A stretch of DNA of 64,000 nt. Origin: Pedobacter yulinensis (GTDB lineage: Bacteria > Bacteroidota > Bacteroidia > Sphingobacteriales > Sphingobacteriaceae). Position 1 is the stretch's first letter, and each line of letters opens with the position of its first letter. This document shows positions 1 to 64,000 of the stretch, one piece after another. A program made the translations under genes and the position numbers. The stretch is from NCBI RefSeq assembly GCF_003029735.1, contig NZ_KZ686272.1:62001-126000 (forward strand), written 5' to 3'. The notes below the pieces were generated by a model. That model made no database searches. It was not told where the DNA came from and was given only the letters and a program-made list of their open reading frames with translations.

Positions 1-555
1 TTTAGCTTTATCGAGCGCCGGTTCGGCTCAGACGCTGTGCGTGTAATCCATGCCAATAAAGGGCAGAATACCCGGATTAATTCCATTAACGATTTCAGGG
101 AAGGAAATATCCGGGTGCTTGTGGCAACCGATGTGGCTGCCCGCGGTATCGATGTGACCGATGTAAGCCATGTGATCAACTTCGATGTGCCGATCATTAT
201 TGAGGACTATGTACACCGGATCGGGCGCACCGGACGGGCATTCGCGAAAGGTGATGCACTGACGTTCTGTACCGATGCCGAAAAATATTACATTAAAAAG
301 ATCGAGCAGCTGATACGCCAGCAGATACCGGTTGAGCCTCTTCCCGAAGGCGTGTTTATTGAAGAAACGCCGTTTGATGAAAGACAGGCCATGGCCCGCG
401 AAATTGACGCCCAGAAACGCAAAGAAAACCCGGATTTCAAAGGCGCTTTCCACGAGAAAAAACACGTAAAAGCCCAGCAGAAAAAGCCGGCAAATACCAG
501 TCAGTCAAAGCCCAAACATAAAAACAAACGTTTCGACAAACCAAAAAATAAATGA
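1..555 (+). CDS. DEAD-box RNA helicase, C-terminal part (5' end outside window)
   Basis: The gene runs in from the left edge; about 184 codons are visible. They hold the second RecA-like helicase lobe: motif V (ATDVAARGID, about residues 42-51 of the visible part) and motif VI (HRIGRTGR, about 72-79), which bind ATP and RNA. A lysine-rich tail of about 40 residues ends the protein, a common RNA-binding extension in RhlE-type helicases. The role is ATP-dependent RNA remodelling in the cytoplasm (family knowledge). The DEAD box itself lies outside the window, so the exact subfamily is inferred. Its stop overlaps the start of the next gene by 4 bases, suggesting coupling. Confidence 0.93.
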   Translation, partial: FSFIERRFGSDAVRVIHANKGQNTRINSINDFREGNIRVLVATDVAARGIDVTDVSHVINFDVPIIIEDYVHRIGRTGRAFAKGDALTFCTDAEKYYIKKIEQLIRQQIPVEPLPEGVFIEETPFDERQAMAREIDAQKRKENPDFKGAFHEKKHVKAQQKKPANTSQSKPKHKNKRFDKPKNK

Positions 556-803
556 GGATAAGTCCTTTCAATGTGCTGGCCGCTGCGGTCGTTGTGTTTG
601 CCGGCTGGAGCTTGTTTTCGGGCGGCGGCGTCGAATTCAGCATCTGGCGGGCCCTGCTGCTGATTGTGCTGCTTTTCATTTTTTTTGTCGTCGACCTGGT
701 CTTCAGGCAGCGGCTCCGCTCGTCAAAAAGATTGTGGATTATTGAAATTACATTGATAATTTTGGCGGTCATATTTATTCTCATATTTAACGCCGGCTGG
801 TAG
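552..803 (+). CDS. small hypothetical membrane protein
   Basis: This 83-residue protein starts in an ATGA overlap with the helicase stop. It consists almost wholly of three hydrophobic segments (about residues 5-20, 26-45 and 57-80) with a short basic loop (RQRLRSSKR) before the last. I recognise no family. Overlap with the helicase and a 13-bp gap to gldC suggest one transcription unit. Function unknown. Confidence 0.7.
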   Translation: MRISPFNVLAAAVVVFAGWSLFSGGGVEFSIWRALLLIVLLFIFFVVDLVFRQRLRSSKRLWIIEITLIILAVIFILIFNAGW

Positions 804-816
804 CCGGCTCAACGCA

Positions 817-1149
817 ATGAAAACAGCAGAAGTAAAGGTAACCGTCGAACTTGACGCGCAGAACCTTCCGGAAACGATTACCTGGGAGAGCACAGACGCC
901 AAAACAAATGATAAAGTGCCGGTTAAGGCCATGTTCATGGCCCTGTGGGATCATAATTATAAAAATTCCATGCGTCTTGACCTGTGGACGAAAGACATGC
1001 CGGTCGATGAAATGAAGCGTTTTTTCTACGAAACGCTGCAAACCCTTGGTGACAGCTTTCTGAAGGCCACCGGCGAAAAAAATATTGTTGAAGACTTGCG
1101 CGATTATTGTGCGCACTTTGCCGATAAAATGAATATTGAGCAAAAATAA
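817..1149 (+). CDS. gldC: GldC-like gliding motility protein
   Basis: This 110-residue soluble protein matches GldC: an N-terminal beta-rich half, the conserved central stretch LDLWTKDMPVDEMKRFF (about residues 55-71), then helices. GldC is found across Bacteroidota, including non-gliding species; in gliding flavobacteria it aids, but is not essential for, gliding. No other gld gene is visible here, so motility cannot be concluded. It sits 13 bp after a small membrane-protein gene and just before another membrane protein. Confidence 0.85.
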   Translation: MKTAEVKVTVELDAQNLPETITWESTDAKTNDKVPVKAMFMALWDHNYKNSMRLDLWTKDMPVDEMKRFFYETLQTLGDSFLKATGEKNIVEDLRDYCAHFADKMNIEQK

Positions 1150-1153
1150 GCCT

Positions 1154-1579
1154 ATGCTGACCTTAAATAAATTTCGCGCTTTTATGGGCCTGATCCTATG
1201 TCTGATTGCCGGATTTTGCCCTTTCCTGAAAGTCCCGATCAAGGGAAACTGGAACCTGTACCAATCCGACCCCAGGCTTTTCCTGATCACGTACACGATT
1301 ATAGCCCTTGGCGTGATCGCGCTCTTTGTCAGGAAAGCAGGCTTTTTCAAGTTCACAGCCTGGGTTCACCTGATCTGGTTTGTTCTGGCGGCGGCAGCCG
1401 TCTGGTTTAAATCGAACAACTACTTCAATTTCGGTATTGCAGACCGGTTGCTTGCCAAAACCATTCATTACCAATGGGGCTGGATCGTCTGGCTGGTTGG
1501 GGTGTTGTTCCTGATTATGAGTGTGCAACGCGGCAGGAACCTTGGCAATAAAGTACCGCCTGAAATGCCCAGGGTATAG
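1154..1579 (+). CDS. hypothetical four-TM membrane protein
   Basis: Starting from the ATG 4 bp after the gldC stop, the gene encodes 141 residues. An upstream in-frame TTG at 1136 inside gldC is less likely. Four hydrophobic segments are visible (near residues 7-25, 42-58, 68-85 and 110-130), separated by short polar loops; the tail is polar. The overall shape is a small four-helix inner-membrane protein. No family recognised with confidence. Probably co-transcribed with gldC. Confidence 0.75.
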   Translation: MLTLNKFRAFMGLILCLIAGFCPFLKVPIKGNWNLYQSDPRLFLITYTIIALGVIALFVRKAGFFKFTAWVHLIWFVLAAAAVWFKSNNYFNFGIADRLLAKTIHYQWGWIVWLVGVLFLIMSVQRGRNLGNKVPPEMPRV

Positions 1580-1594
1580 CCGCCGGGTACGTGT

Positions 1595-2080
1595 TTAAAA
1601 TTTTAACGCGGCCTGACCGGTTTGAGCCGTATCCCGTTCGTGCTGCAGCAGCCATTTTTTGCGCCATAGCCCTGCCGCAAAGCCAACGAGTTTTCCATCA
1701 CTTCCAATAACCCGGTGGCAGGGTACTGCAATGATGACATTGTTCTTTCCGTTAGCAGCGGCCATAGCCCGGATGGCCAGCGGCCGTTCTGCAGCAAAGC
1801 TGGCGTATGACAGGGTTTGGGCATACGGAATAGCCAGCAACTGTTTCCAGACCTCTTTCTGGAAACCTGTACCCGGCTGGTCGACCGGGAAACTGAAACT
1901 GCGCAGTGTGCCGTCGAAATAGGCATTAAACTCTTTCGCAGCCAGTTCGGATAAGGAATTGGATACAAAACCGTCGAGGTTGTGCGGTTCGAAGCTGGCC
2001 CTGCAGACGTGCGTTTCGGTGGCAAAGATGTGGAGCGGCCCGATAGGCGTTTCGATGAGGGATGCGTATGTATTTATCAT
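1595..2080 (-). CDS. ogt: methylated-DNA-protein cysteine methyltransferase
   Basis: The protein repairs O6-methylguanine and O4-methylthymine by a one-time transfer of the alkyl group to its own cysteine. The active-site motif PCHRV is present (Cys about residue 121 from the start chosen here), preceded by the helix-turn-helix region with RAMAAANGKNN. It lacks the Ada N-terminal zinc/DNA-binding domain, so it is the stand-alone Ogt/AGT type. I chose the ATG at 2080 (161 residues); an in-frame ATG at 2113 would add 11 residues and run through a perfect palindrome directly upstream. Divergent from ccmB. Confidence 0.93.
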   Translation of the reverse strand: MINTYASLIETPIGPLHIFATETHVCRASFEPHNLDGFVSNSLSELAAKEFNAYFDGTLRSFSFPVDQPGTGFQKEVWKQLLAIPYAQTLSYASFAAERPLAIRAMAAANGKNNVIIAVPCHRVIGSDGKLVGFAAGLWRKKWLLQHERDTAQTGQAALKF

Positions 2081-2097
2081 CAGAATACAATATTCTG
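2081..2097. promoter_or_regulatory. perfect palindrome at the ogt start
   Basis: CAGAATA-CAA-TATTCTG is a perfect 7-bp inverted repeat with a 3-base spacer, ending one base before the preferred ogt ATG and lying between the divergent ogt and ccmB genes. It could be a repressor or activator operator. If the longer ogt start at 2113 is used it would lie inside the coding region. Confidence 0.4.
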
Positions 2098-2149
2098 AAG
2101 TAATGATACGCAAAAAAACCTTTCAGGGCCGAAAGTACTGCCGAACAAT

Positions 2150-2157
2150 TATCTTTG
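2150..2157 (+). promoter_or_regulatory. Bacteroidota -7 element for ccmB
   Basis: TATCTTTG matches the Bacteroidota -7 consensus TAnnTTTG exactly. It ends 6 bp before the ccmB ATG, so the transcript would have almost no 5' untranslated region. No convincing -33 TTTG was found at the usual distance. Confidence 0.5.
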
Positions 2158-2163
2158 CGGGCT

Positions 2164-2826
2164 ATGCAGCTGGCAACACAGGTAAAAGAGTTGGTTCGAA
2201 AAGAAATGGTTCTTGAATGGCGTTCGAAATATGCGCTGAACGGCATTCTCCTTTACGTCGTTTCGACGGTGTTCGTCTGCTTTTTATCCTTTGTAAGTAT
2301 TCCTGATAAAATTACCTGGAATGCGCTTTTCTGGATCATCATGCTTTTCGGCTCTATAAATGGGGTCTCGAAAGGATTTCTCCAGGAAACCCGGGGGCAG
2401 CAGTTGTACGGCTATTTCCTGGCAAGCCCGGCCGCCATCCTGCTTTCCAAAATGATTTACAATGTGGCCCTCATGATGTTTCTGACGCTGGTGGCCCTTG
2501 GATTTTATACACTCGTTTTTCATTATGTGCCGGCCGATATGCCCATGTTCCTGGCTGCGGTGCTGCTGGGAAGCCTGAGTTTCTCGACCATTTTCACCAT
2601 GGTTTCGGCGATTGCCGCAAAGGCCGGTAACGGGGGAATGCTCATGGCGATTCTCAGCTTTCCGGTCATCGTCCCGGTACTGATTATGCTGATCAAGCTT
2701 TCCAAAAACGCCATAGACGGGCTTGACAGAAGCGTCAGCATGGACGAAGCTGGTATCCTGCTCGTCATAAATGTATTGGCCGTTAGCGTCTCTTTATTGT
2801 TATTTCCCTACCTTTACCGCGACTAA
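2164..2826 (+). CDS. ccmB: haem exporter membrane subunit CcmB
   Basis: A 220-residue polytopic protein with about six hydrophobic segments and the CcmB layout: N-terminal amphipathic stretch (VRKEMVLEWRSKYALNG) then membrane helices. CcmB pairs with the ATPase CcmA and CcmC to move haem onto CcmE in cytochrome c maturation System I. ATG 2164 is preferred over the upstream TTG at 2155 because a TAnnTTTG element overlaps that TTG. ccmC follows after 14 bp. CcmA is not in this window. Confidence 0.9.
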   Translation: MQLATQVKELVRKEMVLEWRSKYALNGILLYVVSTVFVCFLSFVSIPDKITWNALFWIIMLFGSINGVSKGFLQETRGQQLYGYFLASPAAILLSKMIYNVALMMFLTLVALGFYTLVFHYVPADMPMFLAAVLLGSLSFSTIFTMVSAIAAKAGNGGMLMAILSFPVIVPVLIMLIKLSKNAIDGLDRSVSMDEAGILLVINVLAVSVSLLLFPYLYRD

Positions 2827-2840
2827 TTTCTCAACAAAAT

Positions 2841-3500
2841 ATGTACAGATCCTGGTGGAAAATTCTTGCAGCATCCCTGGTTATTTACGCAACGGTAGCC
2901 GGTTTCCTGATGCCTGTTCCACGTATGGCCATCCTCAACGAGACCATCCGCAACCTGTACTTTCATGTACCCATGTGGTTTGCCATGATCGTTTTGTTCA
3001 GCATTTCAGTCTGGTACAGTGTCAGGTTCCTGGCTTCGGGCAAAGAGTCTGATGACCTGCGGGCTGTAGAGAGTGCCAATACAGGCATTATATTCGGTTT
3101 GCTCGGTCTGGTTACCGGTGCCTTGTGGGCAGGCTATACATGGGGCGAGTTCTGGAGCTTCGATCCGAAACAAAACTTTGCGGCCATCGCCGTATTGCTT
3201 TATTTTGCCTATTTCGTTCTCAGAAATGCGGTCGACGAAGAGCAGAAACGCGGAAAGATATCAGCCATCTACAATATTTTCGCATTTCCGATGATGGTTG
3301 TGCTCCTGTTCGTGCTGCCACGGCTTCAGGATTCATTGCATCCCGGTAACGGAGGCAATCCCGGGTTTAACAGTTACGACCTGGACAGCCGCATGCGCCT
3401 GGTTTTCTACCCCGCCTGCCTGGGCTGGATTCTGGTGGGGTACTGGGTATACAGCATCTGTTTTCGCCTGCGCAGCCTTGAAAATAAAGACATTCATTAA
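2841..3500 (+). CDS. ccmC: cytochrome c maturation protein CcmC
   Basis: A 219-residue six-helix membrane protein of the haem-handling HHP family. The tryptophan-rich haem motif is present as WGEFWSFDP (about residues 101-109), with likely axial histidines at FHVPMW (His42) and SLHPGN. CcmC presents haem to CcmE at the outer face of the cytoplasmic membrane. It lies between ccmB (14 bp upstream) and a small CcmD-like gene (20 bp downstream), consistent with a ccmBCD operon. Confidence 0.93.
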   Translation: MYRSWWKILAASLVIYATVAGFLMPVPRMAILNETIRNLYFHVPMWFAMIVLFSISVWYSVRFLASGKESDDLRAVESANTGIIFGLLGLVTGALWAGYTWGEFWSFDPKQNFAAIAVLLYFAYFVLRNAVDEEQKRGKISAIYNIFAFPMMVVLLFVLPRLQDSLHPGNGGNPGFNSYDLDSRMRLVFYPACLGWILVGYWVYSICFRLRSLENKDIH

Positions 3501-3520
3501 AAATAAATTAAGACCAACCG

Positions 3521-3739
3521 ATGAAGAAGTTAATCGTTTCATTTTTAATGCTCCTGCTCGCCTATCCTGTACTGGCACAGGAGGCGGGCATAGAGATGGC
3601 AGACGGCCTGCGGGCATCTGGTAAAATTTATGTCGTGGTCATCTGCGTACTCGTTGTTCTTTTCGGCCTGCTGGCTTTTTTGTTCTCGCTTGACCGGCGT
3701 TTAAAAAAAATGGAAAAAAATTCTTCCGGAAAAATCTAA
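3521..3739 (+). CDS. ccmD: CcmD-family small membrane protein
   Basis: A 72-residue protein with an N-terminal signal-like helix (residues 4-19, ending VLAQ), a short loop, then one strong transmembrane helix (about 36-56) and a basic tail. Position after ccmC and size fit the CcmD family, which holds CcmABC to haem-loaded CcmE. Sequence conservation in this family is low, so the name rests largely on context. The signal-like first helix is longer than in proteobacterial CcmD. Confidence 0.75.
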   Translation: MKKLIVSFLMLLLAYPVLAQEAGIEMADGLRASGKIYVVVICVLVVLFGLLAFLFSLDRRLKKMEKNSSGKI

Positions 3740-3811
3740 ATTTAAAGCTTTAGAGGCCATTTTTTGCCGGTGCACACCTTATGTGTTGTTGATACACTAA
3801 GTGGTATGCTG

Positions 3812-3844
3812 TTTGCATTATTCATTCTTTTTAATGCAATTTTG
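3812..3844 (+). promoter_or_regulatory. likely promoter of glutamate dehydrogenase
   Basis: TTTG at 3812-3815 and CAATTTTG at 3837-3844 resemble the Bacteroidota -33 (TTTG) and -7 (TAnnTTTG, one mismatch) elements, 21 bases apart. The leader to the ATG at 3889 would be about 35-40 bases and A+T rich. Confidence 0.4.
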
Positions 3845-3888
3845 CACGCATTAACACAAAACTTATCTATTCATCATAAAAACTTGTA

Positions 3889-5310
3889 ATGGCTACTTTA
3901 GCAGAAGAGACTCATTTTTTTGCAGACGTCTGTAAAAATTTTGACAGCGCGGCCCGGTTTACCTCCCATCCGGAAGGTTTACTGAGTCAAATTAAAGCAT
4001 GTAACAGTGTTTACCGTTTCCAGTTTCCGATCAGGAGAGGAAATGGTTTTGAAGTGATCGATGCATGGCGGGTTGAACATTCACACCACATGAACCCGAC
4101 CAAAGGGGGTATTCGTTATAGTGACATGGTTAACGAAGACGAAGTGATGGCTTTGGCTGCACTGATGACGTATAAATGTGCCATTGTTAACGTACCATTC
4201 GGCGGTGCAAAGGGCGGTATCAAGATCAATACGAAAAATTACACCATTGGTGAGCTGGAAACAATCACACGCCGTTATACCACTGAACTCATTAAAAAGA
4301 ACTTTATCGGCCCCGCAGTGGATGTACCCGCTCCCGACTACGGATCGGGCGAACGCGAAATGAGCTGGATTGCCGATACCTATATGACCATGAATCCTGG
4401 TCAGCTTGACGCACTGGGTTGTGTAACCGGCAAGCCGATTGCGCTGCATGGCATCCGCGGGCGTAAAGAAGCGACCGGAAGAGGCGTAGCCTATGCGGTC
4501 CGCGAATGTGTAAACGTTCCTGAAGATATGCAGAAACTTGGTCTTACGACTGGTTTGGGCGACAAACGCGTCATTGTACAAGGACTGGGTAACGTTGGTT
4601 ACCACTCTGCTAAGTTCCTTTCTGAATTCGGCGCCACGATCGTTGGTCTTTGTGAATTTGAAGGTGCTATCTATAATGCGAACGGGCTGAACGTCGATGA
4701 AGTGTTCGCGCACCGCAAAAATACAGGCTCCATTCTCGGCTTTCCCGGTGCTACAGAATTTAAAAATTCTATGGAGGGGCTGGAACAGGAATGCGATATC
4801 CTCGTGCCGGCGGCGCTGGAAAACCAGTTTACCGAAGTCAATATCCGCAACATCAAGGCTAAAATTATTGCTGAAGGTGCGAATGGTCCGACGACACCAG
4901 AGGCCGAGGCTATCTTTACAGAAATGGGCGGCATCATCATTCCCGATATGTACTGCAACGCCGGCGGTGTAACGGTTTCATATTTTGAGTGGTTGAAAAA
5001 CCTGTCGCACGTGGCCTTTGGCCGCATGGAGAACCGCTACGCGGAAAATTCAAACGCAAACCTGATCAATACGCTTGAGTCACTTACAGGCAAAACGATT
5101 CCGTCAGAACACCGGCTTATGATTGTTAAAGGTGCTTCAGAAATGGAGCTTGTAAACTCCGGACTGGAAGATACGATGATCCATTCTTACCATGAAATCC
5201 GGGAAACGCTGAAAATTAAACCTGCAACAGAGACTTTGCGTACAGCAGCCTTTGTTAATTCGATCGATAAGATCGCGGTTTCTTATATGAACCTGGGCGT
5301 TTGGCCTTAA
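3889..5310 (+). CDS. Glu/Leu/Phe/Val dehydrogenase (glutamate dehydrogenase)
   Basis: A 473-residue oxidative deaminase, most likely interconverting glutamate and 2-oxoglutarate plus ammonia. Substrate-site motifs are complete: TKGGIRY (71-77), catalytic lysine in PFGGAKGG (Lys108) and the acidic residue in VDVPAPD (Asp145). The nucleotide-binding fold carries QGLGNVG (231-237). The C-terminal part contains YCNAGGVTVSYFEW, typical of the family. Coenzyme choice (NAD or NADP) cannot be read safely. It is a single-gene unit with its own promoter and a strong terminator. Confidence 0.93.
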   Translation: MATLAEETHFFADVCKNFDSAARFTSHPEGLLSQIKACNSVYRFQFPIRRGNGFEVIDAWRVEHSHHMNPTKGGIRYSDMVNEDEVMALAALMTYKCAIVNVPFGGAKGGIKINTKNYTIGELETITRRYTTELIKKNFIGPAVDVPAPDYGSGEREMSWIADTYMTMNPGQLDALGCVTGKPIALHGIRGRKEATGRGVAYAVRECVNVPEDMQKLGLTTGLGDKRVIVQGLGNVGYHSAKFLSEFGATIVGLCEFEGAIYNANGLNVDEVFAHRKNTGSILGFPGATEFKNSMEGLEQECDILVPAALENQFTEVNIRNIKAKIIAEGANGPTTPEAEAIFTEMGGIIIPDMYCNAGGVTVSYFEWLKNLSHVAFGRMENRYAENSNANLINTLESLTGKTIPSEHRLMIVKGASEMELVNSGLEDTMIHSYHEIRETLKIKPATETLRTAAFVNSIDKIAVSYMNLGVWP

Positions 5311-5332
5311 ACTAAGCCACTCGCTTTTTATG

Positions 5333-5366
5333 AAGACCCGGGCCTTGTGGTCCGGGTCTTTCTTTT
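5333..5366 (+). terminator. terminator after glutamate dehydrogenase
   Basis: AAGACCCGG (5333-5341) and CCGGGTCTT (5352-5360) form a perfect 9-bp stem with a 10-base loop, followed by TCTTTTG. It begins 22 bases after the stop codon. Confidence 0.85.
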
Positions 5367-5443
5367 GCCGCATATCGCGTACACAGCTTAGCCGGGGTGG
5401 TCAGCAGGCTGCAGAGCGGTTGCGGAGCTGTAAGGTTTCGGGA

Positions 5444-5689
5444 TCAGGCTTCGACGGGGGCCAGGTCTACCACTTCGAAACTGCCATAAATGGCCATTTC
5501 TGCATTGTGGTTTACACGAAGGTTGAGTTTGAGTTTTTCAATCAGGTCGTTGGCATGTGCCACAGCCCGGTGCAGGTTATTCGCACCCCTGATTTCGATG
5601 CCTTTGGCAAGCAGTTTAAACTTTGAGGGCTCAAATTTGCTGATGAATTTCTGGAGGTCGGCGCTGATCTGGATATTCGAATTTTGCAT
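5444..5689 (-). CDS. small hypothetical protein
   Basis: An 81-residue soluble protein with no signal peptide, predicted as mixed alpha/beta with a helical centre (LHRAVAHANDLIEKLKL) and an acidic end. I recognise no family. It is chosen over an overlapping frame (5542-5742) because its composition is protein-like and its start lies after an untranslated leader containing a perfect hairpin. It lies downstream of the exported operon but 139 bp away. Function unknown. Confidence 0.6.
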   Translation of the reverse strand: MQNSNIQISADLQKFISKFEPSKFKLLAKGIEIRGANNLHRAVAHANDLIEKLKLNLRVNHNAEMAIYGSFEVVDLAPVEA

Positions 5690-5707
5690 GAAGATTTGGT
5701 TTTAGCT

Positions 5708-5733
5708 ACAAAGCCTTTTTGAAACGGCTTTGT
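5708..5733. repeat. perfect inverted repeat before the small gene
   Basis: ACAAAGCC (5708-5715) and GGCTTTGT (5726-5733) form a perfect 8-bp stem around a 10-base loop. It lies in the presumed leader of the reverse-strand gene ending at 5444. On neither strand is there a clear T-tract, so it may be a leader hairpin or a weak terminator of the upstream operon. Confidence 0.4.
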
Positions 5734-5827
5734 TTGATGCATTTGGCCTGTTTTAGCCAGGCGGCTGATTTTCAGCGGGTTTATTTCTTCACATTTTGCG
5801 CCACAGCGGCAGGGTCGTTCACCGTTG

Positions 5828-7096
5828 TCAAAAAAACCGGCTCAGCGGGTTAGTAGATGGCTCGGTGAAGCGCAGCACCGCGTGCACCCGCCAGGTGTCG
5901 CGGTGGGCAAAAGCACGAACGCGGAGCGTTTTCAGGGCCGCCAGGGATTGCCTCCATGAAGCATCCAGGCCTTGCAACCGGGTAAAGTCAATGTCGAGAC
6001 CTGCAAACGCAGCTGAGGCCTGCGTTCGGGGGCGGGCAAACAGTTCGGGCGCTGTACCAGCACCGGCAATGGGGCCTTTTTCTAAAAACCGCAGGCTGAA
6101 AAGCGGAAAGAGCTGTTCATGTATGCTGCCGTTTTTTTCGACCAACTGGTTCATTTTGAGCAGGGCACCCAAACCATTGGTTTTTCCGGGTGCTGCCGCA
6201 GTGGTGATCCAGAAGGCCGGCACGTTTTTATTGACGGCAAGGGTTTCGGCAACTTTTTCAAAGTTGTCGTTAAACGTGTACCGGATTTCCGCCTGACGCT
6301 GCAGCACAACGCCAGACCATTCTGCATCAATGTTAGTTGGCATGGCCTGCCTGAGCGGCCGCATGTCAAACGAGCGGTTGGCCAGCCTGAGCGTTTCAGG
6401 TATGTGGCCGGAAAGATCGGCTTCAAGCCAAAACCGCAATGCCGAACCCGCGCTGAACTTGCGGTGGCGGCTGCTTTTTTTAGGCGCCATGTTTTTACCG
6501 GAGAACCATGCGTCTGCGGTAATAAGGCCATCGGCGGTATTTATTTTTACGGTTGCTGCCTGATCGGCATAAGCGAGGTCTGCACCATCCAGCCGGCCGA
6601 GCATGCTGCCCGAAATCGGTTTCAGATTGCCTCGCTGTAACAAGCCCAAAGCCTGGCGTTCTGCGTTGGCGTCAGGCCACAAGACAAGGGCAACGCGGCT
6701 GCCGTGCCTAACCCATCTGAAGGTGCGGGCGCCTGCCTTGTTGTCCGCCCAGCCTTTCCACGTAGCCGGTTGCTTTATTTCTTTATCAAAGGTCAGCGTA
6801 TCTGTGCAATGCAGCAGGGTAAACCAATTGCTGCCAAGCCTGTAGAAATAGATTCTTGCAGGGATTTGAAGGCCTGACTTTCGCCAGGTGCGGCGGGAAC
6901 CGTTTCTTTGCGAAAACAGACGGTCAATGGCCAGTTTCTGGTAAAGGCCATCGGTATGCACAGCCAGGAAAGCAGTGGCCTCTGGCGGCACCAGGGTTTT
7001 CCTGGCGGCGATATTTCGCATGCAGCAGAGCAGGAATATCCCCAGCAATGCCGCTCCCGCCAGGATGAGTATGGCCGACACTACTTTCTTCAGCAT
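5828..7096 (-). CDS. membrane-anchored protein of unknown function
   Basis: A 422-residue protein with a basic N-terminus and one hydrophobic segment (about residues 6-26), probably a signal anchor; the rest should be periplasmic. The body has alternating beta-type strands (for example ATAFLAVHTDGLYQK, LLHCTDTLTF) that resemble the beginning of its upstream neighbour (domain starting IPAQANAVATF), suggesting the two are related in fold. No catalytic motif is visible. It begins directly at the stop of the upstream gene (no spacer), so translation is probably coupled. Last gene of a three-gene operon; function unknown. Confidence 0.75.
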   Translation of the reverse strand: MLKKVVSAILILAGAALLGIFLLCCMRNIAARKTLVPPEATAFLAVHTDGLYQKLAIDRLFSQRNGSRRTWRKSGLQIPARIYFYRLGSNWFTLLHCTDTLTFDKEIKQPATWKGWADNKAGARTFRWVRHGSRVALVLWPDANAERQALGLLQRGNLKPISGSMLGRLDGADLAYADQAATVKINTADGLITADAWFSGKNMAPKKSSRHRKFSAGSALRFWLEADLSGHIPETLRLANRSFDMRPLRQAMPTNIDAEWSGVVLQRQAEIRYTFNDNFEKVAETLAVNKNVPAFWITTAAAPGKTNGLGALLKMNQLVEKNGSIHEQLFPLFSLRFLEKGPIAGAGTAPELFARPRTQASAAFAGLDIDFTRLQGLDASWRQSLAALKTLRVRAFAHRDTWRVHAVLRFTEPSTNPLSRFF

Positions 7097-8977
7097 CTAT
7101 TTTGCTGCTGCTGAAATTAACCTGAACAGGTATGCCAACGCGTTTTTTTCGCTGCCGCCGTTTTCTGCCACCAACTCTGCCGTTACGGTATTTTTACGCA
7201 CCCCGCCCGAGCGCAGGTACACATTTCCCATACCTTTGAGTACTTCGTTGAAACGCAAGACGGTTTCGTCTCTAAGCCATGCATCAGTTGCCAGTTTCTG
7301 GCTCAGCGTTTTCGGACCAAAATAAAAACTCATTGCGTTTCTTGACAGCAACGACCGGTGCCTGGCCGATGTCTTCAGGCGTATTGTGCCTTTGGCCACG
7401 TCCTGCATCTGTGCCTGGGAACTGCCTACAAAAACAATGTTATTGCGAATGGTTAGGTACAGATCGACCGCGTCGCTTCCTTTGATCACTTTAAACAATT
7501 CGCCCTCTCTTTGCAGTACGCCTTTTTTCTCGCCCATAGCCAGCAACCTGTCGAATATCCGGTGGTCATCTGAACTGAACATAAACAGGAAATCGGGCGA
7601 GGGTTCGGTCTTGGTCTTCTCAACCGGTTCGGCGTCGAAGTCGTCACCCTCATATTCGTACGATTTGTACTTTACTTCTCGCTGCCTGATGTCGTTTACG
7701 ACAAACAAGGCATCGCCTTTGATGACCTTGCCAATTGATTTTTCGTCAACAACAGTCGAGAAGATATCTGCCGCCAGGTCTGCTACTTCTGCCTCTTCAC
7801 CGAACAGATAAAGCGGAACGGTGCGTTTCATCAATCCGGGAAATACATCGAGGTAAGCTTCCGTGTTGACTGCATAGCTGAAAAACCCGAGCGCTTTGTC
7901 GCTGTCTACGTAGTTCAGAAATTTTTTATTCAGCTTCCGGCTGTAGATCCGTTTGTAGTCGTCGGCCAAAGTCTTGTCCAGTTCCATGGCTGTAACGAGG
8001 CGAATCTGATCGTTATCAAAATACAGTTGTCCGGTCACGGTTTTAAAGCCGGAAAGGGAGCTGCGCGAAGCAGCCGGATTACGAAAGCCGAGCATGGAGA
8101 ATGCAGGGGCAAGAACGTGGCTCAAATTCCTTACCCATACACTGGCTACCGCGTCGCGGTCCAGGCTGCGTGAAAAAGAAGGATCGCCGGTAATTCCCGG
8201 GCCATTGGCTGTAAACAGTCGTGAAGCTTCCGTTTCAGCCCATTTCAATGCCAGGCCCTTTTTGAGGTTCTCCTGTTCTGCGTAAGATTTTGTGTAATTG
8301 TTGTATAAGTCATCTGCTTTTTGTTGCGCTTTGTCTGCTTCGGTCGCTGCCTTCGCGGCATCTGCAGCAATCGGCGGAGGGACTGTAATCACGAGATCAG
8401 CCGAGTCGGGCGGTGTTGCGGCAACATCTGTTACGGAAACAGAATCGACGATAACGGGAGGCTGGTAATCAAGGATTTTTAGGCCGTGACGTGCCGCGTT
8501 TGCTTTGATGGCGAAAAAATCATCACGCAGGCCGGGCGAAACAACAAGTGCCTGTTTTTCATTCCAGGTAATGACCGTACTGCTGTCTGCAGCGGTCAGC
8601 CGGCTGGAACTTGCTTGCCGCTGTATGTTTCCTTTTCCGAGCAGGCTTTCAAATTTCGCCTGGTCTTTCAATGGCAGCCACACGCAGTGGTAACCTACAC
8701 TGTCTGTTGTGGTGTAAAAATAAAAAGCGTCTGCAGCCAGGTCAACACCAAGGTCAGAGACAGTTTTTGGCTTTGAGGGGTCGTTCGCCGATTTGCTGAA
8801 AGCAGCCTTGCCGAGAACTGAACCATTGAACTCATCAACGCTGATCAGGTCAAAAAAATGACCTGTACGGAAGGTAGCGACTGCATTTGCCTGGGCAGGA
8901 ATCCGGGTCATTAATTCCTGTGCATAGGCAAGACCGGTACCAAGAAGAAGAGCGGTTAAAAGGAATGTTTTTTTCAT
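7097..8977 (-). CDS. exported DUF4836-type protein
   Basis: A 626-residue protein with a clear signal peptide (MKKTFLLTALLLGTGLAYAQ, cleavage near residue 20). The N-terminal half opens with a strand-rich domain about self-inhibition-like surface residues (IPAQANAVATFRTGHFFDL). A charged, likely coiled-coil segment rich in Ala, Lys and Glu lies at about 205-250, followed by a second beta-rich domain. I believe it belongs to the DUF4836 group common in Bacteroidota, for which no function is known. It is flanked by a lipoprotein gene (9 bp upstream) and a membrane-anchored protein (0 bp downstream), so an envelope complex is plausible. Confidence 0.75.
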   Translation of the reverse strand: MKKTFLLTALLLGTGLAYAQELMTRIPAQANAVATFRTGHFFDLISVDEFNGSVLGKAAFSKSANDPSKPKTVSDLGVDLAADAFYFYTTTDSVGYHCVWLPLKDQAKFESLLGKGNIQRQASSSRLTAADSSTVITWNEKQALVVSPGLRDDFFAIKANAARHGLKILDYQPPVIVDSVSVTDVAATPPDSADLVITVPPPIAADAAKAATEADKAQQKADDLYNNYTKSYAEQENLKKGLALKWAETEASRLFTANGPGITGDPSFSRSLDRDAVASVWVRNLSHVLAPAFSMLGFRNPAASRSSLSGFKTVTGQLYFDNDQIRLVTAMELDKTLADDYKRIYSRKLNKKFLNYVDSDKALGFFSYAVNTEAYLDVFPGLMKRTVPLYLFGEEAEVADLAADIFSTVVDEKSIGKVIKGDALFVVNDIRQREVKYKSYEYEGDDFDAEPVEKTKTEPSPDFLFMFSSDDHRIFDRLLAMGEKKGVLQREGELFKVIKGSDAVDLYLTIRNNIVFVGSSQAQMQDVAKGTIRLKTSARHRSLLSRNAMSFYFGPKTLSQKLATDAWLRDETVLRFNEVLKGMGNVYLRSGGVRKNTVTAELVAENGGSEKNALAYLFRLISAAAK

Positions 8978-8986
8978 GTAGCGTAG

Positions 8987-9658
8987 TTACTTTTTGAGTT
9001 GCACGGTATTCGAGATGTTTGTTTTACCGTCTATCAGTGCAAGGATATTGCTGCGCAGCATAACCGCCTTTCCTGATCGCGAAATGGCGGCCTGCCGGTT
9101 GCTTACCGAAGCTACCTGCTGCTCGAACCTGTATATGGCAGTGTAGGTGGCGTCTTTAAATATGGCTTTATCTTCGCTTTTCAGTTTCGCGTATTCAGTG
9201 CGGGCGCTTGTTATGTGCTGATAATTGCGTTTAAATTGCAGCAAAGATGTATTAAAACTGTATGAAGACTGATCTGAGGACCGAATCTTCATCCTGTTGA
9301 GAATCGTTTTGCTCAGGTTGCTGATGTTGGCAACATTCCTGAAACCGAAACTGATTGTTGCAATGTAATTATTGAAGTCGGTACTGCTTTTCACGTTGCT
9401 GATGCCGGGCGATTGTTTTAAAAACGCCGCCGCTTCCGCCATTTCCTGCCTGATCTTTTGCTGACTGGGCACCTTGTAGCCGTTTACGCTGTCAAGCAGC
9501 ATGAGCGATGCCACTTTTGATCTGCTCTGACTCAGGTTAATGGTCAGTGTAGCTGTGCCCGAGCCATCTGCACGCAGGTTGATCTCTTCAATGATCTGAA
9601 AACAGCCCGTCAGCAGCAGAGCTGAACAAAGGCAAAGCGAGAGCAGAAGTTTTTTCAA
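8987..9658 (-). CDS. lipoprotein, LppM-like beta fold
   Basis: A 223-residue lipoprotein: signal peptide with lipobox LLTGC (Cys19). The mature start IIEEINLRADGSGTATLTINL, a strand pair with a DGSG turn, recalls LppM-type lipoprotein domains; this is a resemblance only. The rest is alpha/beta with many Ser and Lys. First gene of a three-gene operon with the DUF4836-type and membrane-anchored proteins, all destined for the envelope. Function unknown. Confidence 0.75.
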   Translation of the reverse strand: MKKLLLSLCLCSALLLTGCFQIIEEINLRADGSGTATLTINLSQSRSKVASLMLLDSVNGYKVPSQQKIRQEMAEAAAFLKQSPGISNVKSSTDFNNYIATISFGFRNVANISNLSKTILNRMKIRSSDQSSYSFNTSLLQFKRNYQHITSARTEYAKLKSEDKAIFKDATYTAIYRFEQQVASVSNRQAAISRSGKAVMLRSNILALIDGKTNISNTVQLKK

Positions 9659-9763
9659 GGCAGGCGGTTTAACTTATTGGCGTTCAAAAGTAAGAAAAAA
9701 AGACAAAAGCCTGGCTTTTGCTGCAAACCTGCATGCGACAGCTTTACGTATCTTTATATATTG

Positions 9764-10420
9764 ATGAAAAAATCGGACCTGTACCTGTTTGCCTGTATGG
9801 TTGCTTGCCTTTTGTTTGGCGCGTGTCAGCGCGGCCAGGATATTCCTGTGCAAGACGGCTTTGCTGTAGCCAGGAATGCCCGGCCCGGCGAGCGCACGGC
9901 CGTATTTGCTGCTGGCTGTTTTTGGGCTACCCAAGAGTGTATGCTGCAGCTGAAAGGGGTAAACCTGGTCATTAGCGGTTATGCCGGAGGGGGTGATAAG
10001 CGGCCTGATTATGAATCGATCACCAGTCACAGGGACCCGCATGCGGAGAGTGTACTGGTTTATTACGACCCGGAGCAGCTCAGTTATCACGACCTGGCCA
10101 GGGCTTTTTTCTTTGCGCATGATCCCACACAGGTTGACCGGCAGGGACCTGATGTTGGGCCCAACTACCGATCAGCAGCTTTTTTTAAGACGCAGGACGA
10201 AGCTCAGCTACTTCGCGCCCTTCGCGACAGCCTCGACCTGGCTGGCGTATTTACCGGTCCCGTAGCAACCGAGCTGATGCCGCTTGACCGGTTTTTCCCC
10301 GCCGAAGCCGAACACCAGGACTATTACCGGTCACATACTTACGAACCGTATATTCGCCGGGTGTCTAAACCCAAGGTTGAGAAGCTTCGAAGCAAGTTTC
10401 CGCAACTCATGAAACCCTGA
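9764..10420 (+). CDS. msrA: lipoprotein peptide-methionine (S)-S-oxide reductase
   Basis: MsrA reduces the S-epimer of methionine sulfoxide. The active-site GCFW (Cys52) and the conserved ESITSHRDPHAESV region and EHQDYY motif are present. Unlike cytoplasmic MsrA, the protein starts with a signal peptide and lipobox (LFGAC, Cys21), so it should be a periplasmic or outer-membrane lipoprotein that repairs oxidised envelope proteins (inference). The ATG at 9764 is preferred because it opens the signal peptide; the longer frame to 9677 adds a non-signal-like stretch. Length 218 residues. It faces away from the reverse-strand operon. Confidence 0.9.
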   Translation: MKKSDLYLFACMVACLLFGACQRGQDIPVQDGFAVARNARPGERTAVFAAGCFWATQECMLQLKGVNLVISGYAGGGDKRPDYESITSHRDPHAESVLVYYDPEQLSYHDLARAFFFAHDPTQVDRQGPDVGPNYRSAAFFKTQDEAQLLRALRDSLDLAGVFTGPVATELMPLDRFFPAEAEHQDYYRSHTYEPYIRRVSKPKVEKLRSKFPQLMKP

Positions 10421-10507
10421 TCTTGCTTGCCCAAAGCTTCTTTGTCAGAGAACTATCAATTAAGTTTCATTGAACAGCGTTAAATCGCCGCGGTGGGTAT
10501 GTTTTTC

Positions 10508-10515
10508 TATCTTTG
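10508..10515 (+). promoter_or_regulatory. Bacteroidota -7 element for ccmEF
   Basis: TATCTTTG matches TAnnTTTG exactly and lies 21 bp before the ccmE ATG. No clear -33 element was found. Confidence 0.5.
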
Positions 10516-10536
10516 TAGCCGAAATTTCAAAGTAAA

Positions 10537-10941
10537 ATGAAGAAAAGTGCCATCATCGGATTGATCACCATCGCCATTTGCGTTGGCTTCCTGGTAAGCC
10601 TGAACGCTGACACGAATACCTACGCAAATTTTACCGAGGCAGCCAGCTCTGACCGGGAAGAACATGTAATGGGCTACTGGGAAAAAAGCAAAGGAACGCA
10701 GTATGACCCGCATGTTGATGCCAACAGTTTCGGATTTTATATGAAAGACCAGACCGGTAAAGTGAACAAGGTTATTTATAACGGGACCAAACCGCAGGAT
10801 TTTGAGAAATCTGAGAAACTGGTCCTGATCGGCAAAATGGAAAACAATGTCTTTTACGCTTCAAAGATCCTCATGAAGTGTCCTTCGAAATACAACAATG
10901 AACTGGTAGAGATCAATCAGGACGGTACAGTTAAAAGCTAA
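10537..10941 (+). CDS. ccmE: cytochrome c maturation haem chaperone CcmE (CxxxY type)
   Basis: A 134-residue protein with an N-terminal membrane anchor (residues 4-22) and an OB-fold-like periplasmic domain. CcmE carries haem covalently from CcmC to the CcmF lyase. In most CcmE the haem attaches through histidine in HxxxY; here the matching stretch is KCPSKY, giving Cys115-x3-Tyr119. A CxxxY variant is known in some archaea and sulfate reducers. ccmF starts 12 bp downstream, which supports the assignment. Good confidence in the family; the haem linkage is inference. Confidence 0.85.
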   Translation: MKKSAIIGLITIAICVGFLVSLNADTNTYANFTEAASSDREEHVMGYWEKSKGTQYDPHVDANSFGFYMKDQTGKVNKVIYNGTKPQDFEKSEKLVLIGKMENNVFYASKILMKCPSKYNNELVEINQDGTVKS

Positions 10942-10953
10942 CAATCACTATTA

Positions 10954-13419
10954 ATGGATATTCAGTACGCAGGAGAAACACTTTTACCGGGTCAGATCGG
11001 GCAATTTTTTATTGTACTCGCCTTCGGTGCATCGCTTTTATCGGCAATTGCCTATTTTTTTGCCAGCAACAGCAAAGAAGGGGAGCGTTCCTGGCAACGC
11101 ATTGGCAGAATTGCCTTTCTAAGCAACTGGTTTGCCATTATCGGCATTGGCGTCATCCTGTTTTATCTCATCCTGAATCACTACTATGAATATTATTATG
11201 TCTGGTCTCACTCCAGCAAGTCCTTGCCGGTATATTACATTATATCGTCTTTCTGGGAAGGTCAGGAGGGAAGCTTCTGGTTATGGGCGTTCTGGCAGGC
11301 GCTGCTCGGCGCCCTGCTGATCTGGAAGGCCAAAAGCTGGGAAAACCCCGTCATGGCTGTCGTGGCCTTTTCGCAGGCTTTTCTTACCTCTATGCTGCTT
11401 GGTGTGGAAGTGCTTGGGAGCAGAATCGGCAGTTCGCCCTTTATCCTGCTCCGCGAGGCGACAAATCTCAAAGAATCGGCTCCGGTCATCTTTGCTGACC
11501 CCGAGAACGTAAAAAATTACCTGAAATTTATCGTAGACGGCAAGGGTCTGAACCCGCTGCTCCAGAATTACTGGATGGTGATTCACCCGCCAACCTTATT
11601 CCTAGGTTTCGCCGCCATGATCGTTCCTTTTGCCTACGGCATTGCCGCCCTCTGGCAAAAACGTTATAAAGACTGGATCAAACCGGCGCTGCCCTGGACG
11701 CTTTTTGCCGTAATGATCCTCGGAACAGGTATCATCATGGGTTCTTTCTGGGCCTACGAGGCGCTGAACTTTAACGGCTTCTGGGCATGGGACCCCGTTG
11801 AGAACGCGTCAATGATCCCCTGGCTTACGCTGATTGCGGCGGTGCACGTTATGATCGCCTATAAAAATTCAGGTCATGCGTATTTTACAGCCATTGCCCT
11901 GGTGTTCATTAGTTTTGTATTGGTTCTGTATGCGTCTTTCCTGACCAGAAGCGGTGTACTGGGCGAGACTTCTGTTCACTCGTTTACTGACCTGGGCATG
12001 TTTGGGCACCTGGTGCTTTATAATGTGGTTTTCCTGGCTATACCCGTTGTGCTGCTGGTTTTGAGGTGGAAAGAGTTGCCGATAACTACCAAGGATGAGG
12101 AAACGTATTCACGTGAGTTCTGGTTATTTATCGGATCGCTGGTGCTGACCGTGGCCTGTATCCAGGTTATATTCTCCACGTCAGTGCCGGTCTTCAACAA
12201 GGCTTTCGGAACAAACTTTACCCCGCCGATCGATAAGATCAAGTACTATAACCAATGGCAAGCTCCATTCGCCGTCATCGTAACACTGGTGTCTGGTTTT
12301 GCGCAATACCTGAAATACCGGCGTACAGATGCCAGGCTGTTCTACAGCAAACTGGTTTCTGCGCTGATCTTTTCGGTTGTGATCACTGCGGCCGTTGTGT
12401 ACATCACAAAGGTGTATACCAATACCATGTATATTGTGCTTGCTTTCAGCTGTATCTTTGCTATTCTTGCCAATGCACAGATCCTGACGCAGGCACTTGG
12501 CAGCAGAAAGAAACTGGCTGGTTCGGCCGTTGCGCACATTGGTTTTGCCATGCTACTGGTAGGAGCGCTGATTGCCGCAGCAACCAGCGAATCGATCTCG
12601 ATCAACGCGAGCAATTTTATCCCTGTGAAGGATTTCGAAAAAACGGCTAAGCCGGGCGAGAACATCATGCTTGTGCTCAACGAGCCTAAGAAAATGGGCA
12701 AGTATACCGTAACTTATACCGGCGATACCACGATTGCGCCAAATACTTTCTACGAATTAAGCTTCAGGGAAATTGATGATAAAACCGGTGAGGTGAAAGA
12801 AAGCTTTACGCTTCATCCGCAGGTCCAGGTAAACGAGACCATGGGGCTGATCGCTTCGCCAGACACGAAACATTTTCTTACCAAAGATATTTATACCCAC
12901 ATCACCAGCGCAGCCATTAAAGAGGAACATCAGGACCACGAAGGGCACAGCGATGACGAAAACTACAAAGCGCCGCGTATTGTTAAAGTTGCCGCCGGCG
13001 ATACCCTGCATACCAGCAGCGGGATACTGAAAGTCGGTGAACTTAATAAACAGCCTACGGCAAAGAACCTGACCATCGCTAAGGACGACCTGGCGCTTGG
13101 CCTGCCGGTCGAGGTCACTGTTGCGGATAAAAGTTACAAGGCTGAGCCGATTTTCCTTATGAAAGGCAATAATGTATTTGACTTTGCAAGAAAAATTGAC
13201 GAGCTCGGCATCAAAGTGCGGTTTTCAAGGGTGCTTCCTGAAGAAAAAAAGGTAGAATTGATGGTGTATGAAAAGCCACAGCAATCGAAAGACTGGATCG
13301 TTTTTACTGCTAAAGTATTTCCTTACATTAACCTGTACTGGTCTGGAACCGTCGTGATGGTGGTCGGTTTTGTCATGTCGATCCTGCGTCGCAGAAAAGA
13401 GGCCGCCAGAACTGTCTGA
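10954..13419 (+). CDS. ccmF: cytochrome c haem lyase CcmF
   Basis: An 821-residue polytopic membrane protein of the CcmF/CcsA haem-handling family. It has many transmembrane helices, the tryptophan-rich haem motif GFWAWDPVENAS (from about residue 275), histidines near HPPTLFLGFA and in the helix before it, and a large periplasmic domain (about 555-790) before the last helix. It attaches haem to CxxCH motifs of apocytochromes. It is longer than E. coli CcmF (about 650 residues) because of the periplasmic domain. It follows ccmE and ends one base into the next gene's ATG (TGATG). Confidence 0.92.
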   Translation: MDIQYAGETLLPGQIGQFFIVLAFGASLLSAIAYFFASNSKEGERSWQRIGRIAFLSNWFAIIGIGVILFYLILNHYYEYYYVWSHSSKSLPVYYIISSFWEGQEGSFWLWAFWQALLGALLIWKAKSWENPVMAVVAFSQAFLTSMLLGVEVLGSRIGSSPFILLREATNLKESAPVIFADPENVKNYLKFIVDGKGLNPLLQNYWMVIHPPTLFLGFAAMIVPFAYGIAALWQKRYKDWIKPALPWTLFAVMILGTGIIMGSFWAYEALNFNGFWAWDPVENASMIPWLTLIAAVHVMIAYKNSGHAYFTAIALVFISFVLVLYASFLTRSGVLGETSVHSFTDLGMFGHLVLYNVVFLAIPVVLLVLRWKELPITTKDEETYSREFWLFIGSLVLTVACIQVIFSTSVPVFNKAFGTNFTPPIDKIKYYNQWQAPFAVIVTLVSGFAQYLKYRRTDARLFYSKLVSALIFSVVITAAVVYITKVYTNTMYIVLAFSCIFAILANAQILTQALGSRKKLAGSAVAHIGFAMLLVGALIAAATSESISINASNFIPVKDFEKTAKPGENIMLVLNEPKKMGKYTVTYTGDTTIAPNTFYELSFREIDDKTGEVKESFTLHPQVQVNETMGLIASPDTKHFLTKDIYTHITSAAIKEEHQDHEGHSDDENYKAPRIVKVAAGDTLHTSSGILKVGELNKQPTAKNLTIAKDDLALGLPVEVTVADKSYKAEPIFLMKGNNVFDFARKIDELGIKVRFSRVLPEEKKVELMVYEKPQQSKDWIVFTAKVFPYINLYWSGTVVMVVGFVMSILRRRKEAARTV

Positions 13420-14180
13420 TGAAAATCGTTATAGCCGGATCGGGAAATGTGGCCACTCAGCTGGGCCGCGCGCTCCTGGGGGCAGGTTTCCCGGTTGCCC
13501 AGGTCTGGAGCCCTACTTATGCGAATGCTGCAGAGCTTGCGGCGCGCCTCGGTGCGGCTGCGGTAGCTGAGGCCGGGGGGCTGGACCGGGACGCAGACCT
13601 GTATGTGCTGGCTGTAAAAGACGACGCGATACCAGCAGTAGCAGCCGGCCTGGCCGGTGTGCCGGGTATGGTGGTACATACTTCTGGTACCACGCCCATG
13701 CATGTGCTCAGTAAGCTGCCCGCTCACGGCGTCTTTTACCCGTTGCAAACATTTTCCAGGTTTCGCGAGATTGATTTTTCAGATGTTCCCCTTTGCCTGG
13801 AAGCGGGAAGTACAGCGGTGCTGGAAGGCCTCAGAACTTTGGCGGGCCGGTTAAGTTCACGGGTATACGAGGTGTCTTCAGCGCAGCGCAGGTCGCTTCA
13901 TGTGGCTGCTGTCTTTGCCAATAATTTTAGTAACCACCTGTTTAGCATAGCGGCAGGCGTACTGAACGACAGTAATTTGCCTTTTGACCTGCTGCGGCCG
14001 TTAATTCGTGAAACTGCAGCCAAAGTACAGGATGGTATGCCCGCAGAAATGCAGACCGGGCCGGCCATCAGGGGCGATCAGCAGACCATTGACCGCCACC
14101 TCGGCATGCTGCAGTATAAGCCCGAATGGGCGCGGCTCTACCTCGACCTGAGCGAGAGCATTAAAAAGACCGGCAAATGA
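13419..14180 (+). CDS. Rossmann-fold DUF2520 protein
   Basis: A 253-residue protein. The N-terminal half is a Rossmann fold with a dinucleotide-binding loop (AGSGNVATQLG, residues 6-16), like F420-dependent or 6-phosphogluconate-type oxidoreductases. The C-terminal half is the helical DUF2520 domain (from about residue 125; HVAAVFANNFSNHL). The substrate is unknown. It overlaps the ccmF stop by one base (TGATG), so translation is likely coupled, but the biochemical link to cytochrome c is unclear. Confidence 0.85.
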   Translation: MKIVIAGSGNVATQLGRALLGAGFPVAQVWSPTYANAAELAARLGAAAVAEAGGLDRDADLYVLAVKDDAIPAVAAGLAGVPGMVVHTSGTTPMHVLSKLPAHGVFYPLQTFSRFREIDFSDVPLCLEAGSTAVLEGLRTLAGRLSSRVYEVSSAQRRSLHVAAVFANNFSNHLFSIAAGVLNDSNLPFDLLRPLIRETAAKVQDGMPAEMQTGPAIRGDQQTIDRHLGMLQYKPEWARLYLDLSESIKKTGK

Positions 14181-14210
14181 TGCAATTGCCGGTGCAGGTT
14201 CTTATTTTTG
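14170..14210 (+). terminator. possible weak terminator / inverted repeat
   Basis: CCGGCAA (14170-14176) and TTGCCGG (14186-14192) are perfect arms spaced by 9 bases, overlapping the stop of the DUF2520 gene. A T-rich stretch follows 10 bases later and contains the -7 element of the ferredoxin gene. Termination strength is doubtful. Confidence 0.35.
14203..14210 (+). promoter_or_regulatory. Bacteroidota -7 element for ferredoxin-iscX-kdsC
   Basis: TATTTTTG matches TAnnTTTG and ends 9 bp before the ferredoxin ATG at 14220. It suggests an internal promoter with a very short leader. Confidence 0.45.
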
Positions 14211-14219
14211 CACAGAATT

Positions 14220-14552
14220 ATGAGCATTTATAAACTTAAGATAAATTTCCAGGAGGCCGGACATGAGCCAGTGGAACTACCCATTGCAGCCGGCGAGTCT
14301 GTGCTCGATGTGGTGCTCGACAACGGGATCGAACTTCAGCACAATTGCGGAGGCGTATGCGGCTGCAGTACCTGCCATGTTTATGTTAACAAAGGCATGG
14401 ACAACATTCAGGAGATATCTGACAAGGAAGAAGACTTTATTGACCGGGCCGAAAGTCCGCGCATCAACTCGCGCCTGGGCTGCCAATGCGTCGTCATAGA
14501 CGGCGATATTGAAGTAACGATTCCCGATCAGTCTGGCTTTATGGGCCATTAA
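14220..14552 (+). CDS. fdx: 2Fe-2S ferredoxin (adrenodoxin type)
   Basis: A 110-residue plant/adrenodoxin-fold ferredoxin. The four cluster ligands are present: NCGGVCGCSTC gives the C-x5-C-x2-C set and a last cysteine lies in GCQCVV. ISC-type ferredoxins supply electrons for Fe-S cluster synthesis; the next gene, iscX, supports that role. ATG 14220 is chosen; the upstream in-frame codon at 14208 lies inside the promoter element. It starts 39 bp after the DUF2520 gene. Confidence 0.9.
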   Translation: MSIYKLKINFQEAGHEPVELPIAAGESVLDVVLDNGIELQHNCGGVCGCSTCHVYVNKGMDNIQEISDKEEDFIDRAESPRINSRLGCQCVVIDGDIEVTIPDQSGFMGH

Positions 14553-14581
14553 TCTACATTAAACCAACCATACATACGACC

Positions 14582-14821
14582 ATGCAGGACAAATTTGCGC
14601 TGCCTATTTATTGGCAGGATCATGAAGATATTGCACAGGAGCTTTACGAAAAGTACGGCGATGATTTTAACGAGGCCAAGATCTACCGCATCCGGTTTAC
14701 TGAACTGATGCAATGGGTACTCGAGCTGCCCAATTTCAAGGGTACAAAGGAAGAATGCAATGAGGGTCACCTTGAGCAGATCCAATCTGCCTGGGTGTAT
14801 GAGTGGCGTGACAACCAGTAA
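14582..14821 (+). CDS. iscX: Fe-S cluster assembly protein IscX
   Basis: A 79-residue acidic protein matching the IscX (YfhJ) family: W-x-D near the start (YWQDHEDIAQELYEKYGDD), the RFTEL-W-VLELPNF core (about residues 38-53) and the EAIQSAW-like end (EQIQSAWVYEW). IscX binds the cysteine desulfurase IscS and iron and tunes cluster assembly. It lies 29 bp after the ferredoxin gene and its 3' end overlaps kdsC. Confidence 0.9.
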   Translation: MQDKFALPIYWQDHEDIAQELYEKYGDDFNEAKIYRIRFTELMQWVLELPNFKGTKEECNEGHLEQIQSAWVYEWRDNQ

Positions 14822-15353
14822 GTTCGTGTTCCTGCAAAAACTCAAAGACATTACTACGTTCGTGTTCGACGTTGATGGCGTGCTTACAGATGGCAGCATC
14901 CTGGTCAGCGAAACGGGCGAAGCGCTGCGGCAGTTCAACATCAAAGATGGTTATGCCCTGCAGCTTGCAGTTAAAAAAGGCTACAACGTTTGCATCATTT
15001 CAGGCGGTAAAGGCAAGGCTATGGAGCGGCGTTTCGAGAGCCTCGGCATTACCGATGTTTACCTGGGAGCAGGCGACAAGACGCTGCTCTTTCATGAGTA
15101 CCTGGCCGCCAGGTCGGTTAGTCAGGCACAGGTGCTGTATATGGGCGATGACATTCCCGACCTGGCAGTCATGAAGCTGGCAGGCATTGCGGCCTGTCCG
15201 GCGGATGCTGTTCCCGAGATCAAAGCCGTTTCTATGTATATTTCCCCCTTTACCGGCGGGCGCACGGCCGTGCGCGACATCATTGAAAAAGTGCTGCGCG
15301 TACAGGGTCAATGGTTCGACAGGCAGCCCGATGCTGCCGATTCCGGTAAATAA
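14799..15353 (+). CDS. kdsC: KDO-8-phosphate phosphatase (HAD family)
   Basis: A HAD-superfamily phosphatase of about 184 residues. Motif I FDVDGVLTDG (Asp24 nucleophile, Asp26) and the late motif GDDIPDLAVM are intact. The short, cap-less form with this spacing is KdsC, which removes phosphate from 3-deoxy-D-manno-octulosonate 8-phosphate for lipopolysaccharide inner core. The ATG at 14799 overlaps iscX by 23 bases; a GTG at 14808 is also possible. Longer in-frame starts lie deep inside iscX. No other kds gene is nearby. Confidence 0.88.
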   Translation: MSGVTTSKFVFLQKLKDITTFVFDVDGVLTDGSILVSETGEALRQFNIKDGYALQLAVKKGYNVCIISGGKGKAMERRFESLGITDVYLGAGDKTLLFHEYLAARSVSQAQVLYMGDDIPDLAVMKLAGIAACPADAVPEIKAVSMYISPFTGGRTAVRDIIEKVLRVQGQWFDRQPDAADSGK

Positions 15354-15442
15354 GCCTGTATTGCAACAGGTATGTTACGGAGGCGCGTTAAACTTTTGAA
15401 GTGACCGGGCGCTCTAATCCGTCAACATAAACAACATTAAAC

Positions 15443-15829
15443 ATGAAAAAATTAGTAATGATCTTTGCGCTGTTACTGGGCGTAACAGCTTTCGCAAATG
15501 CACAGCAGCAAGGCGGCGGCGGAAACGCTGAGGAACGTACCAAGAGAATGGTCGCTGCACTTGGCGACAAGCTGAAACTGACTGAAGACCAGAAAACCAA
15601 AGTAAGTGCCATTTATGCAGATCAATGGAAGGCCATGCAAAAAGCACGCGAAGAGGCAGGCGATGACCGCAGCAAGATGCGCGAAACCATGATGAAGCAA
15701 CGCAAAGAAACCGACGATAAGGTCAATGCATTGCTGAACGACGAACAGAAAAAGGCGTATGCTGCCTGGAAAGAAGAACAGCGCGCCAATATGACCAACC
15801 GTCAGCAAGGCGGGGGCGGCAACCAGTAA
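15443..15829 (+). CDS. Spy/CpxP-like periplasmic protein
   Basis: A 128-residue exported protein: signal peptide (MKKLVMIFALLLGVTAFANAQ) then a short Gly-rich linker, a helical, charged body with the repeated LTEDQKTKV and LLNDEQKKAY motifs, and a Gly/Gln-rich tail. The LT-x2-Q motif pattern resembles Spy/CpxP/LTXXQ helical chaperones of the periplasm. This is a family-level guess. It is a single gene ended by a strong terminator. Confidence 0.75.
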   Translation: MKKLVMIFALLLGVTAFANAQQQGGGGNAEERTKRMVAALGDKLKLTEDQKTKVSAIYADQWKAMQKAREEAGDDRSKMRETMMKQRKETDDKVNALLNDEQKKAYAAWKEEQRANMTNRQQGGGGNQ

Positions 15830-15842
15830 ACCCAGCCGTAAA

Positions 15843-15888
15843 AAAAGACCTGACGAGTTTCGAAAGCCGTCAGGTCTTTTTATTTTTG
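15843..15888 (+). terminator. terminator overlapping the maf promoter
   Basis: AAAAGACCTGACG (15843-15855) pairs perfectly with CGTCAGGTCTTTT (15868-15880), a 13-bp stem. The T-tract runs into TATTTTTG at 15881-15888, which is itself a perfect TAnnTTTG -7 element ending 3 bp before the maf ATG. Confidence 0.85.
15881..15888 (+). promoter_or_regulatory. Bacteroidota -7 element for maf
   Basis: TATTTTTG fits TAnnTTTG. It is embedded in the T-tract of the preceding terminator and would give a leaderless or nearly leaderless maf message. Upstream GTTTCG (about 18 bases away) is a poor -33 match. Confidence 0.4.
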
Positions 15889-15891
15889 GCC

Positions 15892-16494
15892 ATGATCCAA
15901 AACCTTCCCCCTGTTATCCTCGCTTCGAAATCGCCGCGCCGTCAGCAATTGCTCGCCGCCATGGGCATCACTTACGAAAGTTTGCTCAAAGAGGTCGATG
16001 AACAATTCCCTCCGGGTCTGAAGCCAGAGGAGGTCGCTGTTTACATCTCAGAACAAAAGGCCGCTGCCTTTGCAGAACACAGCGGCACCCACCTGGTCAT
16101 CACATCTGATACGATTGTAGCTCTGGACGGCGAAATTCTGGGTAAGCCCGCAGATGCCGCGCACGCAAGCGACATGCTGAACCGGCTGGCCGGACGAGCG
16201 CATGAGGTTTATACGGGGGTCACCCTCTTTTACCAGCAACATAAAGTAAGCTTTTTTGATTGTTCTGAAGTGTTTTTCAGGTCCGTTACCCAGGCCGAAA
16301 TTGATCATTACCTTACCGTGGGGCAGCCGTTTGACAAGGCTGGCGCTTACGGCGTGCAGGACTGGTGGGGCCTGGTCGTTGTTGAGCGCATTAACGGCTC
16401 GTATACCAATGTGATGGGCCTGCCAACTGAGAGGTTATACCTTGAACTCAAAGAATTTGCTGGCCGTGCACGCCAGCGGCAGGAAAAACTGTAA
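15892..16494 (+). CDS. maf: Maf-family nucleotide pyrophosphatase
   Basis: A 200-residue enzyme that hydrolyses non-canonical or pyrimidine nucleoside triphosphates (dTTP, UTP) to the monophosphate, a house-cleaning role. The N-terminal signature ASKSPRRQQLL (about residues 11-21), the TSDTIV segment, GKP and the DKAGAYGVQ block are all present. ATG 15892 is chosen; TTG 15886 is inside the promoter. Single gene. Confidence 0.92.
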   Translation: MIQNLPPVILASKSPRRQQLLAAMGITYESLLKEVDEQFPPGLKPEEVAVYISEQKAAAFAEHSGTHLVITSDTIVALDGEILGKPADAAHASDMLNRLAGRAHEVYTGVTLFYQQHKVSFFDCSEVFFRSVTQAEIDHYLTVGQPFDKAGAYGVQDWWGLVVVERINGSYTNVMGLPTERLYLELKEFAGRARQRQEKL

Positions 16495-16537
16495 CTTTTG
16501 CCACCGCATCCCATCAAACACGAACTAAACTACTTTT

Positions 16538-17452
16538 ATGTTAAGCGTACAGAATATTGTAAAGCAATACGTTGCGCACCGCGCACTTGACGATGTGAGC
16601 CTGGAGGTGCAAAAAGGCAAGATTTTTGGCTTGCTCGGCCCGAACGGTGCAGGCAAAACCTCGCTGATCCGGATCATAACCCAGATCACCGCGCCCGATA
16701 GCGGGCAGGTGCTGCTGAAAGGGGAGCGGCTGAACACAAGCCACATTGGGAATATCGGTTACCTGCCCGAAGAGCGGGGGCTTTACAAAAAAATGCAGAT
16801 TGGCGAACAGATCCTGTACCTATCGAAATTAAAAGGGCTGAACACGGCCGAAGCAACCCGCCGCATCCGGTTCTGGTTTGAAAAACTGGATATGGTTAAC
16901 TGGTGGGACAAAAAAGTCGAAGACCTGAGCAAAGGCATGCAGCAGAAGGTACAGTTTGTGGCCACAGTGCTGCACAGCCCTGAACTGGTCATTCTTGATG
17001 AACCGTTTTCGGGTTTCGACCCGGTTAATGCTGATCTGATCAAAAATGAGATTCTGGAGCTGAATGAACAGGGAACTACGTTTATCTTTTCCACGCACCG
17101 CATGGAAAGTGTCGAAGAATTGTGCGATGATATTGCGCTGATCCACAGGTCGAAAAAGGTGCTGGATGGCTCTGTTGAAGCCATTCGCGACCGCTACAAA
17201 AGCAATACCTACGCCGTGTCGTACAGCGGCGCTTTTGATCAGGCACTCGCATCGGGAATTTTCGAGGTCCTGCAAACGGAACCGGCCAGATCGGCAACAA
17301 CCATGAACATAAAGATCAGTGAAGGCCGCACCGCCAATGATGTGCTTGCGCTTTTACTGAACCACGTTCAGGTGTACAGCCTGAATGAGGTGGTGCCATC
17401 TATGAACGAAATATTTATTGAACACGTGCGGAAAACCGACCAGGAATCATGA
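16538..17452 (+). CDS. ABC-2 type exporter ATP-binding protein
   Basis: A 304-residue ABC ATPase with Walker A GPNGAGKT (34-41), signature LSKGMQQK (about 129) and Walker B LVILDEP. A C-terminal domain of about 80 residues after the switch region is typical of NatA-like exporters. It overlaps the permease gene by 4 bases (ATGA), forming a two-gene transporter. The substrate is not predictable; NatAB members export Na+ or other toxic compounds. Confidence 0.92.
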   Translation: MLSVQNIVKQYVAHRALDDVSLEVQKGKIFGLLGPNGAGKTSLIRIITQITAPDSGQVLLKGERLNTSHIGNIGYLPEERGLYKKMQIGEQILYLSKLKGLNTAEATRRIRFWFEKLDMVNWWDKKVEDLSKGMQQKVQFVATVLHSPELVILDEPFSGFDPVNADLIKNEILELNEQGTTFIFSTHRMESVEELCDDIALIHRSKKVLDGSVEAIRDRYKSNTYAVSYSGAFDQALASGIFEVLQTEPARSATTMNIKISEGRTANDVLALLLNHVQVYSLNEVVPSMNEIFIEHVRKTDQES

Positions 17453-18777
17453 GCAAAATTTCACTTATCATCAGGCGCGAGTATTTTTCCCGTGTAAGGA
17501 AAAAGTCTTTTATCATTATGACCTTCCTGACACCGGTCATTATCGCGTTTTTTTACGGCCTTATCTTTTACTTTTCGTACAAGGAGATCAAAGACAGCCA
17601 TGACCGGATCGTTGTTGTGAACGAAAACACGACACTGACCGAACCGCTCGCTTCAGACAAAAACATTCAATATACGTATTCACAAGAACCGCTTGCGACA
17701 CTTAAAAAGAAAATTGATAAGGCCGGCTTCGATTACATTCTTTACCTCCCAGACTTCGATATCAGCGCCCCCCGGGGCATTCAGCTTTTTGGCAGCAAGC
17801 AGGCCGGTCTGTCGCTGAACAACCGCGTTGCTGACGATGTCGAGGCCCAGATCAGGAATTACAAACTCAGGCAGTCGGGTATTACACAGCAGCAGCTTGA
17901 CAAATTAAGCAGTCCGGTAACGATCGATACAAAAAAGCTGGGCGACGCCGGCAAAGAAGAGGATTCTAGCGCCGGTGCCAGTACCATCATTGCTTTTGTA
18001 GCCGGCGTGCTGATGTTCATGTTTATCATGCTGTACGGAGTGCAGGTAATGCGGGGTGTCATCGAAGAAAAAACGAACCGGATCATTGAGGTCATGATCT
18101 CTTCAGTAAAGCCCTTCCAACTCATGATGGGTAAGATTATCGGTATTGCGCTGGTCGGCCTGACTCAATTTATGCTGTGGATCGTGCTGACCATGGCCAT
18201 CTCGACCGTGGCCGTTGGTTTGTTTGTTGGCAAAGATGAAGCAAAAAAAATGGCGCAGACCGGCGTTAACACACCAGGAAACGCACTCCCCGGTCAGGAT
18301 GCTGCGCAGAAAAGTCCTGTAGAGGGTATTCAGAAAAGCCTGGCCCACCTGGAAGTCGGCAAAATTCTTGGTGTATTCGTGTTTTTTTTTCTCGGTGGAT
18401 ACCTGTTCTATAGTTCCCTTTACGCAGCGATCGGTTCGGCGGTAGACAGCGAAACAGAAACGCAGCAGTTTATGATGCCTGTTATGATGCCTTTGCTGTT
18501 CGGCTACGCCCTGTCGCTCAGCGTGGTGACCAATGATCCTTACGGGCAGGTAGCTTTCTGGTTGTCGATGGTTCCGTTCACCTCGCCCATAGCGATGGTT
18601 GTGCGCATGCCATATGGCGTTCCGGCCTGGGAGCTTGCTTTGAGCATGGGTATCCTCGTACTCGGTTTTATCGGCACGGTTTGGTTTGCCGCGCGAATTT
18701 ACAGGGTGGGCATCCTGATGTATGGCAAAAAAGCGAGTTTCAGGGAAATGATCAGGTGGTTTACCTATCGTGCTTAA
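17449..18777 (+). CDS. ABC-2 type exporter permease (NatB-like)
   Basis: A 442-residue membrane protein: first helix at about 22-44, a large extracytoplasmic domain (about 45-175), then five or six helices from residue 178 on. Central VIEEKTNRIIEVMISS is the typical ABC-2 coupling motif. It partners the ATPase encoded 4 bases upstream. A hydrophilic insertion (about 265-300, rich in Ala, Gly, Gln) lies between helices. Substrate unknown. Confidence 0.88.
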   Translation: MSKISLIIRREYFSRVRKKSFIIMTFLTPVIIAFFYGLIFYFSYKEIKDSHDRIVVVNENTTLTEPLASDKNIQYTYSQEPLATLKKKIDKAGFDYILYLPDFDISAPRGIQLFGSKQAGLSLNNRVADDVEAQIRNYKLRQSGITQQQLDKLSSPVTIDTKKLGDAGKEEDSSAGASTIIAFVAGVLMFMFIMLYGVQVMRGVIEEKTNRIIEVMISSVKPFQLMMGKIIGIALVGLTQFMLWIVLTMAISTVAVGLFVGKDEAKKMAQTGVNTPGNALPGQDAAQKSPVEGIQKSLAHLEVGKILGVFVFFFLGGYLFYSSLYAAIGSAVDSETETQQFMMPVMMPLLFGYALSLSVVTNDPYGQVAFWLSMVPFTSPIAMVVRMPYGVPAWELALSMGILVLGFIGTVWFAARIYRVGILMYGKKASFREMIRWFTYRA

Positions 18778-18798
18778 TACGTAAAACTTTTATACACC

Positions 18799-19716
18799 AT
18801 GCGCGCAGCAATTATAGACATGGGCACCAACACCTTCCACCTTCTGGTGGCCAATGTGGTCGGTGCCGGCTACGAAATACTTTACCGCACAAGCCTGCCT
18901 GTTAAACTGGGCCAAGGCCGCATCAACGAAAACATCCTTATTCCCGAAGCCATGCAACGCGGCATAGCAGCCTTAAAAACTTTTGCGGCAACGATCGAAG
19001 AATACGGAGCAACTGAAATACGCGCTACCGCGACATCGGCCGTACGCAGCGCCCGCAACGGCCGGGAGTTCGTAGCATTGGTGAAAAATGAAACCGGTAT
19101 TGAGGTGAAGGTGATCAGCGGCGATACCGAAGCCCAGTTGATTTATCAGGGCGTACGCCTTACGGGCGCGATCGAAGGCACGAGCCTGATCATGGACATT
19201 GGCGGCGGAAGTGTGGAGTTTATTCTTTGCACGGCCGATGAGGTGATCTGGAAAAAGAGTTATGACATCGGGGCGGCGCGGCTGATGCAGCAGTTTTTCC
19301 ATTCCGATCCGTTAACAGCCGGAGAACGGGAAGCCATGCGCGCTCATTTTGTACCCTTGCTTGAAGACCTTGTAGCTGTTTGCCGCGCGCAGCAACCCCA
19401 AACGCTGATCGGGTCTGCCGGTGCGTTTGAAACCTTTATTCAACTGCTCGCTGCCCAGCAGGGGGCAGCGCTCGACCTGTCGCAGGTCGCTGCCGCCGAT
19501 ATCGATATTGAAGCGTACCGTGTGTTGTCATTGAGCCTTCAGCAGGCCACTCATGCCGAGCGGGCTTCCATGAAAGGCATGATTCCGCTTCGGGTGGATA
19601 TGATCGTTGTTGCGGCGTTGCTCACCGATTACATGCTGGACCAATTGAACCCCGGCCGGCTGCGGCTGTCTACATTTGATTTGAAGATGGGCGTGCTGGC
19701 GGCGATGCTCGGGTAG
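18799..19716 (+). CDS. ppx: Ppx/GppA phosphatase
   Basis: A 305-residue actin-fold (ASKHA) phosphatase that covers only the catalytic domain; the C-terminal HD-like extension of longer Ppx is absent. Phosphate loops DMGTNTFHLLV (residues 6-16) and MDIGGGSVEF are present, along with TSAVRSARNG. It degrades polyphosphate or pppGpp; which one cannot be read. It lies 21 bp after the transporter genes, possibly in the same unit. Confidence 0.9.
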   Translation: MRAAIIDMGTNTFHLLVANVVGAGYEILYRTSLPVKLGQGRINENILIPEAMQRGIAALKTFAATIEEYGATEIRATATSAVRSARNGREFVALVKNETGIEVKVISGDTEAQLIYQGVRLTGAIEGTSLIMDIGGGSVEFILCTADEVIWKKSYDIGAARLMQQFFHSDPLTAGEREAMRAHFVPLLEDLVAVCRAQQPQTLIGSAGAFETFIQLLAAQQGAALDLSQVAAADIDIEAYRVLSLSLQQATHAERASMKGMIPLRVDMIVVAALLTDYMLDQLNPGRLRLSTFDLKMGVLAAMLG

Positions 19717-19741
19717 ACCGAAGGTGCGGGCAGCTAGGCAC

Positions 19742-19766
19742 AAAAAAAGGCCCGTTTTCAGGGCCT
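19742..19766 (-). terminator. terminator for the 506-residue lipoprotein gene
   Basis: AGGCCC (19748-19753) and GGGCCT (19761-19766) form a 6-bp GC stem with a 7-base loop; on the reverse strand it is followed by seven T. It ends the gene that stops at 19798. Confidence 0.7.
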
Positions 19767-19797
19767 CCATTGAATTGCAGGTGATTGAAAAAATCGC

Positions 19798-21318
19798 CTA
19801 TATTGGCTGTCCGGTCGATTTAAACGTTTTTACAACTGTTATTTTTGGCGACCCGTCTTTCGGGGTAACATCAAATGATATTCTCATCAAGATGTTGGAT
19901 GTCAATATCGACGTAGGCAAGCTACCAACTAATGTCAGACGCTCTACCTCATAAATTTCGCGCTCAGCAATGATCTCGCTGCTAAGTATCGAAGCGTCTC
20001 TATCAAGTACATCTGATCCGAAAGTCTTGGTTAGGATAATCTGCTTTCGTAAATTCGATATGTCGGCAACTGCCAGCAAAGCCGGATTAAAGAGGATCTG
20101 GTGAGAAGGTTCGTCAATTGAAAAGTCAAAACGTACCCTCGCACCTTCGAGGGAGGGAGGGCTGTCAAGGTTATAGGTAGTCCGTTTTACCTTTATGATC
20201 GGTTCTGCGGACAAGTAAAAAAGTCCTAATGGTTGGTTATAGCTGGGGTAGAAGCCAGGCGAATTTTGATTGTTAAGTGTGCCGGGAATCGAAAAGGTGT
20301 TTGTGAATAGCTGACTGGAAACCGTTGCCGTGCCGGATGTTTCGATGGTAGAATTAATTTTTAAATTTACTTGCTGAGCTACTGTTGTAGATCCGCCACC
20401 TCCGAGAAGTCCACTCAGAAAGCCCTTGATCAAGCCGGAAACGCCATTAGATGCAGCATCGATAATCGCATTTTTCAATTGCTCCGACTTGGGAAATTTC
20501 AAATTTTCCGCTGCCTTCTTCGAGCCTATTTTCATTCCGGCGTCTATTACGCCATTCGGAAGGTTGGCAAAGAAATTGGGGGCAGGCTGTTGATGTTCTA
20601 TTGTGCCTGATATTGTTCCTGTTTCTTTACCGTTCAGACTGATTTGAGTTATCGAATTGGGATTAATTGACCACTCGAACTGAAGGTTCTGATAGTCTGT
20701 AGAACCAATTGTGTGATCGTATGCAATCTCAAACTCTGCTGCGTACCAAGAACCGGTACTGGATACCATATGTTGTTGCAACTGTGAGACAGCGCCTGCG
20801 TTGTCGTTAATTTTTATAACATCTTTTGATGAAAAGTTCAGAATGGGCGAATTAGCAGCGGCGGTACCCAGTAATTTAAGCTGATAGTTTAAGTTACTCG
20901 ATGGATAATTAGCAGGTGTCGAAAAATAAAAATATGTGCGCAACAGGCCACGGTATTTGTTATACAACATGAAGTATGCCGGGTTATAAACTACATTGTT
21001 GTTGAATGTGTTATAGACAAGTTCCCACCCATCCGCTTTCTTATAGTCAAAGACGATATCTTCATCCATCTTCCGGCCACCTAGGCCCGAGCTCCACGGC
21101 ACAGGTATAGGGGGGGTACCTGCCGGGCTAGGCATAAAGTCAATGTGCTCCCAATCCAATGGGTAAGCCGGTATTCCTGCTAAATTCGGAAGGGGTGTTT
21201 TGTTCTTGGAAAGGTGTGTGTCGTTGGCAGGATCAACAGGTTTTTTGCAAGCTAAAAAGACAGCGCAGAAGATCAAAAGCGCCGACAAGGGCCATTTGGA
21301 GAATAAGGAATGATTCAT
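19798..21318 (-). CDS. orphan lipoprotein of unknown function
   Basis: A 506-residue lipoprotein with a signal peptide and lipobox FLAC (Cys24). The mature part is rich in Asn, Ser and Tyr and mostly beta-predicted, with a glycine-rich hinge FLSGLLGGGG at about 285-300. A probable structural Met-free repeat is not evident. Codon use is visibly more A+T rich than the neighbours. I recognise no family. It stands alone, convergent with ppx, with its own terminator; its base composition suggests later acquisition (inference). Confidence 0.7.
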   Translation of the reverse strand: MNHSLFSKWPLSALLIFCAVFLACKKPVDPANDTHLSKNKTPLPNLAGIPAYPLDWEHIDFMPSPAGTPPIPVPWSSGLGGRKMDEDIVFDYKKADGWELVYNTFNNNVVYNPAYFMLYNKYRGLLRTYFYFSTPANYPSSNLNYQLKLLGTAAANSPILNFSSKDVIKINDNAGAVSQLQQHMVSSTGSWYAAEFEIAYDHTIGSTDYQNLQFEWSINPNSITQISLNGKETGTISGTIEHQQPAPNFFANLPNGVIDAGMKIGSKKAAENLKFPKSEQLKNAIIDAASNGVSGLIKGFLSGLLGGGGSTTVAQQVNLKINSTIETSGTATVSSQLFTNTFSIPGTLNNQNSPGFYPSYNQPLGLFYLSAEPIIKVKRTTYNLDSPPSLEGARVRFDFSIDEPSHQILFNPALLAVADISNLRKQIILTKTFGSDVLDRDASILSSEIIAEREIYEVERLTLVGSLPTSILTSNILMRISFDVTPKDGSPKITVVKTFKSTGQPI

Positions 21319-21504
21319 GGGATGAAATTATTATGCTAATGTAATTGTCCTGACAGTTTGATTTTCATGGTAACATAAATATTACGAGATCAGGAGCCGG
21401 TCAGATCTCCGTTTTCCGCTACACGCTTGATAAGCTCGTCTGGCACGTTTATAAGAAGATCGACTTGTCGACTGTTCATTAAAGTACGTCATGAATTAGT
21501 CTTT

Positions 21505-21540
21505 AAAAACAAACCCCGGTTTTGCCGGGGTTTGTTTTTA
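21505..21540 (-). terminator. strong bidirectional terminator after dnaJ
   Basis: AAAAACAAACCCCGG (21505-21519) and CCGGGGTTTGTTTTT (21525-21539) are a perfect 15-bp stem with loop TTTTG. It touches the dnaJ stop (21538). T-tracts are present in both directions. Confidence 0.9.
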
Positions 21541-22701
21541 TTCAAAGTATTCTTTCATTCGGTCAAAGAAACTCTTCTCATTTTTGCCGGGCTGCGGCTT
21601 AAAATTAGGAGACTCACGGAGGCGTTCGAGGATGATCTTCTCTTCGCTGCTCAGCGCCTTTGGCGTCCAGATGTTGATGTGGATAATCTCGTCTCCGCGG
21701 TGGTATGAATTGACTTCGGGAAGGCCCTTGCCTTTCAGGCGCAGCAGCTTGCCGCTTTGCGTACCCGGATCAATTTTGATCTTGGCCCGGCCATCTATTG
21801 TCGGTACTTCTGCGGTTACACCCAAGGCTGCATCTATAAAGTTCAGGTGCAGGTCATAGACCACATTGTTCCCTTCGCGCTTCAGTGTTTCGTGGGGCAG
21901 CTCTTCGATCAGAATGATCAGATCGCCGGGAATGCCGCCGTTGGGGGCCGCGTTGCCTTTGCCGCTCATGCTTAACTGCATGCCATCGCTTACTCCTGCA
22001 GGGATATTGATGGTAATGGTTTCCTCCCCACGCACCACGCCGTCGCCATGACAGGCGGTACACTTTGAGGTGATCTGCTGTCCGCTTCCGTTACAGTTTG
22101 GACAGGTTGATGTGGTCTGCATCTGGCCGAGAATGGTATTGGTTACCCGCCGTACCTGGCCGGCTCCGCCGCAGGTTTGACAGGTACTGACCGAAGACCG
22201 GTCTTTGGCGCCTGTACCGTCGCATGTTTTGCAGGGAACCTGCTTATTGACCTTGATCTTTTTTTCAGCACCATGTGCAATTTCTTCAAGATTGAGCTTG
22301 ACCTTGATGCGCAGGTTTGAGCCTTTTGCAACCCTGCGGCCGCCCTGACGCTGCCCGCCGCCACCGCCGCCGAAAAAGCTTTCGAACGGGTTGTGTCCGC
22401 CAAAGATGTCGCCGAACTGGCTGAAAATGTCGTCCATATTCATGCCACCGCCGTAACCGCCGCCAGCCGCACTGCTGCCCACACCGGCATGGCCGTATTG
22501 GTCGTAACGCTGTTTCTTCTCAGGATTGCTCAGCACCTCGTAGGCCTCTGCGGCCTCCTTAAAATTGTCTTCAGCAACCTTATCGCCCGGGTTTTTATCC
22601 GGGTGGTACTTGATAGCCAGCTTGCGGTAGGCTTTTTTAATTTCCTCCGCAGATGCGCTACGGCCAACGCCCAACACGTCGTAATAATCTCTTTTACTCA
22701 T
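21538..22701 (-). CDS. dnaJ: chaperone DnaJ
   Basis: A 387-residue type I J-protein that stimulates the DnaK ATPase. J domain at 1-70 with HPD (33-35); Gly/Phe-rich linker with many glycines at about 73-135; four zinc motifs CxxCxGxG ([32 protein letters not shown]) at about 158-215; C-terminal substrate domains with [10 protein letters not shown]. grpE lies 84 bp upstream in the same direction, forming a heat-shock pair. dnaK is not in the window. Confidence 0.96.
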
Positions 22702-22785
22702 CTTATTCTACTGATCGGATCGGTTGCCTGCAGCCGCGCGCTGACGATGCAGCACGCAATTTTCAGGTTGCCGGTCCCAATTTCT

Positions 22786-23391
22786 TTATGCTCCTACCAC
22801 CACTTTCGCGAAGCGGATCACATTGTCATTCAACGTGTATCCTTTTTCAACCTCATCTATAACCTTGCCCTTCAGTTCTGGCGAAGGCGCCGGAATGTTT
22901 GTTATGGCCTCGTGAAAATCGGTATCAAATTCTTTATTGATGCTTTCCATTTCTTTCAGCCCTTTTTGCGACAACGCAGTTTTCAATTTCTGGTGAACGA
23001 GTATAATGCCCTCACGCAGCGATTTGATGTCATCACTGGTCTCAGTCGCTTTCAGTGCGCGGTCAAAATCGTCCAGCACGGTTAGCAGGGACACGATCAC
23101 ATCCTTGCCTGCAGTCTGCAGCAGCTCAACGCGTTCTTTCTGGGTGCGCCGTTTATAATTGTCAAATTCTGCATATAAACGCAGGTACTTATCGTTCAAT
23201 GCCGCGTTTTCCTGTTTCAGCTTTTCTTCTGCAGCCGGCTCCTCGGTTGGTTGAGCTGTTGCTTGCGCCTGCTCGGCATGCTCGCCGGTTAGTTCTGTCT
23301 GCTGGGTTTCATTTAATGCCTCGTCTGTAGTTTCTTTATTGGTATCCATCTCTCTTTCTTTAGCTTCTTGATTTTTTTTCTTGCCAAACAT
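22786..23391 (-). CDS. grpE: nucleotide exchange factor GrpE
   Basis: A 201-residue co-chaperone that releases ADP from DnaK. A long acidic, Glu/Gln/Thr-rich N-terminal region (about 1-60) precedes the coiled-coil LRLYAEFDNYKRRTQKER (about 73-90) and the C-terminal beta domain ending NVIRFAKVVVG. Followed by dnaJ at 84 bp, so grpE-dnaJ are probably one operon. No CIRCE element was seen upstream. Confidence 0.94.
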   Translation of the reverse strand: MFGKKKNQEAKEREMDTNKETTDEALNETQQTELTGEHAEQAQATAQPTEEPAAEEKLKQENAALNDKYLRLYAEFDNYKRRTQKERVELLQTAGKDVIVSLLTVLDDFDRALKATETSDDIKSLREGIILVHQKLKTALSQKGLKEMESINKEFDTDFHEAITNIPAPSPELKGKVIDEVEKGYTLNDNVIRFAKVVVGA

Positions 23392-23533
23392 AGGTTCTGT
23401 GCGGTTGCTTCGGTTTTCGGGGGGACTTCAATTTTTCTGCCAAGGGCAAAAAGCCGCCATGCTGTCAGTTTTCTGACGCATCAGCTGGTGGCATTGTACT
23501 TTCTGACCGAAGCCCGCAGTGCGGACTGTCAGT

Positions 23534-24217
23534 TTAGACCAGTTGGACATTGTCGGTAATGACCCCGTTTTCGCACTTGATGATGCGCGAAGGGAAGGTG
23601 CGGATGATGTGGTAATCGTGGGTAGCCATCAGCACCGCCGTTCCATTCTGGCTGATCTGCCTGAGCAGGATGACGATCTCTTCTGATGTATCAGGGTCCA
23701 GATTTCCGGTTGGCTCGTCTGCTAGAATAATTTCCGGATCATTGAGCAGTGCCCTTGCAATCACCACACGCTGCTGTTCTCCGCCCGAAATCTCATGCGG
23801 CATTTTTTTGATCTTGGAACGCAGACCTACCTTGTCAAGTACATCTTTAATGCGCTCTGCGATCAGCGCTTTATCAGACCAGCCGGTTGCCCGGAGTACA
23901 AACTCCAGGTTTTTTTCAATGGTACGGTCGGTAAGCAACTGAAAGTCCTGGAAAACAATGCCCAGTTTGCGGCGCAGGTAAGGCACATCTTTTTCTGCCA
24001 GGGTTTTCAGGTCGAAATCGGCTACCATGCCCTCGCCGTTGCCAATATGCAGATCGCCGTAAATGATTTTCAGCAGGCTGCTCTTGCCCGAACCGGTCTG
24101 GCCGATCAGGAAGGCAAATTCGCCTTTGTCGATATGCAGGTTTACGTTCGAGAGAACCAGGTGTTTCTGCTGAAATATATCTACGTTCTTTAAATGAATT
24201 ACTGCGTGTTCTGCCAT
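23534..24217 (-). CDS. ftsE: cell-division ABC ATPase FtsE
   Basis: A 227-residue ABC ATPase with Walker A GQTGSGKS (about 39-46), signature ISGGEQQR and Walker [14 protein letters not shown], the block typical of FtsE/LolD/MacB-type ATPases. FtsE works with FtsX to control peptidoglycan hydrolases at the division site. ftsX is not adjacent, so this name is from overall similarity. The next upstream gene encodes 67 residues and ends one base before the ftsE start, a strong coupling. Confidence 0.85.
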
Positions 24218-24218
24218 G

Positions 24219-24422
24219 TTAAATCTCTAATTTCTGGATTTGTCCGAAGGGAAGTTCCCTGATCAGTTCCATGATGTAATCCTGTTTGGCAGCAAGGCCA
24301 AGCTTTTCAAGCGACTTATCGGGACGGTCAACACGGAAATAAGCCAGTAAGGTGAACTTCTCGTCTCTTAGCTGGACATAATCCGGAATTTTAGCGATCC
24401 CCTTTACCTTGATTACATACAT
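24219..24422 (-). CDS. small conserved-looking protein upstream of ftsE
   Basis: A 67-residue soluble protein with a predicted beta-beta-alpha core (YVQLRDEKFTLLAYFRVD, then a C-terminal helix LAAKQDYIMELIREL). No family recognised. It ends one base before the ftsE ATG and starts 57 bp after the acyl-CoA reductase gene, so it is likely co-transcribed with ftsE. Function unknown. Confidence 0.65.
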   Translation of the reverse strand: MYVIKVKGIAKIPDYVQLRDEKFTLLAYFRVDRPDKSLEKLGLAAKQDYIMELIRELPFGQIQKLEI

Positions 24423-24479
24423 TTGCTCAAAAATAGGATTTCAAAATGAATTTCTGCCTAAAAGCAGCAATATATCGGC

Positions 24480-25496
24480 TTACAGTCCTGCCAGGAAAGC
24501 CGTGGTGTCGATGTTGTCGGCATAGTCCCATAAACGCGGCTGCTGGCTCCGGCCAAAGGGTATAACCGGTAAGGCGCCTTGTTGTTCTGCCGTAACGATG
24601 CACTGAATGTTTTCCTGGGCCTGCTGAAGCTGACTGACCGCGTCGTCGGCCTGCTGATAGTGGCTGTAGTACAGCACAGCAAGAGGCGAAGCCAGGGCTT
24701 CATCTTCTTTAACGAGCAAGAATCCATTGTCCAAATGCGGAACCAGGTTAACCAGGTAAATGGACTTGTTGTAATCGTAATTGTTGTTGTATTTGAAATG
24801 GTTGATAATAGGCTGGTGTATTTCGATCGCCCTGAAAAATGCGCCAAAGTCGTACCCTTCGGGTACCAGCAGCTTTGAAACACTCCGGCAGCCGAGCCCG
24901 AAATAAGCAAAAATGTCATCGCCGAGTGCGGCCAGCTCAGCATCGCTTTCATGTCCCGTAAGCAGGGCTACGCTGTTGCGGTTCTTGCGGATGATATTTG
25001 GCACTTTGCCGAAATAATAATCAAAATACCTGGATGAATTGTTGCTTCCTGTAGCAATGACGGCGTCAAAGCCCTGCAGGCGTTCCACATATTGAACGCG
25101 GCCGGCAAAAGCCGGCTCGGCGCTGATGAGTTGATTTACGACGTAAGGCAACAGCAGATCATCTGAAGAGGAGAGTTTAACCTGCGCGTGGTGGCCGGTA
25201 GCGAGTACACACAACAGATCATGCAGGCCAACCATGGGAATGTTGCCGGCTAGGATCATTCCAACCTGACGGGGTTTATCAGTAATCCGGATGCCTTCCA
25301 CCCAGGTCCTGATATCCGGCCCGCGCAGCATGGCGGCCAAGCCTGCAGTGGCACGGTTCACCTGTTCAGGGGTAAACCAGGGATTGCGGTTTTGAACGCG
25401 TACCGACAGCTCCTGCCAGCCGGCGTCGGGCTGCCTGAAAAAATCGCCGAGACTGGTCAGTGCAGAAATGACTTTTTCGTGGTTTAGCGCAATCAT
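24480..25496 (-). CDS. acyl-CoA reductase (LuxC-like)
   Basis: A 338-residue protein of the aldehyde-dehydrogenase fold related to LuxC acyl-CoA reductases, which reduce acyl-CoA to aldehyde with NADPH. Visible features: GNIPMVGLHDLL, ATGSNNSSRYFDYYFG and GLGCRSVSKLLVPEGYD (the last holds the likely catalytic Cys of the reductase group). No lux genes are nearby. It is divergent from a ferredoxin gene across a 68-bp intergenic region; this pairing may be functional. Its true substrate is unknown. Confidence 0.82.
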   Translation of the reverse strand: MIALNHEKVISALTSLGDFFRQPDAGWQELSVRVQNRNPWFTPEQVNRATAGLAAMLRGPDIRTWVEGIRITDKPRQVGMILAGNIPMVGLHDLLCVLATGHHAQVKLSSSDDLLLPYVVNQLISAEPAFAGRVQYVERLQGFDAVIATGSNNSSRYFDYYFGKVPNIIRKNRNSVALLTGHESDAELAALGDDIFAYFGLGCRSVSKLLVPEGYDFGAFFRAIEIHQPIINHFKYNNNYDYNKSIYLVNLVPHLDNGFLLVKEDEALASPLAVLYYSHYQQADDAVSQLQQAQENIQCIVTAEQQGALPVIPFGRSQQPRLWDYADNIDTTAFLAGL

Positions 25497-25513
25497 TTTT
25501 CCTATTTATGTGT

Positions 25514-25521
25514 TATATTTG
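25514..25521 (+). promoter_or_regulatory. Bacteroidota -7 element for ferredoxin
   Basis: TATATTTG fits TAnnTTTG, 43 bp before the ferredoxin ATG at 25565. It lies in the divergent region with the acyl-CoA reductase gene. A convincing -33 element was not found. Confidence 0.5.
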
Positions 25522-25564
25522 CAGCCGCAAAGGTAAACTTTAGCAATAGATTAGAACGAAAACA

Positions 25565-25915
25565 ATGGCAATTAAAATAACTGACGAATGTATCAACTGC
25601 GGGGCCTGCGAACCCGAATGCCCGAACAACGCCATTTATGATGCCGGTACAGCATGGCGCTTTTCAGACGGTACCGCATTAAACGGGATCATTGATTTTG
25701 GCGGACAGGAAGTGGATGCAGAAGCTGCCCAGGAAGCGGTATCAGACGAAGTCTATTATATCGTTTCAGACAAGTGTACAGAATGTAAAGGCTTCCACGA
25801 CGAGCCGCAGTGTGCTGCCGTTTGCCCCGTTGATTGCTGCGTGGATGACGAGGATGTGCGCGAAACAGAAGAAGAATTACTTGCCAAAAAAGCCTGGCTG
25901 CACCAGGAAGGTTAA
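25565..25915 (+). CDS. 4Fe-4S dicluster ferredoxin
   Basis: A 116-residue ferredoxin with two cluster motifs: CINCGACEPECP (C-x2-C-x2-C-x3-C) near the start and CTECKGFHDEPQCAAVCP (C-x2-C-x8-C-x3-C) near residue 77. The eight-residue insertion in the second motif is typical of the Allochromatium (Alvin) type with low redox potential. An acidic region lies between and after the motifs. Divergent from an acyl-CoA reductase; ended by a terminator. Confidence 0.93.
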   Translation: MAIKITDECINCGACEPECPNNAIYDAGTAWRFSDGTALNGIIDFGGQEVDAEAAQEAVSDEVYYIVSDKCTECKGFHDEPQCAAVCPVDCCVDDEDVRETEEELLAKKAWLHQEG

Positions 25916-25939
25916 GGCCTGGTCAGGTTTATCTCATAA

Positions 25940-25977
25940 AAAGCCGGTCTGCATCAGCAAACCGGCTTTCCTTTTTT
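25940..25977 (+). terminator. terminator after the ferredoxin gene
   Basis: AAAGCCGGT (25940-25948) pairs with ACCGGCTTT (25961-25969), a perfect 9-bp stem with a 12-base loop, then CCTTTTTT. It sits between convergent ferredoxin and usp genes and could serve both. Confidence 0.85.
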
Positions 25978-25983
25978 AGTGCG

Positions 25984-26433
25984 CTAAACATCACATTTGT
26001 TCGGAACGATCAACACCGGACAGGCAGATTTCCGGGCTACGTGCTCGGCAACACTTCCCATCAGGAAATGGTAAATGCCGGTACGGCCGTATGTTCCAAT
26101 GACAATGAGGTCTGCCCCCCAGTCATCGGCCTGCTGGATGATCCCATGTGCCGGGCTGTCTACCGTACTCAGGTATGTGGTTGGCACGCCTTCAGCATAG
26201 CGGCTTTCAATTTCTTTCAATAACAGATGGCTGTTTTCTTCGCTGTTGTCATACGTTTCAAGAAATACAGGCGCGAGCGTGAGGTCAGGATTTACGTTAG
26301 CGGGCACCGGTTCGATGATGTTGACCAGAGCGGTTTCGGCGCCAAATCTGCGGGCCATTTCGTATCCGGCTCGCGCCGCTTTTTCTGAGCACGTACTGTT
26401 GTCTACGGCGACCAGGATTTTTTTGAATTCCAT
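25984..26433 (-). CDS. universal stress protein A family
   Basis: A 149-residue UspA-fold protein. The ATP-binding type motif G-x2-G-x9-G-S is present as GTYGRTGIYHFLMGS near residues 114-128, and the start ILVAVDNSTCSEKAA fits. Usp proteins bind ATP and help survival under starvation or stress; the exact role is unknown. Single gene. The forward frame overlapping it belongs to the next gene's upstream region and was rejected. Confidence 0.9.
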   Translation of the reverse strand: MEFKKILVAVDNSTCSEKAARAGYEMARRFGAETALVNIIEPVPANVNPDLTLAPVFLETYDNSEENSHLLLKEIESRYAEGVPTTYLSTVDSPAHGIIQQADDWGADLIVIGTYGRTGIYHFLMGSVAEHVARKSACPVLIVPNKCDV

Positions 26434-26521
26434 GACTTTGCTGTTTAGATTTACCTTTATATCACAACAATTTTTTCAGGGTTATGTTCGCCTCAGCGGT
26501 TTATTTGTTAGTTTAGACGCC

Positions 26522-27307
26522 ATGATGGAAACACCGAACAAAGGGTTTGGCATTTGCGTGGTAGCGGTAGCCCCGCTGCGCGCCGAAGGCTCAGACCGGG
26601 CAGAAATGGTCTCGCAGGTTCTCTTTGGCGAACATGTTACAGTCATTGAAAAGACGGACAAGTGGTGGCTGATACAGAACGCTTATGACGGCTATGAAGG
26701 CTGGATAGACTTCAGGCAGCTTACGGCCATTGACCAGGAAACCTTTGTCCGGCTCGAGGCGCCGGGGCATCTCGTTCCCTTGCAGGCAGGCCTGGCCGTA
26801 CATCATCCCGAATGGGGGCGTACTTTCCTGAGCCCGGCAAGTCCTTTGCCCTTTTACGATAATGGAACGTGCCGGCTGGGCGGCCACACTTTTACCCTTA
26901 ATTTTGAGCCATATCTTCCCGGGCAGGAAGACCTGATCGGCATGGCCCGGTTTTTCAGGAACACACCTTATTTGTGGGGCGGGCGTAATTTGTCAGGGAT
27001 CGATTGCTCGGGTTTCTGCCAGACCATTTTCCGGTTGGGGGGCATCCGCCTCAGGCGTGACGCCTCGCAGCAGGCTGAACAGGGCAGCCTTGTTGCTTTC
27101 CTCGCTGAGGCGCGCGACGGGGACCTGGCCTTTTTTGACAATGAGCAGGGCCGTATCACCCATGTGGGGATGATGATCGGGAACGATACCATTATTCATG
27201 CTTCTGGAAAAGTGCGGATTGACCGGATCGATGACCAGGGCATCTTCAATGCTGAACTGGGCCGGTACAGCCACCGGCTGCGTATTTTAAAGAGGTTTAT
27301 GGAATAG
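26522..27307 (+). CDS. NlpC/P60 peptidoglycan endopeptidase with SH3 domains
   Basis: A 261-residue cell-wall hydrolase. N-terminal half has bacterial SH3-like domains (VAVAPLRAEGSDRAEMVSQ, WWLIQNAYDGYEGWI). The C-terminal half is NlpC/P60: catalytic Cys162 in GIDCSGFCQ, His214 in RITHVGMMIG and the third site residue near TIIHASG (His226). Similar YkfC-like enzymes cleave stem peptides at D-Glu/meso-DAP. No signal peptide is visible from ATG 26522, so location is unclear. The longer frame starting at 26246 is antisense to usp and was not used. Confidence 0.88.
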   Translation: MMETPNKGFGICVVAVAPLRAEGSDRAEMVSQVLFGEHVTVIEKTDKWWLIQNAYDGYEGWIDFRQLTAIDQETFVRLEAPGHLVPLQAGLAVHHPEWGRTFLSPASPLPFYDNGTCRLGGHTFTLNFEPYLPGQEDLIGMARFFRNTPYLWGGRNLSGIDCSGFCQTIFRLGGIRLRRDASQQAEQGSLVAFLAEARDGDLAFFDNEQGRITHVGMMIGNDTIIHASGKVRIDRIDDQGIFNAELGRYSHRLRILKRFME

Positions 27308-27344
27308 CCGGGGCTGCAGCATCATAGAGCAAACCTGAAATCTT

Positions 27345-30300
27345 ATGGTGCAACGCTACTCATCTGCGCTTTCGCGATCCATTCCGTTTATCGTCTTAAC
27401 CGCACTGGCCATGTGCCTGCAGCCCGCCTTTACGCAGGCCCAGAAGCTGTCGAACAGTTTACAGGGCTCCAGGCTAACCCGGATTTACCGCCTTACAGAG
27501 ACTGAAACCTTTTTGTTTGCTGCCGGCAGGCGCAACAGCTCCATGCTGCATACCCAGGTGGATTCCTTTGACCGGGCGGCTGTTTACCGCAAAGAACTGG
27601 CCCCGGGGCACTATCTTTTCGTAACCGCACGCCAGGCAGAACTGGCGTACCGACTGCATGCCGTCCAGAACCTGGATATATTTTTTGTTAACCAGTCCAG
27701 GAAGCTAGGGTTCACCCTGACCGACCGCCAGGGCAGGGCGGTAACTGACGCAGTTGTACGCACAGGAAGTGGCCGGGTGGTCCGTTTTGACCGGGCCAGG
27801 CAGCTCTATGTAACAGGCCCTTCGCCGGGAACGAAGGTGATCAGGGCTGTGCATGCCGGTCAGACTAACTTTTTCGTGGTTGAGCGGCATCAGCAGAACT
27901 ACCGGCCGGCACAGACATTCCGGAAATTTCTTTTCAGCAAGCCGCTGATCTATACCTGGATGCCCGTCAAAAACCTGCTGAGTAACCGGCATTCCCCAAT
28001 TTCTGACGCTAAGCGCACAGGCCTCCGGAAGTTTTCAGGATACATGACTTTCAATAAACCTAAGTTTAAGCCCGGCGATACCCTGCGCTGGAAAGCTTTT
28101 GTTGTAAGCCGGCAGGGCAGAAGCATCAGGCCACAGGCAGCAGAACTTGTGCTGAAGCGTTATGGCAAGCCCGAACAGATATTGGACACATGTTCTTCCA
28201 CACGGCCCGGTAGTTTTTCAGGAACAGTGGCGCTCGCGGCGCTTAAACTAGACCTGGACCGGCAGTATACGCTTGAGCTGCGCGCCGCCGGCGGGGGAGC
28301 AGTGATGGTTTCAGGCACATTCGGCTACGAAGATTATGAGCTTAAGGCACTGCGCTTTGCGGTGCGAACGGATAAAACGGAACACGCACCAGGCAATCCG
28401 ATCGCGCTGTATATAAAAGCCAGCGATGAGAATGATCTGGCCGTTCCCGACGGACGCGTCGAACTTATTGCAACGAGCGGACCAGTCAGGCAATATAGAT
28501 CTGATGGTGTTTTTGTGCCCGATACGCTGTGGCAGCATTCCATTAAACTGGAGCCTGTCGGGGAGACAAGGCTGCTCCTTCCCGACAGCATTTTTCCGAG
28601 GGCAGACCTGGCTTTCAACCTGTCTTTTCAATTCCGGAACAGCAGCAACGAAAGCCGGTCTGAATACCGCAGTTTCAGCTACACCGATGCCCGGGAACAG
28701 CTTACGCGAAAATTTGAAGGTGATTCCATACGTTTCGATTATCTCCTGAACGGCCGCCCGCAACCACGATCAGGAATGTTGTACCGTTTACGGCCAGACG
28801 AAACTGAATTGGACAGCCTTGTGGTTCAGCTGCCTTACTGCACAAAATTTGATCCGCGGTTTGGTGCCTATGAGCTGCAGGCGGGGCCATTGCGGGCAGA
28901 TGTTACCGTGTCAGATTTTGATCCGCAGGTCGCCGTGTCGGGGCTGCGGCATGCTGATTCGCTATATATTAAAATGAGTAACCCCCGGGGCATTCGGGTT
29001 TGGTATATGCTGAGCGGCGGAAATAAGGTGCTGGCCAGCGGATATGGTACCCGGCTTGATACCGCGTTTCAGTACCGGGGCTCGCAGCCGGTTGCGGTGC
29101 AGGTAAATTTTCGCTGGGGCGAGGCCGAGCGCAGTGTCAGGCAAACGGTCCATCTAAACAAAAACCTGCTGGCCGTGCAGCTCGATGCACCTGCAGCCGT
29201 TTACCCGGGTCAGACTGTGGCGATGAAAGTCAGTGTCCGGGATGCAGACAAGCGCCCGGTGACGGGCGCTGACCTCACAGCGCAGGCCTATACGGGTAAG
29301 TTCGGCAGCGCCGGGGTTTTCCTGCCCTATTTTGCCGATCGCCGGGACAAGGAACAAAAGGCCCATGCCACTTTTGAAGGAGAGAGCCTCGACATGACCA
29401 TGGGCCGGATTCCGCTCGACTGGCAGGCGTTCGGGAAGCGTTTGGCTCTCGACACCGTTGAGTATTACAGGTTCTTGTATCCTAAGGGAAAGTATGAACT
29501 GTCAGAAGCGAGCAGGGACACCACAACATCGGTTGTGCCTTTCCTGGTCAGCAATGGCGCCATAGACCCGGTCAGTATTATCTACATAGACGGTGTGCCG
29601 GTTTATTTCTCGCAGGCAGACCAACTGCAGCGTTATGCCTTTAAGGTAGATCCGGGCAGGCACCGGATTATATTGCGCAGCAGCCGCTATGAGGCCGACT
29701 TCGAAGCCGATATCCGCTTTGGCCACCGCCATGTAATCAGTGTTCAGGCCGATCCAAAAAACGCTTCGGCCCGGGTAGTGGCTATGGGGTCGAAACTCAG
29801 TCCGGCTGACGAATCTGTGTTGTCGAACTATATGTTCCGCGTTCAGGATAACTTCCAGTTTGAAAAAACGGTTATACGTGATGGCCAGGCAAACACCTGG
29901 CTGCTGAATCCGCCCGGTTCCGACAAGTCTGAACGGCTCATTGGCCCGATTGCTGCCAATTACCTGACCTTTTCCCGGCCTTCGCTTACCTTATCTTTTC
30001 TGAAGGAGCCTGATTTCAGTTATACGTTTGCGCCGGGCCTGATCAGGCAAAAGTCTGCCTCAATTTTTGACAACCCAGGGTGGCAGCTGCGCGCTGTGCC
30101 AGAAGCGGGCAATACAGATTACCGCCAACAGGCACTGGATGCCCGGACGATTGACAGCATATGGAATGATTTCCTCGACATGCGAAGCAGGACCACCAAC
30201 CTGTTTCCGGTACATGAGCCCCCTGTGGCAAAGGGCGGTACTTTGGTGCTGGCACTCGATACAAGTCTGACAATCAGCCAGCCGTACCTCAAGACGATCG

Positions 30301-33101
30301 TTTTGTACCGCTACGATGCGCCTGATTTCGTTCGCATTTTGCCGGGCAACACCCAGTTTTTTGGCCGCCTGGCCCCTGGTGCATACCGCGTCCTGCTGCT
30401 CCTGAAAGACAACCGTTATTATATGGCCGAGCAGGTGTCGGTGAAAACCGGTGGCAGCAATTATCTTAAGATCAATAAGCTAAGACTGCATGCAGCCAAT
30501 AAAATGAGTATGCGTATCGATTCTCTGCTCAAATCTGCCGGTTCGGGCCCGGGCTGGGGCAGTGCTGCCCAGCGCCAGCAGCTAGCGCTCTCGGTTACGG
30601 AACAATTTAATGACAGCCATCTGAACCGCGCCGATTTCGGGTTCAGGATGACCGGGCGGGTGACGAGTCAGGAAGACGGCTCGGCCATGCCGGGTGTTGC
30701 CGTGAAGGTAAAGGGATTTTCTGCCGGTGTCAGCACAGGTGCAGACGGTACCTTCAGTATTCCCGTGCCGGCCGGCGGACACCTGACTTTTAGCTTTCTG
30801 GGATTTGAGAACGAAGAAGTACCCATCAAAGCCGGGGCACATGTCCAGCTAAGCCTGAAACCACAAAGCATGGCGCTTCAGGAGGTCGTTGTGGTTGGCT
30901 ATGGCGCCGCTAAAAGAAGGAATCTAACCGCTTCTGTTGCCACCGTGCAGGGCGCCACACCCGGCTTGCAGATCAGGGGTAAAAATTCAGCAGCCGGGCA
31001 GCCGATGCTCATCGTTGATGGCCTTCCGTACAATGGCAGGCTTGAAGATATTTCGTCTGATGACATTGCCGATGTGAGTATACTGAAGGATGCGGCAGCG
31101 ACAGCCATTTATGGCAGCCAGGCCGCAAACGGCGTGGTTATCATTAAGCGCAAAGCGGTCGGCGGCATTGCCGCTACGGGATTTTCTGCGGAATCTGGCC
31201 TGCGGCGCAATTTTTCTGATGTCGGGTTCTGGAAACCGGAGCTGTTCACGGATGCAAACGGCGAAGCCCGGTTTACCGTAACCTTTCCGGACGATATCAC
31301 AAGCTGGAATACGGAGGTATTTGCCATGACCGGCCGGCGCCAGAGCGGACAGATCCAGACCTCCATCCGGTCATTCAAGTCGCTCAGTGCAAATCTCGTC
31401 TCGCCGCAGTTTGCCATCAAAGGAGACAGCCTGCAGGTCATGGGCAAATTGATGAACTATACGCCGGTCACCGAAACCGTCATGCGCCGCCTGCTGGTTA
31501 ATGGAACTGAGCGGCTTGCAGGGCAAAGGCAGGTAAAGCATGCACATCTGGACAGCCTCATGTTCAATGTAACGAGTACCGATACGCTTCAGTTCAGGTA
31601 TACGCTTGACCAGCCAGGAGGATACACCGATGGAGAAGAACGAAAGGTGCCGGTGTACGATCCCGGGGTGCTGGAAACCGAGGGTAAGTTCGCTGTCCTG
31701 GCCGCCGACACGTCTGTGGCCTGGAACTTTGATGCGGCCCGCGGATCGGTCAAATGGTACGCTGAAGCTTCGGTATTTCCAGTTTTGCTTGATGAACTGA
31801 GACGGGTCAGAGACTATCCTTACCAGTGTAATGAACAACTAGCCTCCAAACTTAAGGCCTTGCTGCTTGAGAAACAGTTGCGGAAAATGCTGAAGCAACC
31901 TTTCAGTTTTGACAGCGACATCGGTAAAATAATCAGGCTGCTAGAAAAGAACAGGCTGCCGAACGGACTTTGGTCCTGGTGGCCTGATGGCCGGGCTGAG
32001 ATGTGGATCACGATACACGTTGCAGATGCCCTCCTTAAAGCCGGCTCGCAGCACTACCATACAAGTCTGGACAAAACAACGCTGTTCAGGTCTGTGCAGG
32101 CCGGTCTGTCAGACCTCGCGGCAGGCGAACGCAGCCATGCGCTTGAGTTGCTGCACCTGCTCGACCCGGCATATCCGCTCAGCGATTGGCTGCGGCGCGA
32201 AGAACAAGCTACGCGCCTGGTTAAACAGCCGGGACTGTACACCAGGCTCAGGCTGCTCCGGCTGAAACAGCTGCAGGGAGAACCAATACAGGCAGCAGCA
32301 TTGGTGGCCATAAAGAAACAGACCATGTTTGGCGGCAGTTACTGGGGCGAGGAGGGACACGCATTTTTTGACAACAGTGTGCAGAATACCCTGCTTGTCT
32401 ACAAGCTGCTGAAAACAGCGGGAGGGCATGCCGCAGAGCTGGCCCGGATCAGGCAATATTTCCTGGAACAACGAAAAGACGGGCAATGGCGAAACACCTA
32501 TGAGGCGGCACTGATCCTCGAGGCGATCCTGCCCGACCTGCTTGAGCAGCCGGACGCCGGAAAACCCTCAGCCTTGCGGCTCAACGGTACGCTGCTCAGC
32601 CGGTTTCCGGCAAACGGTACACTGCCTGGCGGACAAACGCTATCTTTCTCCAAGACGGGCACGCTGCCGGTTTACATAACCGCTTACCAGCAGTTCCTGA
32701 ACCCCAGGCCGGTCGCTGTCAAAAAAGATTTTGAGGTGAAGACCGTATTGTTGCAACAAGGGGCAGAGGCAGCGCAACTGAAGGCAGGAATACCTGCGGT
32801 ACTTCGGGTAGAGGTGAAAGTCCGCGCAGATGCAGACTATGTGATGATCGAGGTACCCGTGCCAGCTTCCTGCTCGTATGATGACAAAGCCGTCAATTAC
32901 AGGCTCGAGACACACCGTGAGTATTTTAAGGAAAAGACGGCGATCTTTTGCAATAAATTGAAGCAGGGCAGCTATATCTTCGAAATTCGCCTTATGCCGC
33001 GTTACCAGGGCAGGTATGTGCTGAACCCCGCCCGCGCCGAGATGATGTACTTCCCGGTATTTTATGGACGCGAGGCACTGAAAAATGTAGCCATAAACTA
33101 A
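27345..33101 (+). CDS. alpha-2-macroglobulin with embedded carboxypeptidase-regulatory and TonB plug domains
   Basis: A 1918-residue exported protein with a signal peptide ending near residue 32 (PAFTQAQ). Beta-rich macroglobulin-like domains fill the N-terminal part. At about 1100-1175 there is a CarboxypepD_reg-like domain (TGRVTSQEDGSAMPGVAV...), then a SusC-type linker and TonB plug (VVVVGYGAAKRRNLT at about 1181, LIVDGLPYN, AIYGSQAANGVVII at about 1255-1267). Alpha-2-macroglobulin core resumes afterwards, with the thioester motif CNEQ at residues 1495-1498 and the alpha-helical thioester domain. The protein likely traps proteases at the cell surface; the plug is unusual. No beta-barrel follows. 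Confidence 0.88.
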   Translation: MVQRYSSALSRSIPFIVLTALAMCLQPAFTQAQKLSNSLQGSRLTRIYRLTETETFLFAAGRRNSSMLHTQVDSFDRAAVYRKELAPGHYLFVTARQAELAYRLHAVQNLDIFFVNQSRKLGFTLTDRQGRAVTDAVVRTGSGRVVRFDRARQLYVTGPSPGTKVIRAVHAGQTNFFVVERHQQNYRPAQTFRKFLFSKPLIYTWMPVKNLLSNRHSPISDAKRTGLRKFSGYMTFNKPKFKPGDTLRWKAFVVSRQGRSIRPQAAELVLKRYGKPEQILDTCSSTRPGSFSGTVALAALKLDLDRQYTLELRAAGGGAVMVSGTFGYEDYELKALRFAVRTDKTEHAPGNPIALYIKASDENDLAVPDGRVELIATSGPVRQYRSDGVFVPDTLWQHSIKLEPVGETRLLLPDSIFPRADLAFNLSFQFRNSSNESRSEYRSFSYTDAREQLTRKFEGDSIRFDYLLNGRPQPRSGMLYRLRPDETELDSLVVQLPYCTKFDPRFGAYELQAGPLRADVTVSDFDPQVAVSGLRHADSLYIKMSNPRGIRVWYMLSGGNKVLASGYGTRLDTAFQYRGSQPVAVQVNFRWGEAERSVRQTVHLNKNLLAVQLDAPAAVYPGQTVAMKVSVRDADKRPVTGADLTAQAYTGKFGSAGVFLPYFADRRDKEQKAHATFEGESLDMTMGRIPLDWQAFGKRLALDTVEYYRFLYPKGKYELSEASRDTTTSVVPFLVSNGAIDPVSIIYIDGVPVYFSQADQLQRYAFKVDPGRHRIILRSSRYEADFEADIRFGHRHVISVQADPKNASARVVAMGSKLSPADESVLSNYMFRVQDNFQFEKTVIRDGQANTWLLNPPGSDKSERLIGPIAANYLTFSRPSLTLSFLKEPDFSYTFAPGLIRQKSASIFDNPGWQLRAVPEAGNTDYRQQALDARTIDSIWNDFLDMRSRTTNLFPVHEPPVAKGGTLVLALDTSLTISQPYLKTIVLYRYDAPDFVRILPGNTQFFGRLAPGAYRVLLLLKDNRYYMAEQVSVKTGGSNYLKINKLRLHAANKMSMRIDSLLKSAGSGPGWGSAAQRQQLALSVTEQFNDSHLNRADFGFRMTGRVTSQEDGSAMPGVAVKVKGFSAGVSTGADGTFSIPVPAGGHLTFSFLGFENEEVPIKAGAHVQLSLKPQSMALQEVVVVGYGAAKRRNLTASVATVQGATPGLQIRGKNSAAGQPMLIVDGLPYNGRLEDISSDDIADVSILKDAAATAIYGSQAANGVVIIKRKAVGGIAATGFSAESGLRRNFSDVGFWKPELFTDANGEARFTVTFPDDITSWNTEVFAMTGRRQSGQIQTSIRSFKSLSANLVSPQFAIKGDSLQVMGKLMNYTPVTETVMRRLLVNGTERLAGQRQVKHAHLDSLMFNVTSTDTLQFRYTLDQPGGYTDGEERKVPVYDPGVLETEGKFAVLAADTSVAWNFDAARGSVKWYAEASVFPVLLDELRRVRDYPYQCNEQLASKLKALLLEKQLRKMLKQPFSFDSDIGKIIRLLEKNRLPNGLWSWWPDGRAEMWITIHVADALLKAGSQHYHTSLDKTTLFRSVQAGLSDLAAGERSHALELLHLLDPAYPLSDWLRREEQATRLVKQPGLYTRLRLLRLKQLQGEPIQAAALVAIKKQTMFGGSYWGEEGHAFFDNSVQNTLLVYKLLKTAGGHAAELARIRQYFLEQRKDGQWRNTYEAALILEAILPDLLEQPDAGKPSALRLNGTLLSRFPANGTLPGGQTLSFSKTGTLPVYITAYQQFLNPRPVAVKKDFEVKTVLLQQGAEAAQLKAGIPAVLRVEVKVRADADYVMIEVPVPASCSYDDKAVNYRLETHREYFKEKTAIFCNKLKQGSYIFEIRLMPRYQGRYVLNPARAEMMYFPVFYGREALKNVAIN

Positions 33102-33215
33102 CGGGGTGCGTTCAGGATATTTTTTATTCCTCAAGGCCGGCAGGCCCGGGGCCTGTGCAAGGGTCCGGGCGCCTGCAGCCACCGCTTGTACACAGCCGCT
33201 TGGCTTGTGCAAACA

Positions 33216-34109
33216 TTAATCCCAGCTCCAGACCTGTACCAGCCTGTCATCGCCGGTCGAGACCAGGTGTGCGCCATCCGGCAGCCAGGCTATTTTATTT
33301 ACAGAATGGCTGTGACCGCTTTTGCTCTTCTCCAGGCTTAAGATCCTGAGCAGGCGGAAATCTTCGCTGTTCCAGATCTTGATACTTTTATCCTGGCTGC
33401 AGGTTGCAAAACAGGCTCGGTCAGGATGAAAGACAATTCCATAAACCGCGAACAGGTGAGCCGCCAGACTGGCCGATTCTACGAAGCTGCCAGCTGCCCA
33501 TTTTTTTACCTGGGCATCGCGGCTGCCTGAAAGCAGGTAACTGCCATCCGGTGAAAACGCCAGTGAGGTGATTGCGCCTTTGTGGCCGCTCAGTTCAGCC
33601 AGCAAACTGTAGTCTGAGGTGTCGTAAACGCGAATAATGTGATCTTTACAGCCCACGGCAATTTCAGCGCCGTTTGGCGAAAGAGCCATGCATCTTGCCG
33701 TATCACTGCCGGCGCTGAACTGGTACACCTTTTCGAGCGAGCGGGCATCCCATACTGTGAGCTGTCCGTTTTCTCCGCTCGACAGCAGTTCCTGTTTACC
33801 GGCAATGCCCTGAAGGCCAAATACCGCCCCGCCATGCGCATCCATACGTGACCGCCCGCCGGTTTCGGGGTCTATTGCCTCAATAAGCCCGCTTTTCTGT
33901 GCAGCAAACAGCTTGCCTGCAAAAAAATGAAGGGCATATACTGAGCTTGATACGGGCGTGAGCACCTTGGTAAAGCTAAAATCTACTGCAGACCACTCAA
34001 CTACCCCTTTATCATTTCCAGCCGTATAAAACTTAGGCTGTTCAGGGTGTACCGCTAATGCGTAGACCGGATTCTGGTGCCCGGGGAGTGTTTTGTTCAG
34101 GCTGAGCAT
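33216..34109 (-). CDS. WD40-repeat protein
   Basis: A 297-residue protein made of about seven WD40 repeats, each ending in WD-like pairs or variants (VVEWSAVDF, LTVWDARS, IRVYDTSDY, VKKWAAGSF, IKIWNSEDF, VQVWSWD) with GH-type turns (GHKGAITSLAFSPDG). It should form a seven-blade propeller acting as a protein-binding platform. No signal peptide. It starts 6 bp after hisIE ends in the same direction, so it is probably co-transcribed with the histidine operon. Role there unknown. Confidence 0.88.
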   Translation of the reverse strand: MLSLNKTLPGHQNPVYALAVHPEQPKFYTAGNDKGVVEWSAVDFSFTKVLTPVSSSVYALHFFAGKLFAAQKSGLIEAIDPETGGRSRMDAHGGAVFGLQGIAGKQELLSSGENGQLTVWDARSLEKVYQFSAGSDTARCMALSPNGAEIAVGCKDHIIRVYDTSDYSLLAELSGHKGAITSLAFSPDGSYLLSGSRDAQVKKWAAGSFVESASLAAHLFAVYGIVFHPDRACFATCSQDKSIKIWNSEDFRLLRILSLEKSKSGHSHSVNKIAWLPDGAHLVSTGDDRLVQVWSWD

Positions 34110-34115
34110 GACAGG

Positions 34116-34724
34116 CTACCGGTGTCTTTTTTCCAGGTTCAGCGCCAGGTCATTCCAACTGCGACCTTTTTCGCGCAGCAGAACAGACAGGTGAAACACC
34201 AGGTCAGACGCTTCGTTCAGGAAGTCTTCGTCGGTTTCGGCCAGTGCCGCAATAACCGTTTCCACACCTTCCTCGCCAACTTTCTGCGCTATTTTGTTCA
34301 GACCTTTCTGGCGCAGCTTGTTCACATACGAACTTTCTGATGGATGCTCATACCGGTCTGCGACGATGCGTTCCAGTTCAAAAATAAAATTCTGGTTATA
34401 GGGGGTGTCGAAACAGCTGCGGTTGCCTGTATGACAAGTGGGTCCAATCGGCTGGGCTTTGATGAGGATCGTGTCCCGGTCGCAATCCAGGCGCAGGTCT
34501 TTCAGCAGAAGAAAATTTCCGCTGCTCTCGCCCTTCGTCCAAAGCCGGTTCTTGGAACGTGAAAAAAAGGTCACTTTACTTTCCCTGAGCGTCTGCTGCA
34601 AGGCCTCATTGTTCATGTACCCCAGCATCAGCACTTCGAGGGTCTGTACGTCCTGTACAACGACCGGCAGCATGCCTTCGCCTTTGCTCCAATCCGGCTC
34701 GCCGATTGCGGAAAATGTATTCAT
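34116..34724 (-). CDS. hisIE: bifunctional phosphoribosyl-AMP cyclohydrolase/phosphoribosyl-ATP pyrophosphatase
   Basis: A 202-residue fusion for the second and third histidine steps. N-terminal HisI cyclohydrolase domain (about 1-105): LRLDCDRDTILIKAQPIGPTCHTG with zinc-binding cysteines. C-terminal HisE pyrophosphatase (about 110-200): SYVNKLRQKGLNKIAQKVGEEGVE and the metal-binding EVIAALAETDEDFLNEASDL region. Last enzyme gene of the his operon, 18 bp after hisF. Confidence 0.95.
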   Translation of the reverse strand: MNTFSAIGEPDWSKGEGMLPVVVQDVQTLEVLMLGYMNNEALQQTLRESKVTFFSRSKNRLWTKGESSGNFLLLKDLRLDCDRDTILIKAQPIGPTCHTGNRSCFDTPYNQNFIFELERIVADRYEHPSESSYVNKLRQKGLNKIAQKVGEEGVETVIAALAETDEDFLNEASDLVFHLSVLLREKGRSWNDLALNLEKRHR

Positions 34725-34742
34725 GATAATAGCTTTATGCGA

Positions 34743-35504
34743 TCAGGACTGCAGCCTGACCGGAATGTGGTGTGCGTTGAGTTCTTGTTTCAGTTCGGGG
34801 ATCAGTATTTCGCCATAGTGAAATACCGAGGCCGCAAGGGCTGCATCTACATCGGCCTGCACGAAAACTTCGGTAAAATGAGCCGTTTTGCCAGCACCGC
34901 CCGAGGCAATGATCGGGATGTTGATGCGGTCATTTATCTTGCGCAGCAGGGAACAGTCAAAACCCTGTTTGGTGCCGTCGTGATCCATCGATGTCAGCAG
35001 GATCTCGCCCGCGCCGCGTGTCTCGGCATCTTTAATCCAGCTCTCGGTTTCTATAGCGGTAACCAGCCGGCCACCGTTCAGGTGCACCAGGTTTCTGCCG
35101 TTCACCAGTTTGGTGTCTACGGCCAGTACCACGAACTGTACCCCAAAAGCCCTGGCCAGATCTTCGATCAGCACAGGATTTCGCACCGCTGCAGAATTGA
35201 TGCTGATCTTGTCGGCGCCGGCGCTCAGCAGCGCTTCGGCATCTGCTACAGAGCTGATGCCACCACCAATGGTAAAGGGAATATTCAACTGCCGGGCAAC
35301 CGATTTGACCATCTCGATGGTCGTCTTGCGTTTTTCGTGCGTGGCAGTGATGTCTAAAAAGACCAGCTCATCTGCACCCTGCTGCGCATACTGCGCAGCC
35401 AGCTCGACGGGGTCGCCCGCATCGCGCAGGTCCACGAAATTGATGCCTTTAACAGTCCGCCCGTCTTTCACATCGAGACAGGGAATGATTCTTTTACTAA
35501 GCAT
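34743..35504 (-). CDS. hisF: imidazole glycerol phosphate synthase cyclase subunit
   Basis: A 253-residue TIM-barrel enzyme that, with HisH, makes imidazole glycerol phosphate and AICAR. N-terminal [12 protein letters not shown] holds catalytic Asp11; the second catalytic Asp lies in VLAVDTK (near 130). Phosphate-binding GG and SGG motifs are visible. Its ATG overlaps the hisA stop by one base (TAATG), showing coupling. Confidence 0.96.
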
Positions 35505-36253
35505 TACAGCGATGTCATGGCCTTTAAGTTCCAGGCTTTGATTTCTTCGATGCTGATGCGATTTTCGTAAATGGCTTTACCAACCACGCAGCTCCGGATG
35601 TTGAGTTTGGCCAGTTCTTCGATGTCTTTCATTGAGCTGATTCCGCCCGAGGCGATCAATTTGATGAAGGGCGAGTGGTTCAGTAATTTCTCATACAGAT
35701 CGACCGCGGCGCCACCCAGTTTGCCATCTTTATTGATGTCGGTGCAGAGAAAGCGGAAAAAGCCCAGCTGCAGGCAGCGGTCAACATAGTCCATGAGTTT
35801 AATGGGCGAACTTTCCATCCACCCTGAATACTTGATGACTTCGTCAAGTACGTCGATCGCAATGACAATCCGGTTTGCATAATCATCTTTTTTTCCAACT
35901 TCCCTGCTAAGTTCATCAAGAAACGAGGGGTTGGTAATGGCCTGCGTGCCGACTATAACGCGGTGAATACCCGAATCAAGCAACTCGGTAACCTGGCTGA
36001 TCGTGCGGATACCGCCACCATACTGCACCCGCATTTCTGTTTTTTTGATCACATCGAACAGGGCTTTCTGGTTGCTGAAATCGCCTTTGGCGCCATTCAG
36101 GTCAATGATATGGATAAAATCGGTGCCATTCGACTGGTATTTCTCGATCATTTCGGCAATCGAAACGTCGTACTCGGTTTTCTGGTTGTAATCACCTTCG
36201 CGCAGGCGCACGACCTTTCCGTCTAGAATATCAATGGCGGGAATTATATACAT
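35504..36253 (-). CDS. hisA: ProFAR isomerase
   Basis: A 249-residue TIM-barrel phosphoribosylformimino-5-aminoimidazole carboxamide ribotide isomerase. Catalytic Asp8 in [12 protein letters not shown] and the second Asp in the [11 protein letters not shown] block (about 175) are present, with phosphate-binding GGG and SGG turns. Paralogue of HisF, encoded directly downstream with one-base overlap. hisH lies 4 bp upstream. Confidence 0.95.
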
Positions 36254-36257
36254 TTTC

Positions 36258-36848
36258 TTAATTTATGTTGCTGAAGTTTTTCAATAGTTGTTCGCCGGCT
36301 GCGCCCGACTTTTCGGGGTGGAACTGAACGCCGTAAAAATTATCCCTGTTAATTGCCGCAGAGAACCGGTTGCCATAGGTAACTGATGCGATGTCAAAAA
36401 TAGGCTTATATTCAATAAAATACGAATGCACAAAATAGAATTGTGCAAATTCATCAACACCATCAAACAGCAAATTGTTTTGGTGCTGAACGGTGTTCCA
36501 GCCCATGTGTGGTATTTTGATTCCCAGCGACTTATCGAACAAACGGGTGTTGAGCGGAACAATGCCCAGCAGTTCGCTGTCGCCTTCTTCTGAGTGGGCA
36601 GTAAGCAGTTGCATGCCGACACAGATACCCAGCACCGGCTTGGTTAGTTTACAGATCGGTTCGACCAGTCCGGTAGCCCGGAGCTTCTGCATGGCGGCGC
36701 CGGCATGCCCTACACCCGGTATGATGATGTGGCTGTAGGCCTGCAGTTCAGCTTCGGTATTGACCATGCCATACTGTAGGCCGAGCCGGTCGAGGGCTGC
36801 GGTCAGGGAAAAGATATTCCCCGCGCCATAGTTGATGATTCCTATCAT
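36258..36848 (-). CDS. hisH: imidazole glycerol phosphate synthase glutaminase subunit
   Basis: A 196-residue class I glutamine amidotransferase that feeds ammonia to HisF. Catalytic Cys in GICVGMQ (Cys76) and the His-x-Glu pair in FHPEKSG (about 176-178) are intact; oxyanion PGVG is near residue 44. Located between hisB (12 bp upstream) and hisA. Confidence 0.95.
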   Translation of the reverse strand: MIGIINYGAGNIFSLTAALDRLGLQYGMVNTEAELQAYSHIIIPGVGHAGAAMQKLRATGLVEPICKLTKPVLGICVGMQLLTAHSEEGDSELLGIVPLNTRLFDKSLGIKIPHMGWNTVQHQNNLLFDGVDEFAQFYFVHSYFIEYKPIFDIASVTYGNRFSAAINRDNFYGVQFHPEKSGAAGEQLLKNFSNIN

Positions 36849-36860
36849 AACAGTTTGTGC

Positions 36861-37994
36861 TTAGAGCAACCCTTTGGTGCTCGGTAAGACCATTTTTTCC
36901 GGATCCCGTTTAACGGCCATTTTGATCGCTTTTGCAAATGCTTTAAAAACGGCTTCGATTTTATGGTGTTCGTTTTCTCCCTCTGCCTTGATGTTCAGGT
37001 TGCATTTTGCAGCATCACTGAACGACTTAAAGAAATGGAAGAACATTTCGGTTGGCATATCGCCCACTTTTTCACGTTTGAACTCCGCGTCCCACACAAT
37101 CCAGTTGCGGCCGCCAAAGTCAATGGCTACCTGTGCCAGGCAGTCGTCCATAGGCAGGCAAAAGCCATAGCGTTCAATGCCAAGTTTGTTGCCGAGGGCT
37201 TTACCAAAAGCCTCACCAAGGGCAATGCCGGTGTCTTCAATGGTGTGGTGCTCGTCGATGTGCAGATCGCCGTCGGTTTCTATCTTCAGGTCAATGCCAC
37301 CGTGGCGCGCAATCTGGTCCAGCATGTGGTCAAAAAAGTGAAGGCCTGTTGCCACCGTTGCTTTGCCGGTACCGTCAAGGTCCAGTTGCACACTGATCTT
37401 GGTTTCATTTGTATTGCGGGTATGGTCAATGCAGCGGCTGCCGGCACGAAGAAATGTGTAAACATCTGCCCAGTCTCTGGTCTCTAATGCGATGATGTCT
37501 GACAGCGTTTCATATTTGTCGAGCGCCTCATGCTGGCCCAAGTGGTCGTTCTGGCGCAGGTAGATGGCTTTCGCGCCCAGATTGCGCGCCAGGATCACAT
37601 CATTGAGCCGGTCGCCGATCACAAAGGAGTTGGCCAGATCATAGCCCTCGGCCAGGTAGTGCAGCAGCAGGCCGGTTTGGGGCTTCCGTGTCGGAGCATT
37701 CTCGTGTGCAAAGGTCCGGTCAATGATCACCTCTTTAAATTCGACCCCTTCGCCGGCGAATGTATCAAGGATAAAGTTATGTACAGGCCAGAAGTTCTCT
37801 TCGGGATGGGAATCTGTGCCCAAGCCGTCCTGGTTGGTCACCATAACCAGGTCGAAATCAAGCTCCCGGGCAATTTTGCTCAGGTAGTGCAATGATTTCG
37901 GGTAAAATTTCAATTTCGCGAAACTGTCAATCTGCTCATCTTCTGGTTCCAGGATCAGCGTGCCATCGCGGTCTATAAATAATGTTTTTTTCAT
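36861..37994 (-). CDS. hisB: bifunctional histidinol-phosphatase/imidazoleglycerol-phosphate dehydratase
   Basis: A 377-residue fusion. N-terminal HAD phosphatase (about 1-165) with FIDRDGTL and MVTNQDG; C-terminal imidazoleglycerol-phosphate dehydratase with manganese-binding motifs [25 protein letters not shown] and [13 protein letters not shown]. The ATG at 37994 is used: it begins the HAD motif; the longer in-frame start would overlap hisC. The bifunctional form is like that of enterobacteria and many Bacteroidota. 72 bp after hisC. Confidence 0.95.
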
Positions 37995-38065
37995 TGTCTT
38001 GTTTTTGTTTTGGCCCGGCCCGCCTGCGTCCTGCGTTCCGGCCCGGCGTACAGCTTCCTGGTCGC

Positions 38066-39109
38066 TTAAGCAAAGGCTTTCATCCGCTCCAGGAGCCGGG
38101 CGTTTTCTTTTGGTGTGCCGACTGTAATGCGCAGGCATCCCTCGCAAAGTACCACCTTTGAACGGTCACGTACAATGATGCCATCATCTACAAGCTGGTT
38201 ATAGATCTGTTCGGGTTGTGTTACTTCAACCAGGATAAAGTTTGCGTCTGAAGGATATACCTGTCTGACTGCAGGGAGGTCAGCAAGCGCACTTGCCAGC
38301 CTGTCACGTTCGTTTACAGTTGTCTTAATCCAGGCATTTACCTGGTCTATGTTTTTTAAGGCTTCAAGCGCGAGGTCTTGGGTGGCCTGGTTAATGTTGT
38401 AGGGTGGTTTGATTTTGTTCAGCACATCGATGATCTGCGAGGATGCGAAAGCCATACCGAGTCTCAGCGCTGCAAGCCCCCAGGCTTTAGAAAATGTTTG
38501 CAGCACAACCAGGTTGGGATACTCTGTCAGTTCGCGGATAAAGGTGTGCTGTTTGGAAAAGTTGATGTACGCTTCGTCCACAACCACCAGGCCGTTAAAG
38601 TTGGTAAGGAGCGTCTCGATATCGTGCCGGTTAAGGGAGTTACCGGTGGGGTTGTTGGGTGAGCAGACAAAGATGAGTTTGGTCCGGGCATCGATCGCTT
38701 CGGCCATGCCATTCAGGTCAAGCTGAAAACCTGGCAGGAGGCTGATCTTCCTGGTCTCCACATCGTTAATGTTCGCCGAGACCTCGTACATGCCATAAGT
38801 TGGCGGCACCAGGATCACATTGTCTTTTCCAGGGTTGCAGAAGGCACGGTACAACAGGTCGATGGCTTCGTCCGAACCATTCCCCAGAAACGTGTTTTCG
38901 ATGGGAACACCTTTAATGCGGCTGATGGCCTCTTTAAGATCAAGCTGCAGCGGGTCAGGATACCGGTTGTAGTCGGCCGGCAGCGGCGAGCCGAAGCTGT
39001 TTTCGTTCGCATCAAGAAAAACCGATGCCTGCCCTTTAAACTCGTCCCTGGCGGTAGAGTAGGGGCTGAGTTTCTGTATGTTTTCTCTGACGAGATCGTT
39101 GATGTTCAT
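38066..39109 (-). CDS. hisC: histidinol-phosphate aminotransferase
   Basis: A 347-residue PLP-dependent fold type I transaminase. PLP lysine in [12 protein letters not shown] (about residue 215), substrate arginine region near the C-terminus ([13 protein letters not shown]), VDEAYINF aspartate for the cofactor, and SPNNPTG. Converts imidazole acetol phosphate to L-histidinol phosphate. Placed 13 bp after hisD. Confidence 0.95.
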
Positions 39110-39122
39110 TTGTTGTGCAAAA

Positions 39123-40427
39123 TTAGGAGTTCTGATCTGTTCTCTGAAGTTCCTCGAGGCGGATACTCACAGCATTGCGGTGTGCGTCCAGGCCTTCGGC
39201 CGATGCGAGGATCTCGACCGTCGGACCAAGGTTTTGTAGTCCCCGGGGACTGATGTGCTGGAAGGTGACTTTCTTCAGAAAAGAGTCGACCGACACACCC
39301 GAATAACCTTTGGCGAAGCCGCTCGTAGGCAGCGTGTGGTTTGTTCCTGAAGCATAGTCGCCGGCGCTTTCAGGTGTCAGGTTACCCAAAAATACAGACC
39401 CCGCATTGCTGATCTGCGTAAGCAAAGATTCAAAGTGCTCGGTAGCGAGGATCAGGTGTTCGGGGGCGTATCTGTTGGAGAACTGCATGGCGCTTTGCAG
39501 CGTATCCGCATAAATCATGTAAGAGTTATTTAAGGCTTTCGCCGCAATATCGCGGCGGGGCAGCGATATCACTTGGCGGTCCAGTTCTGCGATCGTTTGT
39601 TCTAAAATATCTCTTGAAGTAGCAACCAGTACTGCCTGGGAATCAGGTCCGTGTTCTGCCTGTGCAAGGAGATCAGCAGCCAGGTATGCCGAATTGGCAG
39701 TCTCATCTGCGACGATCAGAACCTCAGATGGGCCTGCCGGCATATCGATTGCTACCCGGTTTTGAACAAGCTGTTTGGCCGCAGTTACATACCGGTTGCC
39801 CGGCCCGAAAATTTTGCTGACTGCAGGAATCGTTTCGGTTCCGTAAGCCATCGCGGCAATGGCTTGCGCACCGCCTGCCAGGTAAAGCCGGTCAATGCCG
39901 AGCAGCGTGGCACAGTAGGCCAGGTAGCAGTTCGTCTTGCCATCGGTCTGCGGAGGCGAACAAACCACAATCTGTTTGCAGCCGGCAAGCGCAGCAGGGA
40001 TGGCCAGCATGAGAAAGGTGCTTGGCAGAACGGCCGAACCACCCGGAACGTAAAGTCCGACAGACTCGATGGGGCGGCTTTCCCGCCAGCAGGTTACGCC
40101 CGGCATGGTTTCTACCCGGTCTTCCTGGCGCAGCTGGGTTTCATGAAAACGGCGGATGTTCGCAGCGGCAGTGTCAATGGCTTTGCGGGCTGCTTCAGGA
40201 ATGTCTGCTGCAAGAGCAGCGAGCTCAGTCGCGCCCAGATAGAGAAGGTCAAGTTTCACCCCGTCAAAGCGCTCAGCCAACTGACGCAAAAGCGCGTCAC
40301 CCTGTGATTTCACACCATCGAGAATGTCCCTCACGGTGCTAACGACCTGCTGATCATCTTCCAGGCTGCGTGAACACAGCTGGTCAATTTCTACATCAGA
40401 TAATTTATTAAAATCGTAGATTTTCAA
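39123..40427 (-). CDS. hisD: histidinol dehydrogenase
   Basis: A 434-residue zinc enzyme that oxidises L-histidinol to L-histidine in two NAD-dependent steps. Conserved VGLYVPGG and the block IDMPAGPSEVL-IAD, zinc-site residues around LAQAEHGPD, and the YASGTNHTLPT motif are present. It lies between hisG (57 bp upstream) and hisC. Confidence 0.96.
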   Translation of the reverse strand: MKIYDFNKLSDVEIDQLCSRSLEDDQQVVSTVRDILDGVKSQGDALLRQLAERFDGVKLDLLYLGATELAALAADIPEAARKAIDTAAANIRRFHETQLRQEDRVETMPGVTCWRESRPIESVGLYVPGGSAVLPSTFLMLAIPAALAGCKQIVVCSPPQTDGKTNCYLAYCATLLGIDRLYLAGGAQAIAAMAYGTETIPAVSKIFGPGNRYVTAAKQLVQNRVAIDMPAGPSEVLIVADETANSAYLAADLLAQAEHGPDSQAVLVATSRDILEQTIAELDRQVISLPRRDIAAKALNNSYMIYADTLQSAMQFSNRYAPEHLILATEHFESLLTQISNAGSVFLGNLTPESAGDYASGTNHTLPTSGFAKGYSGVSVDSFLKKVTFQHISPRGLQNLGPTVEILASAEGLDAHRNAVSIRLEELQRTDQNS

Positions 40428-40484
40428 TGTTTTAAAGTTTTGTATTAACTTTTGGTTAATGCGGTTGCAGCGATGTTCAGACGC

Positions 40485-41336
40485 TTAAACTATGATTTTT
40501 TCGATCGGCAGGACAAGGATACCTTCGGCGCCGGCGGCTTTCAGGCTATTGATCTTTTCCCAGAAATCTTCTTCGGCGATCACCGAATGTACGGCCACCC
40601 AATTTTCCTCAAATAAGGGGACAATGGTCGGGCTTTTCACGCCGGGCAGTAAGGCCACAACCTTTTCCAGGTTATATCTTTCGACATTCAGCACCACGTA
40701 TTTGTTCGATTTTGCTTTCAGCACCGAACGGATGCGCTGAAGCAGTTCGGCTACTTCGGGCGCATCGTAGATGGTCTTATTGGCGATCAGCACAGCTTCC
40801 GAACGCATCACGTCTGCGAAGGGTTTTAGCCCGTTGTTTTTCAAGGTTCCCCCAGTCGAGACGATATCGCAGATGGCGTCACTTAAGCCCAGGCCCGGGC
40901 CAATCTCGACCGAACCGCTGATGACCCTGATCTGCGCTTCCACGCCTTTAGATTTAAGAAAATTGTCAAGAATAACAGGATAGGACGTGGCAATCGCTTT
41001 GCCGTTCAGTTCTTCAATACTGGTGTAGCTTTCGGTAGCGGGTACTGCAATCTTCAGCGTGCATTTACCGAAGCCGAGTTTCTGCAGGTAGTGTACGTCA
41101 GCGCCGGTTTCCTCAATCACATTTTCGCCTACAATACCGAGATCGGCAATGCCGTCCTGAACATACTCAGGGATATCATCATCACGCAGGAACAGGATTT
41201 CCAGCGGGAAATTGGTAACTGAAGAAATGAGTGAGCTTTTGTAGTTTTCGAATGAAAGACCGCAGGTTTTTAAGATCTCTACTGATTTTTCATTAAGTCT
41301 GCCAGATTTTTGTATGGCAATTTTGAGTGTCTTCAC
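40485..41336 (-). CDS. hisG: ATP phosphoribosyltransferase, long form
   Basis: A 283-residue enzyme for the first, committed step of histidine synthesis. N-terminal two-lobe catalytic domain (LKIAIQKSGRL, DLGIVGEN, DIVSTGGTL for PRPP binding) and a C-terminal regulatory domain (about 205-283) show the long, histidine-feedback-controlled form, so HisZ is not needed. Start is GTG at 41336, no better ATG nearby. First enzyme gene of the operon, behind a histidine leader peptide. Confidence 0.95.
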   Translation of the reverse strand: MKTLKIAIQKSGRLNEKSVEILKTCGLSFENYKSSLISSVTNFPLEILFLRDDDIPEYVQDGIADLGIVGENVIEETGADVHYLQKLGFGKCTLKIAVPATESYTSIEELNGKAIATSYPVILDNFLKSKGVEAQIRVISGSVEIGPGLGLSDAICDIVSTGGTLKNNGLKPFADVMRSEAVLIANKTIYDAPEVAELLQRIRSVLKAKSNKYVVLNVERYNLEKVVALLPGVKSPTIVPLFEENWVAVHSVIAEEDFWEKINSLKAAGAEGILVLPIEKIIV

Positions 41337-41374
41337 TAAGTGTTGATTAAAGATGTATACAAGAAAATATTTTT

Positions 41375-41398
41375 AAAAACAGTTTTGACGTACAAAAC
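41375..41398 (-). terminator. possible his attenuator terminator hairpin
   Basis: On the reverse strand GTTTTG-TACGT-CAAAAC (41398 to 41382) is a 6-bp hairpin followed by TGTTTTT. It lies between the leader peptide stop and hisG, where an attenuator terminator belongs. The stem is A+T-rich and short, so its strength is uncertain. Confidence 0.45.
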
Positions 41399-41406
41399 AT
41401 AACACA

Positions 41407-41463
41407 TTACATCGCCTGGCGGCGATGGTGGAAATGTAAGTGGTGGTTCAAAACAAAGTTCAT
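41407..41463 (-). CDS. hisL: histidine leader peptide
   Basis: An 18-residue open frame upstream of hisG, read on the reverse strand: ATG at 41461-41463, TAA at 41407-41409, peptide MNFVLNHHLHFHHRRQAM. Five of seven consecutive residues are histidine (HHLHFHH). Such a run sits in the leader of histidine operons controlled by transcription attenuation: the ribosome stalls when charged histidyl-tRNA is short. It begins 36 bases after a strong -7 promoter element and is followed by a G+C hairpin (41410-41427) and a T-tract hairpin. Sequence evidence is direct; the mechanism is inferred. Confidence 0.85.
   Translation of the reverse strand: MNFVLNHHLHFHHRRQAM
41410..41427 (-). other. G+C hairpin within the his leader
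   Basis: CATCGCC-TGGC-GGCGATG is a perfect 7-bp stem with a 4-base loop, overlapping the last His, Arg, Arg, Gln, Ala, Met codons of the leader peptide. In attenuators such a pause hairpin overlaps or directly follows the control codons. Next to it CACTTACAT (His-Leu-His codons) can pair with ATGTAATGTG around the stop codon with one bulge, an alternative structure. Confidence 0.55.
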
Positions 41464-41498
41464 AAATTCCTGCTGTCTCTATCAATGTCTAGCTGCGG

Positions 41499-41532
41499 CA
41501 AATATAACCAAACGCGGTAGAAATCAAAAAAA
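41499..41532 (-). promoter_or_regulatory. promoter of the his operon
   Basis: On the reverse strand TTTTTTTG (41532-41525) lies 18 bases before TATATTTG (41506-41499), matching the Bacteroidota -33 TTTG and -7 TAnnTTTG elements with normal spacing. Transcription should start near 41490, about 27 bases before the leader peptide ATG. Confidence 0.7.
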
Positions 41533-41591
41533 TATGGCATTTTATTTGAGTATCGGGGCTTGGGAGGGTCGGTAACGGGCCCCGAGAATCT

Positions 41592-41599
41592 TATCTTTG
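41592..41599 (+). promoter_or_regulatory. Bacteroidota -7 element for the L,D-transpeptidase
   Basis: TATCTTTG fits TAnnTTTG and ends just before the coding frame, overlapping the TTG at 41597 and 6 bp before the TTG at 41606. The message is probably leaderless. No -33 element found at the usual distance. Confidence 0.45.
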
Positions 41600-41605
41600 C
41601 CTGTT

Positions 41606-43186
41606 TTGAAGAGAAATTTACGCTTAATCATTCCTTTTTTCCTGTGTCTCAGTGCCTGCGGTTGGTTTAAACCGGTTCCTGAGGTTGGCTCGGTCCTGGC
41701 AGAGCACCTGGATAACAAACTGTACAAAAAATTTGATACGGCTGCTTACATCCCCGTATTCAGACGGGTTGCCGACAGTTTGGCCAGTCATTTTTCAAAT
41801 CCGCAAACCATTCGTTCGCTGTATGCAGCACAAGAGTATGAGCCACATCTTGTCCAGTCGTTTTATGCTACCGGCGGCCTGGATTCCTTGCGCGATTACC
41901 TGAAAAGAGCCGATCTGCACGGACTGGATCCAAAGATCTTCAGGCTCAAACAAATTGAAGCCCTGCTTGCCCAGCTGAATGCCAATCGCTTTTCGTCAAT
42001 CGAAGAGGTGTACCCCGTTGTGGCTGCGCTTGAACTGAATGCTGCCGAAGGATTGCTCAAGTACAGCAACTTTCTGAAATTCGGAGCAGTAAACCCGCGC
42101 AAGCTGCTGAGCCGTTTTTATATCCGCATTGGCAGGCCAGACAGTACGTTTATGAAGCAGGTACTGCAGACCGACGATTTGCTGAAAACGCTGGAATCTG
42201 TGCAGCCGGCCAGCGAGGCCTATAAACAGATGCAGGCTGCCCTGGCCGCTTACCGCCGGTCGGGTGCCGATCAGCAAACTCTCCGCACGCTGAAGATCAA
42301 CATGGAGCGGATGCGCTGGCAAATGCCGGCAAACGAAGATGATGAAATGGTGCTTGTCAACATTCCTGATTTCTCGCTGACCTGGTTCGATAAAACCGAT
42401 ACGCTTGCTTTTATGAAAGTTTGCGTTGGCGGACCACGCGAAAAGGCATACGAAGAAAAGATGAAGCGTTACCTGCAGACCGGCAGCCTTGATGACAAAC
42501 CAAGAAACCATGAGACGCCTTTGCTCGCTAGCCGCATCAACTCCATTCAGGCTAATCCCATCTGGAATATCCCGGTCAGTATCGCACAGAGCGAGATCTA
42601 TTACCAGGCATTAAAAGATCCCTACTACCTGTCGAACAGCAACATCAAAGTGTACCGCAAAGGTGTGGAGATCGGCGAACCAGATACCATTCAGTGGAGC
42701 CGGTACCCGAGAAACAAGCTGCCTTATCAGTTCAAGCAGGGCTCTGGAGAGGGCAATGCGTTGGGCAAATTCAAGTTTATTTTTAACAACGGCTCCAGCA
42801 TTTACCTGCACGATACGAACAACAAATATGGGTTCAAACTGCGCAACCGGGCCATTAGCCACGGCTGCGTACGCATTGAAAAGCCGCTGGAATTTGCCGA
42901 ACTGCTGGTTAGAAGCAAATCACAGTATGACCTGCTGCGCATGGAAGTGGACCTGCCGCCGCTGGATACCACTAAAATGCCGATCTTCAGGAGAAAACAG
43001 GAACGCAAGCGCGATACAGTAAACAGCTACCAGCTGCGGCCCAAATGGTTTGGCACCAAAAAACCGGTTTACCTGCTCATAAGCTACCAGACAGCCTGGC
43101 CACAGAACGGGCGCATCGAGTTTAGAACAGATGTATACGGGCATGATGAGATTTTGTGGCGGTCGCTCAAAAAATACGCAGCTTAA
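41606..43186 (+). CDS. L,D-transpeptidase (YkuD), lipoprotein
   Basis: A protein of about 526 residues with a TTG start (41606 preferred; 41597 also possible, but inside the promoter). N-terminal signal peptide with lipobox LSAC, then a large helical scaffold domain, then a YkuD domain whose active-site SHGCVRI holds catalytic Cys (about residue 421). L,D-transpeptidases make 3-3 crosslinks or attach proteins to peptidoglycan. The long scaffold recalls the YcbB/LdtD group. It is divergent from the his operon. Confidence 0.88.
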   Translation: MKRNLRLIIPFFLCLSACGWFKPVPEVGSVLAEHLDNKLYKKFDTAAYIPVFRRVADSLASHFSNPQTIRSLYAAQEYEPHLVQSFYATGGLDSLRDYLKRADLHGLDPKIFRLKQIEALLAQLNANRFSSIEEVYPVVAALELNAAEGLLKYSNFLKFGAVNPRKLLSRFYIRIGRPDSTFMKQVLQTDDLLKTLESVQPASEAYKQMQAALAAYRRSGADQQTLRTLKINMERMRWQMPANEDDEMVLVNIPDFSLTWFDKTDTLAFMKVCVGGPREKAYEEKMKRYLQTGSLDDKPRNHETPLLASRINSIQANPIWNIPVSIAQSEIYYQALKDPYYLSNSNIKVYRKGVEIGEPDTIQWSRYPRNKLPYQFKQGSGEGNALGKFKFIFNNGSSIYLHDTNNKYGFKLRNRAISHGCVRIEKPLEFAELLVRSKSQYDLLRMEVDLPPLDTTKMPIFRRKQERKRDTVNSYQLRPKWFGTKKPVYLLISYQTAWPQNGRIEFRTDVYGHDEILWRSLKKYAA

Positions 43187-43316
43187 CACCCGGTGAACAG
43201 CTACCGCCCGCTGCGGCACTTTGGGCGCGGCGCAGGGGCGAGAGCTGCCGGAGTGCGGCGGGTTTTTGCCCGGGCAGCAAAGTTTCTGCAGGCCGGTGAT
43301 TTTAGCCTAAAAATCC

Positions 43317-43324
43317 TACCTTTG
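43317..43324 (+). promoter_or_regulatory. Bacteroidota -7 element for the BatA-like gene
   Basis: TACCTTTG matches TAnnTTTG and ends 7 bp before the ATG at 43332. Likely nearly leaderless message for the following gene cluster. Confidence 0.45.
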
Positions 43325-43331
43325 TTTTTTG

Positions 43332-45374
43332 ATGAATTTCCTCTATCCGGGTTTTCTTTTTGCACTCTTTGCGGCAGCCATTCCGGTCATCATTCACCTG
43401 TTTAATTTCAGAAAATTCAGGAAAGTCAATTTCAGCAATGTTGCTTTTATTAAGGAAATCGAGGAGCGGAATGCCTCACGCGAAAAGCTAAAGAACCTGT
43501 TGGTTATGGCGGCACGCATGCTGGCCCTGGTTTTCCTGGTGCTGGCTTTCGCACAGCCTTTCCTTGCCGGCGAGCAAACGACCGGGGCGGCTGTAGAAAC
43601 CACCGTGAGTATTTATATCGATAATTCGTACAGCATGGATGCCGTTAACAAAGATGGCAACCTGCTCGACGAGGCGAAGCGCCGCGCCAGGGAAATTGCG
43701 GCCGGTTATGCGCTGAACGACCGTTTTCAGTTGCTGACAAACGATTTCGAAGGCCGCCACCAGCGACTGTTGAGCCGCGAAGCATTTATTTCCGCATTAG
43801 ACGAGGTAAAGATCAGCCCGGCCACCCGCACGCTCAGGCAGGTTACAGAGCGGCAACAAGCGGTCTTTACAGGCAGCGGGAACCGCCAGCTATACGTGGT
43901 GTCTGATTTCCAGCGCGGTTTTGCAGATGGGGGGCCACTGCGAGTTGATTCGACCGTGCGTGTCGCCTTTGTGAAACTGCGCGCAAATGCCCAGCCTAAT
44001 GTGGCTGTAGACAGCGTGTGGACCGCATTCCCGGTTCACCGCCCGGACGCTGCTGAAAAACTGATTGTCAGGTTGCGCAATTATGGCAATGCGCCGGCAC
44101 GCAATGTTCCGCTGCGTTTAACTATAAACGGTGCGCAGAAGGCGGTGAGCAGCGTTAGCATTGCCGCAGGGAAGAGTGCCACAGATACCCTGGCTTTCAG
44201 TGGTCTCAGGGCAGGCTGGCAGCAGGGCGAGCTGCAGATCAAAGATTTCCCGGTGACTTTTGACGACCGTTTCCTTTTTGCGTTCGAAGTCAGGTCGGGG
44301 CAGCCCATTTTGCACATAAAAGGGCCCCAAGCGGGGCCGCAGATGGCCGCGCTGCTGGCTTCAGAGCCGTTTTTCAAAACTACGCCAGCAGCTGAAGGTG
44401 CAATAAACGCCTCAGCACTGGACCAGTACAGCCTGGTTATACTGAACGCCCTGGAGCAACCTTCTGACGGTCTGGGCCAGGCTGTGAGAGGCTATGCCGA
44501 CCGCGGCGGAGCGGTACTGGTCATTCCTGACCTCAGCGCAAAACCGCAGGTATACACCGATTTTTTGCGCGCACTCGGCCTGCCGGGAATTTTAGCGCTC
44601 GACACAACGGCCACCCGGGTAAGCAGCATTGATCTGCGGCATCCGCTGTACCGGAACGTGTTTGACGATGTACCCGGAAAACTCTCACTGCCTGAGGTAA
44701 GGCGGCATGTCCGACTGGAGGGTAGCGGCGCATCCAGGCAAGACATTCTATCCCTGCCTGGCAACCAGCCTGCCTTCGCTGTCTTTTCGCGTGGCCGAGG
44801 AAGCATTTACCTGAGTACAGCAGGCTTCGGTGCTGCAGATGGTGATTTTTCCCGGCACCCGGTTGTTGTACCACTCCTCCTGAATATTGCCCTGGCTTCG
44901 GGCAGGCAGCCGGCGCTGTATCATGTGGTGGGCCGCGATGCTTCCCTGCAGGCTCCGCAGGCTGGGCTGTCAGAGAAAATGATGCCGCGCCTGGTTTCGG
45001 GCAGCGGCGAACTGATTCCGGAACTGCGGCAGGAGGCGGGGCAAACTGTCTTGCACATTGCCGACCAGGCCCGCGAGCAGGATTTTTACAGCCTGCGTAC
45101 GGCGGCGGGACGGCTTGCTGAATATGCCTTCAACACCGGCCGCGGCGAATCTGACATGCACTATGCAGACAATGCTTTGCTGCGCAGTCTCGGAAGCAAA
45201 CAACAGATCAGACTCATCGATATGGGCATCGACTCGCTTGCGGCCGGCGTGGCCGGGCAAAATAACCGGGTCGAATTATGGAAACTTTGCCTAATTTTGG
45301 CCCTGGCCTTTATCGCTGCAGAAATCGTTTTAATCAGATTTTTAAACCACTCAGGAAACAAGAAAGCTTCATGA
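43332..45374 (+). CDS. BatA-like membrane protein with VWA domain
   Basis: A 680-residue protein. N-terminal double-transmembrane domain (about 1-80; PGFLFALFAAAIPVIIHLF and a second helix near 60) is the BatA/TIGR02226 type. A von Willebrand factor A-like domain follows with MIDAS start DNSYS at about 97-101, then beta-rich domains and a last membrane helix near the C-terminus. Bat proteins are membrane scaffolds in Bacteroidota; no MoxR or BatB gene is next to it. The dihydroorotase-like gene starts within its last codons (4-base overlap at 45371-45374). Confidence 0.85.
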   Translation: MNFLYPGFLFALFAAAIPVIIHLFNFRKFRKVNFSNVAFIKEIEERNASREKLKNLLVMAARMLALVFLVLAFAQPFLAGEQTTGAAVETTVSIYIDNSYSMDAVNKDGNLLDEAKRRAREIAAGYALNDRFQLLTNDFEGRHQRLLSREAFISALDEVKISPATRTLRQVTERQQAVFTGSGNRQLYVVSDFQRGFADGGPLRVDSTVRVAFVKLRANAQPNVAVDSVWTAFPVHRPDAAEKLIVRLRNYGNAPARNVPLRLTINGAQKAVSSVSIAAGKSATDTLAFSGLRAGWQQGELQIKDFPVTFDDRFLFAFEVRSGQPILHIKGPQAGPQMAALLASEPFFKTTPAAEGAINASALDQYSLVILNALEQPSDGLGQAVRGYADRGGAVLVIPDLSAKPQVYTDFLRALGLPGILALDTTATRVSSIDLRHPLYRNVFDDVPGKLSLPEVRRHVRLEGSGASRQDILSLPGNQPAFAVFSRGRGSIYLSTAGFGAADGDFSRHPVVVPLLLNIALASGRQPALYHVVGRDASLQAPQAGLSEKMMPRLVSGSGELIPELRQEAGQTVLHIADQAREQDFYSLRTAAGRLAEYAFNTGRGESDMHYADNALLRSLGSKQQIRLIDMGIDSLAAGVAGQNNRVELWKLCLILALAFIAAEIVLIRFLNHSGNKKAS

Positions 45375-46630
45375 ACCTTCTTTTAAAAAACGTCATCATC
45401 ACCGACCCCGGAAACACTTACAATGGCCAAAAAGCAGATCTGCGCATTGAAAACGGCCAGATTACAGCAATCGGGGAGCTGACAAAGACCGACGGCGAAC
45501 AGGAGATTGACGGGAAAGGCGGATTTTTGTCAGCCGGTTTCTTTGACCTGAACGCCGCCGCCGGCGATCCGGGTTTCGAAACGCGTGAAGATATAGACAG
45601 CCTGATCGCTGCCGCCCGCGCCGGCGGATTTACAGGTGTAGCGGTCATGCCGCATACGGCACCCGTTGTTCAGTCCAAGTCGCAGGTTCAATACATCTGC
45701 AACAAGGCCCGGGGCGGGGTTACAGACATTCACCCGGTAGGGGCATTGAGCCTGGAGCGGGAAGGCAAGGAACTGGCCGAATTGTATGACATGCGCCAGG
45801 CGGGTGCCATCGCCTTCTCAGATGGCGACAGGCCTGTGAAAGATGATGGTTTCATGAGTCGCGCCCTGCAGTACCTGAAGGGTTTCGATGGCCTGCTTAT
45901 GGTATATCCTGAAAACGGTTCCATAGCCGGTAAGGCCAAAATCAATGAAAGTGCCAACAGCGTGCTGCTCGGTATGAAGGGGCTTCCGGCACTGGCCGAA
46001 GAAATGCAGATCTCCCGCGATATTTTTCTTGCGGCCTACAATGAGGCACGGGTGCACATCAGTACGGTATCTGCGGCAGGTTCGGTCGCCCTGATCAGGA
46101 AGGCGAAACAGGAAGGGGTGAACATCACCTGCGATGTTGCAGCCCACCACCTGAGCATGACTGAAGAGCTGCTTGCAGATTTTGACAGTAACTACAAGGT
46201 GAAACCGCCCCTGCGTGGCGCTGCTGATGTAGCGGCCCTGCTCGAAGGCTTGAAAGACGGCACGATCGATGCCGTTTGTTCGCAGCACCGGCCCGAAGAA
46301 ATCGAGTTTAAGAATGTCGAGTTCGAAATTGCGCACTATGGCATTATCGGCCTGCAGACCGTTCTTCCGCTCCTGGTACGGGCGGGGCTGGGTGCAGTGC
46401 AGATTGCAGAAAAGCTCGCGGCAGGTCCGCGTAAAGTGCTCGGCATTCCGGTACCTGCTGTTTCGGTGGGAACAAATGCCTGCCTGACCCTGTTCAATAC
46501 AACTGAGAAATGGCGGTACGATGAAGATAACAATTATTCGCTATCGGCAAACTCACCGCTGCTTGGTCAGGAACTGACCGGCCGTGTACAACTAATCTTT
46601 AACAACAACCAGCTTTATACCAATGGATAA
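45371..46630 (+). CDS. dihydroorotase homologue lacking metal ligands
   Basis: A 419-residue amidohydrolase-fold protein of the dihydroorotase group. Its overall pattern is DHOase-like, but the metal-binding DxHxHxR motif reads DLNAAAG at residues 59-65: both histidines are replaced (Asn61, Ala63) and the substrate Arg is Gly65. The second histidine site (typical HxxHVS) reads HISTVSA and the late DHAPH motif reads SQHRPEE. This is like the non-catalytic PyrC-type partners of aspartate carbamoyltransferase seen in other bacteria. Probably inactive as a hydrolase. Overlaps the upstream gene by 4 and the next by 8 bases. Confidence 0.85.
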   Translation: MNLLLKNVIITDPGNTYNGQKADLRIENGQITAIGELTKTDGEQEIDGKGGFLSAGFFDLNAAAGDPGFETREDIDSLIAAARAGGFTGVAVMPHTAPVVQSKSQVQYICNKARGGVTDIHPVGALSLEREGKELAELYDMRQAGAIAFSDGDRPVKDDGFMSRALQYLKGFDGLLMVYPENGSIAGKAKINESANSVLLGMKGLPALAEEMQISRDIFLAAYNEARVHISTVSAAGSVALIRKAKQEGVNITCDVAAHHLSMTEELLADFDSNYKVKPPLRGAADVAALLEGLKDGTIDAVCSQHRPEEIEFKNVEFEIAHYGIIGLQTVLPLLVRAGLGAVQIAEKLAAGPRKVLGIPVPAVSVGTNACLTLFNTTEKWRYDEDNNYSLSANSPLLGQELTGRVQLIFNNNQLYTNG

Positions 46631-47291
46631 CAAAATTAAAACGACGCTGGCTGCCAGCCTCAACAGGTTTGCCACAGCAGAGGGCCTTGCACCGGGGAAC
46701 CTTGAAAACGAGTTGACTGCCGCATTCTCCGGCGAAGAGGGATTTCTCGAGAAAACAGCAAAGTTCGATGCCGTGATGGACGAATACCCGCGGTTCGAAG
46801 CGTTGCGGGAGGTTTTTTTCGACCTGCTGATGGTAAACTTTTTTGCCAGCGATGTACAGAAACTGGAAGACGACTACCTGGAAAGCGACGAATGGGCTGC
46901 CATTGAAGAAGAAACCATTGACCGTGGAACTGAGCTCCTGAACCTGTTGCTTTACATCAGGGAATGCCAGGATGAGGGAATTGATCCAGAACTTGACGAC
47001 TTTTTAAAAGAATTTCTGCTGGTCGAGGACGACGAGTTCCAGGATGAATTTGCCATTTATGAAAGCCTGATCAGCAATCAGGAGCTGGCAGAAACGAACA
47101 TCAGGCAGATCTGCGAGGCCTCTGCGCGGGTAGATAAAGGCGAAGAACTCGAAGACCTGTTCGTGCCCTTTCTTGCTTTCTTCCATAACCCCCGCGGCGG
47201 CGAGGAAACGCTGGGCGAGCTGGCCGCGCACAGCGGCAATAAAGGTTTCGAGACCGCCGTGTATGCTTTGCTGACCACCTATAACCGTTAA
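46623..47291 (+). CDS. acidic hypothetical protein
   Basis: A 222-residue soluble, strongly acidic, largely helical protein (many Glu/Asp/Leu; LLNLLLYIRECQDEGIDPELDDFLKEFLL). No family recognised. It starts 8 bases inside the dihydroorotase homologue gene, suggesting coupling. Function unknown; possibly a partner of its upstream neighbour (inference from overlap only). Confidence 0.7.
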   Translation: MDNKIKTTLAASLNRFATAEGLAPGNLENELTAAFSGEEGFLEKTAKFDAVMDEYPRFEALREVFFDLLMVNFFASDVQKLEDDYLESDEWAAIEEETIDRGTELLNLLLYIRECQDEGIDPELDDFLKEFLLVEDDEFQDEFAIYESLISNQELAETNIRQICEASARVDKGEELEDLFVPFLAFFHNPRGGEETLGELAAHSGNKGFETAVYALLTTYNR

Positions 47292-47310
47292 CCTCTAAAC
47301 CAGACATACC

Positions 47311-47880
47311 ATGCAACAAAAGATTATCGAATCTGAAAAAAAACCGACACAGCTGGCGCTTCAGGTAGCTGTGATCTACGCGATTTACTCGCTGATCCTG
47401 CTGTACATTTTTAAAGCGATAGGCATCGACACACAGGACAAGAATCTTTCGATCGGTTATAAAGTTCTGAGTACCGTACTGACCTATGTGCCGTTTATCC
47501 TGGCCATTTTTTATGCCCAGTGGAAACACAAAAGCGAACTTGGCGGCTTCATGAGTTTCGGACGCGGTTTTTCGACCGGCTTCCGTGTGGCGCTGCTTGC
47601 AGGTCTTTTCGGTGCATTGCTGATGCTGTTATATTACCTGGTGCTCGACCCGGGCGCACTTGACCAGATTATGGATACGGCCAAAGCAAATGCAAAGACT
47701 GAGCAGGAAGAACAGGCTATAGACATGATGAGCAAGTACATGATTTGGATGATCGTATTTGGCGTGATCCTGTTCCTGGCTTTTTTCGGAACCATCGTTA
47801 GCCTGATCGGCGCAGCCATTTTCAAGAAAGAGCGACCTGTGTATATCGATACTGAGAACAACCGCATCGTAGAGGGCTAA
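47311..47880 (+). CDS. DUF4199 membrane protein
   Basis: A 189-residue protein with four transmembrane helices (about 19-38, 51-70, 90-110, 148-172) and FMSFGRGFSTGFRVALLAG, a pattern of the DUF4199 family of Bacteroidota. Function unknown. It follows the acidic protein gene by 19 bp and is followed by a strong hairpin before the glycosyltransferase genes. Confidence 0.8.
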   Translation: MQQKIIESEKKPTQLALQVAVIYAIYSLILLYIFKAIGIDTQDKNLSIGYKVLSTVLTYVPFILAIFYAQWKHKSELGGFMSFGRGFSTGFRVALLAGLFGALLMLLYYLVLDPGALDQIMDTAKANAKTEQEEQAIDMMSKYMIWMIVFGVILFLAFFGTIVSLIGAAIFKKERPVYIDTENNRIVEG

Positions 47881-47940
47881 CCAGTACGGGATTTATACGG
47901 AGTCAAAAATTTTCGCGATCTTCGCGGCAAAAGAAATATA

Positions 47941-47973
47941 CTGTTTACGGGAGTGTTCCTGTAAACAGTTTTT
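47941..47973 (+). terminator. strong hairpin before glycosyltransferase genes
   Basis: CTGTTTACGGGA (47941-47952) pairs with TCCTGTAAACAG (47957-47968), a 12-bp stem with one G-T pair, loop GTGT, then TTTTTAT. It looks like a terminator, yet the next gene's ATG is 15 bases past the stem and no promoter lies between, so it may act as an attenuator or allow read-through. Confidence 0.65.
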
Positions 47974-47982
47974 ATATTAAAA

Positions 47983-48936
47983 ATGGATATATCTGTCGTC
48001 ATACCGCTCTACAACGAAGATGAGTCATTGCCTGAACTCGTCGCCTGGATAGACCAGGTTATGCAGGCCAACCGGTTCAGTTATGAGGTATTGCTCATAG
48101 ACGACGGCAGTACCGACCGGAGCTGGGAGGTGATCGCTGAGCTCAAAGAACAGTATCCGGCAGTTAAAGGGATCAAGTTCAGACGCAATTATGGCAAGTC
48201 TGCTGCGTTAAACGTTGGTTTTGCGGCTTGCCGGGGCAATGTGGTTATTACCATGGATGCAGACCTGCAGGATAGCCCAGATGAGATACCAGAACTGTAC
48301 CGCCGCATTCGCGAAGAGAAATTCGACATCATTTCGGGCTGGAAGAAGAAACGGTACGATCCGGTTACCAAAACCATACCGACTAAACTTTTCAACGCCG
48401 CTACGCGGAGCATGAGCGGCATTAAACTGAACGATTTCAATTGCGGCCTCAAAGCCTACCGGAGCGATGTGGTCAAGACAATCGAAGTGTATGGAGAGAT
48501 GCACCGCTATATCCCCGTTATTGCCAAGTGGGCAGGTTTCAACCGGATCGGCGAGCAGGTGGTTGAACACCGGGCCCGAAAATACGGGACGACCAAATTT
48601 GGTTTCAGCCGGTTTATTAACGGTTTTCTTGACCTGCTGTCCATTTTTTTTGTGGGCAAGTTCAGTAAAAGACCGATGCACTTTTTCGGAACGCTGGGCG
48701 TACTGAGTTTTTTTATCGGCCTGATTATGGCCTTGTGGATCATTGGCGAAAAGCTGTACCACTTGTCTGCACACATCAGTTACAAGCGTGACATTACCGA
48801 TCAGCCGCTTTTCTACATTGCGCTGGTGGCCATCATCGTGGGCTCGCAGCTGTTCCTGACCGGCTTTATTGCTGAGCTGGTGTCCAGAAATGCACCGGAA
48901 AGGAATGAATACCTGATCGAGACCACCATTGATTAA
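47983..48936 (+). CDS. GT2 glycosyltransferase with C-terminal membrane helices
   Basis: A 317-residue GT-A fold transferase: N-terminal ISVVIPLYNEDESLPEL, the metal-binding DADLQDSPDEI (Asp near 95) and Q/RxxRW-like region, then two transmembrane helices (about 232-255 and 268-290). This layout is typical of polyprenyl-phosphate glycosyltransferases such as DPM1/GtrB. The sugar is not predictable. The second glycosyltransferase follows 22 bp later. Confidence 0.88.
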   Translation: MDISVVIPLYNEDESLPELVAWIDQVMQANRFSYEVLLIDDGSTDRSWEVIAELKEQYPAVKGIKFRRNYGKSAALNVGFAACRGNVVITMDADLQDSPDEIPELYRRIREEKFDIISGWKKKRYDPVTKTIPTKLFNAATRSMSGIKLNDFNCGLKAYRSDVVKTIEVYGEMHRYIPVIAKWAGFNRIGEQVVEHRARKYGTTKFGFSRFINGFLDLLSIFFVGKFSKRPMHFFGTLGVLSFFIGLIMALWIIGEKLYHLSAHISYKRDITDQPLFYIALVAIIVGSQLFLTGFIAELVSRNAPERNEYLIETTID

Positions 48937-48958
48937 CTGACAGATTAATCAGCAAACC

Positions 48959-49921
48959 GTGTTTTTTTCGATTATTATTCCGCTTTACAATCGTCCGCAG
49001 GAAATTAACGAACTGCTGTACACGCTGACCCGGCAAACGTATATGCAGTTTGAGGTGTTGGTTATTGAAGATGGTTCAACCCTTGATGCCCGGCAGATCG
49101 TCGAGTCTTATGCAGGGAAGCTGGACATCCGTTATTTTTATAAGGAAAACGAAGGACAGGGCTTTACCAGGAACTTTGGCTTTACGCATGCCCGGGGCGA
49201 CTACTTTATCGTGTTCGACTCTGACTGCCTCATCCCGAAGCAGTACCTCGAAAAGGTGCGGAATTACCTTTTTGAACATGAACTAGACGCTTACGGCGGC
49301 CCCGATGCCGCACACAAAAGTTTTACACCGGTCCAGAAGGCCATCAGTTACGCCATGACCTCGCCGTTTACTACAGGCGGCATCAGGGGCAATAAAGAAC
49401 ACATCGGGCAGTTCCATCCGCGCAGCTTTAACATGGGGCTGAGCAGGGAGGTCTGGGAAAAAACAGGTGGTTTTATCCTGACTAGGCTGGGCGAAGATAT
49501 TGAATACAGCATCAGGATCCATCAGAGCGGCTTCAAGATCGGGTTGATCCCTGAGGCGCACGTTTACCACAAGCGGCGCACCAGTTTCGGCCAGTTTTAT
49601 AAACAGCTGCACTTCTTTGGCCGTGCACGGATCAACATTTACAAACACTTTCCGGCTGAGCTGAAGGCAGTTCACTTTTTTCCGGCCATTTTTACGCTCG
49701 GGCTGGCGACGGTGCTGCTCATGCATGCTATTTATCTGCCTCTTGCTTATCTGGGCGATGCGCTTTTCAGTATTTACTTTTTGTTGATATTTTTTCATGC
49801 GCTGCTGCAAAATAAATCGCTGAAAGTTGCATTTTTGAGCGTAATTGCGGCTTTCACACAGCTGGTCGCTTATGGTTTTGGTTTTATTCAAGACTTTTTC
49901 AAAAGAGTTGTGTTTAAATAA
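48959..49921 (+). CDS. GT2 glycosyltransferase
   Basis: A 320-residue family 2 glycosyltransferase with a GTG start at 48959. IIIPLYNRPQEINELL at the start, DSDC as the DxD-like metal site (about 88-91), and GEDIEYS-RIHQSG (about 175-188). Two hydrophobic segments near the C-terminus (about 240-285) suggest membrane association. It probably works with the previous glycosyltransferase on cell-surface sugars (context inference). Confidence 0.85.
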   Translation: MFFSIIIPLYNRPQEINELLYTLTRQTYMQFEVLVIEDGSTLDARQIVESYAGKLDIRYFYKENEGQGFTRNFGFTHARGDYFIVFDSDCLIPKQYLEKVRNYLFEHELDAYGGPDAAHKSFTPVQKAISYAMTSPFTTGGIRGNKEHIGQFHPRSFNMGLSREVWEKTGGFILTRLGEDIEYSIRIHQSGFKIGLIPEAHVYHKRRTSFGQFYKQLHFFGRARINIYKHFPAELKAVHFFPAIFTLGLATVLLMHAIYLPLAYLGDALFSIYFLLIFFHALLQNKSLKVAFLSVIAAFTQLVAYGFGFIQDFFKRVVFK

Positions 49922-49923
49922 AC

Positions 49924-50739
49924 ATGATAGAGTTTTTAAAGGAAAGCACATTTGCTGTTAACGAAGTGATTCAGCGCGCCTGGGGCATTACCAGGAAGCA
50001 TTACCTGTCTATTGCCACACTGTGTTTCCTGATGTTTCTCACCTCGAGCGCGAGCAGCCTGATGGCTTTTTTCCTGAACGAAGTGAGCCGGCCCCTCAGT
50101 GTGCTGATGGTGTTCCTGTTTATCCTGATGTATTTCACGATCAACCTGTCGCTGCTGCGGTATATTTTTCACCTGCTCGACAATGAGGAGAATGATGTAA
50201 CGATAGTGGGTACCATCCCGACCAAGGTGCAGATCGTACGGTTCCTGATCGCCACGTTGTATTTCATGATGTGCATTATCGGTGTATACCTTTTGGTTAC
50301 GCTCGTGCCGTTCCCGATCATTCTGCTGCTCATCAAGACGCATGTCATTACGACCCAGAAGACCATTCACCTGATCTCGGGCATCTTTATTTCGATCGGT
50401 ATCCTGGCTATATTTATTACCTGGCTGCGCATTTCCTTTTTTCCTTTTTTCATCCTGGATAAGGGAGCACAACCTTTCGAATCGATCAAGCTGAGCCTGG
50501 CTACGACCAAAGGTAATTTTACAAAGATCCTGCTGCTGTTGCTGGTGCTGGGCGGTTTCCAGTTGCTGTACCTGGCCTTCAGTTACCTGCATTGGCCCAT
50601 TGTATCATTCATCATCAATGTGCTGAGCTCATTTATCATTGTGCCGCTGTCTGCCGTATCCCTGACGGTGGCCTACCGCAAAATGATGCAGGAGTACAGG
50701 GGCGATGCACGCCCCGACATCCTTCATAACATTGTTTAA
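49924..50739 (+). CDS. hypothetical six-TM membrane protein
   Basis: A 271-residue protein with about six hydrophobic segments and a cytoplasmic amphipathic N-terminus (FLKESTFAVNEVIQRAWGITRKHY). No catalytic motif. Starts 2 bp after the glycosyltransferase stop; likely co-transcribed. The shape resembles DUF975-like proteins, but I am not confident. Function unknown. Confidence 0.7.
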   Translation: MIEFLKESTFAVNEVIQRAWGITRKHYLSIATLCFLMFLTSSASSLMAFFLNEVSRPLSVLMVFLFILMYFTINLSLLRYIFHLLDNEENDVTIVGTIPTKVQIVRFLIATLYFMMCIIGVYLLVTLVPFPIILLLIKTHVITTQKTIHLISGIFISIGILAIFITWLRISFFPFFILDKGAQPFESIKLSLATTKGNFTKILLLLLVLGGFQLLYLAFSYLHWPIVSFIINVLSSFIIVPLSAVSLTVAYRKMMQEYRGDARPDILHNIV

Positions 50740-50793
50740 CGCACTCTGTTTACATAACAGCGGAATTGCCGCGCCTCAACTTACATTTTAAAC

Positions 50794-52293
50794 ATGGGAC
50801 TAAAAGCAAGTCTGAGCAAACCGCTGGCCGCCTTCGTGGTGAGCCGGATCAACAGGTGGAAAAACAACGCGGTTGCAGCCCAGGAAAAAACACTAAAAAA
50901 ACTGGTTGCCCAGGCAAAAAATACCGCCTTTGGGCGGGATCATGATTTTGCCTCGATCAGGAACCATGCTGACTTTCGTGTTCGGGTGCCGGTTCGCGAT
51001 TATGAACAGCTGCGGCCTTACGTTGACCGCGTGGTGGCCGGCGAGCGCGACGTCATGTGGCCCGGCAAACCGCTGTATTTTGCAAAGACCTCTGGCACGA
51101 CCTCTGGTGTAAAATATATTCCCATCTCAAAAGAGTCCATGCCCGAGCACATTCGTGCGGCGCGCAACGCCCTGCTTACCTATATCAATGAAACCGGTAA
51201 GGCTGGCTTTGTGAACGGTAAAATGATCTTTTTGCAGGGAAGTCCGGAGATGACAGAGAAAAACGGCATTTCGGTGGGGCGGCTTTCGGGAATCGTTGCC
51301 CACCATGTACCGGGTTACCTGCAAAAAAACCGCCTGCCCTCTTACCAGACCAACTGCATTGACGACTGGGAAGAGAAGGTAGATGCCATTGTGAGAGAGA
51401 CGCTGAAAGAAGACATGACCCTGATATCAGGTATACCCCCCTGGGTACAGATGTATTTTGATAAACTGACCGCCGCCTCGGGCGGAAAACAGATAAAGGA
51501 TATATTTCCGAATTTCGGCCTGTTTGTATACGGTGGTGTGAATTTTGAACCTTACCGTGCAAAGATCGAAGCCAGTATTGGCAGGCGTGTAGACGCAATT
51601 GAAACCTATCCTGCATCTGAAGGTTTTATTGCCTACCAGGACTCGCAGTTTGAGAAAGGGTTGCTGCTGCTGGCCGATGCCGGCATGTATTATGAATTTA
51701 TTCCCGCTGCAAATTTTTACGATGAAAACCCGCTACGCCTGAGCCTGGCCGATGTGGAACTCGATGTAAACTATGCCCTCATTTTGAATACTTCGGCCGG
51801 GTTGTGGGGTTACAGCATTGGCGATACGGTTAAGTTTGTGTCAAAGTCGCCATACCGCATCGTTGTAACAGGCCGTATCAAACATTTTATCTCGGCATTT
51901 GGGGAGCACGTGATCGGCGAGGAGGTGGAACAGGCCCTGCTGGCCGTTGCAGCTGAGGAACAGGTCGGCATTACCGAATTTACGGTGGCGCCGCAGGTTA
52001 ATCCGCCGGCAGGCGAGCTGCCGTACCACGAATGGTTCGTGGAATTTGCCAATGCACCTGCAGACCTGGAGGCCTTTTCCAAAAAGGTAGACCTGGCTTT
52101 GCAAAAGAAAAATATTTACTATTTTGACCTGATTGAGGGAAAGATCCTTCGTCCGCTGGTGATGCGCAGTCTTTCAAAAGATGCCTTTGTCAGTTACATG
52201 AAGCAGGAGGGGAAACTTGGCGGGCAGAACAAAGTGCCAAGACTGAGTAACGACAGGAAGATCGCCGATGCGCTTGTCAATTGGGTCCTGTGA
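50794..52293 (+). CDS. GH3-family acyl-acid-amido synthetase-like protein
   Basis: A 499-residue protein of the GH3 (auxin-responsive promoter) family, ANL adenylating superfamily. Visible: KTSGTTSGVKYIPIS (ATP phosphate loop, about 108-122), YPASEGFIAY (about 270), and VVTGRIKHFISAFGEHVIGEE near 350. In plants such enzymes join amino acids to hormones; bacterial members have unknown substrates. It ends in a GTGA overlap with dxr. Confidence 0.85.
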   Translation: MGLKASLSKPLAAFVVSRINRWKNNAVAAQEKTLKKLVAQAKNTAFGRDHDFASIRNHADFRVRVPVRDYEQLRPYVDRVVAGERDVMWPGKPLYFAKTSGTTSGVKYIPISKESMPEHIRAARNALLTYINETGKAGFVNGKMIFLQGSPEMTEKNGISVGRLSGIVAHHVPGYLQKNRLPSYQTNCIDDWEEKVDAIVRETLKEDMTLISGIPPWVQMYFDKLTAASGGKQIKDIFPNFGLFVYGGVNFEPYRAKIEASIGRRVDAIETYPASEGFIAYQDSQFEKGLLLLADAGMYYEFIPAANFYDENPLRLSLADVELDVNYALILNTSAGLWGYSIGDTVKFVSKSPYRIVVTGRIKHFISAFGEHVIGEEVEQALLAVAAEEQVGITEFTVAPQVNPPAGELPYHEWFVEFANAPADLEAFSKKVDLALQKKNIYYFDLIEGKILRPLVMRSLSKDAFVSYMKQEGKLGGQNKVPRLSNDRKIADALVNWVL

Positions 52294-53486
52294 GCGCTAT
52301 AAAAAATTTGAATTTGAAAAACATTGCAATATTAGGTGCCACGGGCTCGGTTGGAAAACAGGCACTTGAAGTGGTACGCGGCAATCCGGACCGGTTTAAG
52401 GTCCGGGTGCTGACCGCACAAAACAGTGTAACGTTACTGATTGCGCAGGCGCTCGAGTTTCGGCCTGATGTGGTGGTGATCGGTTATGAACCGCATTATG
52501 CGGCATTGAAAGACGGCCTTGCAGGTACCGGAATCGAGGTGTTATGTGGCGAAGCTGCGCTTGCCGAAGCGGCCGCCTGGCCGGAAGCCGACACCGTGCT
52601 GACTGCCCTGGTTGGTGCGGCAGGCCTGAGGCCCACCATTGCCGCCATAGAAGCGGGGAAAGACATTGCCCTGGCCAATAAGGAAACACTGGTGGTTGCC
52701 GGCGAGCTCGTTACCGCGCTTGCTGCCGAACATCAGGTGCGCATTTTGCCGGTAGACTCTGAACATTCTGCCATTTTCCAGTGCCTGGCCGGCGAAAGCG
52801 GCAATGAACTCGAAAAGATTATTCTGACCGCATCCGGCGGACCGTTTCGCGGCAAGAACCGGGAATTTCTGGCCAGCGTTACACGTGATGAGGCCCTGCG
52901 GCATCCAAACTGGGTCATGGGTGCAAAAATAACCATCGATTCGGCCTCGCTGATGAACAAAGGACTTGAGGTCATTGAAGCCAGCTGGCTTTTTGGCCTG
53001 CCGGCCAACCAGATCGAGGTGGTCGTACACCCGCAGTCGATCGTGCATTCGCTGGTGCAGTTCACCGACGGCTCGCTTAAAGCACAGCTGGGCCTGCCCG
53101 ATATGAAACTGCCCATTCAATACGCGCTCGCTTACCCGCAGAGAATAAAAAACGATTTTCCGCGTTTCAGTTTCTTTGAATACCCGGAACTCACTTTCAG
53201 CAAACCCGATATGCATACATTTCGTAACCTTGGCCTGGCTTACACGGCACTCGGCAAAGGAGGAAACCAGCCCTGTGTGCTGAACGCGGCGAACGAGGTT
53301 GTGGTGGCGGCATTCCTTGAAAAGAAGATCGGTTTCCTGGAAATGAGCGATGTGGTGGAAAGGTGCATGGACGACCTGCCGTTTATCGGGCAGCCCTCGC
53401 TATCGAATTATTTAGAAACTGATGAACATACCCGTATCTTTGCCGCTGATCTGGTAACAAAGCAACAAAGGGTACATCTAATTTAA
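52290..53486 (+). CDS. dxr: 1-deoxy-D-xylulose 5-phosphate reductoisomerase
   Basis: The second MEP-pathway enzyme, NADPH-dependent, with NADPH loop GATGSVGKQ (about 15-23 from the chosen start), metal-binding DSEHSAIFQCL (about 145), and substrate HPNW and SASLMNKGLE motifs, so isoprenoids are made through MEP. GTG at 52290 overlapping the GH3 stop is preferred (398 residues); the upstream TTG at 52281 or TTG codons at 52308/52314 are possible. rseP follows 21 bp later, a classic dxr-rseP neighbourhood. Confidence 0.94.
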   Translation: MSAIKNLNLKNIAILGATGSVGKQALEVVRGNPDRFKVRVLTAQNSVTLLIAQALEFRPDVVVIGYEPHYAALKDGLAGTGIEVLCGEAALAEAAAWPEADTVLTALVGAAGLRPTIAAIEAGKDIALANKETLVVAGELVTALAAEHQVRILPVDSEHSAIFQCLAGESGNELEKIILTASGGPFRGKNREFLASVTRDEALRHPNWVMGAKITIDSASLMNKGLEVIEASWLFGLPANQIEVVVHPQSIVHSLVQFTDGSLKAQLGLPDMKLPIQYALAYPQRIKNDFPRFSFFEYPELTFSKPDMHTFRNLGLAYTALGKGGNQPCVLNAANEVVVAAFLEKKIGFLEMSDVVERCMDDLPFIGQPSLSNYLETDEHTRIFAADLVTKQQRVHLI

Positions 53487-53507
53487 AACAAAAAACAAAA
53501 GAAATTT

Positions 53508-54842
53508 ATGAATGGATTGGTTATGGCGGGGCAGTTGCTGCTTGGATTATCAATATTGGTTATCCTGCATGAGCTTGGACACTTTCTTGCAGCACGCGCC
53601 TTCGGTATCAAAGTAGAGAAGTTTTACCTGTTCTTTGACGCCTGGGGTGTGAAACTGTTCAGTTTTAAAAAAGGGGATGTGGAGTACGGTATCGGCTGGC
53701 TGCCACTTGGCGGTTATGTAAAAATAGCCGGCATGATCGACGAGTCGATGGATACCGAGCAGATGAAACTGCCGCCCCAGCCCTGGGAATTCCGTTCCAA
53801 ACCTGCCTGGCAGCGATTAATCGTGATGCTGGGTGGGATCATTGTAAACATCGTTGTGGGTATCGTGATCTTCTGGATGCTGACCTTTAAATACGGCGAA
53901 ACCTTTATTCCGAACAGTTCTGTGCAGCACGGTATTCACCCGGGCAGCATTGGCCGCGAGGTAGGTCTGAAAGACGGCGACAAGGTTATTGCCATCAACG
54001 GCAAAAAAGTTATTCGTTTTGAAGAGGTCATCAGTCCGAAAGTGCTGATGGGCAACACCACCCTGACGGTGATGCGCGATGGCAAGGCCATCAACATCCG
54101 CGTGCCTGATAACATGCTTAACCAGGTATCAGACCTTGGGTTGGCAGAGTTCATCAGTCCTGACCCGCGTATCAGTACGCGGATTCGCGAGGTAGCCCCC
54201 GGAACCCCTGCCGCTAAAGCGGGTATAAAAGCGGGCGACCGGCTGCTTTCCTTTAACGGGAAACCTGCGTTGTTCAGGGACCAACTGACCGATCAGGTAC
54301 AGCTCGCAAAAAATAAAAGTGTTCCGCTTGTTGTAGACCGCGCCGGGAAACAGGTTACACTGAACGCCAAACTGGATAATTCCGGCACCTTCGGTGTGGC
54401 CTTCCAGCTCGACGAAATCAAAATGCAGACCCTTAATTATGGATTTTTCGAGTCGCTGCCAATTGGTGCAGATAAGGCCTGGAAAACCTTCAGCGACAAT
54501 GCAAAGGGCATCTGGAAAGTGATAACAGGTAAAGTGCAGGCTCAAAAAGCATTTTCCGGACCAGTTGAAATTGCACGCAAGATTTATGGAGGCGAATGGA
54601 TCTGGGCCCGGTTCTGGGCATCGACAGGATTCATCTCTATCGCTCTGGCCTTTATGAACCTGCTGCCGATTCCGGCGTTGGATGGCGGGCATGTCGTTTT
54701 TCTCCTGATTGAAATGGTAAAAGGCAAGCCGGTCAGCGATAAGTTCCTGGAACGCGCCCAGATAGCGGGGTTTGTTATTTTACTTTCGCTCATGGTCTTT
54801 GTACTCGGGAACGATATTTTCAAAGCCATTATGGGTAAATAA
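53508..54842 (+). CDS. rseP: RIP site-2 protease RseP
   Basis: A 444-residue membrane zinc metalloprotease. Zinc motif HELGH (21-25) lies in the first helix; the second ligand region NLLPIPALDGGH is near 385-393. Two PDZ-type regions occupy the middle (about 125-285). It cleaves membrane anti-sigma factors or signal peptides inside the membrane. Placed between dxr and hscB. Confidence 0.94.
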   Translation: MNGLVMAGQLLLGLSILVILHELGHFLAARAFGIKVEKFYLFFDAWGVKLFSFKKGDVEYGIGWLPLGGYVKIAGMIDESMDTEQMKLPPQPWEFRSKPAWQRLIVMLGGIIVNIVVGIVIFWMLTFKYGETFIPNSSVQHGIHPGSIGREVGLKDGDKVIAINGKKVIRFEEVISPKVLMGNTTLTVMRDGKAINIRVPDNMLNQVSDLGLAEFISPDPRISTRIREVAPGTPAAKAGIKAGDRLLSFNGKPALFRDQLTDQVQLAKNKSVPLVVDRAGKQVTLNAKLDNSGTFGVAFQLDEIKMQTLNYGFFESLPIGADKAWKTFSDNAKGIWKVITGKVQAQKAFSGPVEIARKIYGGEWIWARFWASTGFISIALAFMNLLPIPALDGGHVVFLLIEMVKGKPVSDKFLERAQIAGFVILLSLMVFVLGNDIFKAIMGK

Positions 54843-54843
54843 C

Positions 54844-55374
54844 ATGGAAGATTACTTTAGGTTTTACGGGTTTCAACCAGCCTTCAACCTGGATGCAGCT
54901 GCTGTAAAAGCCAGGTTCTTTGAGCTGAGCCGCAAATACCACCCAGACTTTTTTGCGAACGAAAGCCCCGAAAAACAGGACGAGGTGCTGCAGTTAAGTA
55001 CTCTGAACACCAATGCTTACAAAACGCTGAGCGATCCGGCCAGGCGCATGGCCTACCTGCTGGAATTAAAAGGCGTGCTGGCGGCCAATGAAAATTATGT
55101 ATTACCCCAGGCTTTCTTGATGGACATGATGGAGGTGAACGAAGCCATCATGGATCTGCAGTTTGATCCCGACCAGCAAAAGGCCGGCGTGATACGCGGG
55201 CAGGTTGCCGCGATCGAGAAAGAGATGCAGGAAGAGCTCGCCGCATTGACCCGGCAATACGATGAAACAGACGATGGCGCCGTTCAGTCCGGGCTGCTGC
55301 AGGCAATCAAAGACCTGCATTACCGCTTAAAATACCTGGTGCGTATGCAGGAGAACCTGGCAAAGCTTAACTAG
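54844..55374 (+). CDS. hscB: Fe-S co-chaperone HscB
   Basis: A 176-residue J-domain protein of the HscB type: HPD at 33-35 in YHPDFF, followed by TLNTNAYKTLSDPARRMAYLLEL and a C-terminal helical domain that binds IscU (about 85-176). It works with HscA in cluster transfer from IscU. Start is ATG 2 bp after rseP; the longer frame runs inside rseP and was not used. HscA and IscU are not visible here. Confidence 0.88.
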   Translation: MEDYFRFYGFQPAFNLDAAAVKARFFELSRKYHPDFFANESPEKQDEVLQLSTLNTNAYKTLSDPARRMAYLLELKGVLAANENYVLPQAFLMDMMEVNEAIMDLQFDPDQQKAGVIRGQVAAIEKEMQEELAALTRQYDETDDGAVQSGLLQAIKDLHYRLKYLVRMQENLAKLN

Positions 55375-55424
55375 GGTACTTTTTCAGCACCGCAAGGTGA
55401 TATAGCAACGATATATTGAATACT

Positions 55425-55460
55425 AAAAAACCGGGTCGATTTAATCGACCCGGTTTTTTT
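55425..55460. terminator. perfect bidirectional terminator between hscB and lruC
   Basis: AAAAAACCGGGTCGAT (55425-55440) is fully complementary to ATCGACCCGGTTTTTT (55444-55459), a 16-bp stem with loop TTA and T-tracts both ways. It separates two convergent genes. Confidence 0.93.
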
Positions 55461-55481
55461 ATGAATTCTGAACGGATGCAG

Positions 55482-57617
55482 TTACTTGAAGATGTTACCC
55501 TCGCTGCGGTAGCCAGCAGCGGTAGAAATGTACCAGTCGGTGTATTGTGTGCCGCCCGACTTGGCCCAGGCATCGAAGTTAAGATAAGCCGATTTAATCG
55601 ACTTGGCTTCGGCAGGATAAGCAAAGGCATCGGGGAAATTCAGCGCCCACGGTGCATTGTTGGCGTCCATGTAGTACCGGTTGCTGGCTGGCAAACTGTT
55701 GTCTGCACCTGTACGGAACAGGGTTTTGTCTGCTTTGTCTGTCGGTGCATAGTTAGACAGGTGTATTTCGTAACCCCTGCGCTTGTTGCTGATCGAGAAT
55801 GGGTTAAGTGCATTGTTTACGAGGGTGCCCTGGGCAATTGGCGAGGTGAAAGTAACTTTTACCGTGGCCTGTGCCGCTGTTGCTTTGGGTTTGCCGGGAA
55901 CGGTGTTGATCTGGCTGGAGCCATCAGCGTTTTTCAGCAGGTTTTCGTGGTTGTCGAATGGAATGATGACCGCTTTAGCTTGTCCGGCTTCTGTACCATT
56001 TGCAGCCAGGCTGATATAGCCGTTTTGCAGGCTTTGTCCGCTTACGCTGGCCACTGAACTGGCAGCAACGGGAAGCTGTACACCAAAGCCGTTCTTAAAG
56101 TCGGCGCCGGCGGCTACAGGCAGGTAATAACCGGTCATTTCAACCACGTTGTTGGCCGCATTGCTCACATAGGCATAACGGTAATTCACCACCAGGTCAT
56201 TCACATCAAAGTCGCCGGTGTTTGGCCAATTGTCTTCGAAGGCAAGAGTTGCCCAGCCTGTTGCAGAGGGGTAATAGCTGGTGTAAGCACGGCTTGCATC
56301 GTTCGGGAATTCGTCGATTGAGTCATCAACACCATCGTTATCACTGTCTACGCGGGTGTCAATGGCAGATACGTTTGTTTTTGAGATAGCTGCAGGCGGG
56401 TTGGCTGTCGCATAAACCACCAGGTCATTGAAATCATTGTCAGAGCCGGCAGTCGCGCTGCGGTTTATATCTTCGAAACCAAACACGAAGAGTTCGTGCT
56501 GACTGTCGTAAAGCATAACAGAGTGTTTACGCAAGGCAGCTGTAGACTCGGGGTTGAAGCGTGAATCGGTATAAAACTTTGTGTTTCCGGTCTGAATACC
56601 GTTGCTGCTCCAGGCATTCTGAATCAGGACAAACGCAATGGTAGTTCCGGCGCTGAATTTGCCCAGGCTTACCTTGTTGCCGGCTTTCAATCCGCCGCCC
56701 GAACCGTAAGCAGATGCGTTCGGGAAAACCATGGTCACTTCGTCAATTGCATTTTGCAGGGTAGATCCTGAAGCCTGTGTGGGAGGGTTGTTGGTTGGGT
56801 AGCTGTACCAGCCAAGCGTGTTTTTATAATCAGCACCTTCTGAAACGAACGTGACGAATACCTCGGTGTTATTTTGCGTAACCACGATGTTTGACTGGGC
56901 AGTGCTGGTCAGGTACTCGGGGTGTGTTTGCGTGACCGGCTGTCCTTCAGGCAGTGAAGCGTTGATGTAGGAAAGCAGGCTGGCATCGATCTCATCAGAT
57001 GTGCCAAGCAGGTATTTGGGCCGGCCAAGGGAGAAAGGATACTCAGACGTGTTAACGATGGCACCTGCAGAACTGGTATACGGAGCAGGGTAGCTGTAAT
57101 CGGTACCGAGAATACCAGCTACAATAGAACCTTGTTTGCCCGTCATGGTGGAGCCTGTCGCCGAAGGCGTTTCGCTGGTGATGACCACGTCGCCGCTCAA
57201 ACCATCTACACCGCCGATGACCATCTTTACAGATGATTTGTTTTTGATGACTGATTTTACTTTATTCAGTAAACCGGTATACTTTGGCATAACGGCTACA
57301 GAGTCAAGGTAGTAAGGAATATCGACGGTAGCGCGTACATAGCCTGATGCATCGCTCACGCCTTTCAGGAAAATTTTCTCTGCATTGTCGGTTGCTGTAA
57401 CAGTTAACACCACGCCTTTAATAGGCTGGTTGTTGTTGCTAAGCAATTGAATGTCGAACTGAACCGGGCGCGATGTCTGGTAGGCAAAGGTTGAAGGGAT
57501 CCCGCTGGCGGGCGTTCCTGCTTCTGGCGCAATGGCGCTGTCAGTTTTCTTGCAGCCGGAGATGACACCGCAAACGAGTAAAAAGGCAAATGCTGTTTTT
57601 TGTAAGTTTTTTTTCAT
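55482..57617 (-). CDS. LruC-domain lipoprotein
   Basis: A 711-residue lipoprotein (start at ATG 57617; longer frame upstream unlikely). Signal peptide with lipobox ISGC (Cys22). The N-terminal region carries beta repeats (DNAEKIFLKGVSDASGYVRATVDIPYY). The C-terminal part holds the LruC domain, with DSDNDGVDDSIDEFPND (calcium-like Asp repeats) and EDNWPNTGDFDVNDLVVNYRY. LruC proteins are Bacteroidota and Leptospira surface lipoproteins; role unknown. Single gene with strong terminator. Confidence 0.85.
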   Translation of the reverse strand: MKKNLQKTAFAFLLVCGVISGCKKTDSAIAPEAGTPASGIPSTFAYQTSRPVQFDIQLLSNNNQPIKGVVLTVTATDNAEKIFLKGVSDASGYVRATVDIPYYLDSVAVMPKYTGLLNKVKSVIKNKSSVKMVIGGVDGLSGDVVITSETPSATGSTMTGKQGSIVAGILGTDYSYPAPYTSSAGAIVNTSEYPFSLGRPKYLLGTSDEIDASLLSYINASLPEGQPVTQTHPEYLTSTAQSNIVVTQNNTEVFVTFVSEGADYKNTLGWYSYPTNNPPTQASGSTLQNAIDEVTMVFPNASAYGSGGGLKAGNKVSLGKFSAGTTIAFVLIQNAWSSNGIQTGNTKFYTDSRFNPESTAALRKHSVMLYDSQHELFVFGFEDINRSATAGSDNDFNDLVVYATANPPAAISKTNVSAIDTRVDSDNDGVDDSIDEFPNDASRAYTSYYPSATGWATLAFEDNWPNTGDFDVNDLVVNYRYAYVSNAANNVVEMTGYYLPVAAGADFKNGFGVQLPVAASSVASVSGQSLQNGYISLAANGTEAGQAKAVIIPFDNHENLLKNADGSSQINTVPGKPKATAAQATVKVTFTSPIAQGTLVNNALNPFSISNKRRGYEIHLSNYAPTDKADKTLFRTGADNSLPASNRYYMDANNAPWALNFPDAFAYPAEAKSIKSAYLNFDAWAKSGGTQYTDWYISTAAGYRSEGNIFK

Positions 57618-58052
57618 GGTTATAAATAATTTTTTGTGTCCAGCTGTCGCGGTGCCATTCAATAGGGATGTTCGGTTGTAGCTGAACGCAAACATGTGTC
57701 ACAGAAGGCCGCAGTGAGCTGCTTTTGGTAATCCTTATGAAAGAATGGTGCCCTGTGGCCGTGCACCAGGCAGGGTATCGGTAAACCGCTGGGATGTCCC
57801 GGCAAGATGTTGCCAGACCCGGACAAAGTGGTCCCGGAGCTGTGTAAACCGTTCCCCAATGGGTAAATTTTGTGGAGCGGGTGTGGCGTGCGTGGTTCCC
57901 CATTGTGTGGAATGGACTTGTGGCGGCCTGATCCTGCCTTGAGGCCATGCGTGGTCAGAATTGCCATAGCGGTCGGTCGGCCCAAAGTCATAAGCCCAGA
58001 TCGATTTGAGCGAATGGCTTATTTGCCCTAATTTGCGGCAAAATCACGATTC
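57618..58052. other. 435-bp gap with no convincing gene
   Basis: I see no gene here. Reverse-strand frames up to 110 residues (57659-57991) are proline, histidine and serine rich without signal or domain and overlap a forward frame. The right part ends with a TAATTTG string that may be a weak -7 element for the DUF3817 gene, and the left part must hold the lruC promoter, which I could not identify. Confidence 0.5.
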
Positions 58053-58337
58053 ATGGGAAGTACGATCAACCTTTTTCGCAGGGTAGCCGTTTTGGAAGGC
58101 ATCTCTTATTTGCTGCTGCTGTTTGTAGCCATGCCGCTGAAATACTTTGCAGACCTGCCCGCAGCAGTAAAATATACCGGCTGGGCACACGGGCTGCTGT
58201 TTGTGTTGTATGCAGCCTTGCTGGTCATGGCCTGGAGCGAGAAGCGGTGGTCGTTTGGCAAAGCGGCGTTGTTTTTTGTGTCATCGTTATTGCCCTTTGC
58301 ACCGTTCTGGGTGGATAAGAAGCTGAAAGACGAATAA
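58053..58337 (+). CDS. DUF3817 membrane protein
   Basis: A 94-residue protein with about three transmembrane helices and the family's start (LFRRVAVLEGISYLLLLFVAMPLKYF) and TGWAHGLLFVLYA. DUF3817 proteins are small integral membrane proteins of unknown role. Single gene between lruC and a tRNA gene. Confidence 0.85.
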   Translation: MGSTINLFRRVAVLEGISYLLLLFVAMPLKYFADLPAAVKYTGWAHGLLFVLYAALLVMAWSEKRWSFGKAALFFVSSLLPFAPFWVDKKLKDE

Positions 58338-58460
58338 CACTCAGTTGTACTTGGTACATGGTCGTTAGCACTTACCATTTGTACTTAGAACTTAAATATA
58401 TATTTGCGAATAAGCGAACGAATATCTATGTTTGCAGCCCGTTCAGCAATGAACGGATCT

Positions 58461-58540
58461 GCCCAGCTGGCGGAATTGGTAGACGCGCTGGTCTCAAACA
58501 CCAGTGGGAAACCGTGCCGGTTCGACTCCGGCGCTGGGTA
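58461..58540 (+). tRNA. tRNA-Leu (CAA)
   Basis: An 80-base tRNA: acceptor arms GCCCAGC/GCTGGGT (first pair G-T), D-arm with GGCGGAATTGGTAGACGC, anticodon stem CTGGT/ACCAG with loop CTCAAAC (anticodon CAA, decodes UUG), a variable arm of about 11 bases, T-arm GCCGG-TTCGACT-CCGGC. CCA is not fully encoded. Confidence 0.93.
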
Positions 58541-58554
58541 CATTCAAACATGAT

Positions 58555-58595
58555 AAAGCCTTGTTAACTGCTAAGTTACAAGGCTTTTGTTTTTT
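58555..58595 (+). terminator. terminator after tRNA-Leu
   Basis: AAAGCCTTGTTAAC (58555-58568) and GTTACAAGGCTTT (58575-58587) form a 13-bp stem with one bulged T, followed by TGTTTTTT. It begins 14 bases after the tRNA. Confidence 0.85.
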
Positions 58596-58667
58596 CACAA
58601 TTTTCCTTGCAGTTTGCATTAAAGATGTGCCATGCCGGGGCAATCGTATATCCGCCGGTTCGGGAAC

Positions 58668-58746
58668 GTCCGATATTACGTTGAGAAATCGGACAAGTGT
58701 TCGACAGAATTTCCCGTACCCGGTACCTATCAGACGCATGTCCGAT
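58668..58746. repeat. three copies of GTCCGAT / ATCGGAC
   Basis: GTCCGAT at 58668-58674, its complement ATCGGAC at 58688-58694 and again GTCCGAT at 58740-58746. The first two form an inverted repeat with 13-base spacer. Between tRNA-Leu and the serine-hydrolase pseudogene; nature unknown. Confidence 0.35.
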
Positions 58747-58781
58747 CTTAGGGGCTATCCCCAAATGAGCAGGCCTGCCCG

Positions 58782-59831
58782 TCAGCGTTCCAAATAAATC
58801 CGTTCTATTGCCCTGATGATTGGGTCAAGTGCCAGCCCCTCATCCTGGTTTCCGAACACAACAATAGAGAATTTTTTCTCGGGATAACGTACATAATAAG
58901 ATGAGAACCCTGTTGTTCCGCCACTATGCGAGATCCGTGTGGTATGATAGCGGTGTTTAATGTACCAGCCATAACCGTAGGCAACGTCGGGCGTTTCGTT
59001 TGAACTCGGGCTGAATATTTCGTTCAGGGTTTGCTTTCTGACAGCTTTTCCGCATAAAGCGCCTGGTCCCAATGATAGAAATCGTCAATTGACGAATAGA
59101 TCCCGCCATCGCCCTGCAGGTAACGGGCGGAACTCTGATCGTCCACCACAAGCTTGCCATTTTTCGGATTGTAGCCATAGGCACGGTTCGATATCCGGCC
59201 CTCCAGGTTGTTGAACGTCGAGTTGTACATTCTCAAAGGTTTGAATATATGGCGGCGAACAAATTCGTCAAAACGTAAGCCGGATGCTTTTTCCACGATC
59301 AATCCCAACAGCACATATGCTGTATTGCTGTACGAGAACTTTGTGCCGGGTTTAAAATTTGTGCTGTCCTGTCTGGCCACGATGCGCAGCACATCGATAT
59401 CTTTTAACGGGCGGGTCGTCGGAACGCTGCCATAGCTCTGCAGCCCCGACGTATGGTTGATCATTTGTTGACCGTAATTTCTCTGGTTGATGGTGGCAGC
59501 CCGGGAAAGAAACGAGCCAGCCGGTCATCGAGGCCAAGCTTACCCTGGTCGCGGAGCATGAGGATCGCCATTGCGGTAAAAGGTTTGGTTACTGAAGCGA
59601 TCCGGTAATTGGTTTTGTTCGTAGCCCTCATTTTTCTGGCGATATCAGCATACCCGAATGATCGCCTGTAAAGTTTCCGGCCATCCCGGATAATCATGAC
59701 ACTGATCCCGCTGGTCTCAGGGGCATTGTACCGGCTGAAGATGCTGTCTACAGCCCTAACCTGCTGTAAGGTCGATTGAGCAAACAAATCGCCAACCAGC
59801 AAGTACTGAGTAATACAAAAAGAAATTTCAT
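58782..59831 (-). pseudogene. frameshifted serine hydrolase (beta-lactamase class C family)
   Basis: Read on the reverse strand, one serine-hydrolase sequence is spread over several frames. The start MKFLFVLLSTC (ATG at 59831) is in one frame, then DLFAQSTLQQVRAVDSIF and the catalytic SVTKPF in a second, MINHTSGL with the YSN motif in a third, and HSGGTTG near the C-terminus in a fourth segment. Three shifts all in the same direction lie near 59790, 59464 and 59060. Motifs (SxxK, YxN, HxG) are intact, so the disruption is recent or is a sequence error. A close intact relative lies at 61783. Confidence 0.75.
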
Positions 59832-60085
59832 GTAAAGCGGTTTGTTGACGAAAGATAGGAATTGAGCAACCGGTCCGCAAAGGGCTTTTGACAATCCTTG
59901 GCAGACGCAACTTTTTTTAAACGCTTAAAGTTTAACCCAGGCACAACTCATCGCGACGGATCGCAACTCCAGTTTGAAGGGCTGAATCAGACAGAAGGGG
60001 GGCATGATACGATTCAATCTTTTGTGAAATCAGCATCCTCAATCTTCACGCGCCTGATCCGGCCACCTTCTTTATCAAACACTCA

Positions 60086-60823
60086 TTAGCCATAAAGCAC
60101 CTGGCAATTTTCACAGTAGAAACTTCTGCGGTTGGTTTTGCCGGTATGGGCTTTTGTAAACGGGATCTTGCAGCGCGGGCAAGTTTTTTTGGTATGCGCC
60201 AGCCAATGCTTTTTCAGTGTAAATTCTTTTTTCCATTCCAGGAACTGAAAGGCATACATTCTCGTTTCCCTGACCATTTCCTTTAATTTGGCCTCTGGAA
60301 GTGCGCCGACTGCAGACAAAGGATGCACTTTGATGCGGAACAGGACCTCGTTCTTGATGATGTTGCCGCTGCCAGCAAAAATATCCTGGTTCAGCAGCGC
60401 ATCGCAGGCAAGCATTTCTGGCAGTCCTTTCAACTTCCTGATCGCTTTTGAAGCTTTCCATTCATCGGCCATGACATCGCCCGACCAGTCATATAGTGTG
60501 TCTACATGGCTGTCGAAGATTTTGACCGAACATGCATAAAAATTGAGTTCGTCCTTTTCGAATTGCAGGCTTAACCGTACAGGCGATTCCTTTCGTTCAT
60601 TGATGCGGTATGTTCCGAACAACAGGAAATGAATGCGGAGGGTTAAGTTTTTGAAACATACCAGGAAGTGTTTTCCCCATGACCGGAAGCTTTCTACCTG
60701 CTGGCCTTCCAGCAAACTTTGGTCTACTTTACTGTTGCCTTCAACGGCAAGAATCTTTTTTCCTTCCAGGTGAAGTTCTTCGACGGCTTCCTGCAATATA
60801 ACAATGGATGGTCCTTCAGGCAT
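60086..60823 (-). CDS. Fpg/Nei-type DNA glycosylase
   Basis: A 245-residue base-excision repair enzyme. The N-terminus MPEGPS gives catalytic Pro2 (after Met removal) and Glu3. The helix-two-turn-helix motif LLNQDIFAGSGNIIKNEVLF is near 150-170, and a C-terminal zinc finger has four cysteines (CPRC...CENC). Closest by this pattern to Nei (endonuclease VIII), which removes oxidised pyrimidines, but Fpg vs Nei is not proven. ATG 60823 is chosen because the active site must be N-terminal; the frame to 60955 would bury it. Confidence 0.9.
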   Translation of the reverse strand: MPEGPSIVILQEAVEELHLEGKKILAVEGNSKVDQSLLEGQQVESFRSWGKHFLVCFKNLTLRIHFLLFGTYRINERKESPVRLSLQFEKDELNFYACSVKIFDSHVDTLYDWSGDVMADEWKASKAIRKLKGLPEMLACDALLNQDIFAGSGNIIKNEVLFRIKVHPLSAVGALPEAKLKEMVRETRMYAFQFLEWKKEFTLKKHWLAHTKKTCPRCKIPFTKAHTGKTNRRSFYCENCQVLYG

Positions 60824-60968
60824 ATGGTTTCTTGCGCATTGTTCTATTCTTCGGCTGCACGACCGGCTCACCGTCGGCGTCAGGAAGAGAAATGCTTCCT
60901 GAATTAAACACGGATCTGGGGCAATAGTTGTTGCCCGCGCGACAATATCTGCCATGGTTAATTGTCAA

Positions 60969-60989
60969 AATTTCACTGCCAGTGAAATT
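60969..60989. promoter_or_regulatory. 21-bp perfect palindrome, likely operator
   Basis: AATTTCACT (60969-60977), spacer GCC, AGTGAAATT (60981-60989): perfect 9-bp arms. It lies between the divergent Nei-like gene and the XRE regulator gene, 59 bp before the latter's ATG. A dimeric helix-turn-helix regulator would bind such a site. Confidence 0.6.
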
Positions 60990-61048
60990 CGGATCACATC
61001 TTTTACCGGAAAGTAGTAGCTTTAACCAGCTATTGGTGCACAAAGCAG

Positions 61049-61684
61049 ATGAAGACGCTGAAACAGCTCAGACTGGCAAAACAATTATCTCAGCAGGAGC
61101 TTGCAGGCCTCTCGGGTATCTCTCTTCGAACCATACAACGCATGGAAAAGAACCAGTCGTCAGGCAGCCCATATGTCATCCGAAGCCTTTGTACAGCACT
61201 TCAGATCTCGCCTCATGAACTGTTTACCCCGAAAGCAGCCGAACCTGTCGATCACCAGGCGGAATGGGCGGAGAACGCGGCGGCGACCGATGCCCGGACT
61301 CCTGTCTCATTGGCAAAGAACAGGCACGTCAAGATCATTAATTTAGGCGCGCTTTCGGTACTTCTTTTTCCCTTTTTGAATCTGGTCGTCGTGCCCGTCC
61401 TATACGGGGTCTTTCACCGGAAGATCAATGCCCCGGCCGCCCGGGAAGATGCACTGCGGATCATCAGCTTCCAGATCATCTGGAGTCTCGTTACCGCGGT
61501 TTGTCTGGTTATGACACCCTTGCTCGACCATCTGATCTGGAATATCGGTGAAATCCTGGACGTTCCTTTATTTCTGTGGCTTTACCTCATCCTGCTGATC
61601 GGGCACATTTTTTCGACGCTATACCTTGCTTGGAAACTGAATCAGAAAAAGGCGGTGAGTAAAGCCTTTCCTAACTTTTTTTGA
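61049..61684 (+). CDS. XRE-type regulator with membrane domain
   Basis: A 211-residue protein. N-terminal helix-turn-helix of the XRE/Cro type (about 3-60: LRLAKQLSQQELAGLSGISLRTIQRMEKNQS), then a linker and four hydrophobic segments (about 100-120, 131-155, 160-175, 180-205), similar to DUF4870. It may be a membrane-tethered transcription regulator. It lies 59 bp downstream of a 21-bp palindrome, so autoregulation is plausible. A serine hydrolase gene follows 98 bp later. Confidence 0.85.
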   Translation: MKTLKQLRLAKQLSQQELAGLSGISLRTIQRMEKNQSSGSPYVIRSLCTALQISPHELFTPKAAEPVDHQAEWAENAAATDARTPVSLAKNRHVKIINLGALSVLLFPFLNLVVVPVLYGVFHRKINAPAAREDALRIISFQIIWSLVTAVCLVMTPLLDHLIWNIGEILDVPLFLWLYLILLIGHIFSTLYLAWKLNQKKAVSKAFPNFF

Positions 61685-61782
61685 GCAGGACAGGCCGACC
61701 TGGCATAACATTGTCATATAATTGACGCCCTCCTTGCTGCAGCGGAAAGAAGGCGGTTGCTGTAGTTTTACCGAAAAAAAAT

Positions 61783-63174
61783 ATGTCAGGTAAATATTTG
61801 ATAGCGGTACTCCTCGGTTTCCTGCTTTGCGGTACAACCGCCTCTGCCCAGACCGTTCTGGCCGATTCAACCACTGCAAAATTAAACGAGGCTGTAGCAG
61901 GATTTCAAAACCGTTACCATGCACCCGGTTTGGTTCTGGTGATTGTTTATAAAGACAACGTCTTGTTCGCTGGCGCTTCGGGTTATACCGACCTGGAAAG
62001 TAAAACCCCTGCAACCATTGATTCAAAATTCCAGCTTCAGTCGTTGAGCAAGCTTTTTACCGCGACGCTGGCCATGAAACTCTGGGAGCGAGGTGTGATA
62101 GGCCTGGATACCGACATCCGGAAACTGGTGCCGGAGTTCAGAGGGCAAAACCGCGGCCGGCCAGCCAGCGGAACAATGATGATCGAATTGCTGACACATT
62201 CGTCGGGCTTGCCCAGAAATGCGGCTGCCGATGTGACTTTTGCCCGGCAAATTCAGCAATGGCAGCTCAACGGGAAATTGAACGGCCCCGTACAGGCAGC
62301 TACTTTGGCTGCGTTCCTGAAGTCGCTGGGTACAGCTTCCAGGGAACATCCGGAATTTGACTTGCTGCCGCCAGACAGCAGGCAATATTCGAATATGGGT
62401 TATACCTTACTCGGCATCGGGCTTGGCCGAGCAGCAAAAACCACATTTGAGGCTGCCGTTATAAAGGGGATCTGCCAGCCGCTTGGCATGCCGGCTACCG
62501 GTTTCGGGACCATGAGCCATGCTATGAATACGATCGCTACAGGTTATTCTTACCGGGAGGAAACGCAATCGTTTGTCCGGACACCCGGATTTAAGGTCAA
62601 TGCGAGTGCGCCGGCCGGCGGCATGTTTTCTACCGGCAGGGATATGGCCAGGTTTATCAGTGCACAATTCTCAGAAGACAAAGCAGTGTTATCGCCAAAG
62701 ACGATCCGGATGATGCATGCGCTTGGGATAGGCTGGCAGCGGTCCTATCCCTTTGTAAAACACGAAGGCGCAATGCTGGGCGCCAGAACCGAAATAGTTA
62801 TTCATCCCAAAGCAAAATTGGGTTGGGTGGTGTTAACAAACGCGACCGATTTCGAGTTTGGCAGGCTCAATGAATATATTGCCGGATTGCTTTTGCCCCT
62901 GTTTGCCGAGCAACCCGTAACAAACATTGATGCTTATGCCGGGACCTACTACCTGGAGGGCAGCAATGAAACGCTCAGGATATACAAACAGGACGGCAGG
63001 CTGTTCTCGACTTACCTCGAAGATCTGCTGCCGCAAGAACCCCTGGTGTTTTCGGGCAGCAACGCCCTCAAGGCAAGAGGGCATAACGGTCATGATGTTA
63101 CTTACCAGTTTTTAGCAGCCGGGGGAAAGGTCTTGTCGCTGAGGCTTGATCAATTGACCTGGATTAAGAAATAG
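61783..63174 (+). CDS. serine hydrolase, beta-lactamase class C family
   Basis: A 463-residue exported hydrolase with a signal peptide ending TASAQ (residue 23). Catalytic SLSK (87-90) and YSN (near residue 205) are present; the third motif, HEG near residue 327 (KHEGAMLGARTEI), fits the family. After the hydrolase domain is a roughly 90-residue C-terminal beta domain. Members cleave D-Ala peptides, esters or beta-lactams; activity is not predictable. A frameshifted relative lies nearby at 58782-59831. Confidence 0.9.
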   Translation: MSGKYLIAVLLGFLLCGTTASAQTVLADSTTAKLNEAVAGFQNRYHAPGLVLVIVYKDNVLFAGASGYTDLESKTPATIDSKFQLQSLSKLFTATLAMKLWERGVIGLDTDIRKLVPEFRGQNRGRPASGTMMIELLTHSSGLPRNAAADVTFARQIQQWQLNGKLNGPVQAATLAAFLKSLGTASREHPEFDLLPPDSRQYSNMGYTLLGIGLGRAAKTTFEAAVIKGICQPLGMPATGFGTMSHAMNTIATGYSYREETQSFVRTPGFKVNASAPAGGMFSTGRDMARFISAQFSEDKAVLSPKTIRMMHALGIGWQRSYPFVKHEGAMLGARTEIVIHPKAKLGWVVLTNATDFEFGRLNEYIAGLLLPLFAEQPVTNIDAYAGTYYLEGSNETLRIYKQDGRLFSTYLEDLLPQEPLVFSGSNALKARGHNGHDVTYQFLAAGGKVLSLRLDQLTWIKK

Positions 63175-63396
63175 CAGCTCAATGGCATGTGGCTTGTGAA
63201 CGGATCAATCCCAGCAACCCGGTTCGCTGAAACTGTACATATGCCTTCAACATCCGGGCAAGTTAAGGGAAGCGCTGTTTGTTCTACCAGGGAATGACGG
63301 TTTTATTCAATTTTTTAAGGGGCCGCCGATGTACTTTTGATGCAGCAAGGGGCTAAAAAATCGCTCTATGTTAAAAAAATCTTTAATTGATAGACC

Positions 63397-63855
63397 ATGT
63401 TCGAACCACAAACCATTGTCAGAACGCTGCGGTTGTCAGCTACCCCCAGCCAGGTATGGGACGCTTTAACAAATCCCGAAAAAACAAGGTTGTTTATGTT
63501 TAACTGTTCCGTCGCGTCCGACTGGGAGGTCGGTCATCCCATTCGCTGGAGCGGGAATTATGAAGGTTATGAAAGCGGCGAGCGTGGTGTGATCCTTGCC
63601 TGCGAACCGGGCAGGTTGCTGCGGTATTCGTCTTTCGACCCGAACTTTGGCTTTCCTGATGTACCCGAAAACCACCTGCATATTACCTATACCCTTCATT
63701 CCGAAGGCGAGGAAACGATGCTTGTTACGCAAATTGAGAACTTCAACGGCAATGAGCAGCGCACAGCGCACATCGCTGCCGGCTGGGACCGGATTGTGCT
63801 GCCCGCTCTGCAAGCGCTGTTTGCCGGCAAGGCCGTTGATGGCAAGGGACGATAG
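63397..63855 (+). CDS. SRPBCC-domain protein (AHSA1-like)
   Basis: A 152-residue protein of the START/Bet v 1 fold: IVRTLRLSATPSQVWDALTNPEKTRLF at the start and GHPIRWSGNYEGYESGERGVIL. AHSA1-like proteins bind small hydrophobic ligands; the function is unknown. Single gene 222 bp after the serine hydrolase; the gap holds nothing recognisable. Confidence 0.88.
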   Translation: MFEPQTIVRTLRLSATPSQVWDALTNPEKTRLFMFNCSVASDWEVGHPIRWSGNYEGYESGERGVILACEPGRLLRYSSFDPNFGFPDVPENHLHITYTLHSEGEETMLVTQIENFNGNEQRTAHIAAGWDRIVLPALQALFAGKAVDGKGR

Positions 63856-63963
63856 CTATCGTTGCGAGCGAGTGAATCAATTTAGACGGCCTTATGGCCT
63901 ATAAAGTATTTTGGCTTTACCCTGTGGAATTGAGGCGGCCTATGCATCATCAAGAAAAACCCC

Positions 63964-64000
63964 ATGAAACCACTTCAATTTTTGCTCCTGTTCTGTTTGT
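63964..64000 (+). CDS. cut-off start of an exported protein
   Basis: The window ends 37 bases after an ATG whose frame reads MKPLQFLLLFCL, a signal-peptide-like start. Too short to name. Confidence 0.4.
   Translation, partial: MKPLQFLLLFCL

Follow-up and report, generated by a model that had tools for sequence, protein, structure and literature searches.

In translational attenuation of the ermC and cat type, what ribosomes do on a leader ORF frees the start region of the gene behind it, and antibiotic stalling is the signal. Naville and Gautheret stated in 2010 that, besides ermC and their own new cases from Firmicutes, the only demonstrated leader-peptide systems were those of Proteobacteria and Actinobacteria (PMC2965389). 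A 2021 transcriptome of Flavobacterium psychrophilum reported "strong clues" that leader peptides attenuate amino-acid operons, and described a structured 5′ element before hisG that is conserved in Flavobacteriaceae (PMC9723704). A map of Bacteroides thetaiotaomicron mentions short ORFs in long 5′UTRs (PMC7366714), and the single mention of attenuation in a review covering his genes across the superphylum concerns enterobacteria (PMC8305728). Our literature search found no paper that treats leader peptides and attenuation together for Pedobacter. Histidine leaders as such are thus not new to Bacteroidota; what appears to be new is that one family, as described below, has changed its output module.

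The locus lies in the window, i.e. the whole analyzed stretch of 64,000 nucleotides from Pedobacter yulinensis, and comprises the following elements:

41525-41532, minus strand: -33-type promoter element TTTTTTTG, read from the sequence.
41499-41506, minus strand: -7 promoter element TATATTTG of the TAnnTTTG type, read from the sequence.
41407-41463, minus strand: leader peptide ORF, MNFVLNHHLHFHHRRQAM followed by a stop, read from the sequence and conserved.
41440-41445, 41434-41436 and 41425-41430, minus strand: His codons of the leader ORF, read from the sequence.
40485-41336, minus strand: hisG (ATP phosphoribosyltransferase) with a GTG start, assigned through HisG relatives in a protein search.

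An earlier, sequence-only reading of this DNA had placed an 18-codon His-rich frame before hisG, and this was borne out at exactly those leader coordinates and on that strand, the ORF running from ATG to TAA (ATG AAC TTT GTT TTG AAC CAC CAC TTA CAT TTC CAC CAT CGC CGC CAG GCG ATG TAA) with His at codons 7, 8, 10, 12 and 13 and a distance of 70 nt from its stop to the hisG start. The two promoter elements which it had also named are both present and well spaced, with 18 nt separating TTTTTTTG from TATATTTG. A generic scan of the leader region for sigma-70 promoters and terminators gave no match, as expected because the Bacteroidota promoter type is outside its coverage. No Rfam covariance model, including that of the proteobacterial his leader, reached its gathering score in the window leader or in 20 relatives, and a relaxed Rfam search at the leader gave chance matches only. 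hisG is the first gene of the his operon, with subsequent ORFs resembling hisD, hisC and hisB; its divergent neighbor (window 41597-43186, plus strand) has the SHGCVR motif of L,D-transpeptidases, recognized by eye. Across six frames the leader is the sole place in the window with at least 5 His in 7 residues, and any such place was found in 2 of 20 Markov-shuffled windows, so that His-rich composition alone is not overwhelming. Rather, the leader is judged real because it stands directly before hisG and is kept in every Pedobacter locus compared.

Upstream regions for this comparison were taken from HisG protein searches. There was a short ORF with a His run at 59/59 Pedobacter hisG loci, with the core LNHHLHLHHR and a variable C-terminus, and a His-rich leader at about 58 of 63 hisG loci from other genera of Sphingobacteriaceae, where the misses were mostly loci in which the hisG start or the leader was impossible to place. 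Outside the family but within the same class, His-rich leaders were found at 62 of 72 loci, representing 29 of 35 families. The His codons were retained in almost every genus, the last conserved His pair ended at codon 13 in 79 loci, divergent leaders had runs of 4-10 His, and 116 of 120 Sphingobacteriaceae loci had TAnnTTTG no more than 110 nt upstream of the leader ATG. The His-rich leader is conserved far beyond chance in genus, family and class, and its translation would presumably depend on a histidine signal. The check proposed by the sequence-only reading, an alignment upstream of hisG in Sphingobacteriaceae, yielded both conserved His codons and covarying hairpins.

Three RNA elements lie within or just after the leader:

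41410-41427, minus strand: hairpin P2, CATCGCC-GCCA-GGCGATG, formed by the HHR codons and the last part of the ORF, supported by covariation.
41382-41398, minus strand: hairpin P3, GTTTTG-TACGT-CAAAAC, then TGTTTTTAAAA, supported by covariation.
41448-41454, minus strand: S0, GTTTTGA before the His codons, able to pair with the P3 3′ arm TCAAAAC, with partial support.

P2 and P3 are the G+C hairpin and the T-tract hairpin that had previously been noticed after the frame, and both are indeed present. In an alignment of 59 Sphingobacteriaceae sequences, 97.7% of P2 and P3 cells were paired versus 88.5 ± 0.8 in shuffles, and the covariation score was 0.301 versus 0.147. P2 alone had 98.6% of cells paired, with GC to AU compensations, and for P3 there were changes on both sides in all 5 pairs tested. 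Most genera have P3 as GTTTC-TACGT-GAAAC, and most Pedobacter have it as GTTTTG-TAC[GT]T-CAAAAC. In the genome of the window the exact motif is present a single time, at the his leader, for which reason P3 was rejected as a generic terminator motif of that genome, and the family version is nearly always single-copy and before hisG. Several genera share a recurring C-rich stretch (CCCCG, CTCCG, TTTCCG) some 8-12 nt past P3. S0 and the P3 3′ arm are complementary in many genera, with partial covariation (69.5% paired versus 59.8 ± 1.3), and the S0:P3′ pairing appears in the minimum free energy fold of the window; it is missing in genus g45 and in some Pedobacter. P3 and S0:P3′ would be mutually exclusive alternatives, but as a universal switch S0:P3′ had partial support and was kept out of the claim made below. 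Two other pairings were set aside. The complementarity of CACTTACAT and ATGTAATGTG, put forward in the sequence-only reading as an antiterminator, is real, but it lengthens P2 without contacting or invading P3 and that role was rejected. For occlusion of the hisG start by the P3 5′ arm (TGTTTT/AAAACA), the protein dictates the hisG side (KT codons), and this side lacks covariation.

All loci were passed through one hairpin-plus-U-tract scan, in which a terminator was a hairpin of -10 kcal/mol or lower with a U-tract. By this measure 55 of 62 leader-bearing his loci of other families had an intrinsic terminator, often AAGGCTTACC...GGTAAGCCTT followed by a T-run, and the stop region of the leader favored the 5′ arm of its own terminator over the terminators of other families in 22 of 26 families. 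The strong terminators and this pairing of stop region and 5′ arm are why we take the other families to represent classical attenuation. Terminator-type his leaders were seen in 26 of the 35 Bacteroidia families sampled, with an antiterminator that overlaps the leader stop codon, and among the his leaders of other Bacteroidia families the 15 loci examined matched no Rfam family. The earlier statement that such attenuation is mostly a matter of Proteobacteria is thus too narrow. Within Sphingobacteriaceae, 0 of 117 his leaders had a terminator-grade hairpin, the best hairpins in the scan being -2.9 kcal/mol in the window, -5.0 in Pedobacter and -6.5 in the family, which does not bear out the T-tract hairpin as a terminator. 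In the same family trpE had terminators at 30 of 30 loci (-10.4 to -21.9 kcal/mol), with a Trp-rich leader in most genomes. Upstream of trpE in the genome of the window (G000:C1:806000-806460) there is a WQW leader (MISNSHTWQWPGNPKKRCALCV) and then a strong terminator with the hairpin AAGCCCGACG...CGTCGGGCTT-TTT (also written AAGCCCGACG...CGTCGGGCTTTTT), which by its sequence is a classical Trp attenuator. Sphingobacteriaceae are therefore able to use terminators, since trpE keeps them, and it is the his leader that is without one. The upstream regions of ilvD, taken as a second comparison, gave few leaders; in the same genome a terminator-like hairpin (-14.8 kcal/mol, T6) lies about 120-145 nt upstream of ilvD with a short ORF before it, possibly a further attenuator. 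Of the ribosome-mediated attenuation proposed earlier for the hisG locus, the His-rich leader of a his operon is supported and the terminator/antiterminator pair is not; for Sphingobacteriaceae the sequence-only reading was probably right on sensing and wrong on the terminator.

What the family has instead is complementarity between the two translation start regions, here called P1:

41461-41494, minus strand: P1 5′ strand, leader 5′UTR through the leader ATG, from duplex prediction and genus-swap comparison.
41334-41371, minus strand: P1 3′ strand, immediately upstream of hisG and extending to its GTG start, from folding and duplex prediction.

In the window the P1 duplex has a predicted energy of -17.1 kcal/mol and reaches the GTG, and the whole leader RNA has a predicted fold of -37.8 kcal/mol (z -2.6) that places the hisG start within the helix. 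When partners were swapped between genera in fixed windows, real pairs (-11.3 kcal/mol) were stronger than swapped pairs (-7.2 kcal/mol) in 17 of 17 genera, while the same swap gave no P1 signal at hisG outside Sphingobacteriaceae (11 of 26) or at trpE within it (11 of 27). Sliding windows put the P1 partners at -24 to +6 of the leader ATG and -31 to -2 of the hisG start, with no pairing signal in hisG codons 3-17; on the leader side it is thus the start region and not the His codons that pairs. Compensations included AATCAGGAACC with GGTCTGATT, AATCGG with CCGATT, AGTACAA with TTGTACT, and TCAACAAA with TTTGTTGA. Taken at the level of sequence, a helix over the hisG translation start region is conserved by covariation. 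The hisG start was TTG or GTG in 107 of 118 Sphingobacteriaceae loci as against ATG in 69 of 72 elsewhere. Genera g36, g44, g46 and g35 include a few members deviating in start codon or layout. Two loci of genus g36 have a leader with about 10 His (MITKQHIALHHHTHLHHGHHHHCA), an ATG hisG start, a longer spacer, and neither P3 motif nor terminator, and form a further variant. In genera g35 and g46 hisG begins 106-170 nt past the leader stop and the placed start is often ATG; genus g35 has TTG at the position where other genera start hisG, and the gene may have been extended or a small ORF inserted.

A start-region helix combined with a weak start codon, in loci where the terminator is missing, therefore points to translation initiation as the controlled step. 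Our preferred reading, toward which we lean modestly, is that the Sphingobacteriaceae ORF would be a histidine-sensing leader controlling initiation of hisG translation and not intrinsic termination. A wider version, to our minds falling somewhat short of an even chance, is that the family as a whole inherited a his attenuator of the terminator type and converted it to translational control, whereby the ribosome-loading regions of leader and hisG pair and a ribosome held by lack of histidine keeps hisG open, while trp kept the terminator mode. Under such a mechanism, with ample histidyl-tRNA ribosomes would clear the leader, P1 would close, and the hisG start would be hidden (OFF). With scarce histidyl-tRNA, ribosomes would stall in the His codons and either queue onto the leader start or sterically block P1; with P1 held open, P3 would form in place of S0:P3′ and hisG would be translated (ON). 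Loss of hisG translation may also reduce operon mRNA via polarity. Folding with ribosome footprints masked gave an estimate of how much energy it takes to open the region around the hisG start. In the window this was 8.4 kcal/mol without a ribosome and hardly changed, at 8.0-8.4, when one ribosome was stalled in the His codons. A ribosome placed on the leader start, whether alone or queued, brought it down by 3-4 kcal/mol, to 4.3-4.8. Most genera showed a similar direction, the exceptions being g47 and g46. Because a single stall hardly lowers the cost, the trigger would need queuing or steric effects, which are outside the model; the last His pair, at codon 13, lies about one footprint from the leader start, which would leave room there for a queued ribosome. 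Further points count against translational control. P1 covers the leader's own start too, so that closing P1 would also stop sensing, and the translation model alone does not account for the strong conservation of the P3 sequence. The absence of S0:P3′ in some lineages and the few family members that deviate in start codon or layout weigh on the same side.

Several other explanations should be weighed. The leader could control Rho-dependent termination or RNase cleavage before hisG, as E. coli tnaC translation does, with P1-P3 shaping access. This would fit the missing intrinsic terminator and the C-containing stretch after P3 in many genera (CCCCG, CTCCG), and was proposed by Seliverstov et al. 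in 2005 for terminator-less leader peptides in Actinobacteria (PMC1262725), but it predicts neither P1 with the hisG start region nor the switch to TTG/GTG, and we consider it unlikely, if worth keeping in view. Classical ribosome-mediated transcription attenuation, in which P3 and the U-rich stretch would serve as a weak A+U-rich terminator, would draw on the His leader itself, the ancestral terminator mode elsewhere in the class, the TTTTTT after P3 in part of Pedobacter, and the mutual exclusion of P3 and S0:P3′. The energies are against it: P3 has -2.9 kcal/mol in the window, no Pedobacter does better than -5.0, and none of the 117 leaders reaches -10. Most genera have no U-tract after P3 even though trpE terminators are strong in the same family. 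Moreover a stalled ribosome would mask S0 and favor P3, which is the wrong sign if P3 terminates, and this explanation seems quite unlikely. A third is that something acting in trans, whether a protein, a tRNA or a small ligand, binds at P1, P2 and P3, with the leader peptide secondary or a remnant. It would account for the his-specific P3 with its conserved sequence and UACGU loop, and the actinobacterial LEU element has been interpreted likewise (PMC1262725), but a remnant would lose its His codons and these are kept in almost every genus, in runs of 4-10 His, which makes the idea improbable. Finally, that the His-rich ORF is a chance reading of an untranslated, conserved RNA hairpin rich in CAT/CAC is scarcely credible: P2 does overlap the HHR codons and conservation is partly structural, but His codons beyond P2 are conserved, frame and start are kept, the His runs of other families lie in unrelated sequence, and the Trp codons of trpE leaders follow the same logic.

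Histidine leader peptides are widespread in the class Bacteroidia and not chiefly proteobacterial. The class offers a rare natural comparison in which one sensor is joined to a terminator in most families and to a start-region helix with a weak start codon in one, where trp is terminator-based, and a switch of an attenuator from transcriptional to translational control becomes directly testable. The hosts are bacteria that do not use Shine-Dalgarno sequences and in which control of initiation is poorly understood.

Among known systems, the his leader of E. coli and Salmonella (the Rfam his leader of Proteobacteria) resembles this one, putatively also in the use of alternative RNA pairings, but the Pedobacter locus is without an intrinsic terminator and has a conserved helix over the hisG start region. 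The trpE attenuators of Sphingobacteriaceae share a short leader with cognate codons and differ from the his leader in their strong terminators and lack of a P1-like helix. With the ermC and cat type the putative exposure of a start by leader ribosomes is shared, whereas the signal differs, being antibiotic stalling there and a shortage of charged tRNA here. The F. psychrophilum element shares class, gene and proposed leader-peptide attenuation; that report is brief, treats the element as transcription attenuation, and does not include Sphingobacteriaceae, loss of the terminator or a start-region helix (PMC9723704). The nearest translational case is the LEU element before leuA in Actinobacteria, which likewise has a run of cognate codons, no obvious terminator, and a base stem overlapping the translation start region of the downstream gene (PMC1262725). 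In LEU it is the codon run that pairs with the Shine-Dalgarno box (PMC1262725), whereas in Pedobacter, with no Shine-Dalgarno sequence taking part, it is the leader start region that pairs with the stretch before hisG.
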